This document shows positions 1-64,000 of a DNA stretch of 64,000 bases, one piece after another. A program made the position numbers and the translations under genes. The first letter of the stretch is position 1; the number at the start of each line of letters is the position of its first letter. Location: NCBI GenBank assembly GCA_944381495.1, contig CALWLJ010000006.1, positions 62,001 through 126,000 on the forward strand, given 5' to 3'. The notes under the pieces were generated by a model. That model worked only from the letters and a program-made list of their open reading frames with translations, was not told the origin of the DNA and made no database searches. Source of the DNA: an uncultured Mediterraneibacter sp. Its GTDB lineage: Bacteria; Bacillota; Clostridia; Lachnospirales; Lachnospiraceae.

Positions 1-665
1 GCTGAACTGCAGAGAAAACGGGGCTCTGACCGATAGTATCCGCATATTCTCTTCATCCTGCGGAAAATATTGGCCAGATGAGCGCCGAAAGCGCCTCTGT
101 AGCTGTGCAGTTCATCAATGACCACATATTTCAGATGGGTAAAAATAAAATCAAACCCGTATTTGCTGTGGTTTGGCAGAAAGGCCGCGTTCAGCATCTC
201 CGGATTAGTCAGGATAATATTCGCGCTCTTCCGGATCCGGCTTCTCTCCGCCTGCATGGTATCTCCATCGTACACTCCCGCAGAGATCCGTCCCTCCCCG
301 AAATACTCGAGAAACGGCTGCAGAGCCCGGTACTGATCCGCCGCCAGCGCCTTGGTCGGATACACAAAAACCGCCCGGGTCAGAGGATCCTCCAGCACTG
401 CCTGCAGCACCGGAAGCAAGAAGCTCAGTGTCTTTCCACTGGCTGTAGATGTCGTGATCACCACATTTTCTCCCCGGGATGCCGCCTGAAACATCTCCGC
501 CTGGTGGCAGTACAGCTGCGGGATCCCGTGAGTGGTCAGATATGACCGGATATCCGGGTGAAGCCCTGCCGGAAAATCCGCGAAGACAGCCTCCCTTTCC
601 GGAGTAGTCCTGGTATATATGGTCAGATCCTGAATGTTATCTGTACTTTGATAATTCTGCTGCAA
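1..665 (-). CDS. DEAD/DEAH-box helicase, YprA/MrfA-like, 5' part only
   Basis: This is the N-terminal 221 codons of a superfamily 2 helicase that runs off the left edge of the window. It has a Walker A-like motif TTSTASGKT at about residues 67-75, a TNPEML motif, and a DEVH-type box read as VVIDELHSYRG near residue 190. That box and the following basic helix (FRRMKRICGYY) are typical of the YprA/MrfA/Hrq1 group, which carry a C-terminal DUF1998 region and take part in DNA repair. The start is taken as TTG at 665, because the frame has a stop just upstream and a GGGAG Shine-Dalgarno sequence lies about 10 nt before it. ATG is not available nearby. The family is quite sure; the repair role is inferred from known relatives. 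Confidence 0.8.
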   Translation of the reverse strand, partial: MQQNYQSTDNIQDLTIYTRTTPEREAVFADFPAGLHPDIRSYLTTHGIPQLYCHQAEMFQAASRGENVVITTSTASGKTLSFLLPVLQAVLEDPLTRAVFVYPTKALAADQYRALQPFLEYFGEGRISAGVYDGDTMQAERSRIRKSANIILTNPEMLNAAFLPNHSKYGFDFIFTHLKYVVIDELHSYRGAFGAHLANIFRRMKRICGYYRSEPRFLCSS

Positions 666-772
666 ATCTGTTCACTCCCTGATTATTATTTCCTGGTCAC
701 TATTTATAGAAAGCATGGGCGGACATTGTGATCCATATAAATGGAAACCGGATCACAGCGCCCGCATCCTCT

Positions 773-1003
773 TCAGTAAATCTTCTCAATATCTCCCGTG
801 ATCCCATACTGCTGCCGGAAAGCCTGCAGGTCATCTTCCCCGCGGATCAGCATAATCTCTTCAAACTTTCCCGTAGAAAGATCCCTGAATCCTGCAACCT
901 GTTCCCCGGTGCAGATACTGCATCGGATCGCAGGACTCTTAAGAGCCGGGTCATAGGATTTTGCTGCTGTTGATTTAGTCTTTTTCGAAAATATAGAAAA
1001 CAT
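773..1003 (-). CDS. Small conserved protein of unknown function
   Basis: A 76-residue protein starting MFSIFSKKTKS. The ATG at 1003 is preceded by GGGAGGTG six bases upstream, which favours it over an upstream in-frame ATG. The protein has a basic N-terminus, a Cys-x-x-Cys pair (RCSICTGEQVAGF) and an acidic, helical C-terminal half ending in GDIEKIY. Proteins of this shape occur in Lachnospiraceae, sometimes labelled aspartate dehydrogenase, a name nothing here supports. It follows the 233-residue gene on the same strand with about 20 bases between them, so the two are probably co-transcribed. Function unknown; the Cys pair could bind metal. Confidence 0.65.
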   Translation of the reverse strand: MFSIFSKKTKSTAAKSYDPALKSPAIRCSICTGEQVAGFRDLSTGKFEEIMLIRGEDDLQAFRQQYGITGDIEKIY

Positions 1004-1026
1004 ATGGGCACCTCCCGTTCTGATCA

Positions 1027-1728
1027 TCAGTTGAACGGCAGCTCATCGTCCAAAAAATCAAAGTCTTCTTCTTCCATTTCCATCATATACTCACCCAGTT
1101 TCTTGTCATACTGCTCCAGGGCGTCATCCATCTTCTTCTCCATGTCTTTATTTCCGTTCTCCCGATACAGACAAAGCGCTGCGGTAAAGATCACATCATT
1201 ATCTTCCGTGCATACAGTATCACCGGTAATGTATCGTCTGACAACCTCTTCCGCGCCTTGAAAATCCTTTTCCCGGATCTTCGCATAAATCAAAGCAGCC
1301 GCTGCAAGCGGATTGTCCTTTTCATCCGATTCCCAGTCCTCACAGTATCTTCGCGACTCCTCTGTCCTTCCCTGATTCCCGAGGGCTAAAGCCAGAAGGA
1401 AACGGATTTCCGATGGATACTCTTCCTTCCACTCAAAAAGTTTCAACAGCTTCCGGCAAACAGACTCAAGCTCCGGATACATCTCATGCATGTCCAGTTC
1501 ATCCAGATAATCTTCAAGCCATCCCTGCACGTCATGAGAGTAATCCGTCTCATCATCCAGAAGATATAGTTCCTTTGCAAAGTCCGGATTCCCAGAGCGT
1601 CCATCAGAGATGATCTCCTGCAGAAGATTAAAGCCGGCATTCCAGACGCTGATATCTGAGATGCCGTGGGCCATATTGGAATAGCAGGTTTGTGTATATT
1701 GGTCAAATTTTTTCCATAGTTTATTCAT
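1027..1728 (-). CDS. Hypothetical protein with TPR-like helices
   Basis: A 233-residue acidic soluble protein. The middle (residues about 95-200) has repeated helical segments of the tetratricopeptide kind, such as FLLALALGNQGRTEESRRYCEDW and ALIYAKIREKDFQGAEEVV, and the C-terminus is strongly acidic (EMEEEDFDFLDDELPFN). No catalytic motif is visible. The start ATG at 1728 has GGAGGTTCCC just upstream. It probably forms a short operon with the downstream 76-residue gene. A protein-protein binding role is only an inference from the TPR-like pattern. Confidence 0.6.
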   Translation of the reverse strand: MNKLWKKFDQYTQTCYSNMAHGISDISVWNAGFNLLQEIISDGRSGNPDFAKELYLLDDETDYSHDVQGWLEDYLDELDMHEMYPELESVCRKLLKLFEWKEEYPSEIRFLLALALGNQGRTEESRRYCEDWESDEKDNPLAAAALIYAKIREKDFQGAEEVVRRYITGDTVCTEDNDVIFTAALCLYRENGNKDMEKKMDDALEQYDKKLGEYMMEMEEEDFDFLDDELPFN

Positions 1729-1763
1729 GGGAACCTCCTTTGTTGAATATAATATTTTCTACA

Positions 1764-4016
1764 TTACTCGAACTCAATTTCTTCTTCCGCCTTGACATAA
1801 ATATCAATCTGATTTTCAATAATCAACTCGTTAACAATCCAGCCTCGCATCATGCAAAGTTTCACGAACTCATCAATCCGGTTCACCCCATTCATTTCCT
1901 TCAGCGTAATCACAACACCGAATTGCAATCCCCGTCCCGCTTTTACTTGTGCTCTTTCCTTCGTCTTTATGCTCAAGCCCCACATACCAGCACCATATAC
2001 TTTACGGGATCTGGCATTACTTTTTACAATTTCCTTAATATGCTTAATATTATCCCACTTTCGATACATCTGTCGTGCTTCTTCTTCATAAAGGATAATG
2101 GGACCATCCTCTGACTGTTTATTTTGGTCGATTGACTTGATTGTAGGCTTTCCATTTTTTTCCTGAATTCTTCCAAAATGTATATCCATCTCAGTTCCTG
2201 TATAATCAACTCCTTGATTTCGATCACTTTTCGGGAAATATGCCAAAGTAGCCCTCGCAAAATAGGGAAATCCTTTCATATCCTGAGGCACCGGAATATT
2301 ATAGGTATACGTTTCAAAGTTTTCGATTGTCCCTGTCATAATAAATCGTATCTCATCATCCTGAGATTGCAAAATATTTTCAATTCGCTTAGGAACAATG
2401 CCATATCCTGTGCGATTAAGAGTGGTAGTATCTCTTTTTTCCCATCCAGCAGCAGAGTCAATAATTAAGGCCTTTGCCACTTCTCTGTTCAATCCCATAA
2501 TATAAATTAAATAAGCTATCTTCCTTGTAATCCACGGCGCCGCAAAAGATGTACCTGTAACATATGCTTTGCCTAACGGATCACACACGATTATTTTATC
2601 TGGTCCATCCCCACCATAATAACTCACGTCGGGTTTATGAAAAAAAGATAAAACAGGCCCTGTCCTAGTATAGGAAGACTGCTTTCCATGAAAATCTACA
2701 GCATTAACTACCAATGAATTTAACGAATCCGCAGGTGCACCTATCCTCATATCCTTCTTTTTTTCATTCTTTGGCTTATTTGTACCTGCAATAACAAAAA
2801 TCACATCATATTCACTTTGAATTCGATCGAGTTCTGCTGCTTCCGGAGAAATAAAATTTTCATGGATCTCCATTGCGGAACCTAATGACAAATTCCAAAC
2901 TTTAATATCTGAGTTTTCCATCACAATATTTCGAATCATTTTTAGTATAGTAAAAGAACTAAATCCTTTTGCGACTGAAACACCAAAATGTCTAACTCGA
3001 AATCGTCCACAGCCATCATCCAAATCTGGATTAAAGCTCGGTCCATCAACAATTATAGACGAAACTTCCGTACCATGAATATAATCTTCCGAGCATAACT
3101 CAATATCATCTTTAATTACTCTTCTGTAATCTACCCATTCATGAAAATATACCAACTCATCAAATTGAGTATCTATTACACCGATTACAGGCTCATTACC
3201 AGGCTTTGGAATCGACAAAATCTTCTCTTGCTCCTCTTTCTTCAAATAATCAGGCGCATCGAATGAAATCTTGGAAAAATCTATTACATCCATCGCGATC
3301 AAATACGGAGCTTTATCCTGCAAAATCTTAATCTCATCTGGTGTAAGTCGTAGAGTCGTATCATTAAGCATCTCCGCATTAATCATATCAATCCCGAACT
3401 TGCTGAGAAGGCTAATTGTATCCACTCCTGTTTTGTATATTGTTATGATTGAATCATTAATAATTTCCCTTTTTTCATATTCCTGATCCACGCCAAATCG
3501 TTCCACATAATATGCATCTACGATGATTTTTACAAATACTGTTCTTGCAGGTTTTTTCTCCTTATAACGGCCTTTATTAATAGCCATTATATCGTCATGT
3601 GAAATATGATCTCCATAATCCCGTTCTACAATTTTCAGTGCAAGTTCCAGTTTTTCAATCGTATCTTTTATTACTTGTCTTGAAATAAAATGTGTAAACA
3701 CATGTTTTTTTGTTTCGTCATCTCCCTGAATGAATCTAACGCCTCGTACAGATTCGTTCGGAGATTTTCCGCCTTCTCCCAATAATGTCTTTAGTCGATT
3801 ACTTTTTGCAACAATATGATAATAATAGGCATTTACGAGGGTCCCTCCTATCTCAGGTCGATTCTCCCAATATTTATAAACACTTTTCAACTGTTGAATC
3901 AGTTCTCGTAAATGTCCCGCCGATACTATTTTACCTTTTGGCAAATTAATAGGACCTCCACCTCCACTATTTGCTCTTTTCTGGAATTGCCCTTTTAATT
4001 GTAGAATATTATTCAC
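1764..4016 (-). CDS. Subtilisin-like (S8) serine protease, IetS-like partner of the AAA ATPase
   Basis: A 750-residue protein with a long N-terminal region (1-270) and a peptidase S8 domain. The catalytic residues are all visible: Asp282 in GVIDTQFD, His314 in IHGTEVSS, the oxyanion Asn413 in IAGTNKP and Ser490 in GTSFAAPW. There is no signal peptide, so the protease should act in the cytoplasm. The ATG at 4016 overlaps the end of the upstream AAA ATPase gene by 8 bases, which indicates translational coupling. A cytoplasmic S8 protease coupled to an AAA ATPase matches the IetAS pair, first described as a plasmid-maintenance toxin-antitoxin pair in Agrobacterium and later listed among anti-phage systems. 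The AT-rich composition differs from the flanks and suggests transfer. Enzyme class is near certain; the defence role is inferred. Confidence 0.85.
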   Translation of the reverse strand: MNNILQLKGQFQKRANSGGGGPINLPKGKIVSAGHLRELIQQLKSVYKYWENRPEIGGTLVNAYYYHIVAKSNRLKTLLGEGGKSPNESVRGVRFIQGDDETKKHVFTHFISRQVIKDTIEKLELALKIVERDYGDHISHDDIMAINKGRYKEKKPARTVFVKIIVDAYYVERFGVDQEYEKREIINDSIITIYKTGVDTISLLSKFGIDMINAEMLNDTTLRLTPDEIKILQDKAPYLIAMDVIDFSKISFDAPDYLKKEEQEKILSIPKPGNEPVIGVIDTQFDELVYFHEWVDYRRVIKDDIELCSEDYIHGTEVSSIIVDGPSFNPDLDDGCGRFRVRHFGVSVAKGFSSFTILKMIRNIVMENSDIKVWNLSLGSAMEIHENFISPEAAELDRIQSEYDVIFVIAGTNKPKNEKKKDMRIGAPADSLNSLVVNAVDFHGKQSSYTRTGPVLSFFHKPDVSYYGGDGPDKIIVCDPLGKAYVTGTSFAAPWITRKIAYLIYIMGLNREVAKALIIDSAAGWEKRDTTTLNRTGYGIVPKRIENILQSQDDEIRFIMTGTIENFETYTYNIPVPQDMKGFPYFARATLAYFPKSDRNQGVDYTGTEMDIHFGRIQEKNGKPTIKSIDQNKQSEDGPIILYEEEARQMYRKWDNIKHIKEIVKSNARSRKVYGAGMWGLSIKTKERAQVKAGRGLQFGVVITLKEMNGVNRIDEFVKLCMMRGWIVNELIIENQIDIYVKAEEEIEFE

Positions 4017-5058
4017 TTAGATTCACCTCCTTGAGTTCCCGGGCAACCCCGCTTTTTGACTTTTTTGTAAGAATAGCAATTTCTCTTACAGTAAAATTCT
4101 GCGCCTGCAATTTTTCTAATTTCTGTGGCATTTCTCCACATATCGTATAATATAATCGTCTAAAATAATCCGTCCCATCATCAGGGTCACTAAAAGCGAC
4201 GGCTGTACGAATGATATTTTTCAACTCACCTGGATATGGAATTGGATCCAGCAATTGAATAATTTTTCGAAATAGCCGAATATCCCTATTGGCCAGCTTA
4301 AATTTTTCTAGAAATGTATTCAATAATTCTTCTGCTACTTTAATTAAATCTTCCTGTGTATAACGGTTAAAATCAATATTTGAATCAAAACGCCTGGTTA
4401 ATGCCTTGTCGAAATATTGATAAAGATTTGTCGTTGCAATCAATACAACCCGTTCATCTAAGCGATCCAGCCCCCTCAGCATTGCGGATGTCGCCCTCCC
4501 CATCTCTCTGAGATCATTCGCGTTTGTTCGATCCAGTGCTATGGCATCAATTTCGTCAAACAAAACGATTACTTTATCCGGATGCGGGAAACTATTTATT
4601 TCCTGGAATAGTCGACCTATATTCTTTTGTGTCTGCCCTAATTTACTATCAACAATAGCCGAAAAGTCTACCATAAAAATCTCTCGATTTAAAATTCTTG
4701 CCAGTTGCTTTACTGCCTCAGTCTTTCCTGTCCCTGGAGCTCCCTGCAAAAGGAATTTATTGATTCCTACATTATGGGAAACTGCATTGACGATTCCAAG
4801 AAGATCTTGAGTAATAATCTCTGGTAAAACTAAAATGTCCCCCGATATTTCTACCTTCTCAAATAAGGCTGATTCATTTTCATTCATTTGTGGAACAAAT
4901 GTATTGGCATTTGACATTAAAGCCATGATATATTCTGCTAACTGATAATCTCCTGACGCATCAAAATCTTTGGCAATCTCATATGCTTCACTTCTGAATG
5001 CCGCATCATTATTTTCTGCATAATATTTGATCAGGTTAATCACATTCTTCTTTTTCAT
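4009..5058 (-). CDS. AAA ATPase, IetA-like, with C-terminal helix-turn-helix
   Basis: A 349-residue AAA-family ATPase. Walker A is GAPGTGKT at 106-113, Walker B is VIVLFDEID at 163-171, sensor 1 is ATTN at 208-211 and the arginine finger is in TRRFD at 221-225. Residues about 322-345 (VREIAILTKKSKSGVARELK) look like a helix-turn-helix. The start is taken at 5058 because AGGAG lies 9 nt upstream and the predicted promoter would begin transcription downstream of the alternative ATG at 5100. It is the first gene of a two-gene operon with the S8 protease. In IetAS-type pairs the ATPase is thought to restrain or direct the protease. Family certain, system assignment likely. Confidence 0.82.
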   Translation of the reverse strand: MKKKNVINLIKYYAENNDAAFRSEAYEIAKDFDASGDYQLAEYIMALMSNANTFVPQMNENESALFEKVEISGDILVLPEIITQDLLGIVNAVSHNVGINKFLLQGAPGTGKTEAVKQLARILNREIFMVDFSAIVDSKLGQTQKNIGRLFQEINSFPHPDKVIVLFDEIDAIALDRTNANDLREMGRATSAMLRGLDRLDERVVLIATTNLYQYFDKALTRRFDSNIDFNRYTQEDLIKVAEELLNTFLEKFKLANRDIRLFRKIIQLLDPIPYPGELKNIIRTAVAFSDPDDGTDYFRRLYYTICGEMPQKLEKLQAQNFTVREIAILTKKSKSGVARELKEVNLSE

Positions 5059-5090
5059 ATAACACCACTCCTGAGACCTTTTATAATCAG

Positions 5091-5124
5091 AATATATCAT
5101 CCCGGGACAATATTGTCAATATTG
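5091..5124 (-). promoter_or_regulatory. Promoter with tandem CAATATTG palindromes before the ATPase-protease operon
   Basis: On the minus strand, TTGACA (5119-5114) and TATATT (5096-5091) are separated by 17 bases, a near-consensus sigma-A promoter. Two copies of the palindrome CAATATTG (5108-5115 and 5117-5124) cover the -35 box, and a GGGACAA motif recurs at 5104 and 5124. A repressor bound here would block RNA polymerase. The helix-turn-helix at the end of the ATPase is a candidate binder, by inference only. Confidence 0.6.
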
Positions 5125-5218
5125 GGACAAATTATAAAAATTATAAAAACAAATAGAGCTAACACAGCAAAGCCATGCAGCTCTATTATCTCCTTGTCAC
5201 AGTGCATTCTTCTTTCCT

Positions 5219-6403
5219 TCACCAGTCAGGATACTGCTTCGGCGCCGGATTCACAGCCCTGATAAGCTGAGGGTTCTCTACGTGTCCCTCTGATATTTTA
5301 AGGACCTTAATATCAAACCACCACATATCTCCAAAGTCAAACAAATAAGAAAACTTCATCCCTTTTCTCAAATCCAGATCTCCCAGGAAAGTATCATCCA
5401 CAGACATCTCGTCACCGGAAGTGAACGCCGCGTCTAGTGTATATGTCTCCCGCATCATACCCTGTCCTGTGTAAAAGGCGAACAAATGGTCATCGTCAAA
5501 CTCAAAAACTTTCTGGATCGTCCGGTGAAGCGTATACAACGTATCCGACAGATTAAGGCATACCGTGCGGCTGCAGTCTCCATACCTGACATCTATTTTC
5601 AGTTCAACTGTCAGTCCGCTGTAATCCCGTTCCTGCTCCTCAAACATTTTGCTGATATTCCCGGTACAATACTCCGGAAACCTTTTATGCATGTACTGAC
5701 CGAAAGTGAAGTCAATCAGCGTATCATCCTCTTCGCACTCATTGTAGAGCCGAATCTGATCACTCACTTCACATAGTATGTTAAAAAGGGGCTGTATTTT
5801 TATCCTGCTGTGTTTTACCGCTTCCCCGTCCGGAATCACATCCGTTTCTTCCACTTTGACCACGCCCAGTTCTTCCAGATAACACAGGATTGCCGCAGGA
5901 CGTCCGATCCGGTACAGGAACAGAAATCTGTCCGGAAGATAATAGGTCTCTCCGGGAACCGCTCCGGTATGCTCAGCCCACTCCATGAAAGTATCGACTT
6001 CCCACTCAAAGCTTGTCTCTTTCTTTTCAAACCCTGTGTCACACATCAGGATCATCAGAAAAAGCACATATCTTTCTATTGCCGATGCATTCCAGAAAAG
6101 TTCATAGTCCTCCCCTTTTATCATACCGGTTCCCTTTTCATTTATTTCAAGGATATGATATTTCACCGCTATGTAATAAAAAAAGTTGATGACCAGGTAG
6201 TCCGCCTGAAAACGGGTCGGCTTTTCATAAGCTTCCCGAACCTTCAAATGTGAATTCAGCTCGAAACAGTCCTTTTTCCCGATAACCCCTGATTTTTTCG
6301 CCAGTTTTACTCTGTCCTGAAGTACATAGTCGCAAAATATTTCAAATTCATGGCATACCTCTGCCGCCCGCTGTTCTATCACTTTCACATCAACGTTCAT
6401 CAT
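5219..6403 (-). CDS. pRiA4b ORF-3-like domain protein
   Basis: A 394-residue protein whose last 140 residues carry the plasmid pRiA4b ORF-3-like fold. Its hallmarks are LHRTIQKVFEFDDDHLFAF, then KGMKFSYLFDFGDMWWF, and the closing proline-rich tail NPAPKQYPDW. The first 250 residues are helical and contain no motif I recognise. This domain often occurs alone or with helical N-terminal parts in mobile and accessory DNA, and its biochemical role is unknown. It is transcribed in the same direction as the ATPase-protease pair but is separated from it by that pair's promoter. The start could also be one codon downstream (ATG-ATG). Confidence 0.75.
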   Translation of the reverse strand: MMNVDVKVIEQRAAEVCHEFEIFCDYVLQDRVKLAKKSGVIGKKDCFELNSHLKVREAYEKPTRFQADYLVINFFYYIAVKYHILEINEKGTGMIKGEDYELFWNASAIERYVLFLMILMCDTGFEKKETSFEWEVDTFMEWAEHTGAVPGETYYLPDRFLFLYRIGRPAAILCYLEELGVVKVEETDVIPDGEAVKHSRIKIQPLFNILCEVSDQIRLYNECEEDDTLIDFTFGQYMHKRFPEYCTGNISKMFEEQERDYSGLTVELKIDVRYGDCSRTVCLNLSDTLYTLHRTIQKVFEFDDDHLFAFYTGQGMMRETYTLDAAFTSGDEMSVDDTFLGDLDLRKGMKFSYLFDFGDMWWFDIKVLKISEGHVENPQLIRAVNPAPKQYPDW

Positions 6404-6447
6404 ATGCTCCTTTTCCTGTGCCTTCTCTTCTTATTCTCCCAGTCCTA

Positions 6448-7164
6448 TCACCCCAGTATATCCTTCAGCACCCGGAACAATTCCGCCTCCGACCTTACCT
6501 CATACGCCGGCTCCTCTGCTCCATCCGGTCTCTTTTTCCCTCTCCGGTTCATCCATACCGCGTTCCACCCGGCATTCATGGCTCCTTCCACATCCAGATC
6601 AAAGGCGTCTCCCACAAACCAGACCTCGCCTTCTTCCATATGCATCCGTTTTCTTGCAAGATCGAAGATCTGCCGGTCCGGCTTCACCGCTCCCGCATCT
6701 CCGGAGACAAATATATATTCTTTTGGAATCCACCTTTCCGCCTGGAGTCCACGGATCTTGTCCCACTGATGCCCGGACAGTCCGTTCGTAATAATACCCA
6801 GCAGTGCATGTTCCGCGCACCAGGCAAGGATTTCTTCCATCAGAGGCGTCATCCGGATATGCTTCTGACATTCCTCGTAGACCTGTTGGAACTCCAGGGC
6901 ATCCTGATCTGAGATCACAATGCCGAATTCTTCCAACGCCTTCTGCATACGGCATATATACAGCTCTTCCATAGTGATCTTCCCTGCAAGTGCCCTGGAA
7001 AATACCGCATTGCTGTACTTCCTCGTAACCGGGAAAAGCTCTTCCGCGCTGACCGGGATATCACCTCTGAAATATTTCTCATATGCCTGGACAAAAGGCA
7101 TCGTCTGATCATATAAAGTGTCGTCTACATCAAATAAAACCGCAATTTTTCTGTTTTCCCCCAT
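6448..7164 (-). CDS. HAD-superfamily phosphatase
   Basis: A 238-residue soluble hydrolase. Motif I is VLFDVDDTLYD near residue 10, with the nucleophile Asp and the acid/base Asp two positions on. Motif II is IITNG near residue 125. The motif III lysine is in GAVKPDRQIF, and motif IV is VGDAFDLDVEGAMNAGW. A helical cap lies between motifs I and II, as in the YjjG/phosphoglycolate phosphatase-like branch. The substrate cannot be read from the sequence; small phosphorylated metabolites are usual for this branch. It stands alone between the pRiA4b protein and a small DUF6472 gene. Confidence 0.85.
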   Translation of the reverse strand: MGENRKIAVLFDVDDTLYDQTMPFVQAYEKYFRGDIPVSAEELFPVTRKYSNAVFSRALAGKITMEELYICRMQKALEEFGIVISDQDALEFQQVYEECQKHIRMTPLMEEILAWCAEHALLGIITNGLSGHQWDKIRGLQAERWIPKEYIFVSGDAGAVKPDRQIFDLARKRMHMEEGEVWFVGDAFDLDVEGAMNAGWNAVWMNRRGKKRPDGAEEPAYEVRSEAELFRVLKDILG

Positions 7165-7271
7165 ACATCTCCTCCGTAGTTATATCTCAGTTCTGCTTCC
7201 AATAAAGAGTATCGTTCATAGAAAGCAGATACAGACAATATTGATTCATACTGATGTTCTTTCTTCTCTCC

Positions 7272-7460
7272 CTACATCTGCTTCCTCACCACCGCATACT
7301 CATCCCCGTTCCGGTAATACGGACACTGATAGTATCGGTCCGACATGATCCGCACATAGTCGTCCTCGTCCATATTCATATCGCACATATAAGCCTCGTA
7401 CTCATCATCATATACATAAAATGCACAGGTATCACAGCTTGATCTTTCTTTTCCTTTCAT
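7272..7460 (-). CDS. DUF6472-type small cysteine protein
   Basis: A 62-residue protein with the pattern SSCDTCAFYVYDDEYE, then YMCDMNMDEDDY, then QCPYYRNGDEY, giving four cysteines that could bind a metal. The start is placed at ATG 7460 because GGAGG lies 5 nt upstream; the longer reading frame has a poor ribosome site. I recognise it as the DUF6472 family, common in Lachnospiraceae and without a known function. It sits between a HAD phosphatase and an unrelated orphan gene. Confidence 0.7.
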   Translation of the reverse strand: MKGKERSSCDTCAFYVYDDEYEAYMCDMNMDEDDYVRIMSDRYYQCPYYRNGDEYAVVRKQM

Positions 7461-7552
7461 TTCCGCCTCCAGCTCTGTTTTCTTGTTTCCTGTTATCGCC
7501 ATATCAGTACAGAGACTTATCTTTTACTGTACTGTTCCTTTTCCGCGCTCTT

Positions 7553-8680
7553 TCACAGCATCTTCCCCGCCTCCGCGGCAAACATAAGCCCGGACATCTG
7601 AGCCCTGCTTTCTCTGCTCTCTCCTTTTCCTTCCTTTTCTCTGCCTTCCTGCTCCTTTCTGAACATCTCCCGAAGCAGCGCGCTCTGGTCTGCCCAGGTG
7701 AAAAGACCGGAATGGCAGCACTGATTTCTCCTGCCCTTACAGTTTTTCAGCCGATGCTCAAAAGCGAGCCACCAGCGTTCATTATACTCTTTTTTCCCCG
7801 TCTCTGCCATTTTGCTGCCGAGTTTTTCACATTTCCCGTGGATAATATACTCAAAAGTGCCTAAGGTAAACTCCTCCTCTCTGGCATCCTTCAGCGCAAC
7901 CATACCGCGGCCTTTTCCCTGGCCCCGTATTTTCTGATCCGGGAACAGCCGGCATAATGTGTCCTCTGTAACCGCATCCGGAGAGAACTGCTGCATCTGC
8001 TGGTCCTCCTGCCGCCCCTGCTCTTCCTGCCATCCCTGTTCTTCCATTTCCACATATCCGGAAGTGCAGCTGTCCTGCCTGCCGTGCTGATCTTCCTTTC
8101 CGAAAAATCGCCGCTCCAGTTCTTCCACGGCCTGTCTGTACTGCTTTTCATCTATGCGATCAGACAATTTCCCGCTGTTGTTCCGTATCTGCGCCATTGC
8201 CCAGATCACAGTGGACAGGGAGAGGGAATGTTCTACATATGTACCATCCGGCGCAAGCTGCAGACTGGCCCATGCGATTTCATCAAAGGAGCGCTCACAC
8301 CGCTCCCCCGCCTCTCTGGTTGGCAGCGCCTCTGCAATACATTCGATACAGGATTCCCGTTTTATTTTTCCGATATAAATGGTGATATTTCCCCACTTCT
8401 TCATGCCGCATCCTGACGCCTCAGATGAGACTTCACCATATATATTTCCAGGCTTTTGAAGCTCAAGATAATCCCACAATGTCTTATCCTTCAGCTTCCT
8501 GCTTCTATAGTCTGCTTTTGCTTTTTTCATCCTGCTGCGGATATCCCACATGGCGTCGTATTTATCCTGGGCAAGAAATTCCATCGTGTACCAGTAGTCC
8601 AATATCTTCTGTGCCTTTTTCACGTCAGCGCTGTCCTTTTTCATTGTCCGGTCGTTCCTCTCCTCTTCTGTGCAGTTCAT
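7553..8680 (-). CDS. Hypothetical protein, possibly the N-terminal part of a larger helicase-type protein
   Basis: A 375-residue soluble protein. Residues about 20-190 begin KILDYWYTMEFLAQDKYD and continue through WGNITIYIGKIKRES and SLSTVIWAMAQI. This resembles the N-terminal region of very large AAA/helicase proteins in Firmicutes. The rest is a low-complexity Gln/Glu-rich stretch (about 205-235) and a basic C-terminus with no Walker motif or DE box. Either the gene is a stand-alone version of that N-terminal domain or it is a truncated remnant. The start is uncertain: ATG 8680 has no clear ribosome site, and ATG 8644 has AGGAGAGG about 12 nt upstream. Function unknown. Confidence 0.5.
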   Translation of the reverse strand: MNCTEEERNDRTMKKDSADVKKAQKILDYWYTMEFLAQDKYDAMWDIRSRMKKAKADYRSRKLKDKTLWDYLELQKPGNIYGEVSSEASGCGMKKWGNITIYIGKIKRESCIECIAEALPTREAGERCERSFDEIAWASLQLAPDGTYVEHSLSLSTVIWAMAQIRNNSGKLSDRIDEKQYRQAVEELERRFFGKEDQHGRQDSCTSGYVEMEEQGWQEEQGRQEDQQMQQFSPDAVTEDTLCRLFPDQKIRGQGKGRGMVALKDAREEEFTLGTFEYIIHGKCEKLGSKMAETGKKEYNERWWLAFEHRLKNCKGRRNQCCHSGLFTWADQSALLREMFRKEQEGREKEGKGESRESRAQMSGLMFAAEAGKML

Positions 8681-8854
8681 CTGATCATCTGGTTACCTTT
8701 GATCCCTCCCCGGTCTCATAACATGATTTTACTTTACCGGAAACACAGATGCAATCATAACTGTCTGAAATTTGTTACTGTTCATTTGTTCTCAGATGTC
8801 CGCCATAACGGAATATGCCTGAATAGTAACAGTAACAAAATTTATAGTCAGCTC

Positions 8855-8883
8855 TTGCAAAAAATCCCAAACAGCCGTATCAT
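8855..8883 (+). promoter_or_regulatory. Promoter of the thiC leader
   Basis: TTGCAA (8855-8860) and TATCAT (8878-8883) are separated by 17 bases. The predicted transcription start near 8890 lies just before the TPP riboswitch, as expected. Confidence 0.6.
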
Positions 8884-8910
8884 AACAGGTAGTCAGATAC
8901 AATTGGATAG

Positions 8911-9003
8911 CGACTGCGGGGAGCTGGCCGAAGCCGGCTGAGAGGAGACTTCTTCGTCTCGACCCGAAACCTGATTTGGATAATGCCAACGTAGGGATGA
9001 GTG
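8911..9003 (+). promoter_or_regulatory. TPP riboswitch (THI element)
   Basis: The conserved THI-box parts are present in order: CGGGGAGC, a short P3 stem, GGCTGAGA at 8936-8943, then ACCTGATTTGGATAATGCCA and CGTAGGGA at 8991-8998. The aptamer binds thiamin pyrophosphate. It lies upstream of thiC and is followed by an intrinsic terminator, so it most likely stops transcription when TPP is plentiful. Confidence 0.96.
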
Positions 9004-9013
9004 AAGAGAGTTT

Positions 9014-9039
9014 CAGAGATGCCCTGCGCATCTCTTTTT
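9014..9039 (+). terminator. Riboswitch-controlled intrinsic terminator
   Basis: AGAGATGC pairs with GCATCTCT around a CCTGC loop, followed by a T run. It sits about 10 nt after the TPP aptamer, which makes it the expression platform for thiC. Confidence 0.88.
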
Positions 9040-9174
9040 TATTTCATAAGAGACTACATTTCTCTGAAATTTTGTATCTGAACCACAGTGCGGCGGACCG
9101 GGGACACCACTCTCTGCCGCGATAGAAAAATCTGGCTGAAAAGCATTTGAAGAACAACCGGGAGGTACACAGCC

Positions 9175-9294
9175 ATGATGATCACCATACCAGGTGAAGG
9201 CGTCGGCAAAAGGACAAAAGGGAAATATGCTCTGTTCCCCTTCAGGAGCTCTGCTGCCGATGCACAAATGCCAAAAAAGTTCCGGCAGTTCTAA
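9175..9294 (+). CDS. Candidate 39-residue leader peptide before thiC
   Basis: An ATG at 9175 with GGGAGG 9 nt upstream opens a 39-codon frame ending in TAA at 9292. The peptide is basic with no hydrophobic segment. It lies between the riboswitch terminator and the thiC start. It could be a real small gene or chance; the only evidence is the good ribosome site and the position. Confidence 0.3.
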   Translation: MMITIPGEGVGKRTKGKYALFPFRSSAADAQMPKKFRQF

Positions 9295-9336
9295 TGCTGC
9301 TGCGGAACAAATGCAGAAGAAATGGAGGTAGAACAG

Positions 9337-10647
9337 ATGGAAACTTACACAACACAGATGGATGCCGCCCGCAAAGGCATCGTAACTCCGCAGATCAAAA
9401 CTGTAGCGGAAAAGGAACATATGCCCGTTGAAAAGCTGATGCAGCTGGTGGCGGAAGGAAAGGTGGCGATCTGCGCCAACAAGCGCCACACCTGCCTGGA
9501 TCCGGAGGGCGTGGGAAGCATGCTCCGCACAAAGATCAATGTAAACCTGGGTGTATCCAGAGACTGCAAAGACTACAATATTGAGATGCAGAAAGTCATG
9601 AGCGCGGTTGATCTGGGCGCGGAGGCGATCATGGATCTCTCCAGCCACGGCAACACCCAGCCTTTCCGCCAGAAACTGACCAGCGAATGTCCGGTCATGA
9701 TCGGAACAGTACCGGTCTATGACAGCGTTATTCACTATCAGAGAGATCTTGCCACTCTGACCGCAAAAGATTTTATAGACGTGGTACGTCTCCACGCTGA
9801 GGACGGCGTAGACTTCGTAACCCTGCACTGTGGCATTACCCGCAAGACTATCGAACAGATTAAAAAGCATAAGCGGAAAATGAATATCGTAAGCCGCGGC
9901 GGAAGTCTTGTATTCGCCTGGATGAGTATGACCGGAGAAGAGAATCCTTTCTACGAATATTTCGATGATATCCTCGACATCTGCGAGGAATACGATGTGA
10001 CCATCTCCCTGGGCGACGCCTGCCGTCCCGGCTGTCTGGCTGATGCGACAGATGTATGCCAGATCGAGGAGCTGGTACGCCTGGGCGAGCTGACAAAACG
10101 CGCCTGGGATCACAACGTACAGGTCATGGTAGAAGGTCCCGGACATGTGCCGCTGGATCAGGTCGCTGCAAATATGGAAGTGCAGAAGAGCATCTGCATG
10201 GGAGCACCCTTCTATGTACTTGGGCCTCTCGTTACAGATATCGCGCCGGGCTATGACCATATCACCGCTGCCATCGGCGGCGCTGTGGCAGCTATGAGCG
10301 GAGCCGCATTCCTCTGCTATGTCACCCCGGCGGAACATCTGGCACTGCCCAATGTAGACGACGTAAGACAGGGCATCATCGCCTCCAAGATTGCGGCCCA
10401 CGCGGCAGACATCGCCAAGGGTATCCCGGGCGCAAGAGATATCGACGACCGCATGGCTGACGCCAGACGGAACCTGGACTGGGACGCTCAGTTTGAATGC
10501 GCTCTGGATCCGGAAACCGCCAAAGCGATCCGTGACAGCAGAAAGCCGGAGGACGACCACAGCGACACCTGCAGCATGTGCGGCAAGTTCTGCGCGGTAA
10601 GAAGTATGAATAAGGCGCTGGCAGGGGAGTATATTGATATACTTTAA
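9337..10647 (+). CDS. thiC: Phosphomethylpyrimidine synthase ThiC
   Basis: This radical SAM enzyme converts 5-aminoimidazole ribotide to hydroxymethylpyrimidine phosphate for thiamin synthesis. The 436-residue length fits the bacterial short form. The signature C-terminal cluster motif CSMCGKFC, which holds the [4Fe-4S] cluster, is present near residue 415, and conserved runs such as [10 protein letters not shown] and [18 protein letters not shown] are intact. The start at 9337 is chosen because GGAGG lies 8 nt upstream; an in-frame ATG 15 nt earlier has no such site. It is the only thiamin gene in the window and is controlled by the TPP riboswitch in its leader. Confidence 0.97.
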
Positions 10648-10689
10648 ATAGAGTCCTGGCTGTTTAGTTCATTTGTTTCAGGAAGGCCG

Positions 10690-10829
10690 CTGTCAAGGGG
10701 GTGTGTTGTCACGGCGGCCACGCTTGCGCTCGGGAATGGAGCGCAGCGGACACGTAAGGCCGCAAAGGACGCGGCCTAAGTGCCGGTCGCTCCACAACGG
10801 GCCTTCATGACAACACACCCCCTTGACAG
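10690..10829. repeat. 140-bp palindromic element with 22-bp perfect terminal inverted repeats
   Basis: The segment begins CTGTCAAGGGGGTGTGTTGT and ends with its exact reverse complement: 22 bases at 10690-10711 pair with 10808-10829. Inside, GGAGCG pairs with CGCTCC, and a further hairpin forms from GGCCGC and GCGGCC. No coding frame is convincing. It looks like a MITE- or REP-type element that folds into a nested hairpin, placed just after thiC, where it may also end or protect the transcript. Confidence 0.75.
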
Positions 10830-10965
10830 CTGGATACCGAAAACAACTGAACAACCAGAAACGCAGATTGGCGCGGCTTGAAGGACTTACCATTTGTAAG
10901 ACTTCCAGGCCGCGCCTCTGGTTTCCAGGCTGTATAGCCACTAACTTCCGTCCTGAACAACCATA

Positions 10966-11193
10966 TTACCGCATTATAATCTCCGGACAGTTCTCCAGAA
11001 ACTGCTGAAGCGAATCCGCCCTGGCAGCCGTTTTCAGCCATCTTTTCAGAGTCTCCAAATTGGTCTCCTCCATGATCCTTTGCAGGATCTTTTCCGGAAC
11101 AGGGCCCAACTCTGACAGCAGATCGACCACAGCTTCAGCTTTTCCTTTCGTAGATAAGAGTATTCTCCGAAAGGCAAGCTCAGATAAATCTTT
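10966..11193 (-). pseudogene. C-terminal remnant of an Rpn/transposase-like gene
   Basis: The minus strand encodes about 75 residues containing LPVPEKI-like and ETNLETLKRWLKTAARADSL patterns and ending LENCPEIIMR before a stop at 10966. This helical tail is typical of Rpn-family or PD-(D/E)XK 'transposase' proteins. A TGA codon lies immediately upstream in frame (11194-11196) and no start or nuclease core is present, so only the end of the gene survives. A different, internally deleted Rpn-like gene follows on the other strand. Confidence 0.5.
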
Positions 11194-11653
11194 TCACAGT
11201 TCTATTCTAACAATCCGATACTAGAAAAACAAGGATATTGAATGTTTCTGCCGGTATAGCAGCCTGCACATTTGATATGAAGGCCTATTTATTTCACTGA
11301 TATCACCGGGCAATTGGTAACTGCCCGACATTTCCTATTATTCTGTGAATTGTCTCATCGTCTTCCTCCAGTTCTTCTGCTTTCTCTTTTAAAGATTTCA
11401 ACGCTTTATTATTCTCGTACCTAATAGAAAAACAGACACAATACTTGTATTGACAACTTTTTTATGTTATCCTTACTCCACTGATATCAGCGGTGTTCTT
11501 ACCGCATCTTATCATTAGCCCTCTGGGCTTCTCATTTTCGGCGCTTTATTTTCGAGGCAGTTATCCGATGATGAATGTTACTTATTGATCTGATGCAGGA
11601 TATCTTTATATTTTTTTACCCCTGCATCTTTTTACAGAATGGAGGAACTGCCT
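11194..11653. other. Non-coding stretch between two Rpn-like remnants
   Basis: No intact gene was seen. The minus strand from about 11440 to 11303 is open and would encode a charged helix (KALKSLKEKAEELEEDDE), possibly another decayed tail. A small hairpin, GGGCA with TGCCC, lies near 11309-11328. The promoter of the following + strand gene presumably lies in the AT-rich part before 11640. Confidence 0.4.
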
Positions 11654-12472
11654 ATGGCAAACATTTTACAACAGTATTTTCCTCTTATAAGGACCAGAAA
11701 AGAAGTCCTCAAAGATATCCGGGAAGACCGGAAGCTCCTGAAGATCTATCAGAGCTGGGAAAGGGAACAACAGGAGGAATTTCTTGATTTCTGCACGGGC
11801 CAGCGCTCCGCCTGTTATTCAGCGGATATGCTTCTGAGACAGTATAAACGTATCCGGAGCAGGAAGAAGAAAAGAGGGAAAAAGGGATATGGCCTGTTAT
11901 ATAAGGAAATCCAGAAAGTCTATACCATCGTTTTATATGAAAACAGCCCGGAAGAATTCCATCGGTTCCCAAATGAATATATCCATCGGTTCTCTCAGAA
12001 ATCCGACACGGGAATCGAAATGGAGCTTCTCATGAACTATATTTTTATACCGCTTGACATCTTTAAAGACATTCTTCACAATAAAGGTATCAATAACAAA
12101 CTGGAGGCATGGCTTACTTTTTTCTCTGTGGATGATCCGGTGTACATCGAAAGACTGATCCGGGCGTATCCTCAGTTCAAAGACTACTATCAGGAGATCT
12201 ATACGCTGTGCCAGAACACGGAAAAGGTGATGGATATGTTTTCAAGAGAGTTGCGGGAAATGGACAGAAATACAGTAAAATATATGATTGATGAACTGAA
12301 TGACAAACTTGTAGATAGAGACAGAAAAATCAAATCCAGGGATACAGAAATAAAGAATCAGAAAAAACTTCTCAAACAAAAGGATACTGTTATCGCTGAA
12401 AAAGAAGCAGCCCTTGCAGCATTAGAAAAAGAGCTTGAGGAACTGAAAGCGCAAAAAGCTCAAAATACATAA
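11654..12472 (+). CDS. Rpn/PD-(D/E)XK nuclease-family protein, apparently lacking its catalytic core
   Basis: A 272-residue protein. Its first 45 residues (MANILQQYFPLIRTRKEVL to FLDFCTG) and everything from QRSACYSADMLLRQYKR onward match the layout I recall for a common Lachnospiraceae family annotated as PD-(D/E)XK transposase or Rpn nuclease. In that family about 100 residues with the D...ExK catalytic site separate the two blocks; here they are joined directly near residue 51. The C-terminus (about 205-270) is a long coiled coil. The start at 11654 follows GGAGG at 8 nt. The frame is open, so a short protein may be made, but it should be inactive as a nuclease. The deletion is inferred from family memory. 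Confidence 0.65.
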   Translation: MANILQQYFPLIRTRKEVLKDIREDRKLLKIYQSWEREQQEEFLDFCTGQRSACYSADMLLRQYKRIRSRKKKRGKKGYGLLYKEIQKVYTIVLYENSPEEFHRFPNEYIHRFSQKSDTGIEMELLMNYIFIPLDIFKDILHNKGINNKLEAWLTFFSVDDPVYIERLIRAYPQFKDYYQEIYTLCQNTEKVMDMFSRELREMDRNTVKYMIDELNDKLVDRDRKIKSRDTEIKNQKKLLKQKDTVIAEKEAALAALEKELEELKAQKAQNT

Positions 12473-12514
12473 TCATAATAAGCAAAAAGTTCTTTTCCCT
12501 GCCCCGGTTACCAG

Positions 12515-12556
12515 AAAAGACCAGCACCGGCGATCTCCTTCCCGCCGATGCTGGTC
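12515..12556 (-). terminator. Intrinsic terminator after cstA
   Basis: On the minus strand GACCAGCATCGGCG pairs with CGCCGGTGCTGGTC around a 10-nt loop and is followed by TTTT. It lies about 75 nt past the cstA stop codon and faces the + strand gene that ends at 12472. Confidence 0.75.
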
Positions 12557-12632
12557 TTCTGCCAAACCCAAATCTGTCGGCATCCTTCTCAGGACGCCAT
12601 TTTATATAATATTATACTGTTTTGCCGACTCC

Positions 12633-14324
12633 TTATTCCTGTCCGGCTTTCTTCTTAATAAGCTCTTTCCCGGAAGTAACTACGATCGTCACACCAAGGA
12701 TCATCAGCAGCACCGCAACGATAAGCTGCAGGCCCTCTACCATGAATACGCCTGTTCCTGCTGCGAATGCGTTGACCAGAGAGATGAATCTCTGAACCAG
12801 TGCGGTAAATGTTACGATCAGCATGATCACAAACGGAGGAACCAGTGTTCTCAGCTCTCTTCCTGTCACCTTCAGGAATACGCACAGGGTGATCAGGACA
12901 AGTGCGCTCAGCAGCTGGTTTGCGCTTCCGAACAGCGGCCAGATGTTGGAATATCCTACCTGTGTCAGGATATATCCGAATACCAGTGTGATCACAGTTG
13001 CGAAATATTTATTACAGAGAACTTTTCTCCAGCCTTCTGCATGCTCCATATCGTCAACGCTGAACAGCTCCTGGAAGGACATACGTCCGATCCGGGCAAC
13101 AGAGTCCAGAGTTGTAAATGCCAGAGCGGACACGCACATGGTCATAAAGCTCTGTGCCACATAAACCGGGATCCCGAACATCTCAAGGAAACCTGCAACG
13201 CCTGATGAGAAGATCTGGAACGGAGTTCCCACTGCTGCGGTTCCGTCCGCGCTCGCTGCCGCACCTGCGACACAGAGAGCAACGACAGCCAGAAGACTTT
13301 CAAGTACCATTGCTCCATATCCGACTTTCAGCATATCCTTCTCATTGGAGATCGTCTTGGATGAAGTACCGGAAGATACCAGGCTGTGGAATCCGGATAC
13401 CGCACCGCAGGCAACCGTTACAAACAGGATCGGGAACAAAGTTCCGAGACTGTCATTGGTAAATCCGGTATAGGCCGGCAGGTTCATAGTCGGATGTGCG
13501 AAGATCAGTCCGAGCACGGCTCCGGCGATCATACCGATGAACATGAATGTTGACATATAATCTCTGGGCTGCATTACAAACCACATCGGGAGCACTGCTG
13601 CCACGAAGATATAAGCAAACGCGATGTATACCCAAGCTTCTTTTCCAAGAAGAACCGGGAAATTCATACCAAATACAAAAGCCAGCACGGTGCATACCAG
13701 TCCGAAGACAACTTCCTTCCATCCGCTCAGTTTTAATTTATGCTGAGCTACGCCGAACACAACCGCAAACAAGATGAAGAACAGGGAAATACTTCCAGCT
13801 GCTCCGTTTACCGTCGCATTCTCTGAAAGAGTCCGTACTCCGTCAGTTACTACATAGGCGTCAAATGTTCCTGCCACCATATCCGCAAATGCTGCGATAA
13901 CGATGAGACAGAACAGCCAGCAGAATCCAAGGAACAGTTTCCGTCCGGTTTTTCCGATGTATTTCTCGATCAGAAGTCCCATGGATTTTCCATCATTTTT
14001 CACGCTGGCATACAGCGCTCCGAAGTCTGTGACAGCTCCGAAGAAGATTCCTCCTATGATGATCCACAGAAGGACCGGCAGCCATCCGAAAGCCGCTGCC
14101 TGGATCGCTCCGGTGACCGGGCCTGCTCCGGCGATGGATGAAAACTGATGGGCGAATACGGTCCATCCGTCAGTAGGTACATAATCCTGTCCGTCATTGT
14201 GTACTACCGCAGGCGTCTTTGCCTTGGGATCGATGCCCCATTTCTTTGCAAGCCACCGTCCATACAGCGTGTAGGCCGCGATCAGACACACAGCGGCGAT
14301 CAGTACGATTACAAGTGTGTTCAT
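12633..14324 (-). CDS. cstA: Carbon starvation protein CstA family transporter
   Basis: A 563-residue integral membrane protein with about 14-16 hydrophobic segments. It begins MNTLVIVLIAAVCLIAAYTL and contains CstA family patterns such as HQFSSIAGAGPVTGAIQAA and GFHSLVSSGTSSKTI. Characterised members (E. coli CstA and BtsT) import pyruvate, and older work linked CstA to peptide use. The gene is alone on its strand, with a T-box leader and a sigma-A promoter upstream and a terminator downstream. The T-box means expression follows the charging of one tRNA, which suggests that an amino acid or peptide is linked to its substrate in this organism. The family is certain, the substrate is not. Confidence 0.93.
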   Translation of the reverse strand: MNTLVIVLIAAVCLIAAYTLYGRWLAKKWGIDPKAKTPAVVHNDGQDYVPTDGWTVFAHQFSSIAGAGPVTGAIQAAAFGWLPVLLWIIIGGIFFGAVTDFGALYASVKNDGKSMGLLIEKYIGKTGRKLFLGFCWLFCLIVIAAFADMVAGTFDAYVVTDGVRTLSENATVNGAAGSISLFFILFAVVFGVAQHKLKLSGWKEVVFGLVCTVLAFVFGMNFPVLLGKEAWVYIAFAYIFVAAVLPMWFVMQPRDYMSTFMFIGMIAGAVLGLIFAHPTMNLPAYTGFTNDSLGTLFPILFVTVACGAVSGFHSLVSSGTSSKTISNEKDMLKVGYGAMVLESLLAVVALCVAGAAASADGTAAVGTPFQIFSSGVAGFLEMFGIPVYVAQSFMTMCVSALAFTTLDSVARIGRMSFQELFSVDDMEHAEGWRKVLCNKYFATVITLVFGYILTQVGYSNIWPLFGSANQLLSALVLITLCVFLKVTGRELRTLVPPFVIMLIVTFTALVQRFISLVNAFAAGTGVFMVEGLQLIVAVLLMILGVTIVVTSGKELIKKKAGQE

Positions 14325-14434
14325 GATTCTCTACTCTCCTTTTTTTGCTTTTGCACCTTGAATTGAAATAAAAGAATACAAAGATGAGCAAAGTTCCGCA
14401 AACGATTTCATAGGAACGCAGTTTCCCATGAAAC

Positions 14435-14776
14435 AAAAAAATCTCCCGGCAGATCACTCTGCCAGAAGACGAAATATCTTTCCGCGTTACCACTTCTGTT
14501 ACCGGTATTGCCGGTCTCTCAATCCCATCGTCCGGTGTCAGCCAGCACCTTGCCGGATTAACAGGTTTCCCTCTAACGGTGGAATTCCGGTCCGGGCTAC
14601 TGATGTATGCAAAGCCATGTCCGGCTCGGCCGGAAACTTCCACATATGTTTCGCCCTGACTGCTCGCAGGTGATAACTGCCCTGACCATGATGCCTCCTC
14701 GCACCAGCCGGAGACTCTCTGAAAACATAACTGTCCGGGAAGTCCTGTCCTGTTCTTCGCATTGTTTTTCAATTCG
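14435..14776 (-). promoter_or_regulatory. T-box leader with terminator upstream of cstA
   Basis: The leader RNA holds a Stem I with AGAGAG followed by TGGTGCGAGGAGGC (14722 to about 14696). It also has a T-box sequence TGGTAACGCGG (14492-14482) and a terminator TCTGGCAGA-GTGA-TCTGCCGGGA (14466-14444) with a seven-T run. The T-box core deviates from the usual TGGNACCGCGG by one base. The TGGT bulge would pair with a tRNA ending ACCA, so the discriminator is A. I could not fix the specifier codon; the Stem I 3' strand near AAACATATGTGG is the likely place. Uncharged tRNA should allow read-through into cstA. Confidence 0.85.
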
Positions 14777-14782
14777 GTATTT

Positions 14783-14810
14783 ATTATAGCTCAAAATCAA
14801 AGAAAGTCAA
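14783..14810 (-). promoter_or_regulatory. Promoter of the T-box leader
   Basis: On the minus strand TTGACT (14810-14805) and TATAAT (14788-14783) are 16 bases apart. Transcription would start near 14776, just before the T-box Stem I. Confidence 0.7.
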
Positions 14811-14982
14811 TAAAAAACAGAGTGCATTCTGTTTTTTGTAAAAATTTTATAAAAATTATAAAAAACCGGGAGAACACACTATGCAGGATTTCTATTCTCC
14901 GTCCCTGCAGATCTTCCTTGCCCCGCTCTGCGTCAGGTGATAGAATACCGGTAACAAATAAATCGAAACGGGGTGAAACACT

Positions 14983-16020
14983 ATGAAGCAAAATTTGCTG
15001 AAGCGGCTTCCTTCTCCGAAAGGGATGGAAAGAACGGAGATTCTGAACCTTCTTCTGTCCGAAGAATACGGCTTTCTGCCGGATCCGCCCGAAAGCATGA
15101 CAGTGGATACAGAATCAGAGGAAAACACGTTCTGTGCGGGCAAAGCAGTTCTGAAAAAGCTGAAGATGAACTGCAAAACCAGACATGGGATTTTTTCTTT
15201 TCCTTTTTCTCTCATGTATCCCTCAAATACAGAGAAGCCTGTTCCCTGCTTTATCCTGATCAATTTCAGAGATCTGGTGCCTGACCGCTATTTTCCGGCT
15301 GAAGAAATCCTGGACAATGGATTTGCGGCACTGAGCTTCTGCTACGAGGATATATCTGCAGATAACGGCGACTTCACCAGCGGACTTGCGGGTCTGGTAT
15401 ATCCGGACGGAGAAAGGACTGTCCGCCAGTGCGGCAAGATTGGTCTGTGGGCCTGGGCGGCCATCCGGATCATGGATTATGCCGTAACTCTTCCTTTCCT
15501 GGATACCGGCTGCATCAGTATTGTGGGACACTCCCGGCTGGGGAAGACAGCCCTTCTTACCGGAGCTCTGGATCCGCGTTTCTTCTGCAGTTTTTCCAAC
15601 GACTCCGGCTGCAGCGGCGCTGCCCTGTCCAGGGAGAAAAAAGGCGAAACCATCCGTGATATCTGTAATACTTACCCTTACTGGTTCTGTAAAGCATATG
15701 AGAAATACGCCGGACATGAAGAAGACCTGCCTTTTGACCAGCACTTTCTCCTGGCTGCATCCGCTCCCCGCCGGGTATATGTAGCCAGCGCTTCAGAGGA
15801 TCTCTGGGCATGCCCGGAAAATGAATATCTCTCCTGTATCGCCGCCGGCACATACTATCAGGAAATGGGACAGAAGGGATTCCTACATCCGGACAGACTG
15901 CCCGTTCCGGGAGATTGTTTTACAGACGGTGATATCGGATATCATATGAGAGCCGGGACTCATTATCTGAGCCGGGAAGACTGGAAGTATTTTATGGAGT
16001 TTGTCCGGGAGAAGAGATGA
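14983..16020 (+). CDS. Alpha/beta hydrolase, glucuronoyl esterase (CE15)-like
   Basis: A 345-residue protein without a signal peptide. The nucleophile elbow is GHSRLGKTA near residue 185, the form seen in CE15-type glucuronoyl esterases and their relatives (G-x-S-R-x-G-K). The catalytic His is probably in MRAGTHYLSREDW near residue 325. CE15 enzymes split esters between glucuronic acid on xylan and lignin, but those are usually secreted, so this cytoplasmic form may act on smaller imported esters. The start follows GGGGTG. It is a single + strand gene next to a GH3 operon on the other strand. Fold sure, exact substrate unsure. Confidence 0.75.
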   Translation: MKQNLLKRLPSPKGMERTEILNLLLSEEYGFLPDPPESMTVDTESEENTFCAGKAVLKKLKMNCKTRHGIFSFPFSLMYPSNTEKPVPCFILINFRDLVPDRYFPAEEILDNGFAALSFCYEDISADNGDFTSGLAGLVYPDGERTVRQCGKIGLWAWAAIRIMDYAVTLPFLDTGCISIVGHSRLGKTALLTGALDPRFFCSFSNDSGCSGAALSREKKGETIRDICNTYPYWFCKAYEKYAGHEEDLPFDQHFLLAASAPRRVYVASASEDLWACPENEYLSCIAAGTYYQEMGQKGFLHPDRLPVPGDCFTDGDIGYHMRAGTHYLSREDWKYFMEFVREKR

Positions 16021-16079
16021 TAAAAAAGCAAAAATAGTATCATGGCCACGATAGAGCATAGCTTCTGAAGAAAACAAAA

Positions 16080-16102
16080 GGGCGGAATTTTCCATTCCGC
16101 CC
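16080..16102 (-). terminator. Terminator after the GH3 gene
   Basis: GGGCGGAAT and ATTCCGCCC flank a 5-nt loop. On the minus strand the hairpin is followed by TTTTGTTTTC, immediately after the GH3 stop. The A run on the other side lets it serve the + strand CE15-like gene weakly as well. Confidence 0.8.
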
Positions 16103-16109
16103 AAAACCT

Positions 16110-19100
16110 TTATCCGAAATTTCTCTCGCTGAAAATTGTGGCTACCACAATTGCCAGTTCATATACAAGTACAAGAATCATACTGATCACAGTTACAATA
16201 AATGTAATCCGTACCAACAGATTTCCTGATGATCCTTGTTTTTTAGCCATCATTTTAGCCGCAATCGCGCAGATCAGCCCCACAGCCACAATGGCAATTC
16301 CTGCCGGTGAGATCCATATCTCAACTACAAGTCCGATCACATCAAGTACAAGTGCCGCGATACTCAGGATTCTCACTTTGCTGCTCAGCGGTGCGTTTGT
16401 CACTATACCGGCATCCAGCCCTCTGATTATCCTCCTGTTTGAACGTACCACAAGTACTTCTCCTCCTGCGATTCCAAGAGCCGCCACAATGTCAAGTGCG
16501 ATCAGGATCAGTATATAGACCGGGAAACCGGACGCTGCTGCTGTCGTGAGTGCCTCACTGTTTACTACCATATAGCATACATGATGAGCCGCATCCTGCA
16601 GTGCATGCCGTACATAGTCACTTGCCGTATCGGTTAGCCTGTTGCTTCCTGTATTCAACTGAAGGTCCGTACCGGCAGCCAGACACTGATCTGCCACTGC
16701 ATCGCCTTCTGAAGTGTAGTCTGTTATCACAGCTCCCTGAAATCCCCACTCGTTACGAAGTGTTTCTGTCAGAAGAGCATAACTTCCCTTCGTCTGACGG
16801 AATCCAATGCGGTTCATAGATGCCATAACACCTGTAGCACCGCCTTCTTTTACCGTAATCTCAAACGGTCTGAGATAAATCTCACGGATTGCCTGCTCCT
16901 GTGCCCACGTACATACAGAAGAACGGTTTGTCTCCTGATCATTTACGGCAAAATGCTTGATATAGCAATACATGCCTCTTGACATTGCTCCCTGTACACT
17001 GGCTGCCCCCATCTTTCCTGAAAGCAGCGGGTCTTCAGAATAGTATTCGTGATTTCTTCCACTGAATGGAGTTCTGTGGATATTCATTGCCGGTGCATAC
17101 CATCCCTGAGTATTAGAACGGATTCCATCCTCGCCGATAAATTCTCCATACTGGTTTGCAAGCTCTACATTCCATGTACTTGCAAGCATTTCTTCAATCG
17201 GATAACCAAAGCAGGAATAACCGCTGATGAAGTTGGTAATACCGTGAGGGCCATCACTGTCGGTTGTCTTTGGCTTGTCGATCGATTCAATCTCCTGTGT
17301 TACAAATCCTGCCTTCTGATACAGAAGATGAAGTTCGCTTACTTTCATTTCTTCTATAAGTGACTGCCATTTCTCATCATCATAATCTGCTCCTGCCAGA
17401 TCCTGGAGTGTTAGCCCGCTGTCTGTATCAACAGTTGCCGGAGACGTATCGTTGGCTTCCTCCGGACGTCCGGAAGCATCCCAACCCGTAGCGTTGATCT
17501 GATCCAGCAGCTCGTCACTGGCCTCAACTGTATTGACCGTTCCCGCCGCGTCTGTGGAATAGGAAACGCCTGTCGCCGTACCTGTGCCATAAGTCAGCCC
17601 GCTATTATCCATCACTGACCAGTTCTGCCTGCTAAGATATACAGCGCCTTCCGCCACGGCATCAGCAAACCGGTTTGCGATCTCTGTTCCTGTTGTCAGA
17701 TCTGCAGTGATCATCTCTGTATCACCTACCGTATAAGTTGCTGTCATATCTGCATTTCCATCCGCATCCATACCGTCAGATGATGTATATCCCTTTGCAG
17801 CCAGGATATTATTCACAGCCTGGTGCGCATCCTGTGCCGCAGTAATATAATAATCCCCTGCGTCCATGATGTACGCTCCATCTGCAATACTGTAAGACTT
17901 CATCACTTCCCTGGCATCAAATGTAACTTCTACAGTCTCGGAAGCTCCGGGATCCAGAAGTTCTGTCTTAGCGAACCCACCAAGAACAACGGCCGGTTTC
18001 TCAATTCCATTTTCCTGATCATACTGGGTATACGGAGACTGGAAATAAACCTCAACTACATCTTTACCAGCTCTTTCCCCGCTGTTCGTCACATTAACAG
18101 AAGCAGTGATCGTTCCATCATCATTTTCACTAAAAGAAAAATCACTCCATGTGAAATCCGTATATGACAGACCGTAACCAAAGGGGAACCTTACCGTTTC
18201 ACCATAATTATAATCACCTACATTTGGAGTACCCATAACCGTATCTTCATAACGGGTCTCATAGTAACGGTATCCAACGTAGACTCCTTCACCATAATTC
18301 ACATAACTGTAGGCAGAATCAAGTACTTCTCCTGATGAATTCACATATCTGTTGTCACCGAAATTCTGCACGGCCGGAGAAGAAAAACTGTCATTTACAT
18401 ATGTATCAACAAGATGTCCAGACGGATTCACTTCGCCAGAAAGAAGTCTTCCCACCTCTTCCACGCCGTTGTATCCTGTTCCGCCTACCCAGAGGACTGC
18501 ATCCACGCCAAGATCTTCTTCATCAAGGAACGACATCTCCATGGCATTTCCTGCATTGATGATCACAACAGTCTTCTCAAAGCCGGCATCCTGGATTCCT
18601 CTTAAAATCTCCTTCTCAGTAGAACTCAGTTCCAGATAATGTTCATCTGCAGTTCCATCGTACCGTGACATTTCTCTCGGGACATCAGCCCCCTCGCCTC
18701 CGGTTCTGGAAATAACCATAAGCGCCACATCATTATAATCTGCAAAAGAGCTCTCACAAGCCGCGCTCACCTCAGACCAGGGATTTTCATTCAGTGACCA
18801 GTCAGCCGCCTCACCGCTTCCTCCGGTTCCTCTTCCGCGGCCATTTTCACCATAGAAATCCCAAAGAGTTTCATTTACACGAAATCCCGCATTTTCCAGA
18901 GATGTCTTCAGATTTCTGTCAGAGTAATCACTGGTGGCTACTGCACTGGATCCGGTACCATTGGTGATCCATTCCCGGCATGACTGACTGAAAATGCTTA
19001 CAGCCGCGCCAGATTCGAGAGGCAGTGCATTCTCATTGTTATACATCAGCACTGCTCCTTCATCTACAACTGTATCCGTAAATTCGATTTCAGCATCCAG

Positions 19101-19271
19101 CAGTTCATCTTCATTTTCATAACTTTCTGCCTGTTCACCGCCTACACTGCCGAAAAACAGTTCCAGAGCGGTACTGTAATTTACTGCGACCAGATTAATG
19201 GCAATAACTGCCACAAGGATCACGGCAAACAGAACATTAAATAAAGCAAATCTTACCTTTGTCTTTTTCAT
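16110..19271 (-). CDS. Membrane-anchored GH3 beta-glycosidase with swapped domain order
   Basis: A 1053-residue enzyme. Residues 8-30 form an N-terminal membrane segment. The GH3 C-type sandwich comes first (about 60-345, with NPSGHLVDTY and FPFGYGLSYT around 280-370). A fibronectin III-like domain follows (about 378-480). The TIM-barrel catalytic domain comes last (about 635-900), with DGPHG, GRNHEYYSEDP at 738-748, the KHF motif at 772-774 and the nucleophile Asp851 in AVITDYTSEGD. Four hydrophobic segments close the protein (about 915-1045). This is the reverse of the usual GH3 order, as in some permuted beta-glucosidases. The enzyme likely faces outward. Its ATG overlaps the lipoprotein stop by 4 bases, so the two are coupled. 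The sugar specificity is not readable. Confidence 0.85.
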   Translation of the reverse strand: MKKTKVRFALFNVLFAVILVAVIAINLVAVNYSTALELFFGSVGGEQAESYENEDELLDAEIEFTDTVVDEGAVLMYNNENALPLESGAAVSIFSQSCREWITNGTGSSAVATSDYSDRNLKTSLENAGFRVNETLWDFYGENGRGRGTGGSGEAADWSLNENPWSEVSAACESSFADYNDVALMVISRTGGEGADVPREMSRYDGTADEHYLELSSTEKEILRGIQDAGFEKTVVIINAGNAMEMSFLDEEDLGVDAVLWVGGTGYNGVEEVGRLLSGEVNPSGHLVDTYVNDSFSSPAVQNFGDNRYVNSSGEVLDSAYSYVNYGEGVYVGYRYYETRYEDTVMGTPNVGDYNYGETVRFPFGYGLSYTDFTWSDFSFSENDDGTITASVNVTNSGERAGKDVVEVYFQSPYTQYDQENGIEKPAVVLGGFAKTELLDPGASETVEVTFDAREVMKSYSIADGAYIMDAGDYYITAAQDAHQAVNNILAAKGYTSSDGMDADGNADMTATYTVGDTEMITADLTTGTEIANRFADAVAEGAVYLSRQNWSVMDNSGLTYGTGTATGVSYSTDAAGTVNTVEASDELLDQINATGWDASGRPEEANDTSPATVDTDSGLTLQDLAGADYDDEKWQSLIEEMKVSELHLLYQKAGFVTQEIESIDKPKTTDSDGPHGITNFISGYSCFGYPIEEMLASTWNVELANQYGEFIGEDGIRSNTQGWYAPAMNIHRTPFSGRNHEYYSEDPLLSGKMGAASVQGAMSRGMYCYIKHFAVNDQETNRSSVCTWAQEQAIREIYLRPFEITVKEGGATGVMASMNRIGFRQTKGSYALLTETLRNEWGFQGAVITDYTSEGDAVADQCLAAGTDLQLNTGSNRLTDTASDYVRHALQDAAHHVCYMVVNSEALTTAAASGFPVYILILIALDIVAALGIAGGEVLVVRSNRRIIRGLDAGIVTNAPLSSKVRILSIAALVLDVIGLVVEIWISPAGIAIVAVGLICAIAAKMMAKKQGSSGNLLVRITFIVTVISMILVLVYELAIVVATIFSERNFG

Positions 19272-20008
19272 TCTGCACCCTCCTCACTCTCTGAAGGCTC
19301 TGCTGCCTCCTGAGTATCAGGCTGTTCAACATCATCTGATGTATCCTGAAGAAACTCGAAAGATCCGTCTTCTTTATTGATTCTCACCTGCTGAGCCTGA
19401 CTTCCTGTATTAAAGTGGTAATCCATGATCGGTCCATAAAATGTTCCTTTTGCAGGACTGTCCGGATCGACTACGCCCCCTTCTTCAGAGTAGTTATAAT
19501 GTTCATATCCGTCTCCATAAAAGAGTACATAAGACGCCCAGTCCGGTGAATTCAGAGTGATAACATCTCCATCATTGGTAAATGATCCGTAAAAAGCTCC
19601 CCAGTGATGAATTCCCCTTGAGGAAATATACATTTCCTTGACAAGTTCATATCGCTGAGAACTTCCGTCCACATACGGAAGATTTCCCGTCCGGTTGGAT
19701 GTATCTCCATTGTCATAAAGGATCAAAGTATTGTCTTCCCAGAGGGTATTGATATCTCCATATAACATTACAAGGGAAGTAACCGTCCCCATCAGATCAT
19801 TGGCGTCCAGATGCTGAGAATAATGTCCCAGGACAGATGAATTTTCCTCATCATTTGCTGCTGTCTGGGTTTCTGTCTGCACTTCACTTTCCGTTCTGTT
19901 TCCAGAACTGCCGCCGTTTCCGACCTGCTCCAGACGTGTACTTGCACATCCTGTTACTGCAGTCAATGTCAGCAACGCGATCATAGCTGATATGATTCTT
20001 TTTTTCAT
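19268..20008 (-). CDS. Secreted lipoprotein, partner of the GH3 enzyme
   Basis: A 246-residue protein. The start at 20008 has AAGGAGGAG upstream and yields a signal sequence MKKRIISAMIALLTLTAVTG followed by the lipobox Cys, so it is a lipoprotein. The next 40 residues are a low-complexity Thr/Glu/Asn linker. The folded part (about 60-215) contains repeated Trp/Tyr-rich beta motifs (GIHHWGAFYGSF, YVLFYGDGYEHYNY, FYGPIMDYHFN) and the C-terminus is acidic. No enzyme motif is recognised. Its coupling to a surface GH3 enzyme suggests carbohydrate binding or presentation at the membrane, by inference. Confidence 0.7.
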   Translation of the reverse strand: MKKRIISAMIALLTLTAVTGCASTRLEQVGNGGSSGNRTESEVQTETQTAANDEENSSVLGHYSQHLDANDLMGTVTSLVMLYGDINTLWEDNTLILYDNGDTSNRTGNLPYVDGSSQRYELVKEMYISSRGIHHWGAFYGSFTNDGDVITLNSPDWASYVLFYGDGYEHYNYSEEGGVVDPDSPAKGTFYGPIMDYHFNTGSQAQQVRINKEDGSFEFLQDTSDDVEQPDTQEAAEPSESEEGAE

Positions 20009-20187
20009 AAAGCTCCTCCTTATCTCCCATTCTCCCTGCGCGCCCGTTCGAATGTTTTCTGGATGGTCAATATATTGCCTTTCTTCCACTGACACTAATT
20101 TTATTCCCGTATTCTGAAAATTTCTAATACTTGTAAGGTATGCTAAATAATACGTAAAAGTAATGATAAAAAATGTAGCAGATATAC

Positions 20188-20224
20188 AAAAAGAGCATCG
20201 CATCTGTAAACGATGCAATGCTCT
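20188..20224 (-). terminator. Terminator after the metallophosphoesterase
   Basis: On the minus strand AGAGCATTGCATC pairs with GATGCGATGCTCT and is followed by TTTTTG. It ends transcription coming from the phosphoesterase gene before the lipoprotein-GH3 operon. Confidence 0.85.
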
Positions 20225-20301
20225 GAATGATGTAACTATTTACAATCTTCTACTCCCGATATCGAATGATCTGCACAATATTTTCTCTGCCTTCCGGCTC
20301 C

Positions 20302-21114
20302 TTATCTCCCCGTCCTGTTGACCTCCATCTTATCCAATATCCCATGCGCTGTAACCCCGGGATGAGTGACCCGGATCCGGCAGACTTGCTCTACAAACTT
20401 CCAGTCCAGTCCCATGTCTTTGGCAATCTTTTCGACCTGCTGCCCTTTATCCATCCTCCGGAGTATCTTCGCGATCACCCCCGGCAGATCTCCGTCCGGA
20501 ATACGAACCTCTCTGTCTTCTTCCCTCTTTCCCGATGAAGCCCCTTGGTATTCTCCCGGGCGGACTGCTGGGTCTGCTGATCTGGCCGCCGGTCTGCCGT
20601 TCCCTTTCTCATGGGGAATATCAATCCTCTTCACGCTCCATACAGGCGCCTCATCTCCGGATTCCGTGTAAGCCTCTTTGTCCTCCCGGATCTCCAGCAC
20701 CGCCATAGTGATGTCCTGATTGAACCGCCGTCTCCCGCAGCTGCCGGGATTGAGCCAGAGCCGGCCGTCCCGCTCCTCTTCCAGATATTTGTGGGAATGT
20801 CCGAAGACGATGATCTGTCGGTTCCCCAAATCTTCCGGCAGCTCTTTCTTATTATGAACAACATAAAAGCGGATTCCCGCCAGCGTAAACTCCAGATCAT
20901 GGGGCAGGTACTCTGCCCACTCCTTGTCATTATTGCCCCTTACAATATAAAAGGGCGTCCCCGGCTTTGCCGCCGCCTTCATCTCGTCAATGATCTTCTG
21001 GGAATTGATGTCCCCTCCATGGATCACCGCGTCGCTTTCTCCGATCAGCCGGAGTACTTCCGGACGGAGCAAACCATGCGTGTCCGACAAAACTGCTATC
21101 TTCATATCTGTCAT
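20302..21114 (-). CDS. YfcE/MJ0936-type metallophosphoesterase with C-terminal extension
   Basis: A 270-residue protein. The calcineurin-like motifs are SDTHG near residue 10, HGGD near 32, RGNND near 59 and FGHSH near 105, which together bind two metals. The core (1-165) matches the YfcE phosphodiesterase family. A linker rich in Pro, Ala and Gly leads to a helical tail (about 210-265) with a helix-turn-helix-like pattern (VEKIAKDMGLDWKFVEQVCRI), which is unusual for YfcE and may bind nucleic acid or a partner. It is monocistronic with its own terminator. Confidence 0.85.
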   Translation of the reverse strand: MTDMKIAVLSDTHGLLRPEVLRLIGESDAVIHGGDINSQKIIDEMKAAAKPGTPFYIVRGNNDKEWAEYLPHDLEFTLAGIRFYVVHNKKELPEDLGNRQIIVFGHSHKYLEEERDGRLWLNPGSCGRRRFNQDITMAVLEIREDKEAYTESGDEAPVWSVKRIDIPHEKGNGRPAARSADPAVRPGEYQGASSGKREEDREVRIPDGDLPGVIAKILRRMDKGQQVEKIAKDMGLDWKFVEQVCRIRVTHPGVTAHGILDKMEVNRTGR

Positions 21115-21194
21115 TTCAGAATTGTCCCCATTCCCTTTCTGCCGGATCCATTCCGGCGTACGATTCTTTTATCTTTTCATTGTCATTTTGACTG

Positions 21195-23702
21195 TCATTG
21201 TCCCGATTCCCGCAGTCTCTCCACCACGCTCCCCCTGCGCGCCATCCGGCTTCCCGCAGCAAGGGGGATCAGGATGCAGACCGCCGTCACCAGCGCTGCC
21301 ATCCCCACCATGGGCCACAACGGCACCATAAAGGGCGCGCCCATGTAGTTCAGCGCCTGGTAGATTACATAAGTCACTCCCAGCCCGATGGTACCTGTGA
21401 GCGCCAATGATCCAATGGCAAAGAACAGTCCTTCCATTATCAGCATCCGGTTCCGCTGACGGTCCGTCATGCCGATGCTTTCCAGCACGGCCAGCTCATT
21501 CTGCCGGTTCTGTATATTTCCCGTGACAGTGTTGATATAGTTCATAAGGCCGATCAGAGCCAGGATCAATGCGATCCCTATTCCCACTTCCATCATATTC
21601 CCCTGCGCCTTTTCCACATTTTCCTTGGCCTCCAGCCTGGAGGAACAGGAAAAGTCATTTGCATCAGGACTGCTTTCCATCAGACTGATCAGCTCCTGCT
21701 CCGCCGCCTCATCATAGGTCTCATCGTAGAACAGGCTGAGCTTTGCCACATAAGGATCTGCAATATAGTCCCGCATGACCTGGTCACTGACGATGATGAC
21801 CGGAGGGAAGATACTGCCCGCGCCGCTGTAGTAGTTCTCGTCTGTCAGTCCCGCTATGGTAAATGTCCTTGTCTCTCCGGGATCATCCGGCAGCGCGCAG
21901 GTCACTTCCGTCCCTTTCAGCTGTTCGGATGTGAAATCCAGGCTGTTCCGGTAGAGTACGCATGTCTTCCCCGCCAGGAAATCCTCTTTATTCACAGCAA
22001 TATCCATATTTTCCTGCATGTAGTCAAAGTCTGACTCATTGATCCCGATCAGGAACGTACTGTAATCTTCCGGGTGCTCCTGATATTTTTCCCGGTAATC
22101 CTCATAGGGAGCGTACATCCACATGGCGAAGAATTCTTCCAGCCACTTTTCCACAAAGTCCGGCTCCCACGGGACCATGACCTCCGCGCACAGCAGAGGA
22201 TCCGCCTCGCGCACACCTTCCACGGCCTCCGCTTTCTCCAGAAAATCTCCATCCATCAGCTGTTTCCACCCGTCCTTTTCATCCATGTTCAGGGTATCAT
22301 TTGTCAAGGCCATATCCGCATCCCGGTAAATATACACATAGCTTCTGGCGCCTTCGCTTTCCAGCAGAGTCACCAGGCAGAGGAACACCGACATGCCTGC
22401 TGCCAGGGAAGCCATGATGACCGTCGACCGCTTCTTGTCCCTGGTCAGCTGCTCCAGGGCCATGCGGGGGAATATCTTCCCCCTTCTGGTCTTCCGGTAT
22501 CCGCTCCTGTCGTATGTCCCCCGGTACCCTGTCGCCTCCACCGGGGAAACGGAAACCGCCTTCTTCACAGGTTTCCTGCTGCCGGCATAGATAGTCAGGG
22601 CGGTAAATGCCGCTGTCAGGATGAACACCGCCGGATGGAAGACAATCTCAATCGTGCCCACCTCGCTGGACCGAATCCCCAGAGACCGGATCACAGAAGG
22701 GAAGAGGAGGAAGGAAACCGCCCCGCCCAGGAGCAGACCTGCCGCCAGACCTCCACCGCCAAGCATACACATCTGCCTGCGGATCAGGCTGCGGATCTGT
22801 CTCTCTGTCATCCCTACAGACTGCAGCAGTCCGTAATACCGCACATTTCCCGCCACAGACAGGTTCATGATGTTGTAGATCAGCAGATATGCGCACAGAC
22901 AGGTCACCATCGCGATCCCTGCCAGCCCCAGGAAGATAGGCACCGAGTATCCCATATCCCCGGTAAAGAACAGTGCCTGCTGTTTTCCCAGATCCAGGCT
23001 GTCTGTAAATGTCTGCTGCTGATCCGATGTCATGATCCCTGGCTTCAGATCCAGGTACAGACGCCCTGACGCCACTTCGGAAAGCTCATATCCGGACTGC
23101 CGGTAAAAAGCCTCGGAAACATAGAACTCTCCTCCGTCACCGTATCCCTTCCAGATACCCGATATGGAAAATGTCTTCCATGAGAGATTTCCTTCGCTGT
23201 CTCTGTATTCCGCCGAAAAAGTATCCCCTACGTCCAGGCCTTCCAGCCCTGCACTTTTCAATCCTTTCTCTGAGATCATGACCTGATCTTCCGTCTGGGG
23301 ATAGTCTCCTCTCACCCATTCCCGGGCCGGCGCCATGATCTCATCCCAGAATACCGGATCCGCCCAGATACAGCCTGCTCCCACCGTACCGTCCGTTTCC
23401 GTTTTCTCAATGCTTCCCGCGATGCCCACTGTTCCCGCCAGAAGGACGTCCTTGTCTGACATGCATTTTTCATACTGTCCGTCCGTAATCCCGTAGAGTA
23501 CCGCGTCGAACTCTCCTCCGTTGAGGCGTACATTTTGCAGCTGGTACATGTCCAGCCAGGTCAGGCCCACCGTAAACACACTAAACAGCATGAAAGATGC
23601 AAGAGCCACGGCCGCCGCCAGGATCAGGCTCCGGTTCCGGTTGTTCCTCACAGATTTTTCTGCAAGCCGCCGGATGACTCTGTCATTGTTATTCCCAAGC
23701 AT
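21195..23702 (-). CDS. ABC transporter permease, FtsX/MacB-like
   Basis: An 835-residue permease with two FtsX units. One N-terminal membrane segment (about 25-47) and a large outer domain are followed by three segments near 265-385. A second outer domain and three more segments then close the protein (about 695-825). Typical FtsX patterns are NLSVAGNVRYYGLLQSVGMT and NRQNELAVLESIGMTDRQ. The start is put at ATG 23702 with AGGTG upstream; a GTG lies 9 nt before. It overlaps the ATPase gene. With the kinase and regulator upstream it fits the export or resistance modules that sense antimicrobial peptides, though here the outer domain is larger than in BceB. Confidence 0.88.
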   Translation of the reverse strand: MLGNNNDRVIRRLAEKSVRNNRNRSLILAAAVALASFMLFSVFTVGLTWLDMYQLQNVRLNGGEFDAVLYGITDGQYEKCMSDKDVLLAGTVGIAGSIEKTETDGTVGAGCIWADPVFWDEIMAPAREWVRGDYPQTEDQVMISEKGLKSAGLEGLDVGDTFSAEYRDSEGNLSWKTFSISGIWKGYGDGGEFYVSEAFYRQSGYELSEVASGRLYLDLKPGIMTSDQQQTFTDSLDLGKQQALFFTGDMGYSVPIFLGLAGIAMVTCLCAYLLIYNIMNLSVAGNVRYYGLLQSVGMTERQIRSLIRRQMCMLGGGGLAAGLLLGGAVSFLLFPSVIRSLGIRSSEVGTIEIVFHPAVFILTAAFTALTIYAGSRKPVKKAVSVSPVEATGYRGTYDRSGYRKTRRGKIFPRMALEQLTRDKKRSTVIMASLAAGMSVFLCLVTLLESEGARSYVYIYRDADMALTNDTLNMDEKDGWKQLMDGDFLEKAEAVEGVREADPLLCAEVMVPWEPDFVEKWLEEFFAMWMYAPYEDYREKYQEHPEDYSTFLIGINESDFDYMQENMDIAVNKEDFLAGKTCVLYRNSLDFTSEQLKGTEVTCALPDDPGETRTFTIAGLTDENYYSGAGSIFPPVIIVSDQVMRDYIADPYVAKLSLFYDETYDEAAEQELISLMESSPDANDFSCSSRLEAKENVEKAQGNMMEVGIGIALILALIGLMNYINTVTGNIQNRQNELAVLESIGMTDRQRNRMLIMEGLFFAIGSLALTGTIGLGVTYVIYQALNYMGAPFMVPLWPMVGMAALVTAVCILIPLAAGSRMARRGSVVERLRESGQ

Positions 23703-24471
23703 AGCCGTCACCTGCCTTTTCCGGGTGGAGGACGCTGCCGCCGTTCATGATTCCGCCATGCATGTTCCTGCCGGTCATGATCCCATCATCCGCGTTCCTG
23801 TGGTTTACGATCCTGCCATCCTCAATGCGAACAGTCCGGTCCGCCATCTGAGCGATATCATTGTCATGGGTGATCAGGATCACCGTCTGCTGGAACTGCT
23901 TTGCCGCTACCCGCAGAAGTCCGATCACGTCATGGCTGGCAGCTGTGTCCAGATTTCCTGTAGGCTCATCGCAGAGCAGGATAGCCGGACGTGCCGCCAC
24001 TGCCCTGGCGATGGCGGCTCTCTGCTGCTGGCCTCCGGACAGGGCGCCCGGCAGCGCCTCTCTCTTATCTTCCAGCTGAAGGAACTCCAGGATCTCATCC
24101 ACATAGTCCCGGTCAATCTTCCTGCCGTCCAGCTCAATGGGCAGCACCACATTTTCGTATACGTTCAGATCCGGCACCAGGTTGTAGTTCTGGAAGACAA
24201 AACCTACTCTTCTCCGCCGGAACACGGTCAGCTGCTCCCTGTTCATATCTGAAAGGCGCCTTCCGTCCACATAGACCTCCCCCGCCGTCGGCACATCCAG
24301 CCCGCCGATCATATGGAGCAGAGTGCTCTTCCCGCTTCCGGATCTGCCGATGATGGCCACGAACTCCCGCTCCTTTACGGTGAAATCCACGCCGTCCAGA
24401 GCCTTTACCGTATTGTTTCCCAGTTTATAGTATTTTTTCAGTCCTTCTGTTTTCACAATATAGAAATCCAT
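23689..24471 (-). CDS. ABC transporter ATP-binding protein, LolD/MacB type
   Basis: A 260-residue ATPase. Walker A is GRSGSGKST near 41-49, the Q-loop is VFQNYNLVPDL, the signature is ALSGGQQQR near 144 and Walker B is ILLCDEPTGNLD. The H-loop is ILITHDNDIA. The final 35 residues are a His/Met/Gly-rich tail (GIMTGRNMHGGIMNGGS) not usual for the family, which could bind metal or be a drifted end. It overlaps the permease gene by 14 bases (permease ATG at 23702) and powers it. Confidence 0.93.
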   Translation of the reverse strand: MDFYIVKTEGLKKYYKLGNNTVKALDGVDFTVKEREFVAIIGRSGSGKSTLLHMIGGLDVPTAGEVYVDGRRLSDMNREQLTVFRRRRVGFVFQNYNLVPDLNVYENVVLPIELDGRKIDRDYVDEILEFLQLEDKREALPGALSGGQQQRAAIARAVAARPAILLCDEPTGNLDTAASHDVIGLLRVAAKQFQQTVILITHDNDIAQMADRTVRIEDGRIVNHRNADDGIMTGRNMHGGIMNGGSVLHPEKAGDGYAWE

Positions 24472-24524
24472 GTGTCTTACCTCCTTGTGATCTCAGGATA
24501 CCTCCCGAATATCACAAACCGGTC

Positions 24525-25520
24525 TCATTCTGAGATTATCACAGAACTGTGATTTTCCAGGCGGCCCGGTCCCGGGGCGTTTGGCAGGCTGATGCAGAAA
24601 TCGGAGCCCTCCCCGGGAACGGACTTTACCTCCACATACCCTTTCTGAAGCTCCGCGATCTTCCGGGTCAGATAAAGGCCGATGCCGATCCCGTCCTGAT
24701 CATGTATTTCCGGTTCCCGGTAGAACCGGGTGAAGATCCGGGCCTGCCGGTCCGGGGCGATCCCCTTTCCCGTATCCTTCACATGGATCTCTGTAAACAT
24801 CTCTCCCCGGCGCACTTCCAGCCGGATCTCTCCCCCTTCCGGCGTGTACTTCACTCCGTTGTCCAGGAGATTGTACACTGCCTCTTCCGTCCATTTCCCG
24901 TCATGAGGAAGGGGAATAGCGGATTCTCCGATGTCAGCTGTCAGCCGGATCCGCTTCTTCGAAGCCCCGGGCACCGCGGCGGATACGGCCCGCTCCAGTG
25001 TGGGCCGCAGGTCTGAAGCATCTTTGCTGATCTGTATGACTCCCGTCTCCAGCCGGGACATTTTCACCAGGCTCTCCAGCAGGAAGTCCAGCTTGTCCGT
25101 CTGATGCTCCAGCCGGGACAGGAACTCCAGCGCAGTTTTCCCTTCAGGCAGACTCTGGATCTGGTCTCTCAGGATCTCCAGACAGATTTTCTGATTGGCC
25201 AGAGGCGTTCTTGTCTGGTGGGAAATGTCTGCAATCAGCTCCTGGATCTGCTTCTTTTCCTGTCTGCTCTCCTGTTCCTTCTGCTCCATGATATGGCTCA
25301 CCCGGCTCAGCTTCTCACTGACCCTTCCGGTGAGAGAATCCTCTGTATCCAGTACCTGGTCTGTCATCTGGTCCGCCATTTTCCCCGACGCCACCGCGTC
25401 AAGCTGGATTTCTATCCGATCAGCGAAATCATATACATCTCTTTTCAGCTTTCTCATTTTCCAGGTCATAGCCGCCGCCCAGGCCGCGGCGCATATGGTG
25501 ACCAGTATCATCCAAGCCAT
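24525..25520 (-). CDS. Sensor histidine kinase with a single membrane anchor
   Basis: A 331-residue kinase. Only one N-terminal membrane segment (residues 1-20) is present and there is no outer sensing domain. The phospho-acceptor is His101 in ADISHQTRTPLANQ. The ATP-binding domain holds the N box (VYNLLDNGVKYTP), the G1 box (VKDTGKGIAPD) and the G2 box (GIGIGLYLTRKIAEL). Such kinases usually rely on a partner, here probably the FtsX-type transporter, to sense the signal. The gene overlaps the regulator upstream by 13 bases. Confidence 0.92.
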   Translation of the reverse strand: MAWMILVTICAAAWAAAMTWKMRKLKRDVYDFADRIEIQLDAVASGKMADQMTDQVLDTEDSLTGRVSEKLSRVSHIMEQKEQESRQEKKQIQELIADISHQTRTPLANQKICLEILRDQIQSLPEGKTALEFLSRLEHQTDKLDFLLESLVKMSRLETGVIQISKDASDLRPTLERAVSAAVPGASKKRIRLTADIGESAIPLPHDGKWTEEAVYNLLDNGVKYTPEGGEIRLEVRRGEMFTEIHVKDTGKGIAPDRQARIFTRFYREPEIHDQDGIGIGLYLTRKIAELQKGYVEVKSVPGEGSDFCISLPNAPGPGRLENHSSVIISE

Positions 25521-26179
25521 TGATATCCCATCCCGTATACATTTGATATATATCTGTGTTCCTCGTCCTCGATCTTGTTCCTGAGCCGGTTGATGTTCAC
25601 CGCCAGCGCATGTTTATCCACAAACTGGCTGCCCCCGTCCCACAGCCGGTCCAGCAGCACCTGATAGGTCAGCAGCTGTCCCTTATGGGCCAGAAACTCC
25701 TGCAGGATTCGGAATTCCGTGGGCGTGACCGGGCACTCTTCTCCTCTTTTCTCCGCCCGGGCTCTTGTCAGATCGATCCGAAGGAACCCGTCGTCAAAGA
25801 CCATTCCCCGATCCTCCTCCAAACGCTTCAGGATCACGCCGATCTTTTTCATCAGGATCTTCATGGAAAAGGGCTTGGTCACATAATCTTCTGCTCCCAG
25901 CTCATAGCCCAGCAGGGCGTCCTCCTCCAGGTCCCGGGCCGTCAGGAACAGCACCGGGACAGACGCCTTCTCCCGGATCCTGCGGCAGAAGTCAAATCCT
26001 TCCCCATCCGGCAGGTTTACATCCAGAAGGATCAGATCCGCTCCGGATTCTTCATATATCTCCCATGCCTCCGCCAGAGAATGTGCAGCGGAGACCCCAT
26101 AGCCTTCTTTATCCAGCATGTAGCAGATGCTCTGGTTCAATTCCAGATCATCCTCGACTACTAAAATCTTCTTATCCAT
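25508..26179 (-). CDS. OmpR-family response regulator
   Basis: A 223-residue regulator. The receiver domain has acidic pair ED10/D11, phospho-acceptor Asp53 in LILLDVNLPDGEG and Lys in EDYVTKPFS. The C-terminal winged helix (about 130-220) has TPTEFRILQEFLAHKG and the recognition region ALAVNINRLRNKI. It should control the ABC genes that follow in the same operon. It begins 12 bases after the PHP gene, with AAAGGA as the ribosome site. Confidence 0.95.
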   Translation of the reverse strand: MDKKILVVEDDLELNQSICYMLDKEGYGVSAAHSLAEAWEIYEESGADLILLDVNLPDGEGFDFCRRIREKASVPVLFLTARDLEEDALLGYELGAEDYVTKPFSMKILMKKIGVILKRLEEDRGMVFDDGFLRIDLTRARAEKRGEECPVTPTEFRILQEFLAHKGQLLTYQVLLDRLWDGGSQFVDKHALAVNINRLRNKIEDEEHRYISNVYGMGYQWLG

Positions 26180-26191
26180 TTTTCTGTCCTT

Positions 26192-27151
26192 TCACAGAAA
26201 ATATGCATTGCTGTCCGCATATTTTCCCTGTCCGTCTTCCACTCTGACCCGGATATACCCTTCCCGGCCAGACAGCGGGAAACGGGCTTCTGTCAGCATT
26301 TCTCCAGGATCCGCCGCCTTCCGGTAACAGTCCCTTCCGGCAGTTACCACGTAGATTCTGCAGACCGGACTGGTCCGTACCGCCAGCTCGCCGTCTTCTA
26401 TATACATTTCCCGGATCTCCGGTCCCATGGAGCTGTAGAAGCACCCTTTCTGCAGCGCGTCAGTCACCGCTTCAAAAGTAAGCTCCGGCGCCTTGATCAT
26501 CGTAAAACCTCCAAAGGAGTCGCAGAACGGATGATCCATGGGGAAACCGTTGTGATTGTCATCTGTTGCCAGACAGAAGATCCGCTTTCCCAGACGGAGC
26601 ATCTCATCGTACGCCTGAGGATTATATCCATACATTCCATCATGTTCGCAGCCATAGTTAAAGATCTCCATGGCGAACAGCCCTTCCAGCCCCCGGTAAT
26701 CGTCCCGCGTCTGCATGGACCAGTAAGGATGGTTATAGCACACCAGAAATCCCATCTCATTCATGCGTCTGATATAGCTGTTGATATACTCCATATCCCC
26801 GTACCGGCACTCCGGGCAGATCCCATTTTCCTTTTCTTCTCTCTTATAGTCCGGTCTGGTATCAAAGAGGTTGATATGATAAGTCCGGTCCGTACCGCTC
26901 ATCCGCTCCGGACAGTCCTCGTTGATATCCACTTCTACACCGGGGATCGTAAGGAAATCCCTGTCATTGAGGCTGCTGTGGTCCCGGTATACCCGGTGAT
27001 CCGTAAAGGCCATGATCTGATAGCCATGGGCCTTGTAAGCCGCTTTGGACTCCTCCGGAGTCAGACAGCCGTCTGACAGCGTTGTATGGCTGTGGAGGTT
27101 TGCCTTGTAAAATGTTCCCTGTTCCGGGAGAAGATAATGTCTGTCTTTCAT
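26192..27151 (-). CDS. PHP-domain metal-dependent phosphoesterase
   Basis: A 319-residue soluble protein. PHP motifs are ANLHSHTTLSDG near 14-25, FTDHRVY near 51-57, the GVEVDINED strand near 70 and YNHPYWS near 125. These His and Asp residues coordinate metals in phosphoesterases related to histidinol phosphatase. No polymerase or other domain is attached. The target is unknown. The short 12-base gap to the response regulator gene places it in the same operon, which is unusual for this type of sensing module. Confidence 0.85.
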   Translation of the reverse strand: MKDRHYLLPEQGTFYKANLHSHTTLSDGCLTPEESKAAYKAHGYQIMAFTDHRVYRDHSSLNDRDFLTIPGVEVDINEDCPERMSGTDRTYHINLFDTRPDYKREEKENGICPECRYGDMEYINSYIRRMNEMGFLVCYNHPYWSMQTRDDYRGLEGLFAMEIFNYGCEHDGMYGYNPQAYDEMLRLGKRIFCLATDDNHNGFPMDHPFCDSFGGFTMIKAPELTFEAVTDALQKGCFYSSMGPEIREMYIEDGELAVRTSPVCRIYVVTAGRDCYRKAADPGEMLTEARFPLSGREGYIRVRVEDGQGKYADSNAYFL

Positions 27152-27245
27152 ATCTGATCCATCCTTTCTGTATTCGTTCTCATCGCTTTTCAGATATCAT
27201 AGCTCAATTTCCCCATTCTTTCCATAGCCACTGTTTATTATTAAT

Positions 27246-27287
27246 AAAAAGAGATGAAGATTCCTCTCCAAGGAAGATCCTCACCTC
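27246..27287 (-). terminator. Terminator of the GH43-GH2-GH1 operon
   Basis: On the minus strand GAGGTGAGGATCTTCC pairs imperfectly with GGAATCTTCATCTC across a short loop and is followed by TTTTTATTA. It lies about 30 nt after the GH43 stop codon. Confidence 0.82.
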
Positions 27288-27316
27288 TTTTATTGATAAA
27301 TCCTCTTCTTTTGACG

Positions 27317-29107
27317 TTACAGCTGCGTTATGATTCCTTCCGTGATCCCGGCTTCGTTAAACGCATCTACTCTCACCCAGTAGTCTCTGCCTTTTACAAG
27401 AGCTCCGACCCGCTGCCTGTCACAGAATACCATATAACTGTGATATAGTTTCTCAGGGGATTCTCCCCACAGGATATTGTATCCTACAGCGCCGCTGCCC
27501 TGGATCTTTACATCCATATCCAGATCGCTGATCCGCTCTGCAGTAAACTCAGGAACAGACGGCTTTTCCTTCTCCTGTATTCCGAATACGCGCAGCCCGG
27601 AGATACAGGGCGGCTGTCCATACGGCACTTCTATCCCTGTCAGCCGCAGATATCGAATCCTTTTTCCCTCTTCCCATACAAGAAGGTCGTGAGACAGATC
27701 TGTTTCCGCCTGAGATTTATCGGCCAGAACTTCATATTTTTCTCCGTCCTCCGAGCCCTCTAATATCCATCTTGTCCGCAGATCCCTCTCCTCAATATAT
27801 CTCCGCTGGGTTTCCGGTCCGCCGATAGGTCCCGGGACCGGGATCTCGATCCGGTCATCTGCAAAATTAATCTGGACTGCATGTACATCGGATTTCATTC
27901 CCAGATCCAGGCAGAGCCATTCCGCAGGATCAGAGGAGCCGGCGCGCCACCAGGTCTTTCTGTTTTCGTCAACGGCTCTTTCCGGGCCTTTTCCCTCTTC
28001 AGAAGAGGAGGCCTCTGCCTTCTTTTTATAGCTCAACAGATACCATCCGGGAGCCCGCCACGGATCTTTCCTTACCTCTTCCACAGCCATTGGCCAGTCG
28101 CCATATCTCTGATTGCAGAAAAGCTCCCCCTCATCATCGAATCCCGCCGGCCAGATGCCCACGCGCCTCTCAAAGTTATGATTTACGCTGATCTGCATGG
28201 TCGCAGTGTGCCACAGATACCCGTCCATATCTTCTATCGTTGATCCATGCCCTGCCCCCGGGATGAAGCCGCCCGGTTTATAAGAATAGGGATTATTCTT
28301 CGCAAGAGTGAAGGGACCGAGAGGGCCGTCGCTGACATATACGCCGTCTGCATATATGTTATACTGAGTCCCCGGGCAGGCATACTGGAGATAATATTTT
28401 CCATTATGCTTATTCATCCACGGACCTTCTATATACGGCTTCTGGCTGAACATGCCTCTGACCAGAGGTTTATAGGCTTCCGGGAAATCTGCGTCAGTCA
28501 TGTTCTGGGCCCGGAGGAGCCCCTGATAACATGCCTCTATCTCTTCATCCGTTCTGGGCAGAAGCGTGTGATCTTCCCCACACCTTTCATATCCTCTGGA
28601 AAATGCATCCCCGCTGATCAGAGCCTTTCGCTCTCCGATCTGACGCATCGTCTCCGGATCCAGTTCCACGCCCCACACGGGAGCCATATTAGAACAGCCC
28701 CAGTAGAAATATACTTTTCCGTCATCATCCAGGAACATATGGGGATCCCAGAAATCGAATGTCCCCGGTATCTCCTCATATGGTCCGTTCAGGATATCCC
28801 TGGTCCGGTAGAAATTGCAGATTTCCTTGCTTGAAGCGCAGAAATAAACATACTCGCCTCTGACGCAAACATCGGGAGCATAGTCATAAAAGGGCAGCCC
28901 CTCAGGCAGACGGCGGTTCTCCCAGTGTGCCAGGTCATCAGACACCCATACTCCCAGTGTCATGGAAGCAAAGAGATAATACTTTCCCTGAAAACAGATC
29001 AGCGACGGATCAGCCGCTTCTCTTGCCACCTTGACATCCTTCTGTCTCTGGTCATCAATAAACTGATATCTGTAGTTTACATTGACAGGATTACAAAAGT
29101 AGTTCAT
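27317..29107 (-). CDS. GH43-family glycosidase with F5/8 type C and fibronectin III-like domains
   Basis: A 596-residue enzyme without signal peptide. The five-bladed propeller domain spans about 1-330. The catalytic base Asp is in REAADPSLICF, the pKa-modulating Asp in FDFWDPHMFL and the acid Glu in KPYIEGPWM. It is followed by a discoidin-like F5/8 C carbohydrate-binding domain (about 355-500) and a C-terminal beta-sandwich of fibronectin III type. GH43 enzymes mainly cut arabinose or xylose links. The start at 29107 follows AGGAGGA; an upstream ATG overlaps the previous gene. It is the last gene of the operon starting with GH1. Confidence 0.88.
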   Translation of the reverse strand: MNYFCNPVNVNYRYQFIDDQRQKDVKVAREAADPSLICFQGKYYLFASMTLGVWVSDDLAHWENRRLPEGLPFYDYAPDVCVRGEYVYFCASSKEICNFYRTRDILNGPYEEIPGTFDFWDPHMFLDDDGKVYFYWGCSNMAPVWGVELDPETMRQIGERKALISGDAFSRGYERCGEDHTLLPRTDEEIEACYQGLLRAQNMTDADFPEAYKPLVRGMFSQKPYIEGPWMNKHNGKYYLQYACPGTQYNIYADGVYVSDGPLGPFTLAKNNPYSYKPGGFIPGAGHGSTIEDMDGYLWHTATMQISVNHNFERRVGIWPAGFDDEGELFCNQRYGDWPMAVEEVRKDPWRAPGWYLLSYKKKAEASSSEEGKGPERAVDENRKTWWRAGSSDPAEWLCLDLGMKSDVHAVQINFADDRIEIPVPGPIGGPETQRRYIEERDLRTRWILEGSEDGEKYEVLADKSQAETDLSHDLLVWEEGKRIRYLRLTGIEVPYGQPPCISGLRVFGIQEKEKPSVPEFTAERISDLDMDVKIQGSGAVGYNILWGESPEKLYHSYMVFCDRQRVGALVKGRDYWVRVDAFNEAGITEGIITQL

Positions 29108-29132
29108 CTCAGTCTTTTCCTCCTCTTTGCTT

Positions 29133-29978
29133 TTATACATATTCATTCATAAATTCAGCGCTCAGCTGGAAGGATCTTATGGGGGACTTTTCCACCCAGT
29201 TTTTATGGCTTTCAAGAATCACGGCATCCACGCCGTTCTCCTTTGCGATACGGACCATATCCACCAGATTCATATTCCCGTATCCCAGTTCCATGCTGTC
29301 TGATTTCAGTATCTGTCCTGCCGGACCGCTTACACGGGTTCCCCGGTCATTGATATGATACAGCTTCATTCTTGTGCCAAGACGCTTCATCAGCGGGATC
29401 GTATCTACTCCCGCTTCAGTTGGCCAGTAGGAGTCAAATTCAAAATTCACATATTCCGGATCCGTCCTTTCCATGAGCAGATCATAGGCTGTCATTCCCG
29501 GAGCCGCCTTGCGGAACTCACAGTTATGGTTGTGATAAAGGAGCGAGATCCCGCCTTCCTTCAGCCGTTTCCCCGCACTGTTCAGCCGTTCCGCCAGATC
29601 CAGAACTGCCGATTTATCTGAATAGTCGAATCGGTTCATTCCGGTGATCACCACATATTTTGTACCAAAGGACTCTGCCTCGGCGATGATCTCATCCGGA
29701 ACTCTCTGAATGCTTCCCAGATCCTCATGTACACTGACTACCTTCAATCCTGTCTCCCGGATCAGTCTGTGCCAGTCCAGCTTTGATGTCTTTCCGATCG
29801 GCATCCCCGCCAGTGATGTGAGGATCTTGACGATCGGAGGCATCTTTTTGATCATAAATCCATTCAGCTCGATCCCTTCATATCCTGCTTCCTTCATCAG
29901 ACGGATGGTCTCCCTTGCTTTTTCTTCCGATCCCATCACTGTGCCAAGCTGGATCATCTGTATTGCTTTTACTGGCAT
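29133..29978 (-). CDS. Sugar phosphate isomerase/epimerase (AP endonuclease 2-type TIM barrel)
   Basis: A 281-residue TIM barrel. The metal site is shown by YHNHNCEF near 150, FEFDSYWPTEAG near 180, YHINDRG near 210 and the final Glu in AVILESHK. The start overlaps the GH2 gene by 10 bases. Members of this family act as sugar isomerases or epimerases on free or phosphorylated sugars, and some act in deglycosylation of plant C-glycosides. Its location inside a glycosidase operon suggests that it processes the released sugar or the oxidised aglycone-linked sugar; the exact reaction cannot be read. Confidence 0.85.
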   Translation of the reverse strand: MPVKAIQMIQLGTVMGSEEKARETIRLMKEAGYEGIELNGFMIKKMPPIVKILTSLAGMPIGKTSKLDWHRLIRETGLKVVSVHEDLGSIQRVPDEIIAEAESFGTKYVVITGMNRFDYSDKSAVLDLAERLNSAGKRLKEGGISLLYHNHNCEFRKAAPGMTAYDLLMERTDPEYVNFEFDSYWPTEAGVDTIPLMKRLGTRMKLYHINDRGTRVSGPAGQILKSDSMELGYGNMNLVDMVRIAKENGVDAVILESHKNWVEKSPIRSFQLSAEFMNEYV

Positions 29979-32308
29979 GTCTTTCCCTCCGGTTTCTTTA
30001 TTTTCTGAAGTACTGCATTAAGCTGTCTGATCTGTTCCGGTTTGACCGCATCTCCCGCCTGGTTCAGCAGACTTTCCAACGTAAGTCTTGACATCATTCT
30101 CTGAAGATTCGGATTGTCCTTCACGCTCTCCGCCACATCTCCCCGGCTGGCCGCTGCTCCTTCCATCAGCTTTCCTACGATTGCCGCAGTCTCAGGATTC
30201 TGCCGCAGCTCCCCATAGGTGTCTTTGATCGAGTAATACCCTTCTTTGAAATCATCTTTATCAAACCAGTTGACTACACCGCCCTTCTGGACAAACTGAT
30301 AGTCCGGATTCGGCTCTGAAGTTTTCCGGATCAGGATCTCATCCTTCAGGAAATCCTCTCCGTTTCTCCCTGCGCCGGTTCCATTTCCTGCGACTGCCGT
30401 GATCCTGTGTTCACCGGCAATCGGAATATGGAAAATAAACTGATGCTTTCCCTGTTTTTTCTCAAACAGCTCTTCGTCTACATACAGCTCTACTTCCGTC
30501 TGATTGCTGTAAACTTTTACTTCCGTTATATCTTCCGCACGGTCAATATATCTTCTGCCGCAGATATGGACAAAGGGCTCGCTGCTCCAGTGTGCTTTAT
30601 AGAGATAAAACGCATCTTTTTTCGTCTTCCGATCCATTGTCACAAGGCCTTTCTGATTGACCCCATGTCTGCCGCCTTCGTCTCTTCCGTCTGCGGCAAA
30701 GTCGAACATATTCCAGACATGAGTTGCCCACAGATAAGGACGCTGTTCGATCATCTGAATGATATGTTCATGATAGACAGTCTGATAGGTCTCCGTATAG
30801 TCCCCTCTTTTCGGCTCCGGGGACTGGAAGGCCGGATTTGCGTCCGCACCGTACTCGGAAAATCCGATACATCTGTCCGGAAACTTTTCATGATATTCAT
30901 CAAAGAAACTGTCATTCTGCGACAGTTCTCCCAGATACCATCCGAAATAAAGATTGTAGCTGCCGATGTCCGGGATCTGAAGAAGCTCGCTGTCTGTCTC
31001 CAACATAAATACATGTGCCATTGTTGTCGGACGGGTATGATCCAGCTCATGTGCAAGATCGTTCAAAAGTCTGTGATTCTCCATCAGATCTTCGGTCACT
31101 CCTCCCGCAGCGGTGATCTCGTTGGAAAGTCCCCAGCAGGCAATACACGGATGATTGTAATTCTGCACGATCAGTTCCTTCATCTGACTGAGTGTATTGG
31201 CCCGCCCGTTTTTCATATGAAGTGTGATATACGGAATTTCTGCCCATACGACCATTCCGGCCTCATCGCAGATATCATAAAAATACTGGGCATGCTGATA
31301 ATGTGCCAGACGGATGGTATTTGCCCCGATTTCCCGGATCAGCGCCAGATCTTCCCGGTGCATCTCTTTTGTCAGTGCGTTTCCCACACCTGTACGGTCC
31401 TGATGCCGTGATACCCCGCGCAGAGGATAAGAACGTCCGTTTAAGAAAAATCCTTTCTGGGGATCGAAATCCATCCTGCGGCAGCCAAATCTGGAGGAAA
31501 CTTCGTCCTTTTCCTCTCCATCTGCGAATAATTTCACAGTGACCGTATACAGGTAAGGATCATCCAGGCCGTTCCACAGCCGGGCCTTTTCCAGTTCAAA
31601 CCGGGCTTCCGCCTGTCCGCCTGCTACGGCACATCGTTTTTCCTGACCATTCAGGACAAATACGGTCTGTTCTCCATCGTGAGCGCCTTCCACCCATGCC
31701 GTCACGTTCACCTTTGCTTTTCCTTCCGGCAGATTCTTTTCATTCGTTCCTGTCACTTCCACTTCCGGAGTTATCCGGATTCCCGGAGCTCCTGCATATC
31801 CCAGCGCAAAATGTGTCTCAGGCACTGAGATCAGGCTTACATCCCGGTATAAACCGCCATAGAATGTAAAATCTGCCTTCTGTGGATATACTCTGTCATT
31901 ATCACTGTTGTCCACTGCCACTGCCAGATCATTTTCTTCTTTCAAATGAGCGGTCAGGTTCACACGGAACGTGGAATACCCTCCCTCATGGCGCGCCAGC
32001 TGCTCTCCATTCAGATAAACGTCCGCCGTCATGGCTGCGCCCTCAAATTCCAGCCAGATTTCCCGGGGTTCCCGCCTTCCGGCATCCGGATCGCTATCAA
32101 ACATTTTTTCAATCTCTTTCCTGCTTATCTTTTTCGTATACCAGCAGGTCCCGCGGTAGTAGTCATTTCCTCCATCCTGTCCGTCTTCGGCATTCCATGT
32201 ATGGGGAAGTGTCACGCAGCTTCCGGTCTTCTCACAGGCATCCGCGGCATTTTCCGCTTTCTTTACAAATTTCCAGCCGTCATTAAATATTATTTTTTTC
32301 CTCATCAT
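29969..32308 (-). CDS. GH2-family beta-galactosidase/glucuronidase-like enzyme
   Basis: A 779-residue cytoplasmic enzyme. The jelly-roll (about 5-190) and immunoglobulin-like domains precede a TIM barrel (about 280-570). The acid/base Glu is in ACWGLSNEITAAGG and the nucleophile Glu is in GFSEYGADANP. The typical GH2 signature RGVSRHQDR near 300 is present. An extra 200-residue C-terminal region follows, with a beta-sandwich and a helical tail (MEGAAASRGDVAESVKDN). GH2 covers galactosidases, glucuronidases and others; the specificity is not assigned. It is placed between GH1 and the isomerase gene. Confidence 0.9.
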   Translation of the reverse strand: MMRKKIIFNDGWKFVKKAENAADACEKTGSCVTLPHTWNAEDGQDGGNDYYRGTCWYTKKISRKEIEKMFDSDPDAGRREPREIWLEFEGAAMTADVYLNGEQLARHEGGYSTFRVNLTAHLKEENDLAVAVDNSDNDRVYPQKADFTFYGGLYRDVSLISVPETHFALGYAGAPGIRITPEVEVTGTNEKNLPEGKAKVNVTAWVEGAHDGEQTVFVLNGQEKRCAVAGGQAEARFELEKARLWNGLDDPYLYTVTVKLFADGEEKDEVSSRFGCRRMDFDPQKGFFLNGRSYPLRGVSRHQDRTGVGNALTKEMHREDLALIREIGANTIRLAHYQHAQYFYDICDEAGMVVWAEIPYITLHMKNGRANTLSQMKELIVQNYNHPCIACWGLSNEITAAGGVTEDLMENHRLLNDLAHELDHTRPTTMAHVFMLETDSELLQIPDIGSYNLYFGWYLGELSQNDSFFDEYHEKFPDRCIGFSEYGADANPAFQSPEPKRGDYTETYQTVYHEHIIQMIEQRPYLWATHVWNMFDFAADGRDEGGRHGVNQKGLVTMDRKTKKDAFYLYKAHWSSEPFVHICGRRYIDRAEDITEVKVYSNQTEVELYVDEELFEKKQGKHQFIFHIPIAGEHRITAVAGNGTGAGRNGEDFLKDEILIRKTSEPNPDYQFVQKGGVVNWFDKDDFKEGYYSIKDTYGELRQNPETAAIVGKLMEGAAASRGDVAESVKDNPNLQRMMSRLTLESLLNQAGDAVKPEQIRQLNAVLQKIKKPEGKTCQ

Positions 32309-32314
32309 TTTCCC

Positions 32315-33631
32315 TTACCTTTCCGCCAGGCTTCCAAGCACTTTCAGACTTTCCTTCGGATACCGCATCTGTGTGGAGCGGTCTACCGCGATCAGTCCGA
32401 AGGTCATGGCAAATCCCTTCTGCCATTCGAAATTATCAAGCAGAGACCAGTACATATATCCTTTCAGAGGGATCCCGTCCTCAATGCATTGCTGCAGGCT
32501 GTCAGCAGCTTCCCTGATAAATGCGCAGCGTCTCGCGTCATCATCCGTTGCGATCCCGTTTTCTGTCACGATCAGATCACCTTTAAAGCTCTCCGCGACT
32601 TTTCTTACTACATTGCCGATGGCTGCAGGATAGTCTTCATACCCCATCTGCGTACGGGGCGCTCCTGCCGGCGGCTCTGCCACACCGTTTTCATCAAAAA
32701 ATTTTCTTGTATAGCACTGCACGCCAAGAAAGTCGTCATTCTGGATGTATGGAAGATAATGAAGGAATTCATCATCCCACTCTTTTTCCGCAAATACTTC
32801 CCCGCCCGGCCGCGGCACCATATCGTGAAGAGAAAGGGTCAGGCCGATCTTGAGATCGGGACATTCCTCTTTCATAGCGTCTCTGGCCGCTTCATGAGCC
32901 TTCATGACAAGGAGGTCTCCTTCCGGTGTACACTGCGATACAAAGGTATGCATATCCATCGGATTGCTCAGTCCGAAAGCCTGTGCGCACTCCATCATAC
33001 CGAGCATCATATTTTTTTTGTTCAGATTGATTCCAACCTGCACTTCGCTCTCCCTGCCGCCTGTCTCTTTTCCACCGGTATTCTGCCCGCCTGCACTCAT
33101 TCCCTGCATCCGTTTCATCATATCTTTCATCAGAGAAGCAAGCTGCAGACGCATATTGGCCTCGTTGATCGTACAGACATATTCCATCTCATTTCCCAGC
33201 TCTTTTGCCAGTCTTCTGCAGTATGTCGCAAAAAGTTCCACTACATCCGGATTTTCCCAGCCTCCCATGGATATCAGCCATTTTGGCGAGGAAAAATGCA
33301 TCATGGTAACGATCGGACGGATCCCGTTTTCATGGCAGCACCGGAGGACTTTCCGGTAATGTTCAACCTCCACCTCGTTCCACACGTTCCGTTCCGGCTG
33401 GATCCTCGCCCACTCAATCGAAAACCGGTAAGTATTCAGCCCCGCTTCCGCCATCAGCCGGATATCCTCCTCGTAACGATTATAATGATCTACTGCATCC
33501 AGAGACGGCTCATTGAAAATGCTGTGGGGTACCTGTTCCTGTACCCAGTAATCATTGTAAATATTATTTCCTTCCACCTGATGTGCCGCTGTCGCCGCAC
33601 CCAACATAAATTCTCCGGCAAATTTTTTCAT
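32315..33631 (-). CDS. GH1-family beta-glucosidase
   Basis: A 438-residue TIM-barrel glycosidase and the first gene of the operon. The N-terminal signature is FMLGAATAAHQVEGN, the acid/base Glu lies in CTINEANM (usual form TxNEP, here Ala replaces Pro) and the nucleophile Glu lies in LIVTENG. There is no phospho-sugar binding pattern, so free beta-glucosides are more likely than PTS products. A non-conserved Gly/Met-rich insert is seen near residues 180-205. The start has GGAAGAAG upstream. It is transcribed away from the AraC regulator. Confidence 0.9.
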   Translation of the reverse strand: MKKFAGEFMLGAATAAHQVEGNNIYNDYWVQEQVPHSIFNEPSLDAVDHYNRYEEDIRLMAEAGLNTYRFSIEWARIQPERNVWNEVEVEHYRKVLRCCHENGIRPIVTMMHFSSPKWLISMGGWENPDVVELFATYCRRLAKELGNEMEYVCTINEANMRLQLASLMKDMMKRMQGMSAGGQNTGGKETGGRESEVQVGINLNKKNMMLGMMECAQAFGLSNPMDMHTFVSQCTPEGDLLVMKAHEAARDAMKEECPDLKIGLTLSLHDMVPRPGGEVFAEKEWDDEFLHYLPYIQNDDFLGVQCYTRKFFDENGVAEPPAGAPRTQMGYEDYPAAIGNVVRKVAESFKGDLIVTENGIATDDDARRCAFIREAADSLQQCIEDGIPLKGYMYWSLLDNFEWQKGFAMTFGLIAVDRSTQMRYPKESLKVLGSLAER

Positions 33632-33646
33632 TTTCTTCTTCCTTTC

Positions 33647-33675
33647 TGATTGCAGATTCTTTATATTGCAGATTC
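33647..33675 (-). repeat. Direct repeat in the leader of the GH1 operon
   Basis: On the minus strand GAATCTGCAAT occurs twice, 18 bases apart, between a TATAAT box (33681-33676) and the GH1 ribosome site. No good -35 box is seen at the proper distance from that -10, which would fit an activator-dependent promoter. The repeat could be a regulator or RNA-binding site. Confidence 0.4.
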
Positions 33676-33778
33676 ATTATATATCCGGCAAGTCCGATTC
33701 CATGTTTCTATTTTCGCTATTCCGTTCGTATTTTCATGTTTTTTATAAATAAAAGAATATTTCTCCCAGGTTTTTCTC

Positions 33779-33808
33779 TTGTAAACCTTCTCTTCCATAA
33801 CATATAAT
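33779..33808 (+). promoter_or_regulatory. Promoter of the small protein-AraC operon
   Basis: TTGTAA (33779-33784) and TATAAT (33803-33808) are 18 bases apart on the + strand, about 95 nt before the first start codon. Confidence 0.5.
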
Positions 33809-33902
33809 GGCTATACAAAATCAAATTTGTAAAGTGGGCCGGATAAATCTTTTACTCCATCTGTATGCCGCGCCTTCCATATAATAAGGAGGACGATATT
33901 TT

Positions 33903-34145
33903 ATGCATTTAAGATCAAATACTGTTATACCGGAATTCCTGTCGGCAGTCAGACACTGTTCGGCAGATGTATATTTTGAGACAGAGGAAGGCGACTGTCT
34001 TAATCTGAAATCTGTATTAAGCCAGTATATCCTGTGTACACTTGTCAGCGAACCGGCATTGCTGGCCAGCGGCTCCATACGGCTGTCCAACCGTTCTGAT
34101 ATGGAATATCTGACTGATTATCTGGAGGGAAACGATGACAATTGA
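33903..34145 (+). CDS. Small conserved protein of the kind labelled 'polyA polymerase' in Lachnospiraceae
   Basis: An 80-residue protein. The pattern ADVYFETEEGDCLNLKSVLSQY and the acidic C-terminus match a small family frequently annotated polyA polymerase in this group. It lacks any nucleotidyltransferase motif, so that name should not be believed. AAGGAGG lies upstream of the ATG. The end overlaps the AraC regulator start by 11 bases, so the two are translationally coupled, and a role in regulating the same locus is possible. Confidence 0.7.
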   Translation: MHLRSNTVIPEFLSAVRHCSADVYFETEEGDCLNLKSVLSQYILCTLVSEPALLASGSIRLSNRSDMEYLTDYLEGNDDN

Positions 34146-35346
34146 TGAACGTCTTTCTTTTTTTCATGAGCTGATATGCTGTAATTACCGGGTTTATCTC
34201 TGGTGTTATTCACCGGATCTGACGCTGCTGCACACCAACTGCCCTCCGGGAAGCGCTCCCGGCGACGCAGCTGCCCTGGCGGACTTTTCCTCCTCCCTGC
34301 TCGACTATATTAAAAGCGGAGGCCGTATGCCTTTTATCCTGGATACCCTTCCGGGACTTCTCTATATTGCAGCATTTGAATACAGCGGCTCCTCTTTGAA
34401 CCTGATCCATATCATGGGACCTGCGTTTACGGGACGGAATTCCCATCTTCTGCTGAAAAACGAACTTGACCACAGAGATTTTTCTGTCCGTCTGCGTTCT
34501 GTGATCTTCCGGCAGCTTGATCAGATCCCTATCATTCCGACCAATCAGCTCTTCCAATATACGATCATGCTGCACTATTGCGTGACAGGCGAACATATTA
34601 CAACAAATGATATCCAGTTTTCTCCCGGAAGCAATTCTTCCGATCCGGATGAACTGACACTGATCTCTGAAGAACACCGGGGAGTGTGGACTGCAGAACA
34701 GGCTCTCCTCAAAATGTTCCGGGACGGAAATCCGGATTACAAAAAAGCGCTGGAGCGCTCCACCTCTCTGAGCAGCGGATTAAAGACTGATACCGGAAGC
34801 TCTATCCGCCAGCAGAAAAACAGTCTTATTGTTCTTCTGACGCTCTGCTCCCGCGCCGCAATAGAAGGCGGGCTGAATCCTTCCGTGTCATACACACTGA
34901 ACGACATTTATGCCGGTCAGATAGAGGAATGTAAAACAACCTCTGCTCTTTCCGGCCTTGCAAGGACAATGATGGAAGATTTTATACAGAAGGTCCGGCA
35001 GTCCAAAACGGACAACGGGATCTCTCCTCAGATACAGGCAGTTTGCGATTATATAACCATGCATCCGAAAGAGAAGTTCTCAATCGCTGATTTTGCCAAG
35101 CGTACCGGTTATTCTGAATACTATTTTTCACATAAATTCAAACAGGAGACCGGAAGCAGTATCTCTGAATATATACGGAACGCCAAAATTGAACACGCGT
35201 GCATCCTTCTGGAAGGCACTCATATGGGGATCCAGGAAATCAGCGATGAACTGGGGTTTGCATCCCGCAGCTATTTTTCATCTACATTTCAGAAGATGAC
35301 CGGTATGTCCCCAAGTGAATACAGACGAAAAAATTCCAAGACATGA
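34135..35346 (+). CDS. AraC-family transcriptional regulator
   Basis: A 403-residue regulator. The last 100 residues hold the two AraC helix-turn-helix motifs: FSIADFAKRTGYSEYYFSHKFK and MGIQEISDELGFASRSYFSSTFQ, with the closing TGMSPSEYR. The N-terminal 290 residues are a helical/mixed sensory region with no cupin barrel that I can identify. It sits between the divergent GH1 operon and the GPH symporter-GH78 operon, which makes both its likely targets. Confidence 0.92.
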   Translation: MTIDERLSFFHELICCNYRVYLWCYSPDLTLLHTNCPPGSAPGDAAALADFSSSLLDYIKSGGRMPFILDTLPGLLYIAAFEYSGSSLNLIHIMGPAFTGRNSHLLLKNELDHRDFSVRLRSVIFRQLDQIPIIPTNQLFQYTIMLHYCVTGEHITTNDIQFSPGSNSSDPDELTLISEEHRGVWTAEQALLKMFRDGNPDYKKALERSTSLSSGLKTDTGSSIRQQKNSLIVLLTLCSRAAIEGGLNPSVSYTLNDIYAGQIEECKTTSALSGLARTMMEDFIQKVRQSKTDNGISPQIQAVCDYITMHPKEKFSIADFAKRTGYSEYYFSHKFKQETGSSISEYIRNAKIEHACILLEGTHMGIQEISDELGFASRSYFSSTFQKMTGMSPSEYRRKNSKT

Positions 35347-35408
35347 CCTTTTGCAGGATCACGCAAAAGCTGATCCTGTCTGCCGGCATGCATTCGTTGT
35401 TAACAAAA

Positions 35409-35474
35409 TCGTGAATTTGTTAAAATTCTACATATCATCTCTGTATTATAATGAATTTTTTAACAGATTCACGA
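35409..35474 (+). promoter_or_regulatory. Large inverted repeat around the -10 box of the symporter promoter
   Basis: TCGTGAATTTGTTAAAATTC (35409-35428) is matched by the inverted copy at 35453-35474, with two changes and a 2-base length difference. The two arms bracket a TATAAT box at 35447-35452. There is no consensus -35 at the proper distance. The layout fits a regulator-controlled promoter, with the AraC protein encoded just upstream the first candidate. Confidence 0.6.
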
Positions 35475-35568
35475 ATCTTCAAACACTGTTATCCCTCGCT
35501 TCTCTTATAATCCAAAGTAAAGGTATAAACGACCATATTGGAGTACAAATGGAAAGAGAGGAACAGTT

Positions 35569-37047
35569 ATGTCTGAGAAACACAAACCGACACAAAGCGA
35601 GATCGACGGCGTACAGTACCGCCGCGCAAAATTATGGCAGATCATTCTATATGCCTGCAATGGTATGGTAGGAATGAGCGTATATTCCCTCATCGGACTG
35701 GCCAGCTACAGCGCCAGCATCGGATATGGGATCACAACACTGATCGTCGGGTACATCCTGACCGGGACACGTATCTTTGACGCGATCACAGATCCCATGG
35801 TGGCTTTCCTGTATGACCGGATCAACACCAAATTCGGGAAACTGCGTATCATGCTTGCAGGAGGCTTCATTATCGAAGCCATCGCACTCCTGGCGATGTT
35901 TGATCTTGCCTCCAGCAAAGGGTTCGGAACAGTCGTATTCATCCTGCTCTACTGCCTGTATGTCATCGGCTATACGATCACGAACATGACAGCACAGACG
36001 ATCCCTGCTCTCTTAAGCAATGATCCGAAGCAGCGCCCTGTGATCGGCGTCTGGACAACAGCCTTTAATTACCTGGTGCCTATCACTCTGACGATCGTAC
36101 TGAATGTAGTCATGCTGCCTATGTTCGGCGGTACATATAATCAGGCATTCCTTTCTGCTGCCTGCCGTGTATGCCTGCTGATCGGCCTGCTGGGGATCAT
36201 CCTGGTATGCATCGGAGTTTCGGGGATCGACAAACCGGAGAACTTCATCGGAACAAGCGAGAAAAAGGAACCTCTCAAGATCCGGGATATGCTCGACGTC
36301 CTCAAAGGGAACCGTCCGCTCCAGTGCTATATCATTTCAGCCGCGTCTGACAAGATCGCACAGCAGGTCGCTTCCCAGTCTATCGTTGTCACTCTTATGT
36401 TCGGAATCGTCATCGGCAATATGGGACTCAGCACGATCCTAAATGCGATCGGTATGTTCCCATCTATCATCTTCGCCATTCTTGGCGCTAAATATGCCGG
36501 CAAATACGGCAGTCAGAAGACCATCGTTTCCTGGACATGGATCGGCTTGATCATCGCCGCAGTTACGATTGCATTTTTCGCAGTCATAGATCCATCCGGC
36601 ATTGCAGTCATGCTCAGCCCGATGATGATCCTGTATGTGATCCTGACTTTTGCACTGAACGGAGCAAAAATGTGCGTCACAACAGCAAACACTTCTTTTA
36701 TGGCTGACATTATAGACTATGAGCTTGACCGCAGCGGCCGTTATGTTCCTGCTGTTGTTACCGGCGTATACAGCCTGATCGATAAGATCGTTTCCGCCTT
36801 CGGCGCAACGATCGCAGCCGGCGCGGTTGCTCTGATCGGCTATACGACCACCATGCCCCAGCCCGGCGATCCGTGTACATCCGCTGTTTTCTGGACCGCC
36901 ATGGCCCTGAATTACGGCATGCCGATCCTTGGATGGATCTGTACGATCGTCGCAATGCGCTTCTGTCATCTTGACAAAGAAGCAATGGTCCAGGTACAGA
37001 AAAGGATCCAGGATAAGAAGGCCGCCCTTCAGAAAACAGAACAATAA
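35569..37047 (+). CDS. GPH-family glycoside:cation symporter
   Basis: A 492-residue MFS protein with about 12 membrane segments. The GPH hallmarks are the loop RIFDAITDPMVAFLYDRINTKFGK after the second segment and a long central cytoplasmic loop (KPENFIGTSEKKEPLKIRD). GPH carriers import glycosides, pentosides or hexuronides with sodium or protons. It is followed by GH78 after 71 bases, with a GGCCGTCTG/CAGACGGCC hairpin between them (37069-37093) that lacks a T run and may stabilise the mRNA. It probably feeds the cytoplasmic glycosidases of this locus. Confidence 0.9.
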   Translation: MSEKHKPTQSEIDGVQYRRAKLWQIILYACNGMVGMSVYSLIGLASYSASIGYGITTLIVGYILTGTRIFDAITDPMVAFLYDRINTKFGKLRIMLAGGFIIEAIALLAMFDLASSKGFGTVVFILLYCLYVIGYTITNMTAQTIPALLSNDPKQRPVIGVWTTAFNYLVPITLTIVLNVVMLPMFGGTYNQAFLSAACRVCLLIGLLGIILVCIGVSGIDKPENFIGTSEKKEPLKIRDMLDVLKGNRPLQCYIISAASDKIAQQVASQSIVVTLMFGIVIGNMGLSTILNAIGMFPSIIFAILGAKYAGKYGSQKTIVSWTWIGLIIAAVTIAFFAVIDPSGIAVMLSPMMILYVILTFALNGAKMCVTTANTSFMADIIDYELDRSGRYVPAVVTGVYSLIDKIVSAFGATIAAGAVALIGYTTTMPQPGDPCTSAVFWTAMALNYGMPILGWICTIVAMRFCHLDKEAMVQVQKRIQDKKAALQKTEQ

Positions 37048-37118
37048 AACAAAATACTGTATAAACCAGGCCGTCTGACACTGCCAGACGGCCATGAATA
37101 TATTCGGAGGAAAACAGA

Positions 37119-39335
37119 ATGGAATTAAAAAAACATTTTATAACAACAGAACGTCCCTATCAGGAAGGAGCCGTAGAAGTATTTGAGCAATTTATCCCCT
37201 CCCTTCCTGTCAAAAAAGCCCTCCTCACGATCACAGCGCTGGGAGTCTATGAAGCGCAGATCAATGGGGAAAAGGTCGGAGATCAGATGTTTGCTCCGGG
37301 CTATACCTATTATTATCACGACCTGTTCTTTCAGACCTGGGATGTCACAGAATTACTGCACGGCAATGATTTTCTCCGGATCTTCCTGGGACAGGGCTGG
37401 TACTGCGGAAGATTTACATGCGATAATAAAACTCAGATCTATGGAGAGCGTCCTGCAGTATCATGGATCCTTGAACTGGATCTGACAGATGGAAACAAAC
37501 AGTTTTTCTGCTCGGATGATTCTTCCGTCCGTGCTCTGCCCAGTCCTTATGATTACGCCGGACTGTATGACGGAGAAATATATTTTGCCGAAGGCGCTCC
37601 CCGCCCGGAAAGTCTGCAGGTATTTCCGCCTGTTCCCTACACCGGACCGCTTCCGGATCATTTTATGAAATCAGAGATCATGGTACGGTGCCGGGAAGAA
37701 ATGCCTGTGGTGGAAGCACGGAAAAACGGCAGCAATACCATCCTGGATTTTGGTCAGAATTTCGCCGGTGTCATAGAGCTCGATCCCTCCAAACTGACCG
37801 GAACAACTGTCAGGATCCGTCACGGCGAGCTGCTGAATCCGGACGGCAGTCTATATACCGCCAACCTCCGCAAGGCCAAGGCCGAGATCATCTATCACAA
37901 AGGGACAGAAAACCGAAAATATCGTCCCCGCTTTACCTATATGGGATTTCGTTATGTGGAAATATCCGGCACGGAATATATCCCCGGGCTTATCACTGCT
38001 TATACCGTATACAGCGACATGGAACGCACCGGCTTTTTCACCTGCACCGATCAGCTGACCGACCGTCTCTACCGGAATCAGATCTGGGGACAGAAATCCA
38101 ATTACATAGAAGTCCCCACAGACTGTCCTCAGAGAGATGAACGTATGGGTTACCCCGGCGACGGTCACGTCTTTGCGCTGGCCGGAGCTTATAACTTTGA
38201 TACGGAAAAATTCTGGGATAAATATCTGCAGGATATACGCAGCACCCAGCAGGACAACAAAGAAGGGTATGTCGCTCCTGTCGTTCCGGCTGAAGGTCCC
38301 GGCGGCATCGGATTCCTCAACATGCTGGGCTGGGGCAATGCTGTGACGATCATCCCGGAAATGCTTTATAAACAATACGGCACGGACCGATACTTAAAAC
38401 TCCAGTACGAAAGTATGAAATCACATGTTGATTGCGAGATCCGCCATATGGGCGGGGCCAACGGAGCGGAAAATCTGTGGATCGCGCCCAACCTGGGCGA
38501 CTGGCTCTGTCCCGGAAAAGACATCGCATACATGGCTCAGCATAATGGTCCGGTATCCAATGCCTTCATTGTAAATGACCTGCGTATCCTGTCCTGGGCT
38601 GCGGAACACTTCGGTAAGACTGCTGACGCCGCACGCTACAGAAATCAGCTGGAGGAGACGCGTTCTGCTTATATACAGACATTTATCAATGAAGACGGAA
38701 CAATGAAAGATGATTATCAGGGCGCATATATCATGGCACTGCATTTTGTCGTTCCAAAAGGACAACTCTGGGACAGGCTTTTTGCAAAACTTGTGGAAAA
38801 GATCCGGCAGGAGGGCATGCAGACCGGCTTCTTCTCCACCGAACATCTGCTCCCCATGCTTGCTGATAACGGAGAGGCTGTACTTGCCTACGATCTGCTC
38901 CTTCAGAAAGAATGTCCCGGATGGATGTATCAGGTGCTCCGGGGAGCCACAACCATCTGGGAGCGCTGGGACGCGATCATGCCGGACGGCAGAGTAAACG
39001 AAGCAGATCAGAACGGAGATAATATGGTATCCTTCAATCATTTTGCCTTCGGCAGTGTGGGCGAGTTCTACTATACCCATATCCTCGGCATACGTCCTCT
39101 GGAGCCCGGATACAAAAAGATCCGCATCGCTCCGGTTCCGGATCCCCGGCTTGGCAAAGTCAGCGGAAGCTATCTGAGCCGCCGCGGCAGGATTGGAGTT
39201 GCCTGGACAGTCAGCGGCAATACTGTAAAGCTCCATATAGAAACACCGGCTGAAGCAGAAGTGACGCTTCCGGACGGAACTGTTCAGATCGTTGCTCCGG
39301 GAGAATACGATTTTCAAGTACAGCTGACATTCTGA
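37119..39335 (+). CDS. Alpha-L-rhamnosidase (GH78-like)
   Basis: A 738-residue enzyme. An N-terminal beta domain (LGVYEAQINGEKVGDQ and FAPGYTYY near 45-70, GQGWYCGRF near 95) precedes the concanavalin-like domain. The (alpha/alpha)6 barrel begins with VPTDCPQRDERMGYPGDGH near 335, which carries the catalytic acid region, and contains WERWDAI near 620. A C-terminal beta-sandwich follows (HILGIRPLEPGYKKIRI). There is no signal peptide. GH78 enzymes remove terminal L-rhamnose from plant glycosides and pectin fragments. It is co-transcribed with the symporter. Confidence 0.88.
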   Translation: MELKKHFITTERPYQEGAVEVFEQFIPSLPVKKALLTITALGVYEAQINGEKVGDQMFAPGYTYYYHDLFFQTWDVTELLHGNDFLRIFLGQGWYCGRFTCDNKTQIYGERPAVSWILELDLTDGNKQFFCSDDSSVRALPSPYDYAGLYDGEIYFAEGAPRPESLQVFPPVPYTGPLPDHFMKSEIMVRCREEMPVVEARKNGSNTILDFGQNFAGVIELDPSKLTGTTVRIRHGELLNPDGSLYTANLRKAKAEIIYHKGTENRKYRPRFTYMGFRYVEISGTEYIPGLITAYTVYSDMERTGFFTCTDQLTDRLYRNQIWGQKSNYIEVPTDCPQRDERMGYPGDGHVFALAGAYNFDTEKFWDKYLQDIRSTQQDNKEGYVAPVVPAEGPGGIGFLNMLGWGNAVTIIPEMLYKQYGTDRYLKLQYESMKSHVDCEIRHMGGANGAENLWIAPNLGDWLCPGKDIAYMAQHNGPVSNAFIVNDLRILSWAAEHFGKTADAARYRNQLEETRSAYIQTFINEDGTMKDDYQGAYIMALHFVVPKGQLWDRLFAKLVEKIRQEGMQTGFFSTEHLLPMLADNGEAVLAYDLLLQKECPGWMYQVLRGATTIWERWDAIMPDGRVNEADQNGDNMVSFNHFAFGSVGEFYYTHILGIRPLEPGYKKIRIAPVPDPRLGKVSGSYLSRRGRIGVAWTVSGNTVKLHIETPAEAEVTLPDGTVQIVAPGEYDFQVQLTF

Positions 39336-39405
39336 TAAATCTCTGATGCCGGAGTTCAGATCTTCCTCTGTGTCTTTACTTACTATCTGGTTCCTTTGCT
39401 TTTTC

Positions 39406-39441
39406 GCGGGAAATATGCGAAACACATCGCGTATTTCCCGC
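39406..39441. terminator. Hairpin between convergent genes
   Basis: GCGGGAAATA pairs with TATTTCCCGC, with a further GCGA/TCGC stem inside. It lies between the converging GH78 and heparinase-like genes. T runs on either side are short, so its efficiency is uncertain. Confidence 0.55.
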
Positions 39442-39463
39442 AATTTATATGTGCCGTTTCTCT

Positions 39464-41503
39464 CTATCCAAAGACTACAGGCACCTTTCCATCCTCTGAT
39501 ACCAGAACCCTTCCCATTCCCGTACAGTCACCGGCCCGCAGCAGATCCCAGGGGCCAGTCAGATCCTGGGACCGGAAGATCACAGTATAGACATGCCCGC
39601 CGCTCCGGATCTCCAGCGCCTGAGCATCCCTTTCATCCAGCGTCATTCCAGTAACCGGATTTTCCACCGGGATCATCCGTGTCTCTGTCTCGCAGCCTGC
39701 TCCGCAGATGATCACAGCCAGCATCGTCTTCTTTCCCTCCCCCCGGGTATCGGCCTTTACCGCCGGATTGTCCTCGATGGAGTTATAATGTCTGGACATT
39801 CTGCTCCTTATATGGGAAAGCTCTGTTTCCCGGTCCAGGAACTGGATCATGGCCGATGCTTTATCCCCCTGATACCAGATCCGGTCTCTGCCCTCGATCC
39901 ATACCCTCCCTTTCCTGTTAAAGTGAAACAGCCGGCTGTATGTATGGATCTCATCTGTAAATGCGGTATCCGCCAGGACGAAGATCCCTCCGGGCAGCGC
40001 CAGGACTTTCCGCTCAAGCAGCACATGCGCTCCGTTCTGAAAATATCCTCCGTGCCCGCCCTGCAGAAGGGTGATCCCTCCTCTTCTGACCGCCGGGAAA
40101 CGCATCTCCGGCACTGTATTTCTATACCCCCAGGAGTCTGTGTATTCCATATAGTCGCGCCCGTCTGTCAGGATCGTATTGTGGGCGAAAGCACTTTTCA
40201 GCCAGATCCTTCCCTCCTCATGACAGGTGTACTCATATCTTCCCGCATCCACCAGGATATCCTCTCCCTGGTCCGCCAGGTCTATGTGAAGCCGGTCATT
40301 GTGGCCGTGGCCGCCGCCCAGACAGCCGCATCGGAATCGAAGATACCGGTCCTTCTCATCCCAGCCCGAGCGCAGGATATAGTTTCCGCTCTCCTCAAGG
40401 AAGAAGTCCGTCTGCTCCGGAAGCCGTCCCCGGATATTTTCATAGATCCGCCATCCTTCCTCCTTCAGGTTCCAGATATTCTCATAATCCAGGCAGTCAT
40501 ACCCGCAGCCCTTCAGAAGCTCTGCCTCCTGTTTTCCGGATCTGCGGCTTTTGGATCTTGCGAGGAGCACTGCGGCAAATGTCAGCACGTCCCTTATATT
40601 CGTCTCATCACTGTCGCCCATCAGCGGCTGGCATCCGTCCGGCTTTATCCAGGCCAGGTCCGCTTTCGCCATAGATCCGACTGCATCTTCCAGAGTACTG
40701 ACCGCATCTTTCCCTGCGGATACGCATCTTTCCATATGCTGTAAGCTGTTCAGCACCTCCATAAAGCAGTGGAGCACTTCATTGTGATACATGCAGGACT
40801 GTTCCCAGTGTACTCCATCCGGCAGGATCTGGACTCTGGCATTCTCAGCAAGTCTCTCAAGGGCAGTCTCCATATATTGTTCCTCTCCCAGAGCCGCGCC
40901 GATCAGAAACAGACCGCTGTAGGAGATCACGCCCCAGTTGCTGGAAATGAGAAAGGCACGATCCGACCGCACCAGATACTCCCCATGAGTTCTCAGGCTC
41001 TCCGTGAACATTTCCATAAATGATCCCGTCAGGGCCGGACTCTCCTCAAAATACAGCACTGCCTTTGTCCAGTTCTCACCCCGCAGACCTGCCTCCAGCT
41101 CTCTCCATGTGGTACTGCGGCTCTCTTCTGTCAGCGGAACATTCCGGATCCAGTCCTCCAGAATCTTTACAAATGTTTCCGCATATTTCTCATCCCCGGT
41201 CATGGCATAAGCCTGCCCCAGACAGATCAGATAGCGGTGCCGGTTCATCTGATAGATAAACTCCGGATCGTCACCTGGCATATAAGTCCAGTCCACCGGA
41301 TAGCTGAACCGCTGGATCTGGCTGGTCTGCTCCATATCCCATGGAAGGTCGAAGATAAACTCCAGACGGGTGACCTCATCCGCTACCCGAAGGATATGGG
41401 CCGCTTCCCCGGGCCACTGCTCCCCGGCCCGGTCAGCGCACCATTTCAGCTCGCCCGTCCTGTAACGGTTTCTCTGTCTCTCAAAATATGTTTTCTTGTC
41501 CAT
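39464..41503 (-). CDS. Heparinase II/III-family protein
   Basis: A 679-residue protein without signal peptide. The N-terminal half (about 60-330) is an alpha/alpha toroid with SNWGVISYSGLFLIG and YHNEVLHCFMEVL. The C-terminal half is the heparinase II/III beta-sandwich, with the conserved GGGHGHNDRLHIDLA near 385-400 and AHNTILTDGRDY near 435. This family includes polysaccharide lyases acting on uronic-acid-rich glycans (heparin, alginate and pectin-like). The ATG at 41503 follows GGAGG; a longer frame upstream lacks a ribosome site. It stands alone on the minus strand. The substrate is unknown. Confidence 0.82.
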   Translation of the reverse strand: MDKKTYFERQRNRYRTGELKWCADRAGEQWPGEAAHILRVADEVTRLEFIFDLPWDMEQTSQIQRFSYPVDWTYMPGDDPEFIYQMNRHRYLICLGQAYAMTGDEKYAETFVKILEDWIRNVPLTEESRSTTWRELEAGLRGENWTKAVLYFEESPALTGSFMEMFTESLRTHGEYLVRSDRAFLISSNWGVISYSGLFLIGAALGEEQYMETALERLAENARVQILPDGVHWEQSCMYHNEVLHCFMEVLNSLQHMERCVSAGKDAVSTLEDAVGSMAKADLAWIKPDGCQPLMGDSDETNIRDVLTFAAVLLARSKSRRSGKQEAELLKGCGYDCLDYENIWNLKEEGWRIYENIRGRLPEQTDFFLEESGNYILRSGWDEKDRYLRFRCGCLGGGHGHNDRLHIDLADQGEDILVDAGRYEYTCHEEGRIWLKSAFAHNTILTDGRDYMEYTDSWGYRNTVPEMRFPAVRRGGITLLQGGHGGYFQNGAHVLLERKVLALPGGIFVLADTAFTDEIHTYSRLFHFNRKGRVWIEGRDRIWYQGDKASAMIQFLDRETELSHIRSRMSRHYNSIEDNPAVKADTRGEGKKTMLAVIICGAGCETETRMIPVENPVTGMTLDERDAQALEIRSGGHVYTVIFRSQDLTGPWDLLRAGDCTGMGRVLVSEDGKVPVVFG

Positions 41504-41637
41504 CAGCTGGTTTCCTCCATCTGTCTCCTTTGTTTTTACAGATTTCTTTTTACTCTTCGGATATCTTACCGCACTTCTATGCTTTTTTCCATAAGGAAGG
41601 AACGTTTTCTGAAACAGATTCCCGTGGTGAAGAAAAT

Positions 41638-41699
41638 AACAGCCGGATGAGACTGACATTGCGCAGCAGCATCTTCCGCGTCTGGCTCATCCGGCTGTT
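41638..41699 (-). terminator. Terminator after the FGGY kinase gene
   Basis: AACAGCCGGATGAG and CTCATCCGGCTGTT form a 14-bp stem around a long loop with its own small hairpin. On the minus strand it is followed by ATTTTC. It lies about 40 nt after the kinase stop. Confidence 0.65.
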
Positions 41700-41737
41700 T
41701 TTCCTGACCTTGATTTACTTTTCTCTTTTATTCTGCT

Positions 41738-43207
41738 CTATGCCTGTTCCCGGTAAAAATCTTTCAGCGCCGGATACAGTTTCCGGAACTTCTGATACTT
41801 CTCCTCATATTTCTGCACAAGCTCAGCATCCGGCTCCTCCGTGGCAGTCACCTTCACCAGTTTTCCGGCAGCTTCTTCAACAGAGCCGTACACTCCGCAG
41901 CCCACCGCCGCAAGGATTGCCGCTCCATATCCCGGACCTTCCTCACTCTCAATGATGTCTACCTTCATACTCATCACATTGGCAATGATCTTCCTCCACA
42001 GAGGGCTCTTTGCTCCGCCGCCGCAGATCTTGGTCCGCTTCGGATTTACGCCGATGCTGCGGGCCACCTCAAGGGAATCCCGAAGCCCAAACGCCACTCC
42101 TTCCAGCACGGCAAGAGTCATTTCCTCTCTTGTCGTATCCATGCTCATGCCGATGAAAGCCGCTCTTGCATCCGGGTCATTGTGGGGAGAGCGCTCTCCC
42201 ATCAGATAGGGCAGGAAATACACATGATTCTCCCCAAGTCCAGTGATCTCCGCCTGCTCCTCCTGATAGGCCTTCGTCTTCAGGATCTCGTCCATCCACC
42301 ATTTATTGCAGGATGCAGCGCTGAGCATGCAGCCCATAAGATGATAATTTCCGTCTGCGTGAGCAAAAGAGTGCAGGGCATTATTTTCATCCACACCGAA
42401 CGTTCTGCTTGAGATAAAGAGAGTTCCTGATGTACCCAGGGAAATATTACATCCGCCGTCTCCGACCGTTCCCGTTCCCACGGCTGCCGCGGCGTTGTCT
42501 CCCGCCCCTGCGATCACCTTCACATCCGCCGGCAGCCCCAGCTCTTCCGCAATCTCCGGCTTCAGAGTTCCCACCGGCTCCCAGCTCTCATAAAGCGTGG
42601 GCAGCTGTTCCTCGGCAATCCCGCAGATCTCCAGCATCTCCCGGGACCAGCACTTGTGCTCCACATCCAGCAGCAGCATTCCCGACGCATCCGAATACTC
42701 TGTGCAGAATTCCCCGGAAAGCCGGTAAGCCAGATAATCCTTTGGCAGCATGATCTTCCGGATCCGCTTAAAATTCTCCAGCTCATTCTCCTGCATCCAC
42801 AGAATCTTCGGCGCAGTAAATCCCGCGAAAGCAATGTTCGCCGTATATTTCGACAGTCTGTCCCTGCCGATCACATTGTTCAGATACTCCGTCTGCTTCC
42901 CGGTACGTCCGTCATTCCACAGGATAGCCGGGCGGATCACCCGGTCCTTCTCATCCAGCGCCACCAGGCCATGCATCTGCCCGCCGAAACTAATTCCCCT
43001 CACCTGACGCTTATCACACTCCGCCGTCAGCTCCCGAAGGCCATCCATAGTCTGCGCGAACCAGTCCTCCGGCTCCTGCTCCGACCAGCCCGGATGCGGG
43101 AAATACAGAGGATATTCCTTCGATACGATCTTCTCTATCTTTCCATTCTCGTCCATCAGCAGCAGCTTGACCGCTGAAGTACCAAGGTCGATCCCGATAA
43201 AAAACAT
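41738..43207 (-). CDS. xylB: FGGY-family carbohydrate kinase, xylulokinase-like
   Basis: A 489-residue sugar kinase. The N-terminal phosphate loop is GIDLGTSAVKLLL, and the substrate region is RGISFGGQMHGLVALDE, with GQMHG typical of xylulokinase. The second ATP signature is CGGGAKSPLWRKIIANV near 390. It phosphorylates a ketopentose, most often D-xylulose. The neighbour upstream is an L-fucose/L-arabinose isomerase-type protein, so the true substrate could be another ketose such as ribulose or fuculose. The ATG follows GGAGGA. A 229-bp repeat lies directly upstream, between it and the isomerase. Confidence 0.88.
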   Translation of the reverse strand: MFFIGIDLGTSAVKLLLMDENGKIEKIVSKEYPLYFPHPGWSEQEPEDWFAQTMDGLRELTAECDKRQVRGISFGGQMHGLVALDEKDRVIRPAILWNDGRTGKQTEYLNNVIGRDRLSKYTANIAFAGFTAPKILWMQENELENFKRIRKIMLPKDYLAYRLSGEFCTEYSDASGMLLLDVEHKCWSREMLEICGIAEEQLPTLYESWEPVGTLKPEIAEELGLPADVKVIAGAGDNAAAAVGTGTVGDGGCNISLGTSGTLFISSRTFGVDENNALHSFAHADGNYHLMGCMLSAASCNKWWMDEILKTKAYQEEQAEITGLGENHVYFLPYLMGERSPHNDPDARAAFIGMSMDTTREEMTLAVLEGVAFGLRDSLEVARSIGVNPKRTKICGGGAKSPLWRKIIANVMSMKVDIIESEEGPGYGAAILAAVGCGVYGSVEEAAGKLVKVTATEEPDAELVQKYEEKYQKFRKLYPALKDFYREQA

Positions 43208-43224
43208 GCTTGTTCCTCCTTTTC

Positions 43225-43453
43225 GGGGACGTAGTGAAATCGAATTTGGCTACGTCCCTTTTTGAAAACAGCCCTGTCCCTTTTTGAGTTTTGCCCTGTC
43301 CCCTACGAAAACCTGCACAAAATCCCATGCCAAAACATGCAGTTTTACACAGAATTTTTGTGCATTTTTCCAGTAGGGACAGGGTGATTTTCAAAAAGGG
43401 ACAGGGCTAACTCCAATTGGGGACGTAGTGAATTTCGATTTTACTACGTCCCC
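43225..43453. repeat. 229-bp palindromic repeat inside the isomerase-kinase operon
   Basis: The ends GGGGACGTAGTGAAATCGAA and the reverse complement of the right end agree in 19 of 20 bases. Within each arm, GGGACGTAG pairs with CTACGTCCC. The inner arms CCCTGTCCCTTTTTGA and TCAAAAAGGGACAGGG are exact complements, and the centre holds TGCACAAAAT against ATTTTTGTGCA. The whole can fold into one long branched hairpin. There is no open frame of note. It is probably a non-autonomous mobile element; it ends just before the kinase ribosome site. Confidence 0.8.
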
Positions 43454-43458
43454 AAATA

Positions 43459-44943
43459 TTAATTCCAGGGATTTTCTGAGGGATATCTCACGCCTTTCGG
43501 CTGATTATACCCGATCTCCTCTACCGGCACGCCGATATATTTGAACACCTCAAACAGTGCCTTGCCGAAATGTCCGAATGCCACTGCCCCGTGATGTGGG
43601 AAGTTCTTCTCGATCAGCACATGGCGGTAGAACCTTCCCATTTCCGGGATGGCGAACACCCCGATGGAACCGAAGGACTTCGTCGCCACCGGAAGGACTT
43701 CGCCCTGTGCCACATAGGCGCGGAGCTTATTGTCGGATGTACTCTGCAGACGATAGAATGTAATATCTCCCGGCACAATGTCTCCTTCCAGTGTGCCCTG
43801 TGTTACTTCTTCAGGCAGGGTCCTTGCCATGATCATCTGGTACTTCATCTCGCAGAAGGAAAGTTTTCCGGAGGCAGTGTTGCCGCAGTGGAATCCCATA
43901 AATGTATCCTTCTGAGTATACGGGAATTTTCCTTCGATACTTTCCTTGTACATGTCAGCCGGAACGGTATTGTTAATATCCAGAAGAGTTACCGCATCCT
44001 GGCTGACTACGGTTCCGATGAATTCACTCAGAGCGCCGTAAATATCTACCTCGCATGATACCGGGATACCCTGTGCTGTCAGACGGCTGTTCACATAGCA
44101 GGGAACGAACCCGAACTGTGTCTGAAATGCAGGCCAGCATTTTCCTGCGATAGCCACATATTTCCTGTATCCTCTGTGATCCTCCACCCAGTCTTTCAGT
44201 GTGATCTCATACTGAGCCAGCTTGGCCAGGATTTCCGGCTTCTTATTTCCAGCGCCCAGCTCTTCTTCCATCTCTTTTACAATTCCCGGGATCCGCTCGT
44301 CTCCCGCATGCTTGTTAAATGCCTCGAACAGATCCAGCTCAGAATTCTCCTCGATCTCAACGCCGATATTGTACAGCTGCTGGATCGGTGCGTTGCAGGC
44401 AAGGAAGTTCAGCGGGCGAGGGCCGAAGCTGATGATCTTCAGACTGTTCAGTCCCACTACAGCCCTGGCGACAGGCTCAAATTCATGGATCATATCCGCA
44501 CATTCCTCAGCGGTTCCCACCGGATATTCCGGAATATATGCTTTCACATTACGCAATTTCAGATTGTAGCTTGCATTGAGCATTCCGCAGTAAGCGTCGC
44601 CCCGGCCCTGGACCAGATCATTCTGTGTCTCTTCTGCAGCGGCGATGAACATCTTCGGTCCATCGAAATGTTTCGCCAGCAGTGTCTCGGAAATCTCCGG
44701 TCCGAAGTTTCCAAGATAAACGACCAGCGCGTTGCATCCTGCTTTCTTAATGTCTTCCAGAGCCTGTACCATATGGATCTCGCTCTCCACGATACAAACG
44801 GGACATTCATAAACCGTTCCCTCTCCGTATTTCTTTGTGTACGCGTCGATCAGCGCTTTCCTCCTGTTCACAGACAGGCTTTCCGGGAAACAGTCCCGGC
44901 TCACTGCTACGACTCCAATCTTCAGTTCTGGCATGTTGTTCAT
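43459..44943 (-). CDS. L-fucose/L-arabinose isomerase-family protein
   Basis: A 494-residue protein. The layout is that of the fucose/arabinose isomerase superfamily: an N-terminal Rossmann-like domain (KIGVVAVSRDCF), a middle domain with FGPRPLNFLACN, and a C-terminal domain with metal-binding residues in FMGFHCGNTASGK and the His pair in PHHGAVAFGHFGK. These enzymes interconvert aldoses and ketoses such as L-fucose, D-arabinose or L-arabinose. With the downstream kinase it would make a phosphorylated ketose. It was probably preceded directly by the DUF4867 gene before an insertion sequence landed in the gap. The substrate is uncertain. Confidence 0.82.
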   Translation of the reverse strand: MNNMPELKIGVVAVSRDCFPESLSVNRRKALIDAYTKKYGEGTVYECPVCIVESEIHMVQALEDIKKAGCNALVVYLGNFGPEISETLLAKHFDGPKMFIAAAEETQNDLVQGRGDAYCGMLNASYNLKLRNVKAYIPEYPVGTAEECADMIHEFEPVARAVVGLNSLKIISFGPRPLNFLACNAPIQQLYNIGVEIEENSELDLFEAFNKHAGDERIPGIVKEMEEELGAGNKKPEILAKLAQYEITLKDWVEDHRGYRKYVAIAGKCWPAFQTQFGFVPCYVNSRLTAQGIPVSCEVDIYGALSEFIGTVVSQDAVTLLDINNTVPADMYKESIEGKFPYTQKDTFMGFHCGNTASGKLSFCEMKYQMIMARTLPEEVTQGTLEGDIVPGDITFYRLQSTSDNKLRAYVAQGEVLPVATKSFGSIGVFAIPEMGRFYRHVLIEKNFPHHGAVAFGHFGKALFEVFKYIGVPVEEIGYNQPKGVRYPSENPWN

Positions 44944-44961
44944 TTTCTTATCCTCTCTTTC

Positions 44962-44974
44962 TTAAAAATATAGT
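44962..44974 (+). repeat. Left target-site duplication of the insertion sequence
   Basis: TTAAAAATATAGT is identical to the 13 bases at 46742-46754 on the other side of the insertion. Confidence 0.85.
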
Positions 44975-46741
44975 TAGGCGTTTGCGAAACGCCATAAACC
45001 GCATAAATACGGTATTTTCTGTTACTAAAATACAAATAACTCCTCACCTGATATGGTATAATAGAGTTGCCAAAAACTATAAACCATCATCCAAGAAAGG
45101 AGTTATTCTGATACCTATGATACCATATAAACAGCTTTCTCTGGCAGATGTTTTTTCAGATTGCCAAGAAAAATTTGAAAATGACAAACCTGCGTTTCTT
45201 TCCCTATTAGAAACTCATATCGATATTGATAAAATTATTCCGATTTCTTTCAGAAATCATTTTTATGCATCAACGGGCAGAACCCGTAAATACCCCTTGC
45301 AAGCTTTCCTGTGGGCTTTGATCATTCAACGTATTTTCTCAATTCCTACAGACCAGCTTCTCCTGACTTTTCTCGCTTACTCAAAACCGCTTCGCGAATT
45401 CTGCGGTTTTACCAAAGTCCCAGATGCTTCTAAAATCACTCGTTTCAAACAAGACTTTTTAGATGATCTTCAGCTCGTATTTGATCAACTTGTTGATATT
45501 ACAGAGCCTATCTGCCAGGCCATTGATTCCGCAAAAGCAGATATGACCATCTTCGATTCTTCCGGAATTGAAGCATTCGTTACCGAAAATAATCCTAAAT
45601 ATGCCCATCGGATCATTCGGCAGCTTAAGACATATGCGAAAGCTCAGGGCTTTGATAAATCCTACGATCCTTATAAGGCTGCCTACGCTTCCATGCCCTC
45701 CCACGCTTCTGCGAATCCTGAAATCAAGCAACTGTATATCAATGGACATTTTTGCTACGTCTTCAAGTTCGGCATCGTTACCAATGGCCTTGGCATCATC
45801 CGCCATATTTCTTTTTATAACAAAGATTTTATGGCCTCTCATCCTGACATCGTTGTGAAAAAGAAATCCGATTCTCCTGACGAAGATAAATGTGTTCACG
45901 ATTCAAAACTTTTGATCCCAACACTTAAGGACTTCTTTTCCAGACATCCTCTGATCAATCCGAAAACATTCCTTGGTGATGCGGCTTTTGATACTGTACA
46001 GCTCTATAAGAGCCTTCTTACCGGTGATACTTTTGGTAAGGACAAGCATTTCCAGAAAGCATATATTCCACTAAATGCAAGATCAGGTCTTGAAAATCAG
46101 GATTATATCATCAACGAAAACGGGATCCCCTGTTGTCCTCATGACCCTTCGCTCCCGATGAAGTACGAATGCACTTCTAAACTAAGAAGCGGTGTTACCA
46201 GATTCATGTTTGTCTGTTCCAAAATGATATGGGCTTACGATAGATCCACCCAAAAAGCTCATAGACAATGCTGTTGCGAAAACCCTTGTACCACTTCAAG
46301 ATGCGGTCGTATGGTTTATGTCTATCCGGAAAAGGATCTGCGCGCTTATCCCGGAACGATCCGCGGAACCGAAGAATGGGATAACACCTATAAAACAAGG
46401 ACTGTTGTCGAAAGAGATATCAACCACATCAAAGATAATCTCTGTCTTGCAGGCCGCCGAACACAAAATGAGAAGACGCTGCATGCTGATCTGATCCTTG
46501 CGGGTATCACACAGCTCATTACTGTTGTTCTCGCCGATAAAATCAAACATCATGAATACATTCGAAGCTTAAAGCCACTCATAGCATAGGACTTACCACT
46601 TTCATAAAGCCGATAGCTTATTAAAGTGCGCCTAAAATGTCCGATTATCCACTTTTCATTCCAGAATTCATGCTCTACACGAAGTCTTCTTTGCTTTGGT
46701 TCAAGATTACGACCAAGCTTCGCGAGTTTCGCAATTATCTA
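44975..46741 (+). mobile_element. IS4-superfamily insertion sequence, complete, 1767 bp
   Basis: The element is flanked by an exact 13-bp direct repeat. Its ends share an imperfect inverted repeat, TAG-4-TTGCGAAAC-1-C, read inward at both sides. It carries a single intact transposase. Preserved direct repeats point to a recent insertion. A GGCGTTT/AAACGCC hairpin at the left end and TTCGCGAG-type sequences at the right may block incoming transcription. It lies between the DUF4867 gene and the isomerase gene and points against them. Confidence 0.92.
45117..46589 (+). CDS. IS4-type DDE transposase
   Basis: A 490-residue transposase. The first Asp is in MTIFDSSGIEAF, the second in TFLGDAAFDTV and the Glu in YKTRTVVERDINHIK, which matches the Y-(2)-R-(3)-E-(6)-K signature of the IS4 superfamily exactly. 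The C-terminal part contains a Cys-rich stretch (HRQCCCENPCTTSRCGR) that may bind zinc. ATG 45117 lies 14 nt after AAGGAG, a long distance, so a non-ATG codon a few positions upstream (CTG 45108 or ATT 45105) may be used. A TATAAT box lies near 45056. The gene appears intact and could be active. Confidence 0.93.
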   Translation: MIPYKQLSLADVFSDCQEKFENDKPAFLSLLETHIDIDKIIPISFRNHFYASTGRTRKYPLQAFLWALIIQRIFSIPTDQLLLTFLAYSKPLREFCGFTKVPDASKITRFKQDFLDDLQLVFDQLVDITEPICQAIDSAKADMTIFDSSGIEAFVTENNPKYAHRIIRQLKTYAKAQGFDKSYDPYKAAYASMPSHASANPEIKQLYINGHFCYVFKFGIVTNGLGIIRHISFYNKDFMASHPDIVVKKKSDSPDEDKCVHDSKLLIPTLKDFFSRHPLINPKTFLGDAAFDTVQLYKSLLTGDTFGKDKHFQKAYIPLNARSGLENQDYIINENGIPCCPHDPSLPMKYECTSKLRSGVTRFMFVCSKMIWAYDRSTQKAHRQCCCENPCTTSRCGRMVYVYPEKDLRAYPGTIRGTEEWDNTYKTRTVVERDINHIKDNLCLAGRRTQNEKTLHADLILAGITQLITVVLADKIKHHEYIRSLKPLIA

Positions 46742-46754
46742 TTAAAAATATAGT
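46742..46754 (+). repeat. Right target-site duplication of the insertion sequence
   Basis: TTAAAAATATAGT, identical to 44962-44974, abuts the right end of the element. Confidence 0.85.
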
Positions 46755-46770
46755 ACAAACAGGTTCCCCA

Positions 46771-47385
46771 TCATACCGTGATATTCTCGCCTTTCAGCCC
46801 GCAGAAAGCCCCCTCGATCCCAGCCTCCTCATGGGCGATCAGCCATTTGTTCACTGCGGTCAGCAGGCGGTTCTCCCCCTCTGCAGCGGGCCGGAAGGGC
46901 AATTCCTCATTGGTTCCCTTCGGCAAAATAATAACACAGCGGAATCCGCTTTCTTTTGCACTGCATGGCGCATAATGAAGGGTTGTCGCATAAAGCTCGA
47001 CCGCCGTCCCCGCCGGCACCAGAAACGCTTCTGCCTTGGAAGTATCATACATGTCTCCCGCTTCAATATCTTGCTGACGTCCCAAGAGCAGGATCAGATC
47101 ATCCGCAGCGATATCGATTTCTGAACTTCTGTGATATTCCAGGGCGTTAAGCTTATGATTATCTCCATTGCAATACCCGATCTGGACCGGCAGCCCGCCG
47201 AATCCTTTCCTGCATATCTCCACGGCCTCCGGAAGCGCCTCAAGCTCCTCTACGGAAGGCATATAGACAACATCCTTGGGAAGGGGCGTATGTTCCATCG
47301 CTTTTAAAATCTTATCAAAAGAGAACTCTGTGACCACTTTCCCGTACTTTCCGAAGGATGCATCCGTCAGTTTCTGAATCTCCAT
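46771..47385 (-). CDS. DUF4867-family protein
   Basis: A 204-residue protein. Runs such as NALEYHRSSEIDIAADDLILLLGRQQDI and FLVPAGTAVELYATTLHYAPC suggest a cupin-like barrel with His and Glu metal ligands. I recognise it as DUF4867, found next to sugar isomerase and kinase genes, so it may handle the sugar or its anomer. The isomerase gene should follow about 35 nt downstream, but the insertion sequence now separates them. GGAGGTCGAT lies upstream of the ATG. Confidence 0.75.
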   Translation of the reverse strand: MEIQKLTDASFGKYGKVVTEFSFDKILKAMEHTPLPKDVVYMPSVEELEALPEAVEICRKGFGGLPVQIGYCNGDNHKLNALEYHRSSEIDIAADDLILLLGRQQDIEAGDMYDTSKAEAFLVPAGTAVELYATTLHYAPCSAKESGFRCVIILPKGTNEELPFRPAAEGENRLLTAVNKWLIAHEEAGIEGAFCGLKGENITV

Positions 47386-47535
47386 CTTTTATCGACCTCC
47401 TGTCCGTTCCGCAGACATTTCCATTCTCTGTCAATTTTGTTCTGCGGCATTCCCGGTTTTCACAACCTCTGAGGTCATTTTATCAACTTTAGTCCATATT
47501 TACGACCAAATAATTAGCCTTTTAATGCCCATTTC

Positions 47536-48369
47536 TTATCCTTCTTTTTCTGCAACACGAATCTGATACTCACTGGGCAGGATTCCGTACCGTTTCCGAA
47601 ATGCTCTCGCCATGGCCTTGCTCCCCGAAAATCCGTTCCTCAGAGCCGTTTCCGTAACATTGTACTTACCGCTCTCCAGATCCTTCAGCGCATAACCAAG
47701 CCGAATGCTCTGCAGATAGCTCTTAAACGTAATCCCTGCATATTTCTGGAACATTCTGGAAAGATAGGTGGGTGAATAGCCGAAAACCCGCGCCACTTCC
47801 TCCAGACTCATCTCCCCGGCATAATTTTCCTTCATATATGCCGTAATAGAAGACAGCCGGTTCAGATTCCTGTTCTTCCGCATGAACTCCTGCCCCACCT
47901 GCGTCATCCTGTAATCCTTCACAAGATAATACATGATTTCATAAAAAATGCTGTTGGCTCTTAGATCGTATCCTGTTTCCTTCTCATCATAGACACGGTA
48001 AAGCTCTGTCACAAGATCCATAAAATGCTGATCTCTGCGCCCCGGCTCATGGGAAAACCAGATAAACTGTTCCCCTGTGTAGTAGTTTTCGAACATTTTC
48101 AGCGGGATCTGAAGAACCACCGTCTCATTTGGTTCCGGAGAGTCGATGGCATGGACCTCATTTGAATTTACGATCATAAACTCCCCCTCTGCAAGATGCC
48201 ACAAACAGTCGTCAAGATAAAATTCCAGCTTTCCCCTGCACACTGCAAAGATCTCGACAGACCTGTGCCAGTGCTTCTCCCTGTAATAACCGCCTTCCCT
48301 GCCTTCAAAGATAAATGTCTTAAAAGGGAAACCTGCCTCTGGCACAATCAGTTCATGTGAAACGCTCAT
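47536..48369 (-). CDS. AraC-family regulator with cupin sensory domain
   Basis: A 277-residue regulator. The N-terminal cupin region has HWHRSVEIFAVCRGKLEF and GEFMIVNSNEVHAIDS. The C-terminal pair of helix-turn-helix motifs reads MSLEEVARVFGYSPTYLSRMFQ and NVTETALRNGFSGSKAMARAFRK, ending in GILPSEYQ. It sits directly before the DUF4867-isomerase-kinase genes on the same strand and likely activates them on a sugar signal. Its start region lies back to back with the flavodiiron protein gene. Confidence 0.9.
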   Translation of the reverse strand: MSVSHELIVPEAGFPFKTFIFEGREGGYYREKHWHRSVEIFAVCRGKLEFYLDDCLWHLAEGEFMIVNSNEVHAIDSPEPNETVVLQIPLKMFENYYTGEQFIWFSHEPGRRDQHFMDLVTELYRVYDEKETGYDLRANSIFYEIMYYLVKDYRMTQVGQEFMRKNRNLNRLSSITAYMKENYAGEMSLEEVARVFGYSPTYLSRMFQKYAGITFKSYLQSIRLGYALKDLESGKYNVTETALRNGFSGSKAMARAFRKRYGILPSEYQIRVAEKEG

Positions 48370-48719
48370 ATTTCTCTTCTGTCCGCAGTGCGGACATTCC
48401 CCCTTTCTCAGGACCGCATATATCTCAAAACTATTTCTGTAAACATTATAAAAGCGGACCTGAATATTTACAATCCTTTCGATCTGTGAGCAGATTAGGA
48501 TCCATATCTCTGCGGAAACGTATAAAAAGTCTGTTCAAACTTGAAAAGTCCTTGCAGGAATCCCTTGCGTTGCCTGATTTACCTGCTATAATTAATTTTG
48601 GCAGACAGATTCCGTCAGGACTGGCGGAGCATCCGTCCTGCAGTCCGGCTGACCCGCACTGTATCCGCAGTTCCTCAGCTCCGGACTTTCCCGTAATATT
48701 TCCTAGGAGGAGAAAACAT
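48370..48719. other. Intergenic control region between AraC and the flavodiiron gene
   Basis: There is no intact gene here, although the flavodiiron frame stays open upstream of its true start. The region holds the sigma-A promoter at 48565-48592 and a leader of about 120 nt. The leader can form an imperfect stem with GTCAGGACTG and CAGTCCGGCTGAC near 48615-48652. No known riboswitch was recognised. Confidence 0.5.
48565..48592 (+). promoter_or_regulatory. Promoter of the flavodiiron gene
   Basis: TTGCGT (48565-48570) and TATAAT (48587-48592) are separated by 16 bases. Transcription from here gives a 120-nt leader. Confidence 0.65.
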
Positions 48720-50513
48720 ATGAATACTGTTACTGATACGATCAAATATGTGGGTGTAAACGACCATCAGGTAGACCTTTTTGAAGGCCAGTATGTGGTT
48801 CCCAATGGAATGTCCTATAATTCCTATGTGATCATGGACGAGAAAACAGCCGTTATGGATACAGTTGACATCCATTTTACCCATGAATGGCTGGACAACA
48901 TTGCCGCCGTTCTCGGCAGCCGGAAGCCGGACTATCTGATCATCCAGCACATGGAGCCGGATCACTCCGCAAATATCGAGAACTTCCTGAAGACCTATCC
49001 TGACACGACAGTCGTGGCCACAGCAAAGGCATTTGCAATGATGGACTGCTTCTTCCAGCCTGATCCCGCTTCCAAGCGCATCACAGCTGAGAACGGATCC
49101 ACCCTTTCCCTTGGCAGCCATGAGCTCACTTTTGTATTTGCGCCCATGGTACACTGGCCGGAAGTCATGATGACTTATGACAGCACAGACAAGGTTCTCT
49201 TTTCCGCAGACGGCTTCGGTAAATTCGGAGCTCTCGACGTGGAAGAAGACTGGGACGACGAAGCCCGCCGTTACTATATCGGCATCGTCGGCAAATACGG
49301 CGCTCAGGTCCAGGCTGTCCTTAAGAAAGCCGCAGGCCTTGACATTCAGGTCATCTGCCCGCTCCACGGACCGGTCCTGAAAGAAAATCTCGGTCACTAT
49401 ATCGGAAAATACGACACATGGTCTTCCTACGCCGCAGAATCCGAAGGCATCGTCATCGCCTACACTTCTGTATACGGCCACACAAAGAAAGCAGTGGAAA
49501 TGCTGGCTGATATGCTCCGGTCAAAAGGATGTCCGGAAGTCATTGTTCACGATCTGGCAAGATGCGACATGTCCGTTGCAGTTGCAGACGCCTTCCGTTA
49601 TGGAAAACTTGTTCTTGCCACCACAACATATAACGCGGAGATTTTCCCGTTCATGAAGCAGTTCATCGATCATCTGACTGAACGAAACTTCCAGAAGCGC
49701 ACCATCGGCCTGATCGAGAACGGCTCCTGGGCTCCTCTGGCAGCCAAGATCATGAAAGGCATGTTCGAAAAGTCCAAAGACATCACCTGGCTTAACACAA
49801 CTGTAAAGATCAAGTCAGCTGTCAGCCCGGAAAACAAGGAACAGCTCCAGGCCATGGCGGACGAGCTCTGCCAGGAATATGTAGCTCAGTCCTCCGAAGC
49901 TGCCAACAAGAACGATATGACTGCTCTCTTCCGCATCGGATATGGCCTGTACGTAGTCACATCCAACGACGGAAAGAAAGACAACGGACTGATTGTCAAC
50001 ACAGTTACACAGCTGACAGATACCCCCAACAGAGTGGCAGTCAACATCAATAAGGCAAATTATTCTCACCACGTGATCAAACAGACCGGCATTATGAATG
50101 TCAACTGTCTGTCCGTGGACGCGCCCTTTAAAGTATTCGAGCGCTTCGGATTCCAGAGCGGCCGTACAGCAGACAAGTTCGAAGGCATCACTCCCGTGCG
50201 TTCTGACAACGGCCTGGTGATCCTGCCGAAATACATCAACGCAGCTATCTCTCTGAAAGTAGAGCAGTACGTGGATCTGGATACCCACGGCATGTTCATC
50301 TGCTCCGTGACAGAGGCCCGCGTCATGAACGACAAGGAGACCATGACCTACACTTATTATCAGAACAATGTAAAACCGAAACCGGATACCGAAGGCAAGA
50401 AAGGCTTCGTCTGCAAAGTCTGCGGGTATGTATACGAAGGGGATGAGCTTCCCGATGACTTCATCTGCCCGCTGTGCAAGCACGGAGCAGCTGACTTCGA
50501 GCCGATCCAGTAA
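48720..50513 (+). CDS. Flavodiiron protein fused to flavin reductase and rubredoxin domains
   Basis: A 597-residue cytoplasmic enzyme that reduces O2 (or NO) to protect an anaerobe. Residues 1-250 form the metallo-beta-lactamase-like diiron domain with ligands in HMEPDHSAN, MVHWPE, FSADGF and PLHGPV. Residues about 250-395 are a flavodoxin domain (IAYTSVYGHTKKAV). Residues about 405-550 resemble a flavin reductase (YGLYVVTSNDGKKDNGLIVNTV). A C-terminal rubredoxin follows with CKVCGYVYEG and CPLCKHG. The ATG at 48720 follows AGGAGG, and the frame extending further upstream is not used. One chain can thus carry electrons from a flavin to the diiron site. A terminator follows. Confidence 0.95.
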   Translation: MNTVTDTIKYVGVNDHQVDLFEGQYVVPNGMSYNSYVIMDEKTAVMDTVDIHFTHEWLDNIAAVLGSRKPDYLIIQHMEPDHSANIENFLKTYPDTTVVATAKAFAMMDCFFQPDPASKRITAENGSTLSLGSHELTFVFAPMVHWPEVMMTYDSTDKVLFSADGFGKFGALDVEEDWDDEARRYYIGIVGKYGAQVQAVLKKAAGLDIQVICPLHGPVLKENLGHYIGKYDTWSSYAAESEGIVIAYTSVYGHTKKAVEMLADMLRSKGCPEVIVHDLARCDMSVAVADAFRYGKLVLATTTYNAEIFPFMKQFIDHLTERNFQKRTIGLIENGSWAPLAAKIMKGMFEKSKDITWLNTTVKIKSAVSPENKEQLQAMADELCQEYVAQSSEAANKNDMTALFRIGYGLYVVTSNDGKKDNGLIVNTVTQLTDTPNRVAVNINKANYSHHVIKQTGIMNVNCLSVDAPFKVFERFGFQSGRTADKFEGITPVRSDNGLVILPKYINAAISLKVEQYVDLDTHGMFICSVTEARVMNDKETMTYTYYQNNVKPKPDTEGKKGFVCKVCGYVYEGDELPDDFICPLCKHGAADFEPIQ

Positions 50514-50569
50514 GCATTTTCTTCCGGTAACTTTTTTCGGAATTTAATGCATACTTTATGATTACAAAA

Positions 50570-50620
50570 TGGCATTTCCTGCGGGATACCCTTCCCGGTT
50601 GGAAATGCCATTTTTGTTTT
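50570..50620 (+). terminator. Terminator after the flavodiiron gene
   Basis: TGGCATTTCC pairs with GGAAATGCCA and is followed by TTTTTGTTTT. On the opposite strand the same stem is followed by TTTTG, so it can also end the flavodoxin gene. Confidence 0.9.
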
Positions 50621-51185
50621 ACCGTATAAAATTTGTCTTGATCTTCTCTTCCGTCTCCGGTATCTCAACCCCGGCGTTCTTTCCTGCCTCCAGGCATTTC
50701 AGCAGCCAGGCCATATTCCTTCCCAGGATCCGCATAATCTGCAGTCCCTCTTCATCCTTACGTACTTCATCCGGCGTGTTTCCGTGAACCATATTCCAGT
50801 AATTGGCGGAAACAACCGGCATCTGGTAGAAATTAAAATATTTCGTCAGCACTTCCAGAGTTGCCGTAGTTCCTGCTCTTCTCGCAGAAGCAACAGCTGC
50901 TGCCGGCTTATGCTCCAGATCCTTTCCCGCCATAGATACAAACTGGTCCATAAACTCAATAATCTGCCCCGACGGCGATGCCCAGTAAACCGGAGAACCT
51001 ACTACAAGAGCATCCGCTGTCTTCATCTTTTCAGCGGCAGCCTTTACGTTCTCCCTTGCCGGATCCCCTGCCTGGAAAATCTCCGTCTCGATTCCATTTT
51101 CATTAAGTACTGCCGCCACTTCGCTAAGTGCGGTATAGGTACATCCCTCTTTCCGCGGGCTTCCATTTAACAGTAACACTTTCAT
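50619..51185 (-). CDS. Flavodoxin-family NADPH-dependent FMN reductase-like protein
   Basis: A 188-residue flavoprotein. The FMN phosphate loop is LLNGSPRKEGCTYTAL near residue 5, and the second loop is GSPVYWASPSGQIIEFMDQ near 65-85. This is the type that reduces quinones, nitro compounds or iron-sulfur partners. The start at 51185 has AGGTGG 5 nt upstream; an in-frame start 9 nt earlier lacks one. It converges with the flavodiiron gene and could serve in the same oxidative defence, by proximity only. Confidence 0.85.
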   Translation of the reverse strand: MKVLLLNGSPRKEGCTYTALSEVAAVLNENGIETEIFQAGDPARENVKAAAEKMKTADALVVGSPVYWASPSGQIIEFMDQFVSMAGKDLEHKPAAAVASARRAGTTATLEVLTKYFNFYQMPVVSANYWNMVHGNTPDEVRKDEEGLQIMRILGRNMAWLLKCLEAGKNAGVEIPETEEKIKTNFIR

Positions 51186-51387
51186 ATATGCCACCTGTCC
51201 TTTCTGTAAGTGTCCTCTATATTATTATTCTGCACTTTTTCTGAGCAGTACCCGACTGCTCCCGGATAGATTATACCGCTGTTTTTTAACCTGGTAAAGT
51301 CCCAGGAACGCAGCGGACACATTTTCCCGTATCTGTCATATAATAATCTAAATTTACTGATTTTCTTAACTGAAAGGATCTGTCGCT

Positions 51388-52350
51388 ATGAATATAAGAG
51401 GAATTGACGTCAGCAGATATCAGGGCACTGTGGACTGGGAACGTGTCAAAGCCGCCGGCTGTCAGTTTGCCATGCTCCGCGCCGGTTATGGAACTGATAC
51501 GGTAGATGAACAGTTCCGGCGCAATGCTTCTGAATGCAACCGGATTGGCCTTCCCATAGGAGCATACTGGTTCTGTTATGCCGACAGCCCTGCCGACGCT
51601 CAGCTGGAGGCAGACAGCTGTCTCCGCACTGTCGCGCCCTACCGCCTGGATTATCCTGTCTGTTACGATATCGAGCAGGCCAGTGTGGACTATGCGGCCC
51701 GTCAGGGTATAACCGTTACGCCTGCTCTTGCAGAACAATTTGTAAAACGCTTCTGTGAGCGGATAGAAGAGAAAGGCTATTTCGCCATGTTCTACACCAA
51801 CAAAAATTTCCTGGATCAATATCTGAACGAAAATCTTGCGAAACGATATGCGTTCTGGTATGCCCGCTACAACGGAACATTTGACGGAACAGACTGCGGC
51901 ATGTGGCAGTACAGCGACGCCGGACAGGTACCGGGCATTTCCGGCAATGTCGACCTGGATATCAGTTTTGTAGATTATCCCTCCGTGATCCGGAAAGCCG
52001 GACTGAATCATCTGGACGGAACGCCCCCATATCCGGATCCTTCTCCTGATTATATTACCTATGTCGTACAGCCTGGGGATACTTTAAGCTCCATAGCAAG
52101 TCGCTACGGCACTACTGTCAGCGCCATTACTTCCATAAACGGCATCTCCAATCCTGACCGGATCTATGCCGGCACTACAATCCGAATTCCCGAATCCGGC
52201 AGGACGCCACAGTATTACACCGTAAAATCCGGCGACACTCTAAGCGCCATTGCCTCAAGATATGGCACTACAGTAAATGCACTTGCAGCGCTGAACGGCA
52301 TTGCCAACCCTGACCGGATCTATGCCGGACAACGTCTCCGTCTTTCATGA
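51388..52350 (+). CDS. GH25 lysozyme with two LysM repeats
   Basis: A 320-residue peptidoglycan hydrolase. The GH25 domain (1-205) has catalytic residues in [17 protein letters not shown] and MWQYSDAG, with DLD at the end. Two LysM repeats follow (about 227-270 and 275-319), each reading like [20 protein letters not shown] and ending in IYAGxxxRL. It binds and cuts cell-wall glycan at N-acetylmuramic acid. No signal peptide is present, so it needs lysis or another route to leave the cell, or acts as a prophage-derived remodeler. It is followed by the first small RNA gene. Confidence 0.92.
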
Positions 52351-52435
52351 CCTGTAAAGTAAAAATCACCTGCCTATAAATATGGCCCGGGGTACAGTAA
52401 AATTTTTGTCCGTGCCCCGGGGATAAGATTTTTCT

Positions 52436-52484
52436 TTTTCTTTTATAATTTTTACATACTTTGGACACATTTTCTGTCTATACT
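52436..52484 (+). promoter_or_regulatory. Promoter and upstream box of small RNA copy 1
   Basis: A box TTTTCTTTTATA (52436-52447) starts 20 nt before the hexamer ATACTT (52456-52461), which is 17 nt before TATACT (52479-52484). The same spacing is found at all three copies. A related ATAAGA lies about 19 nt upstream of the end of the box. Confidence 0.6.
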
Positions 52485-52490
52485 AAATCA

Positions 52491-52638
52491 CAGATAGTTG
52501 GTTAACAACTATCTCCCCCCTCATAAAGTTGACATCTTGGGGCAATCCCCAAGATGTCGCACTTTACTCTCATTCCTTTAGATATAACTATAAAACCATC
52601 GAACACCCGCAGGCCTGACGGTCCGCGGGTGTTCGCTG
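52491..52638 (+). ncRNA. Small RNA family member, copy 1
   Basis: The predicted transcript starts near 52491. Hairpin 1 is AGATAGTTG/CAACTATCT (52492-52514). It is followed by the C-rich tract CCCCCCTC (52515-52522). Hairpin 2 is GACATCTTGGGG/CCCCAAGATGTC (52531-52558), extended by TAAAG and CTTTA outside. The invariant block GCACTTTACTCTCATTCCTT follows (52559-52578). Hairpin 3 is CGAACACCCGC/GCGGGTGTTCG (52600-52635), then CTGTTCT as a weak terminator tail. Two further copies lie downstream. It is judged a trans-acting RNA because conserved pairing survives sequence change between copies. Confidence 0.75.
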
Positions 52639-52707
52639 TTCTACTCCATTTTTGCTGTTTTCAGATCCTGCTGTTCTATTTTTCTTCCTTCACGATCCGT
52701 TATTTGA

Positions 52708-54039
52708 TTACTCAATAACCGCACTTGTCAGAGAATGAGGCTCCGCAGTCAACTTGAACATTTCTCCTGCAATCCGTATATTGCATTTCATCGTCTCATC
52801 TGTTCTATTCAGAAGCAATGCCGTCACTGAACCATCCGGATTCTCCCATGCTGTAAAATCCAGTCTGTCCGTATACCGGGTTGTCCCCAGCCTGACTGCG
52901 CCTTTCTTAATAAAATGGGTAAAATGCCAATAATACCGCTGACAGTTTCTCCGCTCCAGCCTTTTTTCTTTTATATCAAACAAAAATGGCGCATCGCAGA
53001 AATTCCCCACATGATTCGGACCGCCCTCACTGTCAAGCAGAATATTCCAGTCATAAAACGCACACATCCCGGCATTCATATTTCCGATCATGTCATGTGC
53101 CAGCCGCTCGGCATTCGTCCGCTGATCCTCCTTATCATATTTTCCAAACTCCAGACAACTCTCCGAAAGGATCAGTTTTTTCCCCGGATACTGACGTCGC
53201 ACAAGCTCCAGAGCCTCAAAATGATCTCCGCTGTACCAGTGAAATGCCGCACCCGCGATCAGCTCATCTGTTGTATCGTCAATAATATCTCTTGCCCGCT
53301 CATAAAGCCTCTCTTTATTATGATCCCAGATAAACAGTTCTATCCCGTCAAGCCCATGTCTCTTCAGCGCAGGAACCAGATAATCCCTCAGGAATACCTT
53401 TTCCTCCTCCGGTGTATACACACAGGAATCCCACTCCTGTACTGCTTTCGGCTCGTTCTGCACAGACATGCGATTTACTTCATATCCCCGTTTCTGAAAT
53501 TCTTCCACATAACGGCAGAGATATTCCGCCCAGCGTTCTCTGTACTCCGGTTTCAGCGAGCCTCCTTTTTTTCTCTGCCCATTGGTCTTCATATATGCCG
53601 GCGGAGACCATGCGGAAAGCATGATCTTCAGCTTTTTCCCTGCCTTTCTCTGAGCAGCCTCCAGCAGAGGCATAATGTATCTTTCTGTATCGGCGAAAGA
53701 AAATTTTTCCAGCCCCGCATCATCTTCATCCGGATCCGCCTCATACATATGTGTACTGAAATCACAGCTGTCCATATGGATCCGGACCTGGCCATAGCCC
53801 ATCTCATCCTCATTAAAATATATATTCAGCAGCTCCTCCTGCTGTGCCGGCGACATTAGCGAAAACACATACCCTGCCGCATCTGTCACAGCGCCTCCAA
53901 ACCCTTCAAATGTCTGATCCTTTCCTTCTCTGTAAATATTCAGTACCTGGTTTTCTTCCCCCGGATCCTTTTCTGATACAATACTTTCCTGACAAAGTGT
54001 TCCCGTTTCCGTCGTTGTATAAATCTCAGCTTTCATCAT
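52708..54039 (-). CDS. GH30-family glycosidase
   Basis: A 443-residue cytoplasmic enzyme with a TIM barrel and a beta side domain. FEGFGGAVTDAAG near 45 is the GH30 N-terminal signature, the acid/base Glu is in MSVQNEPKAVQEW near 195 and the nucleophile Glu is in LILSESCLEFG near 290. The C-terminal beta strands (about 385-443) end in LTSAVIE. GH30 includes beta-glucosidases, xylosidases and glucosylceramidases; the specificity is open. GGAGGGC lies before the ATG. It is flanked by small RNA copies 1 and 2. Confidence 0.9.
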   Translation of the reverse strand: MMKAEIYTTTETGTLCQESIVSEKDPGEENQVLNIYREGKDQTFEGFGGAVTDAAGYVFSLMSPAQQEELLNIYFNEDEMGYGQVRIHMDSCDFSTHMYEADPDEDDAGLEKFSFADTERYIMPLLEAAQRKAGKKLKIMLSAWSPPAYMKTNGQRKKGGSLKPEYRERWAEYLCRYVEEFQKRGYEVNRMSVQNEPKAVQEWDSCVYTPEEEKVFLRDYLVPALKRHGLDGIELFIWDHNKERLYERARDIIDDTTDELIAGAAFHWYSGDHFEALELVRRQYPGKKLILSESCLEFGKYDKEDQRTNAERLAHDMIGNMNAGMCAFYDWNILLDSEGGPNHVGNFCDAPFLFDIKEKRLERRNCQRYYWHFTHFIKKGAVRLGTTRYTDRLDFTAWENPDGSVTALLLNRTDETMKCNIRIAGEMFKLTAEPHSLTSAVIE

Positions 54040-54068
54040 GTTGCCCTCCTTTTCCTCGCCTTCATATT

Positions 54069-54266
54069 ATGATGTTGGGGTCAAAAGCCCTCAACTATGA
54101 TGCCTGCGGATTGTTACGTGCTGCGCACTCCCACAATCCTGCCCAATATTCGCATATCGTGGGATATGCATCCCACTTTTATGCTCATATCAGGGCGGCT
54201 CCCAAGGTCTTTCACCCACTTACGAGCAAGCTCATGTGGGTTCAGCTCTTTTGACTCTGGTATCAT
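54069..54266. repeat. 198-bp element with imperfect terminal inverted repeats
   Basis: The left end ATGATGTTGGGGTCAAAAG and the right end CTTTTGACTCTGGTATCAT are inverted matches in 14 of 19 bases. Inside, GTGGGAT/ATCCCAC and CCCAC/GTGGG form hairpins. No protein is encoded. It resembles dispersed intergenic repeats of Lachnospiraceae, by recollection, and lies between the GH30 start and small RNA copy 2. Confidence 0.5.
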
Positions 54267-54390
54267 ATTATTATAACATACCGATTTTCTATATCAAAAT
54301 TCTCATATTATAAACACATATCTCAGAACTTTTCACGGTTTTTATAAAAGCATATTTATAATTTGTTTACTACTATTTTAGATTTTTACC

Positions 54391-54439
54391 TTTTCTTTTA
54401 GAAAACACACATATTTTCGTCACAATTTACGGCTATACT
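54391..54439 (+). promoter_or_regulatory. Promoter and upstream box of small RNA copy 2
   Basis: TTTTCTTTTAGA (54391-54402) begins 20 nt before ATATTT (54411-54416), which is 17 nt before TATACT (54434-54439). TTTTAGA also occurs at 54376-54382, exactly 20 nt before its second copy in the box, which looks like a two-site regulator target. Confidence 0.62.
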
Positions 54440-54445
54440 ATGTAT

Positions 54446-54590
54446 CAGATAGTTGATAAACAACTATCTCCCCCCTCATAAAGCATGGCACCTGAGTGCA
54501 GTGAAAGGTGCCGCACTTTACTCTCATTCCTTTAGATAACTATAAAACCAACAGAAAGCCGTCAGTTAAAAACTGACGGTTTTCTGCTGT
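54446..54590 (+). ncRNA. Small RNA family member, copy 2
   Basis: Hairpin 1 is AGATAGTTG/CAACTATCT with an ATAAA loop (54447-54469), followed by CCCCCCTCAT. Hairpin 2 is GGCACCT/AGGTGCC (54487-54512), different in sequence from the other copies. The invariant block GCACTTTACTCTCATTCCTT follows (54513-54532). Hairpin 3 is CAGAAAGCCGTCAGT pairing with ACTGACGGTTTTCTG (54552-54586). The gene lies between GH30 and the FAH protein. Confidence 0.75.
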
Positions 54591-54740
54591 TCCGGTTTAT
54601 TTCAGATCGGTATTCCCCGCAGACTTTTCAGCGCATGGTGTCCCTGTCGTATAATTCCAATAGAATTTACTTCTTCTCTCCGCCATGGTAAAATGGATTT
54701 ATGCCAAAATTGCAAAACCAACAGATAAAGGAGCAGAACA

Positions 54741-55631
54741 ATGAAACTTTATACTTACCAGTCATCCGACAAAACAAACCGGATCGGCATCGGATTTTCC
54801 GAAAAGCCCGGATATCTGTGGCCGGCAGAGAGCTTTGGCCTCTCTTTCTCCGACATGAACGACCTGATTACTTCTCTTACTCTCCCGGAACTTCTCCGCA
54901 CAGTCAGCATCGAAAACGCATCGGACACAGAAGCAATAAACCTTAACCGTATCCGGCTGATGGCGCCGATTCCCCATCCGTCCCAGGATATTCTCTGCCT
55001 GGGCATCAACTATGCAGCTCACGCTGAGGAATCCGCCCGCTTTCACAAAGACGCTTTTATCGTAAACCAGGAGAAGGCTGTTTATTTCAGCAAACGGGTC
55101 CACACCGCCAGCGGATACGGAGATCCTATTCCCCTTCATGAAAATCTGACTGACAGCGTAGACTATGAAGCCGAACTTGCTGTCGTCCTGGGGAAAGATG
55201 CAAAGAATGTAACTGCTGCTGACGCCTCAGATTATATTTTCGGCTATACGGTCATAAACGATGTTTCGGCCAGAGATCTCCAGACAGATCATAAGCAGTG
55301 GTACTTCGGGAAATCCCTGGACGGCTTCACGCCGATGGGGCCATGCATTGTCACGGCAGATGCGATTGCCTTCCCACCTGTTCTGGATATCTGCTCAAGA
55401 GTCAATGGAGAAGTCCGTCAGAACAGCTCCACAGGTCTCCTGATCCACTCCATTGACGCTATTATCGCGGAACTCTCCGCAGGCATGACACTGAAGGCCG
55501 GAACTATTATCGCTACCGGAACTCCCGCAGGCGCTGGAATGGGATTCACTCCTCCCCGCTTTCTGAAAAAGGGGGATGTCGTAGAGTGCAAGGTGGAGAA
55601 TATCGGGATCCTCAGAAATGTAGCAGAGTAA
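54741..55631 (+). CDS. Fumarylacetoacetate hydrolase-family protein
   Basis: A 296-residue protein. The FAH fold is shown by ILCLGINYAAHAEE near 90, DYEAELAVVLGKDAKNV near 140, FGYTVINDVSARDLQ near 170 and GTPAGAGMGFTPPRFLKKGD near 260. The acidic residues that bind Mg2+ are in place. Such enzymes hydrolyse or isomerise acylpyruvates and diketo acids, or decarboxylate oxaloacetate. The substrate is not readable and no catabolic partners are adjacent. AAAGGAGCA precedes the ATG. It lies between small RNA copies 2 and 3. Confidence 0.88.
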   Translation: MKLYTYQSSDKTNRIGIGFSEKPGYLWPAESFGLSFSDMNDLITSLTLPELLRTVSIENASDTEAINLNRIRLMAPIPHPSQDILCLGINYAAHAEESARFHKDAFIVNQEKAVYFSKRVHTASGYGDPIPLHENLTDSVDYEAELAVVLGKDAKNVTAADASDYIFGYTVINDVSARDLQTDHKQWYFGKSLDGFTPMGPCIVTADAIAFPPVLDICSRVNGEVRQNSSTGLLIHSIDAIIAELSAGMTLKAGTIIATGTPAGAGMGFTPPRFLKKGDVVECKVENIGILRNVAE

Positions 55632-55676
55632 AATTTACGAAATCGAAAATCTTAACCTCATCTTAAGAATTTTTCG

Positions 55677-55725
55677 TTTTCTTTTAGACTTCACTCATAC
55701 TTCTGTCACATTTTCCTTTTATACT
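55677..55725 (+). promoter_or_regulatory. Promoter and upstream box of small RNA copy 3
   Basis: TTTTCTTTTAGA (55677-55688) begins 20 nt before ATACTT (55697-55702), which is 17 nt before TATACT (55720-55725). TTAAGA at 55663-55668 stands 20 nt before the TTTAGA in the box, repeating the layout of copy 2. Confidence 0.62.
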
Positions 55726-55731
55726 AGGACT

Positions 55732-55879
55732 CAGATAGTTGATAAACAACTATCTTCCCCCTCATTAAGCAAGACATCCACAAATCGGATGTCGCACTTT
55801 ACTCTCATTCCTTTATAATAAACTTTAAACCAACGAAAACCCGCCGGCCTGCTGCCGGCGGGTTTTCGCGTTTTATTTT
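55732..55879 (+). ncRNA. Small RNA family member, copy 3
   Basis: Hairpin 1 is again AGATAGTTG/CAACTATCT (55733-55755), followed by TCCCCCTCAT with one C changed to T. Hairpin 2 is GACATCC/GGATGTC (55773-55793). The invariant block GCACTTTACTCTCATTCCTT follows (55794-55813). Hairpin 3 is CGAAAACCCGCCGGC/GCCGGCGGGTTTTCG (55834-55868) with a CGCGTTTTATTTT tail, the best terminator of the three. Confidence 0.78.
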
Positions 55880-55903
55880 CATTACAGTAATCCTTATCTG
55901 TCA

Positions 55904-57340
55904 TCAGCATTTTTCAATCAGTCTGACATAAAACTCCACTGTTTTCACCAATGTATCAATGGGTACTCTCTCATTATTACCATGGATCATTCCCCGCTCT
56001 TCTTTAGAAAGTTTCATTGCAGAGAATTTATAAATATGATCCGTGATCCGGCAGTAATGCCAGGAATCGCTGCATGCCATCATCAAATATGGCGACACAA
56101 TTGCATCTGTCCATGTATCTTTGATCGCCTGGCACAGCCTGATATATTCTTTACAGTCTGTATCCGACTCAGCGGAAGGATTTCTCCCCTCAAACACAGA
56201 GACTTCAATATTCGGATTGTGGATCGTCTTTTCCAGATATGCCTTTGCCGATTCCACCGTATCGCCCGGCATCAGACGCAGATTCATCCCTACCTTTGCC
56301 TTCGGCGGGATCACATTAAATGCTTTTCCGCCCTCCATTTTGGTCATGGCGCAGGTCGTACGCATCATGGCGTTAAGCTCTCCACCTGACGCCCGGCACA
56401 CTTTGTCAAACAGCGGCTCCAGACACCACAGATTGGCGAACAGGATCCGATAGGCAAACCCGGAGTGACGCCCCAGCACATCCAGCATCTCCTTCACAGG
56501 CTTTGTCAGCTTTCTCGGGAAAGGATGATTCTCCACATCTACAACAGCCTGCGCCAGCTCTCCGACCACTGTATGCACCGGGGGCATGGAAGCGTGTCCG
56601 CCGCTACTCTTTGCGGTAAACTCAATGTTTGTCAGTCCCTTCTCTGCAATACCGATCAGGGCACATTCACGGGAAACTCCTGGGAATACATTTTCCACAA
56701 CAGCGCCGCCTTCATCTACCACAAGGGCCGGCTTGATTCCCCGCTCTTCGAACAAATCCACAATTGCAGGACAGGACGGCCCGTTGATCTCCTCCTGACC
56801 CGAAAATGCCAGATAAATATCATGCTCTGGCACAAATCCTTCCGCAATCAGCTTCTCCGCCGCCTCAAAGATCCCGCAAAGCGTTCCCTTCGTATCCAGG
56901 GTACCCCGTCCCCAGATGCATCCGCCTTCGATGATCCCTTCAAACGCAGGCTTCTCCCACTGAGCTTCCTCAACAGGAACCACGTCATAATGTGCCATAA
57001 GCACTACCGGTTCTTCCGATGACTTTCCCCTCCAGTGATACAGCATGCCATTTACGCCCACAAACTCCCTGGGGCACTTCCCGTGGACCAGCGGATACAG
57101 CTTCGGAAGCAGCTCCCGGAACTTTTCAAACTCTTTCTTGTCAATAAGACTCTCATCATTATAGGACACTGTCCTGCAGCGGATCATCTCTACCATATCG
57201 CTGACGATCTTGTCCCTGTTGAGAGATACCTTCTCCTCCGATGGTTTCAATTCCTCTTTCGGAGTAAACATTGCCGCTCTCACGAGCAAAATTATCAGAA
57301 AAATTGCTATTACTGCAAGTATAATAAGCAAAATAAGCAT
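55904..57340 (-). CDS. Membrane-anchored M20 metallopeptidase, PM20D1/Cps1-like
   Basis: A 478-residue protein. An N-terminal membrane segment (residues 1-24) is followed by the M20 peptidase: [10 protein letters not shown] near 100, [13 protein letters not shown] near 130 and the catalytic Glu pair in [17 protein letters not shown] near 165. The lid domain contains [10 protein letters not shown] near 245. The anchor and layout resemble vacuolar Cps1 and PM20D1, which cut or join N-acyl amino acids and dipeptides. The start at 57340 is supported by GGAGGG upstream. It is the last gene of a three-gene set with two membrane proteins. Confidence 0.88.
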
Positions 57341-57354
57341 TTTTGTCGCCCTCC

Positions 57355-57402
57355 TTTCGAAAAAAGCGCTTGTCACTTTTTCCTGTCATTTTCAGAATAT
57401 TC
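57355..57402. repeat. Short hairpin repeat, copy A
   Basis: The segment has TCGAAAAAAG, TGTCACTTTTTCC and CAGAATATTC in this order, as found again at 62673-62726. AAAAAG pairs with CTTTTT, giving a hairpin with A and T tracts. It abuts the stop of the membrane protein gene and precedes the M20 gene. Confidence 0.5.
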
Positions 57403-58068
57403 CTACAGCAATCCCTTCTTATACAGAATTCTCGCCGCCCCGATAGCGATCAGAGCTCCTACCGGAACGAGTACACCCACGGAGCCGGACAATGACGGCA
57501 CCAGCAGGAACAGTACAACCATGAACACCAGCGGCGCAATGGATATCTTCCAGTTCTTGCTCACATAGACCACTGCCAGACCTCCGAAGAGGGAAGGAAG
57601 GATATTGTCAAATGCGGGCTTCAGCACTGGTGAATTCAGGATTGGTGTCAGAGGCACCAGCAGAGCAACCCCGATGGCGATCACAGCTGTTGTCACTATA
57701 GAAGAGGTAGCAACTGCAATCGTGGAAATCACTTCCCCTTCTTCTGTTCCCGGTTTTACCCGGGCATTTTCCATCGCTGTAAGCGCCGCCGGCACTTTCA
57801 GGTTTGTCAGGTTTCCCGTTACGAAAGCGAGATAAGAACCTGCTGTTCCCAGCATGGGGACAAATGTCAGCACTTCAATAAATCCTACAGTCCAGAAAAT
57901 GGGCGCAACTCCAAGCAGCCCCTTGGCTACAGCAGAGAGTTCCGGCCAGGCGTCATAATAGATACACGCTGCTGTCGGGAAAGAAAAGATCATCCCCAGC
58001 GCCAGCAGGATCCAGATCCTTCCGTAGAAATGTGTCATATCCTCATAAGATTTTCCATTATTATTCAT
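57403..58068 (-). CDS. Integral membrane protein, partner of DUF5058 protein
   Basis: A 221-residue protein with about six hydrophobic segments. It starts MNNNGKSYEDMTHFYGRIW and contains GTAGSYLAFVTGNLTNLKVPAA near 75-95 and SSIVTTAVIAIGVALLVPLTP near 120. I do not know its family by name. The constant pairing with a DUF5058 protein and an M20 peptidase suggests a two-subunit carrier for the peptide or acyl-amino acid the peptidase handles. That role is inference from position. Confidence 0.7.
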   Translation of the reverse strand: MNNNGKSYEDMTHFYGRIWILLALGMIFSFPTAACIYYDAWPELSAVAKGLLGVAPIFWTVGFIEVLTFVPMLGTAGSYLAFVTGNLTNLKVPAALTAMENARVKPGTEEGEVISTIAVATSSIVTTAVIAIGVALLVPLTPILNSPVLKPAFDNILPSLFGGLAVVYVSKNWKISIAPLVFMVVLFLLVPSLSGSVGVLVPVGALIAIGAARILYKKGLL

Positions 58069-58097
58069 CTTTTTGAGCCTCCTTTCACTCAGTCATC

Positions 58098-58820
58098 TCA
58101 CACGATCATCGGAGTGATCACCGCCGCAAACACCATGGCTCCCAGCATGCTGATGGGCAGCGCGTAGTTTTCCAGCCATTTCACATTGCACTTTTTCACG
58201 AGAATCCCGCAGATTCCCATCAGAAATGCAGAAAACAGGAGAACAAAGATGGGGATCCATCCTGCAAGTCCTTCCCTGATGTCTGCAAATACCATACCAA
58301 GAAATGCCGAGATCATTCCAAGGAAGAGCGCAGTCATAACGATATCGCCCCACTTGCTGTCCTTATTCTTGATCTTCATCAGTCCACCCTGGATCTTCCG
58401 GATGAAAAGCGGCACCCAGATCAGCCCCGGGAAGATTCCCAGCGTCATAACCCACGCAATGGCCGTATACACCTTCGGATCCGTGATCGTCTCAGACAGC
58501 TGCGTGATTCCCAGCGCATTTGCTGTTGTGGTAGCCGCAGGCAGTTCATAGGTGATCGCTCCGATCACGCTGAGGCGCAGCCACGGAAGCGGCAGCCCCA
58601 AAAACTGTGACAATGTGATCACCCCCAATAGAATAGACACTGCCGGGGCAAACGTAAACACAGCTGTGGATATGATCGTTTTGCGGATCTGCTTCATATC
58701 CATCCCCAGTGCCTTCCCCCGCCGGTAAGCCCGTACCAGAAAGAAAATCGACTGTGCAATCACAAAAAGGATAACCAGCCCCGCTGCAATAAACAAAAAT
58801 GTACTGTTCGGATTAAACAT
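58098..58820 (-). CDS. DUF5058-family membrane protein
   Basis: A 240-residue protein with about seven membrane segments. It begins MFNPNSTFLFIAAGLVILFV, then has TFAPAVSILLGVITLSQFLGLPLPW near 55-80 and GAITYELPAATTTANALG near 87. I recognise the DUF5058 family. It is the first gene of a set with a second membrane protein (29 bases on) and an M20 peptidase. GGAGGAG lies before the ATG. It likely forms part of an uptake system. Confidence 0.75.
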   Translation of the reverse strand: MFNPNSTFLFIAAGLVILFVIAQSIFFLVRAYRRGKALGMDMKQIRKTIISTAVFTFAPAVSILLGVITLSQFLGLPLPWLRLSVIGAITYELPAATTTANALGITQLSETITDPKVYTAIAWVMTLGIFPGLIWVPLFIRKIQGGLMKIKNKDSKWGDIVMTALFLGMISAFLGMVFADIREGLAGWIPIFVLLFSAFLMGICGILVKKCNVKWLENYALPISMLGAMVFAAVITPMIV

Positions 58821-58868
58821 ATTCTCCTCCTTCTCTCATACCTTATATGATTAATTTTACTCCTGGAA

Positions 58869-58897
58869 ATTGTACCACTTATCCCTTCCAGGCACAA
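58869..58897 (-). promoter_or_regulatory. Promoter of the DUF5058 operon
   Basis: On the minus strand TTGTGC (58897-58892) and TACAAT (58874-58869) are 17 bases apart, about 50 nt before the DUF5058 start and just after a terminator. Confidence 0.6.
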
Positions 58898-58901
58898 CCG
58901 C

Positions 58902-58954
58902 AAACAAAAACAGAGGCAATATACCGGAATACTTCTCCGGCACACAGCCTCTGT
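58902..58954 (-). terminator. Terminator between the hydrolase and DUF5058 operons
   Basis: ACAGAGGC/GCCTCTGT with an inner CCGGA/TCCGG stem is followed on the minus strand by TTTTTGTTTG. It likely ends the citrate synthase-hydrolase transcript. Confidence 0.8.
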
Positions 58955-59013
58955 ATGAAACCTATTCATATATCAATATATCTTTTTCCTGACATATCTA
59001 TATCCTGAAAATT

Positions 59014-59197
59014 CAAGACTCGCTTGCGAGTCTTGGCGCGAGATTCGGGTCAGCTTTAGCTGACATAATACATCTCCGAATCCCTGCGCATCCTCGCGGA
59101 GCGTATATCAGATGGGGGATTGACACCCGCCACTGATACTGATTTGTCACTCACCGCCTGTAGAGGCGGGAGTCATCCCACATCTGATATACCGCTC
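59014..59197. repeat. Multi-hairpin intergenic element
   Basis: In order: CAAGACTCGC/GCGAGTCTTG, then GATTCGG and CCGAATC enclosing GTCAGCTTTAGCTGAC. A long outer stem of GTATATCAGATG with CATCTGATATAC follows, enclosing CCCGCC/GGCGGG. No open frame is supported. It may be a non-autonomous mobile element, possibly IS200/IS605-like because of the end hairpins, or a structured RNA. Confidence 0.55.
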
Positions 59198-59212
59198 TAC
59201 AGGATCCATTCT

Positions 59213-60178
59213 TCAGGAGCTTTGTCTTTTATTTCTCCGCTCTTCCAGCCATTCCAGAATATCTTCCGCCACCTGCTGCCGGTCCGTCTCTTTCAACAGC
59301 TCATGTCTATCCCCCGGATAAATCCGAAGCGAGACATCCTGAATTCCAGCCGCCTGATACTGCTGGCATATATTCCGAACGCCTTCTCCGAAATCGCCCA
59401 CCGGATCATCCGCGCCGGTCGCGAATAGGATCGGAAGCTCTTTCGGTATCATCCGTATACTCTCCTTCTTTTGCATATACTGCATACCGCCAAACATACT
59501 ATAATATGCATTAACTGTGAAGATAAAGGAACACAGCGGATCAGAAACATACCTGTCCAGATTCTCCCGGTCGCTGGTGATCCAGTCCGCCCGGGTCCCT
59601 GAAGGTTTAAACTTCTTACCGTATCTTTTATTATAAGAGCCAAGCGTCATCCCGTCGATCAATCTGCTGCGGTAATGCCATCCGCGGAACGCGGCCATCA
59701 GCTGACACAGCCTCTTACCAACTGCCAGCAGCATCCAGGCATGATCCGCCACTGCTCCCATCAGGATCACCCCGCTCAGACCATTGCCATACAGCTCGAT
59801 ATACTGTCTCAGCAGTGAGGATCCCATGCTGTGTCCCAGCATGAAATACGGCACATCCGGATATTTTTTCTCTGTGCGCTGTCTCAGAGTATGCATATCG
59901 CCGAGCACACAGGCATTTCCATATTTTTCATTAAAGAACCCGTACTCCGACTTGCTCTGCACAGATTTCCCATGCCCCAGATGATCATTGCCCACTACAT
60001 AATAGCCCTGTCCGCACATAAATTCTGCAAACTCATCATATCTTTCGATATATTCCACCATACCGTGGCAGAGCTGAAGGACTGCCTTCACTTCTCCCGC
60101 CGGTTTCCATTCCATTGTGTGGATCTCAGTGTTGCCATCCTTTGACGGGAAATAGAACTCGTCTCTCATGTTACTCAC
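59213..60178 (-). CDS. Alpha/beta hydrolase, monoacylglycerol lipase-like
   Basis: A 321-residue cytoplasmic hydrolase. The oxyanion HG is in LQLCHGMVEYIERYDEF near 37, the lipase-type GNDHLGHGKS is near 63 and the nucleophile elbow GHSMGSSL is near 114. The Asp is in FATGADDPVGDFG and the His in YPGDRHELL. This is the serine aminopeptidase S33/lysophospholipase group. The GTG start at 60178 overlaps the citrate synthase stop; an ATG 9 nt later is an alternative. The substrate is probably a small ester. Confidence 0.87.
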   Translation of the reverse strand: MSNMRDEFYFPSKDGNTEIHTMEWKPAGEVKAVLQLCHGMVEYIERYDEFAEFMCGQGYYVVGNDHLGHGKSVQSKSEYGFFNEKYGNACVLGDMHTLRQRTEKKYPDVPYFMLGHSMGSSLLRQYIELYGNGLSGVILMGAVADHAWMLLAVGKRLCQLMAAFRGWHYRSRLIDGMTLGSYNKRYGKKFKPSGTRADWITSDRENLDRYVSDPLCSFIFTVNAYYSMFGGMQYMQKKESIRMIPKELPILFATGADDPVGDFGEGVRNICQQYQAAGIQDVSLRIYPGDRHELLKETDRQQVAEDILEWLEERRNKRQSS

Positions 60179-61548
60179 TGCCTGTCATTTAATTCTACAT
60201 ATTCACGGTTCGGCGCAAGAGCCTTATATGCAGGACGTATGATCTTGTCTACATTCTGCAGCTCCTCAAGTCTGTGGGCGCTCCATCCGACAATACGGGC
60301 CGCCGCGAAGATCGGCGTATACAATGAAGAAGGAATATCCAGCATACTGTAAACCAGTCCGCTGTAGAAATCCACATTGGCATTTACACCTTTGTACATT
60401 CTTCTCTTCTCGCCAATGATCTCCGGAGCCATATGCTCTACCTTCTCATAGAGTGCGTACTCTGCTTCGTGCCCCTTCTCTTTTGCAAGCTGTTTTACAA
60501 ATTTCTTGAAGATATCCGCACGTGGATCGGAAATAGAATAAACTGCATGGCCCATTCCATAGATCAGGCCCTTTCTGTCAAATGCCTTCTTATCAAGAAG
60601 CGCCTCCAGATAAGCCCGGATCTGGTCATCGTCGCTCCAGTCAGTCAGATTCTTCTTCATATCCTCAAACATCTGAGTAACCTTGATATTCGCACCGCCA
60701 TGCTTCGGTCCTTTCAGTGACGCCATGGCAGCCGCCATTGTAGAATATGTATCTGTTCCGGAGGATGTTACCACATGGGTCGTAAATGTAGAGTTATTTC
60801 CGCCGCCGTGATCCATATGAAGCACCAGAGCCATATCCAGGATCTTCGCCTCCAGCTCTGTGTACTGCCTGTCTTCACGAAGCATCATCAGGATATTCTC
60901 CGCAGCAGACAGCTCCGGCTTCGGTGCATAAATGTACAGATCCTCACCCCGTCTGTAATTGTAGGCATGATATCCGTAGACCATGAGCATCGGGAACTGG
61001 CTGATCAGATTCAGGCATTGCCTCAGAACATTCGGAATACTTGTATCGTCTGCCTTGTCATCATATGCATAGAGCTGCAGGATACTTCGTGTAATACTGT
61101 TCATCATATCCCGGCTTGGTGCCTTCATGATCACATCACGAACGAAATTTGGCGGGAGCATGCGCCGCTCTGCCATCATTTCCTGAAAATCTTTCAGTTC
61201 TTTTTTGCTGGGGAGCTCACCGAAAAGCAGCAGATATGCTGTTTCTTCGAACCCGGGATGCTTTGCATCCAGGAATCCCTTGACCAGATCCTTGATATTA
61301 TACCCACGATAATAAAGATTTCCTTCGCAGGGAACACTCTTGCCGTCCACGATCTTAGAAGCACATACATCTGAAATATTCGTCAGGCCGGCAAGCACGC
61401 CTTTTCCATTCAGATCACGAAGTCCTCTCTTGACCTCATATTTCGTGTAAAGTTCTTTGTCGATCGCATTGTTCGTTTCACATTTGAGAGCCAATTCTTC
61501 AATTTCCGGAGTAATATCGAAAAAAATGCTGTCAATATCTTTTGCCAT
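60175..61548 (-). CDS. Citrate synthase
   Basis: A 457-residue enzyme that condenses acetyl-CoA with oxaloacetate. Catalytic residues are the His in LHMDHGGGNNSTFTTHVV near 235, the His in GMGHAVYSISDPRA near 325 and the Asp in NVDFYSGLVYSML near 390. An N-terminal extension of about 60 residues is typical for Clostridia. In such anaerobes the enzyme supplies 2-oxoglutarate for glutamate. It is the first gene of a two-gene operon with the lipase-like hydrolase. AGAAGGAGG lies before the ATG. Confidence 0.94.
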   Translation of the reverse strand: MAKDIDSIFFDITPEIEELALKCETNNAIDKELYTKYEVKRGLRDLNGKGVLAGLTNISDVCASKIVDGKSVPCEGNLYYRGYNIKDLVKGFLDAKHPGFEETAYLLLFGELPSKKELKDFQEMMAERRMLPPNFVRDVIMKAPSRDMMNSITRSILQLYAYDDKADDTSIPNVLRQCLNLISQFPMLMVYGYHAYNYRRGEDLYIYAPKPELSAAENILMMLREDRQYTELEAKILDMALVLHMDHGGGNNSTFTTHVVTSSGTDTYSTMAAAMASLKGPKHGGANIKVTQMFEDMKKNLTDWSDDDQIRAYLEALLDKKAFDRKGLIYGMGHAVYSISDPRADIFKKFVKQLAKEKGHEAEYALYEKVEHMAPEIIGEKRRMYKGVNANVDFYSGLVYSMLDIPSSLYTPIFAAARIVGWSAHRLEELQNVDKIIRPAYKALAPNREYVELNDRQ

Positions 61549-61598
61549 GCGCGTTCCTCCTTCTCTCTTATTTAAATTTTTATATGTATGACCTTTTT

Positions 61599-61627
61599 AT
61601 TATACTAAAAATGTGCATTTTATACAA
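61599..61627 (-). promoter_or_regulatory. Promoter of the citrate synthase operon
   Basis: TTGTAT (61627-61622) and TATAAT (61604-61599) are separated by 17 bases on the minus strand. Confidence 0.65.
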
Positions 61628-61775
61628 TTAACGATTCATTAAATATTTATGAACTGTCTTAGTTGTAAATTTTATAATATACATAGATTGTTTTTTATTT
61701 ATTTCCAGTATTATCCTTCATGCAAATTAACTATATTTCTATATTCAGACATATCTGCTGAACTGTACGGATTTC

Positions 61776-62648
61776 TTATTTTCTGCTGCCCAGCGCATCC
61801 GACAACCTGGCAAATTCCTCCAGTGTCAGCGCCTCTCCTCTGATACTTGGTCCTTTTCCCAGACATTCAATAGCTGCCTCAATCTCTTCCTTCGTAAAAT
61901 CAAGATCCGGGGAATTTTTCAGGCCATTCGCCAATGTCTTTCTCCTCTGATTAAATGATGCCCGTATGATTTTAAACATCAGTTTCTCATCCTTCACGTC
62001 CACCGGCGGCTTTTCATACCGCTCCAGACGTATCACTGCAGATCCCACCTTGGGACGTGGCATGAAACAGTTAGGCGGCACGTTTGCCACAAGATAAGGC
62101 TTTGCATAATACTGAACCGCCAGAGAGAGCGCTCCATAATCTTTTGTTCCCGGGCCCACCTGCATCCGGTCGGCAACCTCTTTCTGCACCATCACAGTAA
62201 TGCTCTTCAGCGGCACATGGTTCTCAAACAGCCCCATGATGATAGGTGTCGTAATATAATACGGAAGATTCGCCACCACCTTGATCGGCTTTCCGCCATT
62301 CTTCTCCTCAGCCAGCTTCACCAGATCGACCTTCAGCACATCATCATTGATCACCGTCACATTATCATATCCGTCCAGCGTATCCTCAAGGATAGGGATC
62401 AGTGCCCGGTCGATCTCAACCGCTGTCACCTGCCCCGCCGCACAGGCAAGATACTGTGTCATCGTCCCGATCCCCGGACCAATCTCCAGAACAAAATCAT
62501 CCTTTCCGATCTCTGCTGACCGTATGATCTTATCCAGTACATGAGTATCGATCAGGAAATTCTGCCCGAACTTCTTCTGAAACACAAAATTATACTTCTG
62601 CAATACCGCAATTGTATTCTGCGGATTGCCCAATGTGGGTTCCTTCAT
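61776..62648 (-). CDS. rsmA: 16S rRNA dimethyladenosine transferase RsmA (KsgA)
   Basis: A 290-residue methyltransferase that dimethylates two adenosines in helix 45 of 16S rRNA. Motifs are FGQNFLID near 26, the SAM-binding LEIGPGIGTMTQYLA near 55 and the catalytic NLPYYITTP near 128. The C-terminal helical domain has SFNQRRKTLANGL. The start at 62648 has AAGGAG six bases upstream; an earlier in-frame ATG has none. It follows the TatD nuclease gene, a common order in Firmicutes. Confidence 0.96.
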   Translation of the reverse strand: MKEPTLGNPQNTIAVLQKYNFVFQKKFGQNFLIDTHVLDKIIRSAEIGKDDFVLEIGPGIGTMTQYLACAAGQVTAVEIDRALIPILEDTLDGYDNVTVINDDVLKVDLVKLAEEKNGGKPIKVVANLPYYITTPIIMGLFENHVPLKSITVMVQKEVADRMQVGPGTKDYGALSLAVQYYAKPYLVANVPPNCFMPRPKVGSAVIRLERYEKPPVDVKDEKLMFKIIRASFNQRRKTLANGLKNSPDLDFTKEEIEAAIECLGKGPSIRGEALTLEEFARLSDALGSRK

Positions 62649-62672
62649 ATATCTCTCCTTCATCTATTTTCA

Positions 62673-62726
62673 GAATATTCTCGAAAAAAGTACCTGTCAC
62701 TTTTTCCCGCCGAATTCAGAATATTC
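62673..62726. repeat. Short hairpin repeat, copy B
   Basis: GAATATTC occurs at both ends, with AAAAAGT/ACTTTTT pairing around ACCTGTC between them. The inner sequence matches 57355-57402. It fills the gap between the tatD-like stop and rsmA and may act as a two-way terminator or a mobile repeat. Confidence 0.5.
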
Positions 62727-63486
62727 ACAGGCCATACAGTTCCATCCCGTTCTTCTCCGTTATCTGCACGACATTTTCCGTTGTTGTATTTTTCAGCCGT
62801 GCAATTTCTTCTGCTACATAAGGCAGGTTCAGGGAAGAGTTTCTCTTCCCGCGGTTGGGCTCCGGCGCCAGATATGGACAATCTGTCTCCAGTACGATCC
62901 GCTCCAGAGGAGTCTCTTCTACCACCTGCTTCAGCTTTTTGGCATTTTTAAATGTCACCACTCCGCCTACTCCGATATAATATCCCATCTTCACATATTC
63001 CCGGGCCATTTCTACCGAATAGGAATAGCAGTGGATCACTGCCTTCATTCCCTTTCCGTGTTCCTGCATGATCTCCATGGTGTCCGCCGCTGCCTCCCGG
63101 CTGTGTATGATTACTGGCATACTCTTCTCCCGGGCCAGTTCCATCTGACGGATAAACCAGTATTTCTGCTTGTCATGCGTCTCATTGTCCCAGTAGTAAT
63201 CCAGCCCGATCTCTCCTACCGCCACGATCTTCTCCTGACCCAGAAGCTCCGCCATTCGGATGAAACTTTCTTCTGTCAGGGTCCCCACTTCATCAGGATG
63301 GATCCCGATGGCTCCGTAGATAAAAGGATATTTCTCTGTAAGCTTCTGTATCTTATCCCAGGACTCCAGGGTGGATCCGGCATTGACGATCGTGCCGATC
63401 CCTCCTGCCGCCATCTTATCCAGCAGTTCTTCTCTGTCCGTATCAAACTGTGCGTCATCATAATGTGCATGGGTATCAAAAATCAT
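62725..63486 (-). CDS. TatD-family metal-dependent DNase
   Basis: A 253-residue TIM-barrel nuclease. Metal ligands are in FDTHAHYDD at the N-terminus, VGEIGLDYYWD near 90, IIHSREAAAD near 125, IHCYSYS near 150 and LETDCPYLAPEP near 200. These proteins have 3'-5' exonuclease or tRNA/DNA editing activity. The start at 63486 gives MIFDTHAHY, the usual family start; the frame is open further upstream. It precedes rsmA on the same strand. Confidence 0.93.
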   Translation of the reverse strand: MIFDTHAHYDDAQFDTDREELLDKMAAGGIGTIVNAGSTLESWDKIQKLTEKYPFIYGAIGIHPDEVGTLTEESFIRMAELLGQEKIVAVGEIGLDYYWDNETHDKQKYWFIRQMELAREKSMPVIIHSREAAADTMEIMQEHGKGMKAVIHCYSYSVEMAREYVKMGYYIGVGGVVTFKNAKKLKQVVEETPLERIVLETDCPYLAPEPNRGKRNSSLNLPYVAEEIARLKNTTTENVVQITEKNGMELYGL

Positions 63487-63589
63487 AATTCTCAAATCCT
63501 TTCGCCTTCTTCCGGAATGATCTTCCAGATATTCCGGCACATATGTGAACTGTCTCTCCCATTTTATCCTGCTTTGCCCGGAAAGTAAA

Positions 63590-63612
63590 GAGGCGGCGCC
63601 TCTGCGCCGCTC
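63590..63612 (-). terminator. Terminator after the beta-propeller gene
   Basis: GCGGCGC pairs with GCGCCGC around a 4-nt loop; on the minus strand it is followed by CTCTTTACTTT. It immediately follows the stop of the partial gene. Confidence 0.6.
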
Positions 63613-64000
63613 TTAAAATACGATATCGTCCACTTTATCAAATCCGTCCAGTGTATAGGAGACTACCGTATTGTTGGCCACCAGGTAGAAACGTTCTCCT
63701 GCGTAGAGGCCCCGGATGTTTCCGTATGTCGGCAGATCCCAGCAGGCTTCCTCCTGGAATCCGGTTCCGGGAGTGTAGCTGAATATCCGGTATTTCTGTT
63801 TCTCTCCATATGTTGTAAATCCAAACAGGTTTTTCTCCACATCAATAAAAACCGCACGGTAATCATATATGTCCATCCCATAAGTATCCTGTATCACATA
63901 CTTCTCCGTTTCCTGCACATTGGAAGGATCTGAGATGTCAAACATGGAGAGCTTCACGCCTTCTGTTGTCATTCCCTCTTCATCCACGTCCATGCCGATC
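63613..64000 (-). CDS. Beta-propeller domain protein, C-terminal end only
   Basis: About 129 codons of the end of a larger protein whose 5' part lies beyond the right edge. Repeated blade-like strands are visible: KLSMFDISDPSNVQETEKYV, GEKQKYRIFSYTPGTGF and YAGERFYLVANNTVVSYTL. They match the secreted beta-propeller family with the C-terminal SMFDISDP blade. In full-length relatives a membrane anchor lies at the N-terminus. Function unknown; often envelope-associated. Confidence 0.75.
   Translation of the reverse strand, partial: IGMDVDEEGMTTEGVKLSMFDISDPSNVQETEKYVIQDTYGMDIYDYRAVFIDVEKNLFGFTTYGEKQKYRIFSYTPGTGFQEEACWDLPTYGNIRGLYAGERFYLVANNTVVSYTLDGFDKVDDIVF

Follow-up and report, generated by a model that had tools for sequence, protein, structure and literature searches.

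What is encoded by three similar intergenic elements in the genome of an uncultured Mediterraneibacter sp.? All three lie on the plus strand of the window, the 64,000-nt stretch of contig CALWLJ010000006.1 that we analyzed. The best reading, as in the original prediction, is a family of structured intergenic small RNAs (sRNAs), and this family is apparently undescribed so far. The RNA gene, its structure, and its promoter pattern are supported by the data presented here; its expression is predicted from sequence.

Three related small RNA genes in one window

The predicted RNAs start at about positions 52491, 54446, and 55732, confirming the coordinates first proposed, and the 5′ stem (AGATAGTTG/CAACTATCT) was the same in all three copies, as claimed (Table 1). 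In each copy the 5′ stem is followed by an unpaired C tract and a variable hairpin; a conserved CU-rich stretch then leads to a terminator-like hairpin. The invariant block was also present, as GCACTTTACTCTCATTCCTTTA, but measured 22 nt rather than the claimed 20. With up to three mismatches, a 21-nt part of this block matched the window three times, versus a mean of 0.00 and a maximum of 0 in 100 dinucleotide shuffles. Genome-wide, the shared block had three matches in the 3.19-Mb assembly (91% complete), all of them in the window, and the control had none. The similarity of the three copies reaches approximately 70 nt upstream, across the promoter, a region on which the original prediction did not draw.

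Table 1. Predicted features of the three sRNA gene copies; covariance model R1 was built from these same copies, and their R1 bit scores are not independent.
Feature	Position	Strand	Evidence
Copy 1 promoter: repeat box TTTTACATACTTTGGACACATTT and −10 TATACT (52479-52484)	52449..52484	+	Column conservation, 11-bp periodicity
Copy 1 sRNA gene	52491..52638	+	Fold z −10.1; R1 match 162.1 bits
Copy 1 hairpin 1 (AGATAGTTG/CAACTATCT), predicted 5′ end	52492..52514	+	
Copy 1 C tract CCCCCCTCA, proposed seed 1	52515..52523	+	Unpaired in MFE and centroid; conserved
Copy 1 hairpin 2, AAAG/CUUU closing	52524..52566	+	Fold, covariation
Copy 1 CU-rich unpaired stretch, proposed seed 2	52567..52596	+	Fold, conservation
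Copy 1 terminator-like hairpin	52597..52638	+	Fold, covariation; absent from consensus terminator scan
Copy 2 promoter: repeat box ACACATATTTTCGTCACAATTT and TATACT (54434-54439)	54405..54439	+	11-bp periodicity
Copy 2 sRNA gene	54446..54592	+	Fold z −7.0; R1 match 175.1 bits
Copy 2 C tract CCCCCCTCA	54470..54478	+	Fold
Copy 2 hairpin 2, GGCACCT stem	54479..54520	+	Fold, paired changes among copies
Copy 2 CU-rich unpaired stretch	54521..54548	+	Fold
Copy 2 terminator-like hairpin	54549..54589	+	Fold; plus strand absent from consensus scan
Copy 3 promoter: repeat box CACTCATACTTCTGTCACATTTT and TATACT (55720-55725)	55692..55725	+	11-bp periodicity
Copy 3 sRNA gene	55732..55870	+	Fold z −9.3; R1 match 161.4 bits
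Copy 3 C tract TCCCCCTCA	55756..55764	+	Sequence
Copy 3 hairpin 2, GACATCC stem	55773..55793	+	Fold, paired changes among copies
Copy 3 terminator: 15-bp perfect stem, then CGTTTTATTT	55834..55868	+	Found by consensus scan

Structure and covariation

Each of the three RNAs folded better than 200 of 200 shuffled versions (z scores in Table 1). Among the three copies alone, two-sided changes with pairing kept were found in 10 of the 38 predicted pairs. Over 133 distinct sequences this was the case for 33 of the 38, and 95.9% of cells were paired, compared with 84.8% in shuffles. Covariation among homologs, the lack of which would have counted against the original prediction, is present, and the argument from changed bases with kept pairing, first drawn from three copies, extends to this larger set. 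The further claim that hairpins 2 and 3 differ between copies yet always pair needs one correction: copies 1 and 3 both have GACATC in hairpin 2, so this hairpin varies less among the three copies than first claimed.

In 67 representatives, the hairpin 2 inserts had a mean folding energy of −15.2 kcal/mol versus −4.8 for shuffled inserts. The two halves of an insert paired with each other at −15.4 on average and at −7.7 when swapped between elements. At least six pairs formed in all 67 inserts, but at least five also formed in 78% of shuffled inserts, and the pair count by itself is not decisive. RNAalifold, run on a MAFFT alignment of these representatives, did not recover hairpin 2 owing to its variable length; model R2 is therefore without this hairpin. 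Column conservation across elements revealed that the helices drift and the unpaired stretches are conserved. A consensus scan recognized a plus strand terminator only at copy 3 among the three copies; the small RNAs probably terminate by themselves.

A structural switch, suggested by the resemblance of AUAACUAU in the second stretch to the 3′ strand of hairpin 1, was rejected, as an L105 element has an altered hairpin 1 and an unchanged AUAACUAU. An encoded peptide was also rejected. The distance from the core to the second block fell into each of the three frames at similar frequency (49/41/38 of 128 elements); frames are thus not kept between them, and no peptide is conserved. In 46 of 129 elements the TTG frame stayed open over 20 codons or more, and 61 of 129 contained some closed ORF of at least this length.

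Distribution within the Lachnospiraceae

Building a covariance model from the three copies and searching related Lachnospiraceae, as originally proposed, recovered homologs from 36 of the 37 genomes sampled in the genus. Each positive genome had one to six matches to the model, including some weak shadows on the opposite strand. In a sample of 397 genomes from the family, the covariance model matched at least 108, a lower bound since seven candidates were scored per genome, with weak matches inspected in part. The core pattern matched 81, again with partial inspection, in which L192 failed the test and L195 lacked a simple hairpin. Records of Ruminococcus torques, Coprococcus comes, and Dorea carry the sRNA among the matches listed. 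Outside the Lachnospiraceae, no match passed inspection; in a sample of the class, 14 further genomes had the core with one mismatch, and none of 15 loci passed a hairpin-plus-terminator test.

A short form of approximately 80 nt, composed of hairpin 1, the C tract, and the terminator, also exists (n = 31 by automatic rules; by eye, L112 looks like a chance match, and L040, L063, and L190 are intermediate). Most elements were found by means of the core, which inflates its apparent conservation. Among 74 elements found independently of it, the core was exact in 50, had a one-place C-to-T change in 6, and differed in the remaining 18, for the most part by a longer or shorter C tract. A sibling RNA, sought in the 397 genomes, was found in two.

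A shared promoter with an 11-bp repeat

Each copy is preceded by a predicted 11-bp-repeat promoter with TATACT, and the stem begins at the expected transcription start. In 130 long elements, the upstream columns show a periodicity at lag 11 (z = 3.83; 0 of 2,000 column shuffles), which is consistent with binding of some response regulator. A recognized −10 and stem were found in 145 of 149 elements; 122 of these 145 have TATACT, and 127 have 7 nt between the −10 and the stem start. A promoter weight matrix gave 273 matches in 2.42 million strand positions, all but two distinct sequences preceding this sRNA, with a matrix built from these elements and scanned loci biased towards them. The copy 1 promoter, searched in its own genome with up to three mismatches, matched copy 1 alone, the pattern being too strict for copies 2 and 3. 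Neither this search nor the weight matrix over the sampled loci found a protein gene of the same regulon. A consensus promoter scan listed none of the three promoters, as expected because a TTGACA −35 is absent.

The repeats resemble PhoB/PhoP sites, and a Pho box was considered and rejected, as pstS promoters of the genus differ in spacing and letters. Of 30 pstS loci in the genus, 26 contain TTTACAnAGATTTAACA. In the sRNA box, TTT and ACA are separated by two bases instead of one, and the base directly preceding ACA is mostly G; the box does not match the pstS promoter motif expected of a PhoP/Pho-box regulon member. The consensus of the CiaR repeat, TTTAAG-N5-TTTAAG, had three matches in the 64 kb at up to two mismatches, versus 4.55 expected. 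One of these lies on the minus strand 65 to 81 nt upstream of copy 3, and none is at copies 1 and 2.

Comparison with known small RNAs

Rfam 15, searched as had been suggested, identified at the gathering score only Clostridiales-1 and TPP in the window, neither over the three elements, and only two tRNAs in 20 loci. Permissive searches gave only sub-threshold matches, which fell on copy 2, copy 3, and some of the short forms, mostly on terminator hairpins; these included MIR169_6 (34.7 bits; gathering score, 54; E = 7.3e-5), NrrF (27.6 bits; 60), and rnk_pseudo (23.4 bits; 55). We read them as chance matches to strong stems. LhrC and RsaE each have an Rfam family, and neither LhrC nor RsaE/RoxS was among the Rfam matches up to an E value of 10. 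The Clostridiales-1 RNA (RF01699), likewise a small RNA of related bacteria, differs in sequence and structure; one copy lies between copies 1 and 2 on the opposite strand, the 20 loci scanned contained none at the gathering score, and L268 has one sub-threshold match.

The parallel drawn with streptococcal csRNAs and LhrC fits as an analogy, but the searches for LhrC homology and CiaR repeats do not extend it to kinship. LhrC1-5 of Listeria monocytogenes are multicopy intergenic sRNAs with a common upstream response-regulator element; a single-stranded UCCC stretch was shown to bind a target, a block of the Shine-Dalgarno sequence was predicted, and UCCC-type motifs are reported to take part in target binding by LhrC, RsaE, FsrA, and others (PMC4132741). 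The elements described here are similarly multicopy and intergenic, with an upstream repeat that would suit some response regulator, the class of protein to which LisR, the regulator of LhrC, belongs, and have a conserved, unpaired UCCC-type motif, CCCCCCUCA after CUAUCU. Unlike LhrC, they have a 5′-terminal hairpin, two different candidate seeds, and the variable hairpin 2. The CiaR-controlled csRNAs of Streptococcus number two to six siblings per genome, distal or tandem, and one sibling, csRNA5, has an insert of more than 50 nt (PMC4211561). Multiple siblings (three copies here) and an insert, in the long form relative to the short one, recur in our family. RoxS/RsaE is a conserved sRNA whose C-rich regions block the ribosome-binding site and which is activated by the ResDE/SrrAB two-component system (PMC4409812). 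Our sRNA shares the C-rich regions; the ResD site of RoxS lies around −65, whereas the repeats here reach into the −35 region. Among the studies listed by full-text literature searches, none dealt with a trans-acting sRNA in Lachnospiraceae.

A model for sRNA function

The elements have general features of a trans-acting base-pairing sRNA, namely, a predicted promoter of their own, a predicted intrinsic terminator, and a non-coding sequence. We consider it probable that they form a response-regulator-activated trans-acting family whose C- and CU-rich seeds pair with ribosome-binding sites, and relatives that share the promoter type and the exposed C-rich stretch, present in many gut Lachnospiraceae, probably lower the expression of other genes through pairing with the mRNAs. 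Each element would be an independent gene for a regulatory sRNA of about 150 nt. An OmpR/PhoB-type response regulator would bind the direct repeats of 11 bp (type A resembling TTTAAACATAC-TTTGGACACA; type B resembling nnCTCATACTTnTGTCACATTT) and activate the promoter, which has TATACT and no TTGACA −35. Transcription would start at the first base of hairpin 1 or beside it, therefore placing the stem at the very 5′ end of the RNA, where it should guard against 5′-end decay, and would end at the intrinsic terminator. The unpaired stretches CCCCCCUCA and ACUCUCAUUCCUUUAGAUAAC would base pair in trans with the purine-rich ribosome-binding regions of target mRNAs and so prevent translation. Having several copies may raise the dose, and the copies are not alike in promoter type or in hairpin 2; the short form looks like a minimal version, and the long form has hairpin 2 and the second stretch as well. 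What is said here of the regulator's class, identity, and signal, of seeds and targets, of 5′ protection and Shine-Dalgarno pairing, and of the direction of the effect, we infer. Because the sRNA has a recognizable promoter, a conserved candidate seed, and a wide but bounded range, a direct search for its regulator, signal, and targets is feasible in species such as R. torques, C. comes, or Dorea.

A search for Hfq in this genome was negative, and target searches yielded nothing convincing. In 477 ORFs, defined, like those in the neighbor counts below, by a simple purpose-made caller, the preference of seed 1 for start regions over gene interiors was −1.16 kcal/mol, versus −0.26 ± 0.41 for 30 shuffled seeds, at least one of which did as well as seed 1 itself. 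The preference of seed 2 (−1.95) was not beyond that of shuffled seeds (−1.54 ± 0.61). Seed 1 complements had 13 matches in the genome (3 of them the sRNA genes) versus 5 for the control, none at a likely ribosome-binding site. Seed 2 complements had 38 (3 being the sRNA genes; 30 inspected by eye) versus 59 for the reversed pattern. Because this total is below the control, single seed 2 matches before a start codon (for instance, L293, L299, L300, L304, and L309) are indistinguishable from chance and were rejected.

It is doubtful that these RNAs are the main output of one conserved Lachnospiraceae signaling system. The regulator's promoter type would then serve almost only sRNAs, action would be independent of Hfq, and the core would be held across genera by a fixed partner (ribosome-binding regions generally, or one protein), not by a few mRNAs. 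The variation of the core in 24 of the 74 independently found elements lowers the odds of this reading. If true, this reading would imply a family-wide post-transcriptional switch in dominant gut bacteria, the Lachnospiraceae being among the commonest in humans and animals. A decoy role is unlikely. Hairpin 1 and CUAUCUCCCCCCUCAU would bind a protein or ribosome, and several copies would titrate the protein as RsmZ/CsrB RNAs titrate CsrA. The core is common to many genera and forms nearly the whole RNA in the short form, and seed 2 shows no start-site preference, all of which would suit a decoy. However, what is conserved is unpaired pyrimidine sequence, as is usual for antisense seeds in Gram-positive bacteria; the core does change, as its exact fraction shows; and there is no candidate protein.

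Genomic neighborhood

Pfam agreed with the predicted neighbors, namely, GH25 (with LysM), GH30, FAA hydrolase, and peptidase M20. Under another reading, the element would be a cis-acting leader or attenuator of the next gene. The series of hairpins with a final terminator has the look of an attenuator too, copy 2 and the FAH gene share a strand, with copy 2 approximately 150 nt upstream, and 18 of the 34 short or other elements have their next ORF on the same strand. Of the 154 long elements, however, 104 have their nearest downstream ORF on the opposite strand and 35 on the same strand, and for 15 there is none in the locus; the downstream genes are not of one kind, and an unsystematic look noticed no conserved antiterminator pairing. 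A cis-acting role of this kind is very unlikely.

Highly improbable is a REP/MITE-like repeat spread by transposition, or phage cargo. Several copies occur per genome, some in tandem (39 of 40 adjacent pairs share a strand), and related copies lie on five metagenomic contigs filed as phage and one IMG/VR viral contig, but the four phage-filed records read are unannotated and marked UNVERIFIED. The mobile-repeat identity that the original prediction named as contrary to it is further disfavored by the three copies found in 3.19 Mb, the conserved promoter, the covariation, the often shared location (46 of 188 elements lie beside GH25), and a plasmid search with copy 2 that gave no match. Least probable is derivation from the 3′ untranslated region of the GH25 lysozyme transcript: GH25-LysM is the nearest upstream same-strand gene in those 46 elements, but the neighbors differ at other copies and loci, and a promoter stands at a nearly fixed distance from the stem in 145 of 149 elements.

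A predicted three-copy small-RNA element in the window

The original prediction placed a three-copy structured element in the window, among GH25, GH30, FAH, and M20 genes, and both points held. The three + strand copies neighbor genes for a GH25-LysM lysozyme, a GH30 enzyme, an FAA-hydrolase, and an M20 peptidase, and each folds much more stably than its shuffles. The 3.19-Mb assembly contains their 21-nt block at three places, all within the window, and shuffles of the window never contained it.

Each copy resembles a complete transcription unit. Its upstream part comprises a T-rich stretch, a box in which two repeats are spaced by 11 bp, and TATACT. Hairpin 1 is followed by the tract CCCCCCTCA in copies 1 and 2 and TCCCCCTCA in copy 3. 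In copies 1 and 2, the predicted fold closes hairpin 2 with AAAG/CUUU. The unpaired stretch ACTCTCATTCCTTTAGATAACTATAA comes next, its second half differing in copies 1 and 3, and a terminator-like hairpin forms the 3' end of each copy.

Hairpins retain pairing while their sequences change

Searching with the core (which includes the C tract; up to two substitutions) yielded 149 distinct sequences. The second block, a conserved part of the CU-rich stretch after hairpin 2, was present in 130 and absent from 19, some of which are chance matches inside genes. In a model-fitted alignment of 133 distinct sequences, which is biased toward its own structure and contains a few weak matches, 95.9% of cells were pairing, versus 84.8% in shuffles and 37 to 46% with slid partners, and 33 of 38 pairs showed two-sided changes.

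Because of this bias and the weak matches, hairpin 2 was tested independently on a set dereplicated at a similarity score of 0.86 (67 representatives), with the insert excised by fixed anchors. Mean folding energy was -15.2 kcal/mol versus -4.8 for shuffled inserts, and an element's own halves paired at -15.4 versus -7.7 for halves swapped among elements. All 67 inserts form at least six pairs, a count that alone says little because shuffled inserts reach five or more in 78% of cases. The two-sided changes and the swapped halves bear out the proposal of changed sequence with kept pairing. The helices drift, and conservation falls on the two unpaired stretches, both rich in pyrimidines. RNAalifold on a plain MAFFT alignment recovered nothing beyond hairpin 1 and part of the terminator; it missed hairpin 2 because the length of that hairpin varies.

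A shared promoter pattern

Upstream columns of 130 long elements recur at an 11-bp lag (z 3.83; 0 of 2,000 column shuffles), and no other lag from 3 to 16 has a p value below 0.08. The stem starts 7 nt downstream of the -10 in 127 of 145 elements; in the other 18 the distance is 6 or 8 nt (4 of the 149, lacking a recognized stem or -10, were left out), so transcription is expected to start at the foot of hairpin 1. The element promoters have no TTGACA -35 and were not among the matches of a consensus promoter scan. Judged by sequence, the pattern would fit activation by a putative OmpR/PhoB-type regulator bound beside the -35. Of 30 pstS loci from the genus, 26 have a repeat that resembles this one without matching it, so PhoP is probably not the regulator.

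Two promoter types, TTTGGACACA (A) and TTTTGTCACA with CTCATA (B), distinguish copy 1 from copies 2 and 3 and are also seen in relatives. By eye and uncounted, they tend to accompany different hairpin 2 sequences, possibly reflecting a split of paralogs.

Over 2.42 million strand positions of the window and fetched loci, the promoter matrix matched above 14 bits 234 times with the core and 39 times without it. By eye, the 32 distinct sequences among these 39 are this RNA with alterations in the C tract in 30 cases and a different small gene in 2. This gene has the same kind of promoter, the sequence TTTTTCATA(A)CTTTCCTCAAAA, and a terminator, and lies close to copies of the main element. It has two distinct sequences, is present in 2 of 397 family genomes, and is possibly a sibling small RNA with a UUUCCUC seed.

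Distribution within Lachnospiraceae

The covariance-model search of related genomes suggested with the original prediction found homologs: among 37 genomes of the genus, one of them the window's own, a model from the three copies matched 36 (the exception being sampled genome G024), and among 24 genomes from other families of the order it gave a single match, weak and partial. A pattern scan of assembled contigs matched at least 119 stretches, nearly all titled as Lachnospiraceae, among them Mediterraneibacter, Dorea, Coprococcus comes, Faecalicatena, Claveliimonas, Extibacter, Schaedlerella, and Sellimonas. A match filed as Fusobacteria (L148) failed the structure test.

Among 397 family genomes (334 genera), a sequence-heavy model that scored seven candidates per genome matched at least 108 (at least 93 genera), many weakly; matches of at least 80 bits were listed for 41. 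The 20-nt core, with up to two mismatches, occurs in 81 of these genomes and 72 genera. It was listed at 120 places, a few of which, such as the one in L192, are not elements; the reversed pattern was listed at 5. With up to one mismatch, a 16-nt core occurs in 15 of 391 class-sample genomes, one being the window's own. None of the 15 loci in the other 14 passed a hairpin-plus-terminator test, so within these samples the RNA seems limited to Lachnospiraceae.

Core conservation and shorter forms

Most elements were found through the core, which favors exact copies in conservation counts. In a core-independent set of 74 elements, for which the second block was the sole criterion within loci fetched with two models, CTATCTCCCCCCTCAT was exact in 50, carried one C-to-T change in 6, and differed in 18, mostly in C-tract length. 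The core is strongly conserved, not frozen.

Many matches in the family sample are about 80 nt long. The promoter of this short form is of the same kind; a hairpin 1, CTATCTCCCCCCTCAT, and a terminator come after it. Automatic classification called 31 sequences short (four of them doubtful or intermediate), 170 long, and 19 neither. On the minus strand of L063 (Coprococcus comes) and L190, an intermediate form has hairpin 1, the C tract, and hairpin 2 without the second stretch; each locus also holds a long-form copy.

Relation to known RNAs and alternative readings

No Rfam 15 family reached its gathering score over the three copies or over elements of 20 relative loci, in keeping with the original prediction, which recognized no family. 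Permissive searches gave sub-threshold matches, mostly at terminator hairpins; over a copy, the plant microRNA model MIR169_6 scored highest (34.7 bits versus a gathering score of 54). Among the papers listed by full-text searches we recognized none describing this RNA, and those listed for the sequence itself were unrelated by title. A bare computational prediction may already exist, since PMC8040213 reports 3,161 intergenic candidates in its supplements. The suggested parallel with csRNAs and LhrC stands in the outline of how the RNAs work and fails for the tested sequence and promoter features of both. We rate the RNA as a new family.

A protein-binding decoy RNA is a possible reading. For the long form, a cis-acting leader of the next gene is an unlikely reading, since the nearest downstream ORF lies on the opposite strand in 104 of 154 long elements (same strand in 35, none in 15); for short or other elements it is on the same strand in 18 and the opposite in 16. 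A mobile repeat, considered from the outset, is unlikely given the three occurrences of the 21-nt block in the assembly, the location that many elements share next to a GH25 gene, and the lack of a plasmid match for copy 2, though metagenomic contigs filed as viral carry related copies. A conserved encoded peptide is unlikely because reading frames are not kept among elements.

Contigs filed as phage or viral hold the long form in L265 (MT839987) and L264 (IMG/VR) and short forms in L266 (MT836006), L267 (MT836226), and, twice, L268 (MT839274); these contigs may be bacterial DNA.

Possible mode of action

The two unpaired stretches are candidate seeds. UCCC-type motifs of the Gram-positive RNAs LhrC, RsaE, and FsrA are described as joining in target binding (PMC4132741), typically at Shine-Dalgarno sites (PMC4132741; PMC4409812). 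Over 477 ORFs, seed 1 (the C tract) had a start-region preference of -1.16 kcal/mol versus -0.26 +/- 0.41 for 30 shuffled seeds and was equaled by at least one of them; seed 2 (the CU-rich stretch) showed no preference beyond shuffled seeds. Complement searches of the genome were unconvincing, with 13 matches versus 5 for the control (seed 1) and 38 versus 59 (seed 2), three in each case being the sRNA genes. Hfq was not found in the window's genome (91% complete). We therefore infer the proposed post-transcriptional mechanism from anatomy.

Other features of the window and loci

Coordinates of additional features in the window and in fetched loci of relatives
Feature	Sequence	Position	Strand	Score or basis	Same sequences
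Clostridiales-1 RNA (RF01699)	window	54098-54265	minus	122.9 bits	
TPP riboswitch	window	8907-9015	plus	59.2 bits	
Large ORF, IS1182-type transposase-like	window	44835-46589	plus	by eye from translation	
Different small gene	L203; L191	about 17-170; about 502-650	reverse complement		L178, L109; L180, L044; also L313, L312

Copies 1 and 2 flank the Clostridiales-1 RNA, which lies upstream of the GH30 gene. On metagenomic contig L268, the two tandem short forms are followed by a sub-threshold copy of the same RNA (44.7 bits). In L154 (904-1827) and other pstS loci, PstS is a single ORF in which the part matching profile residues 162-295 precedes that matching 40-156, and the PstS of the genus thus appears, from its sequence, to be circularly permuted.
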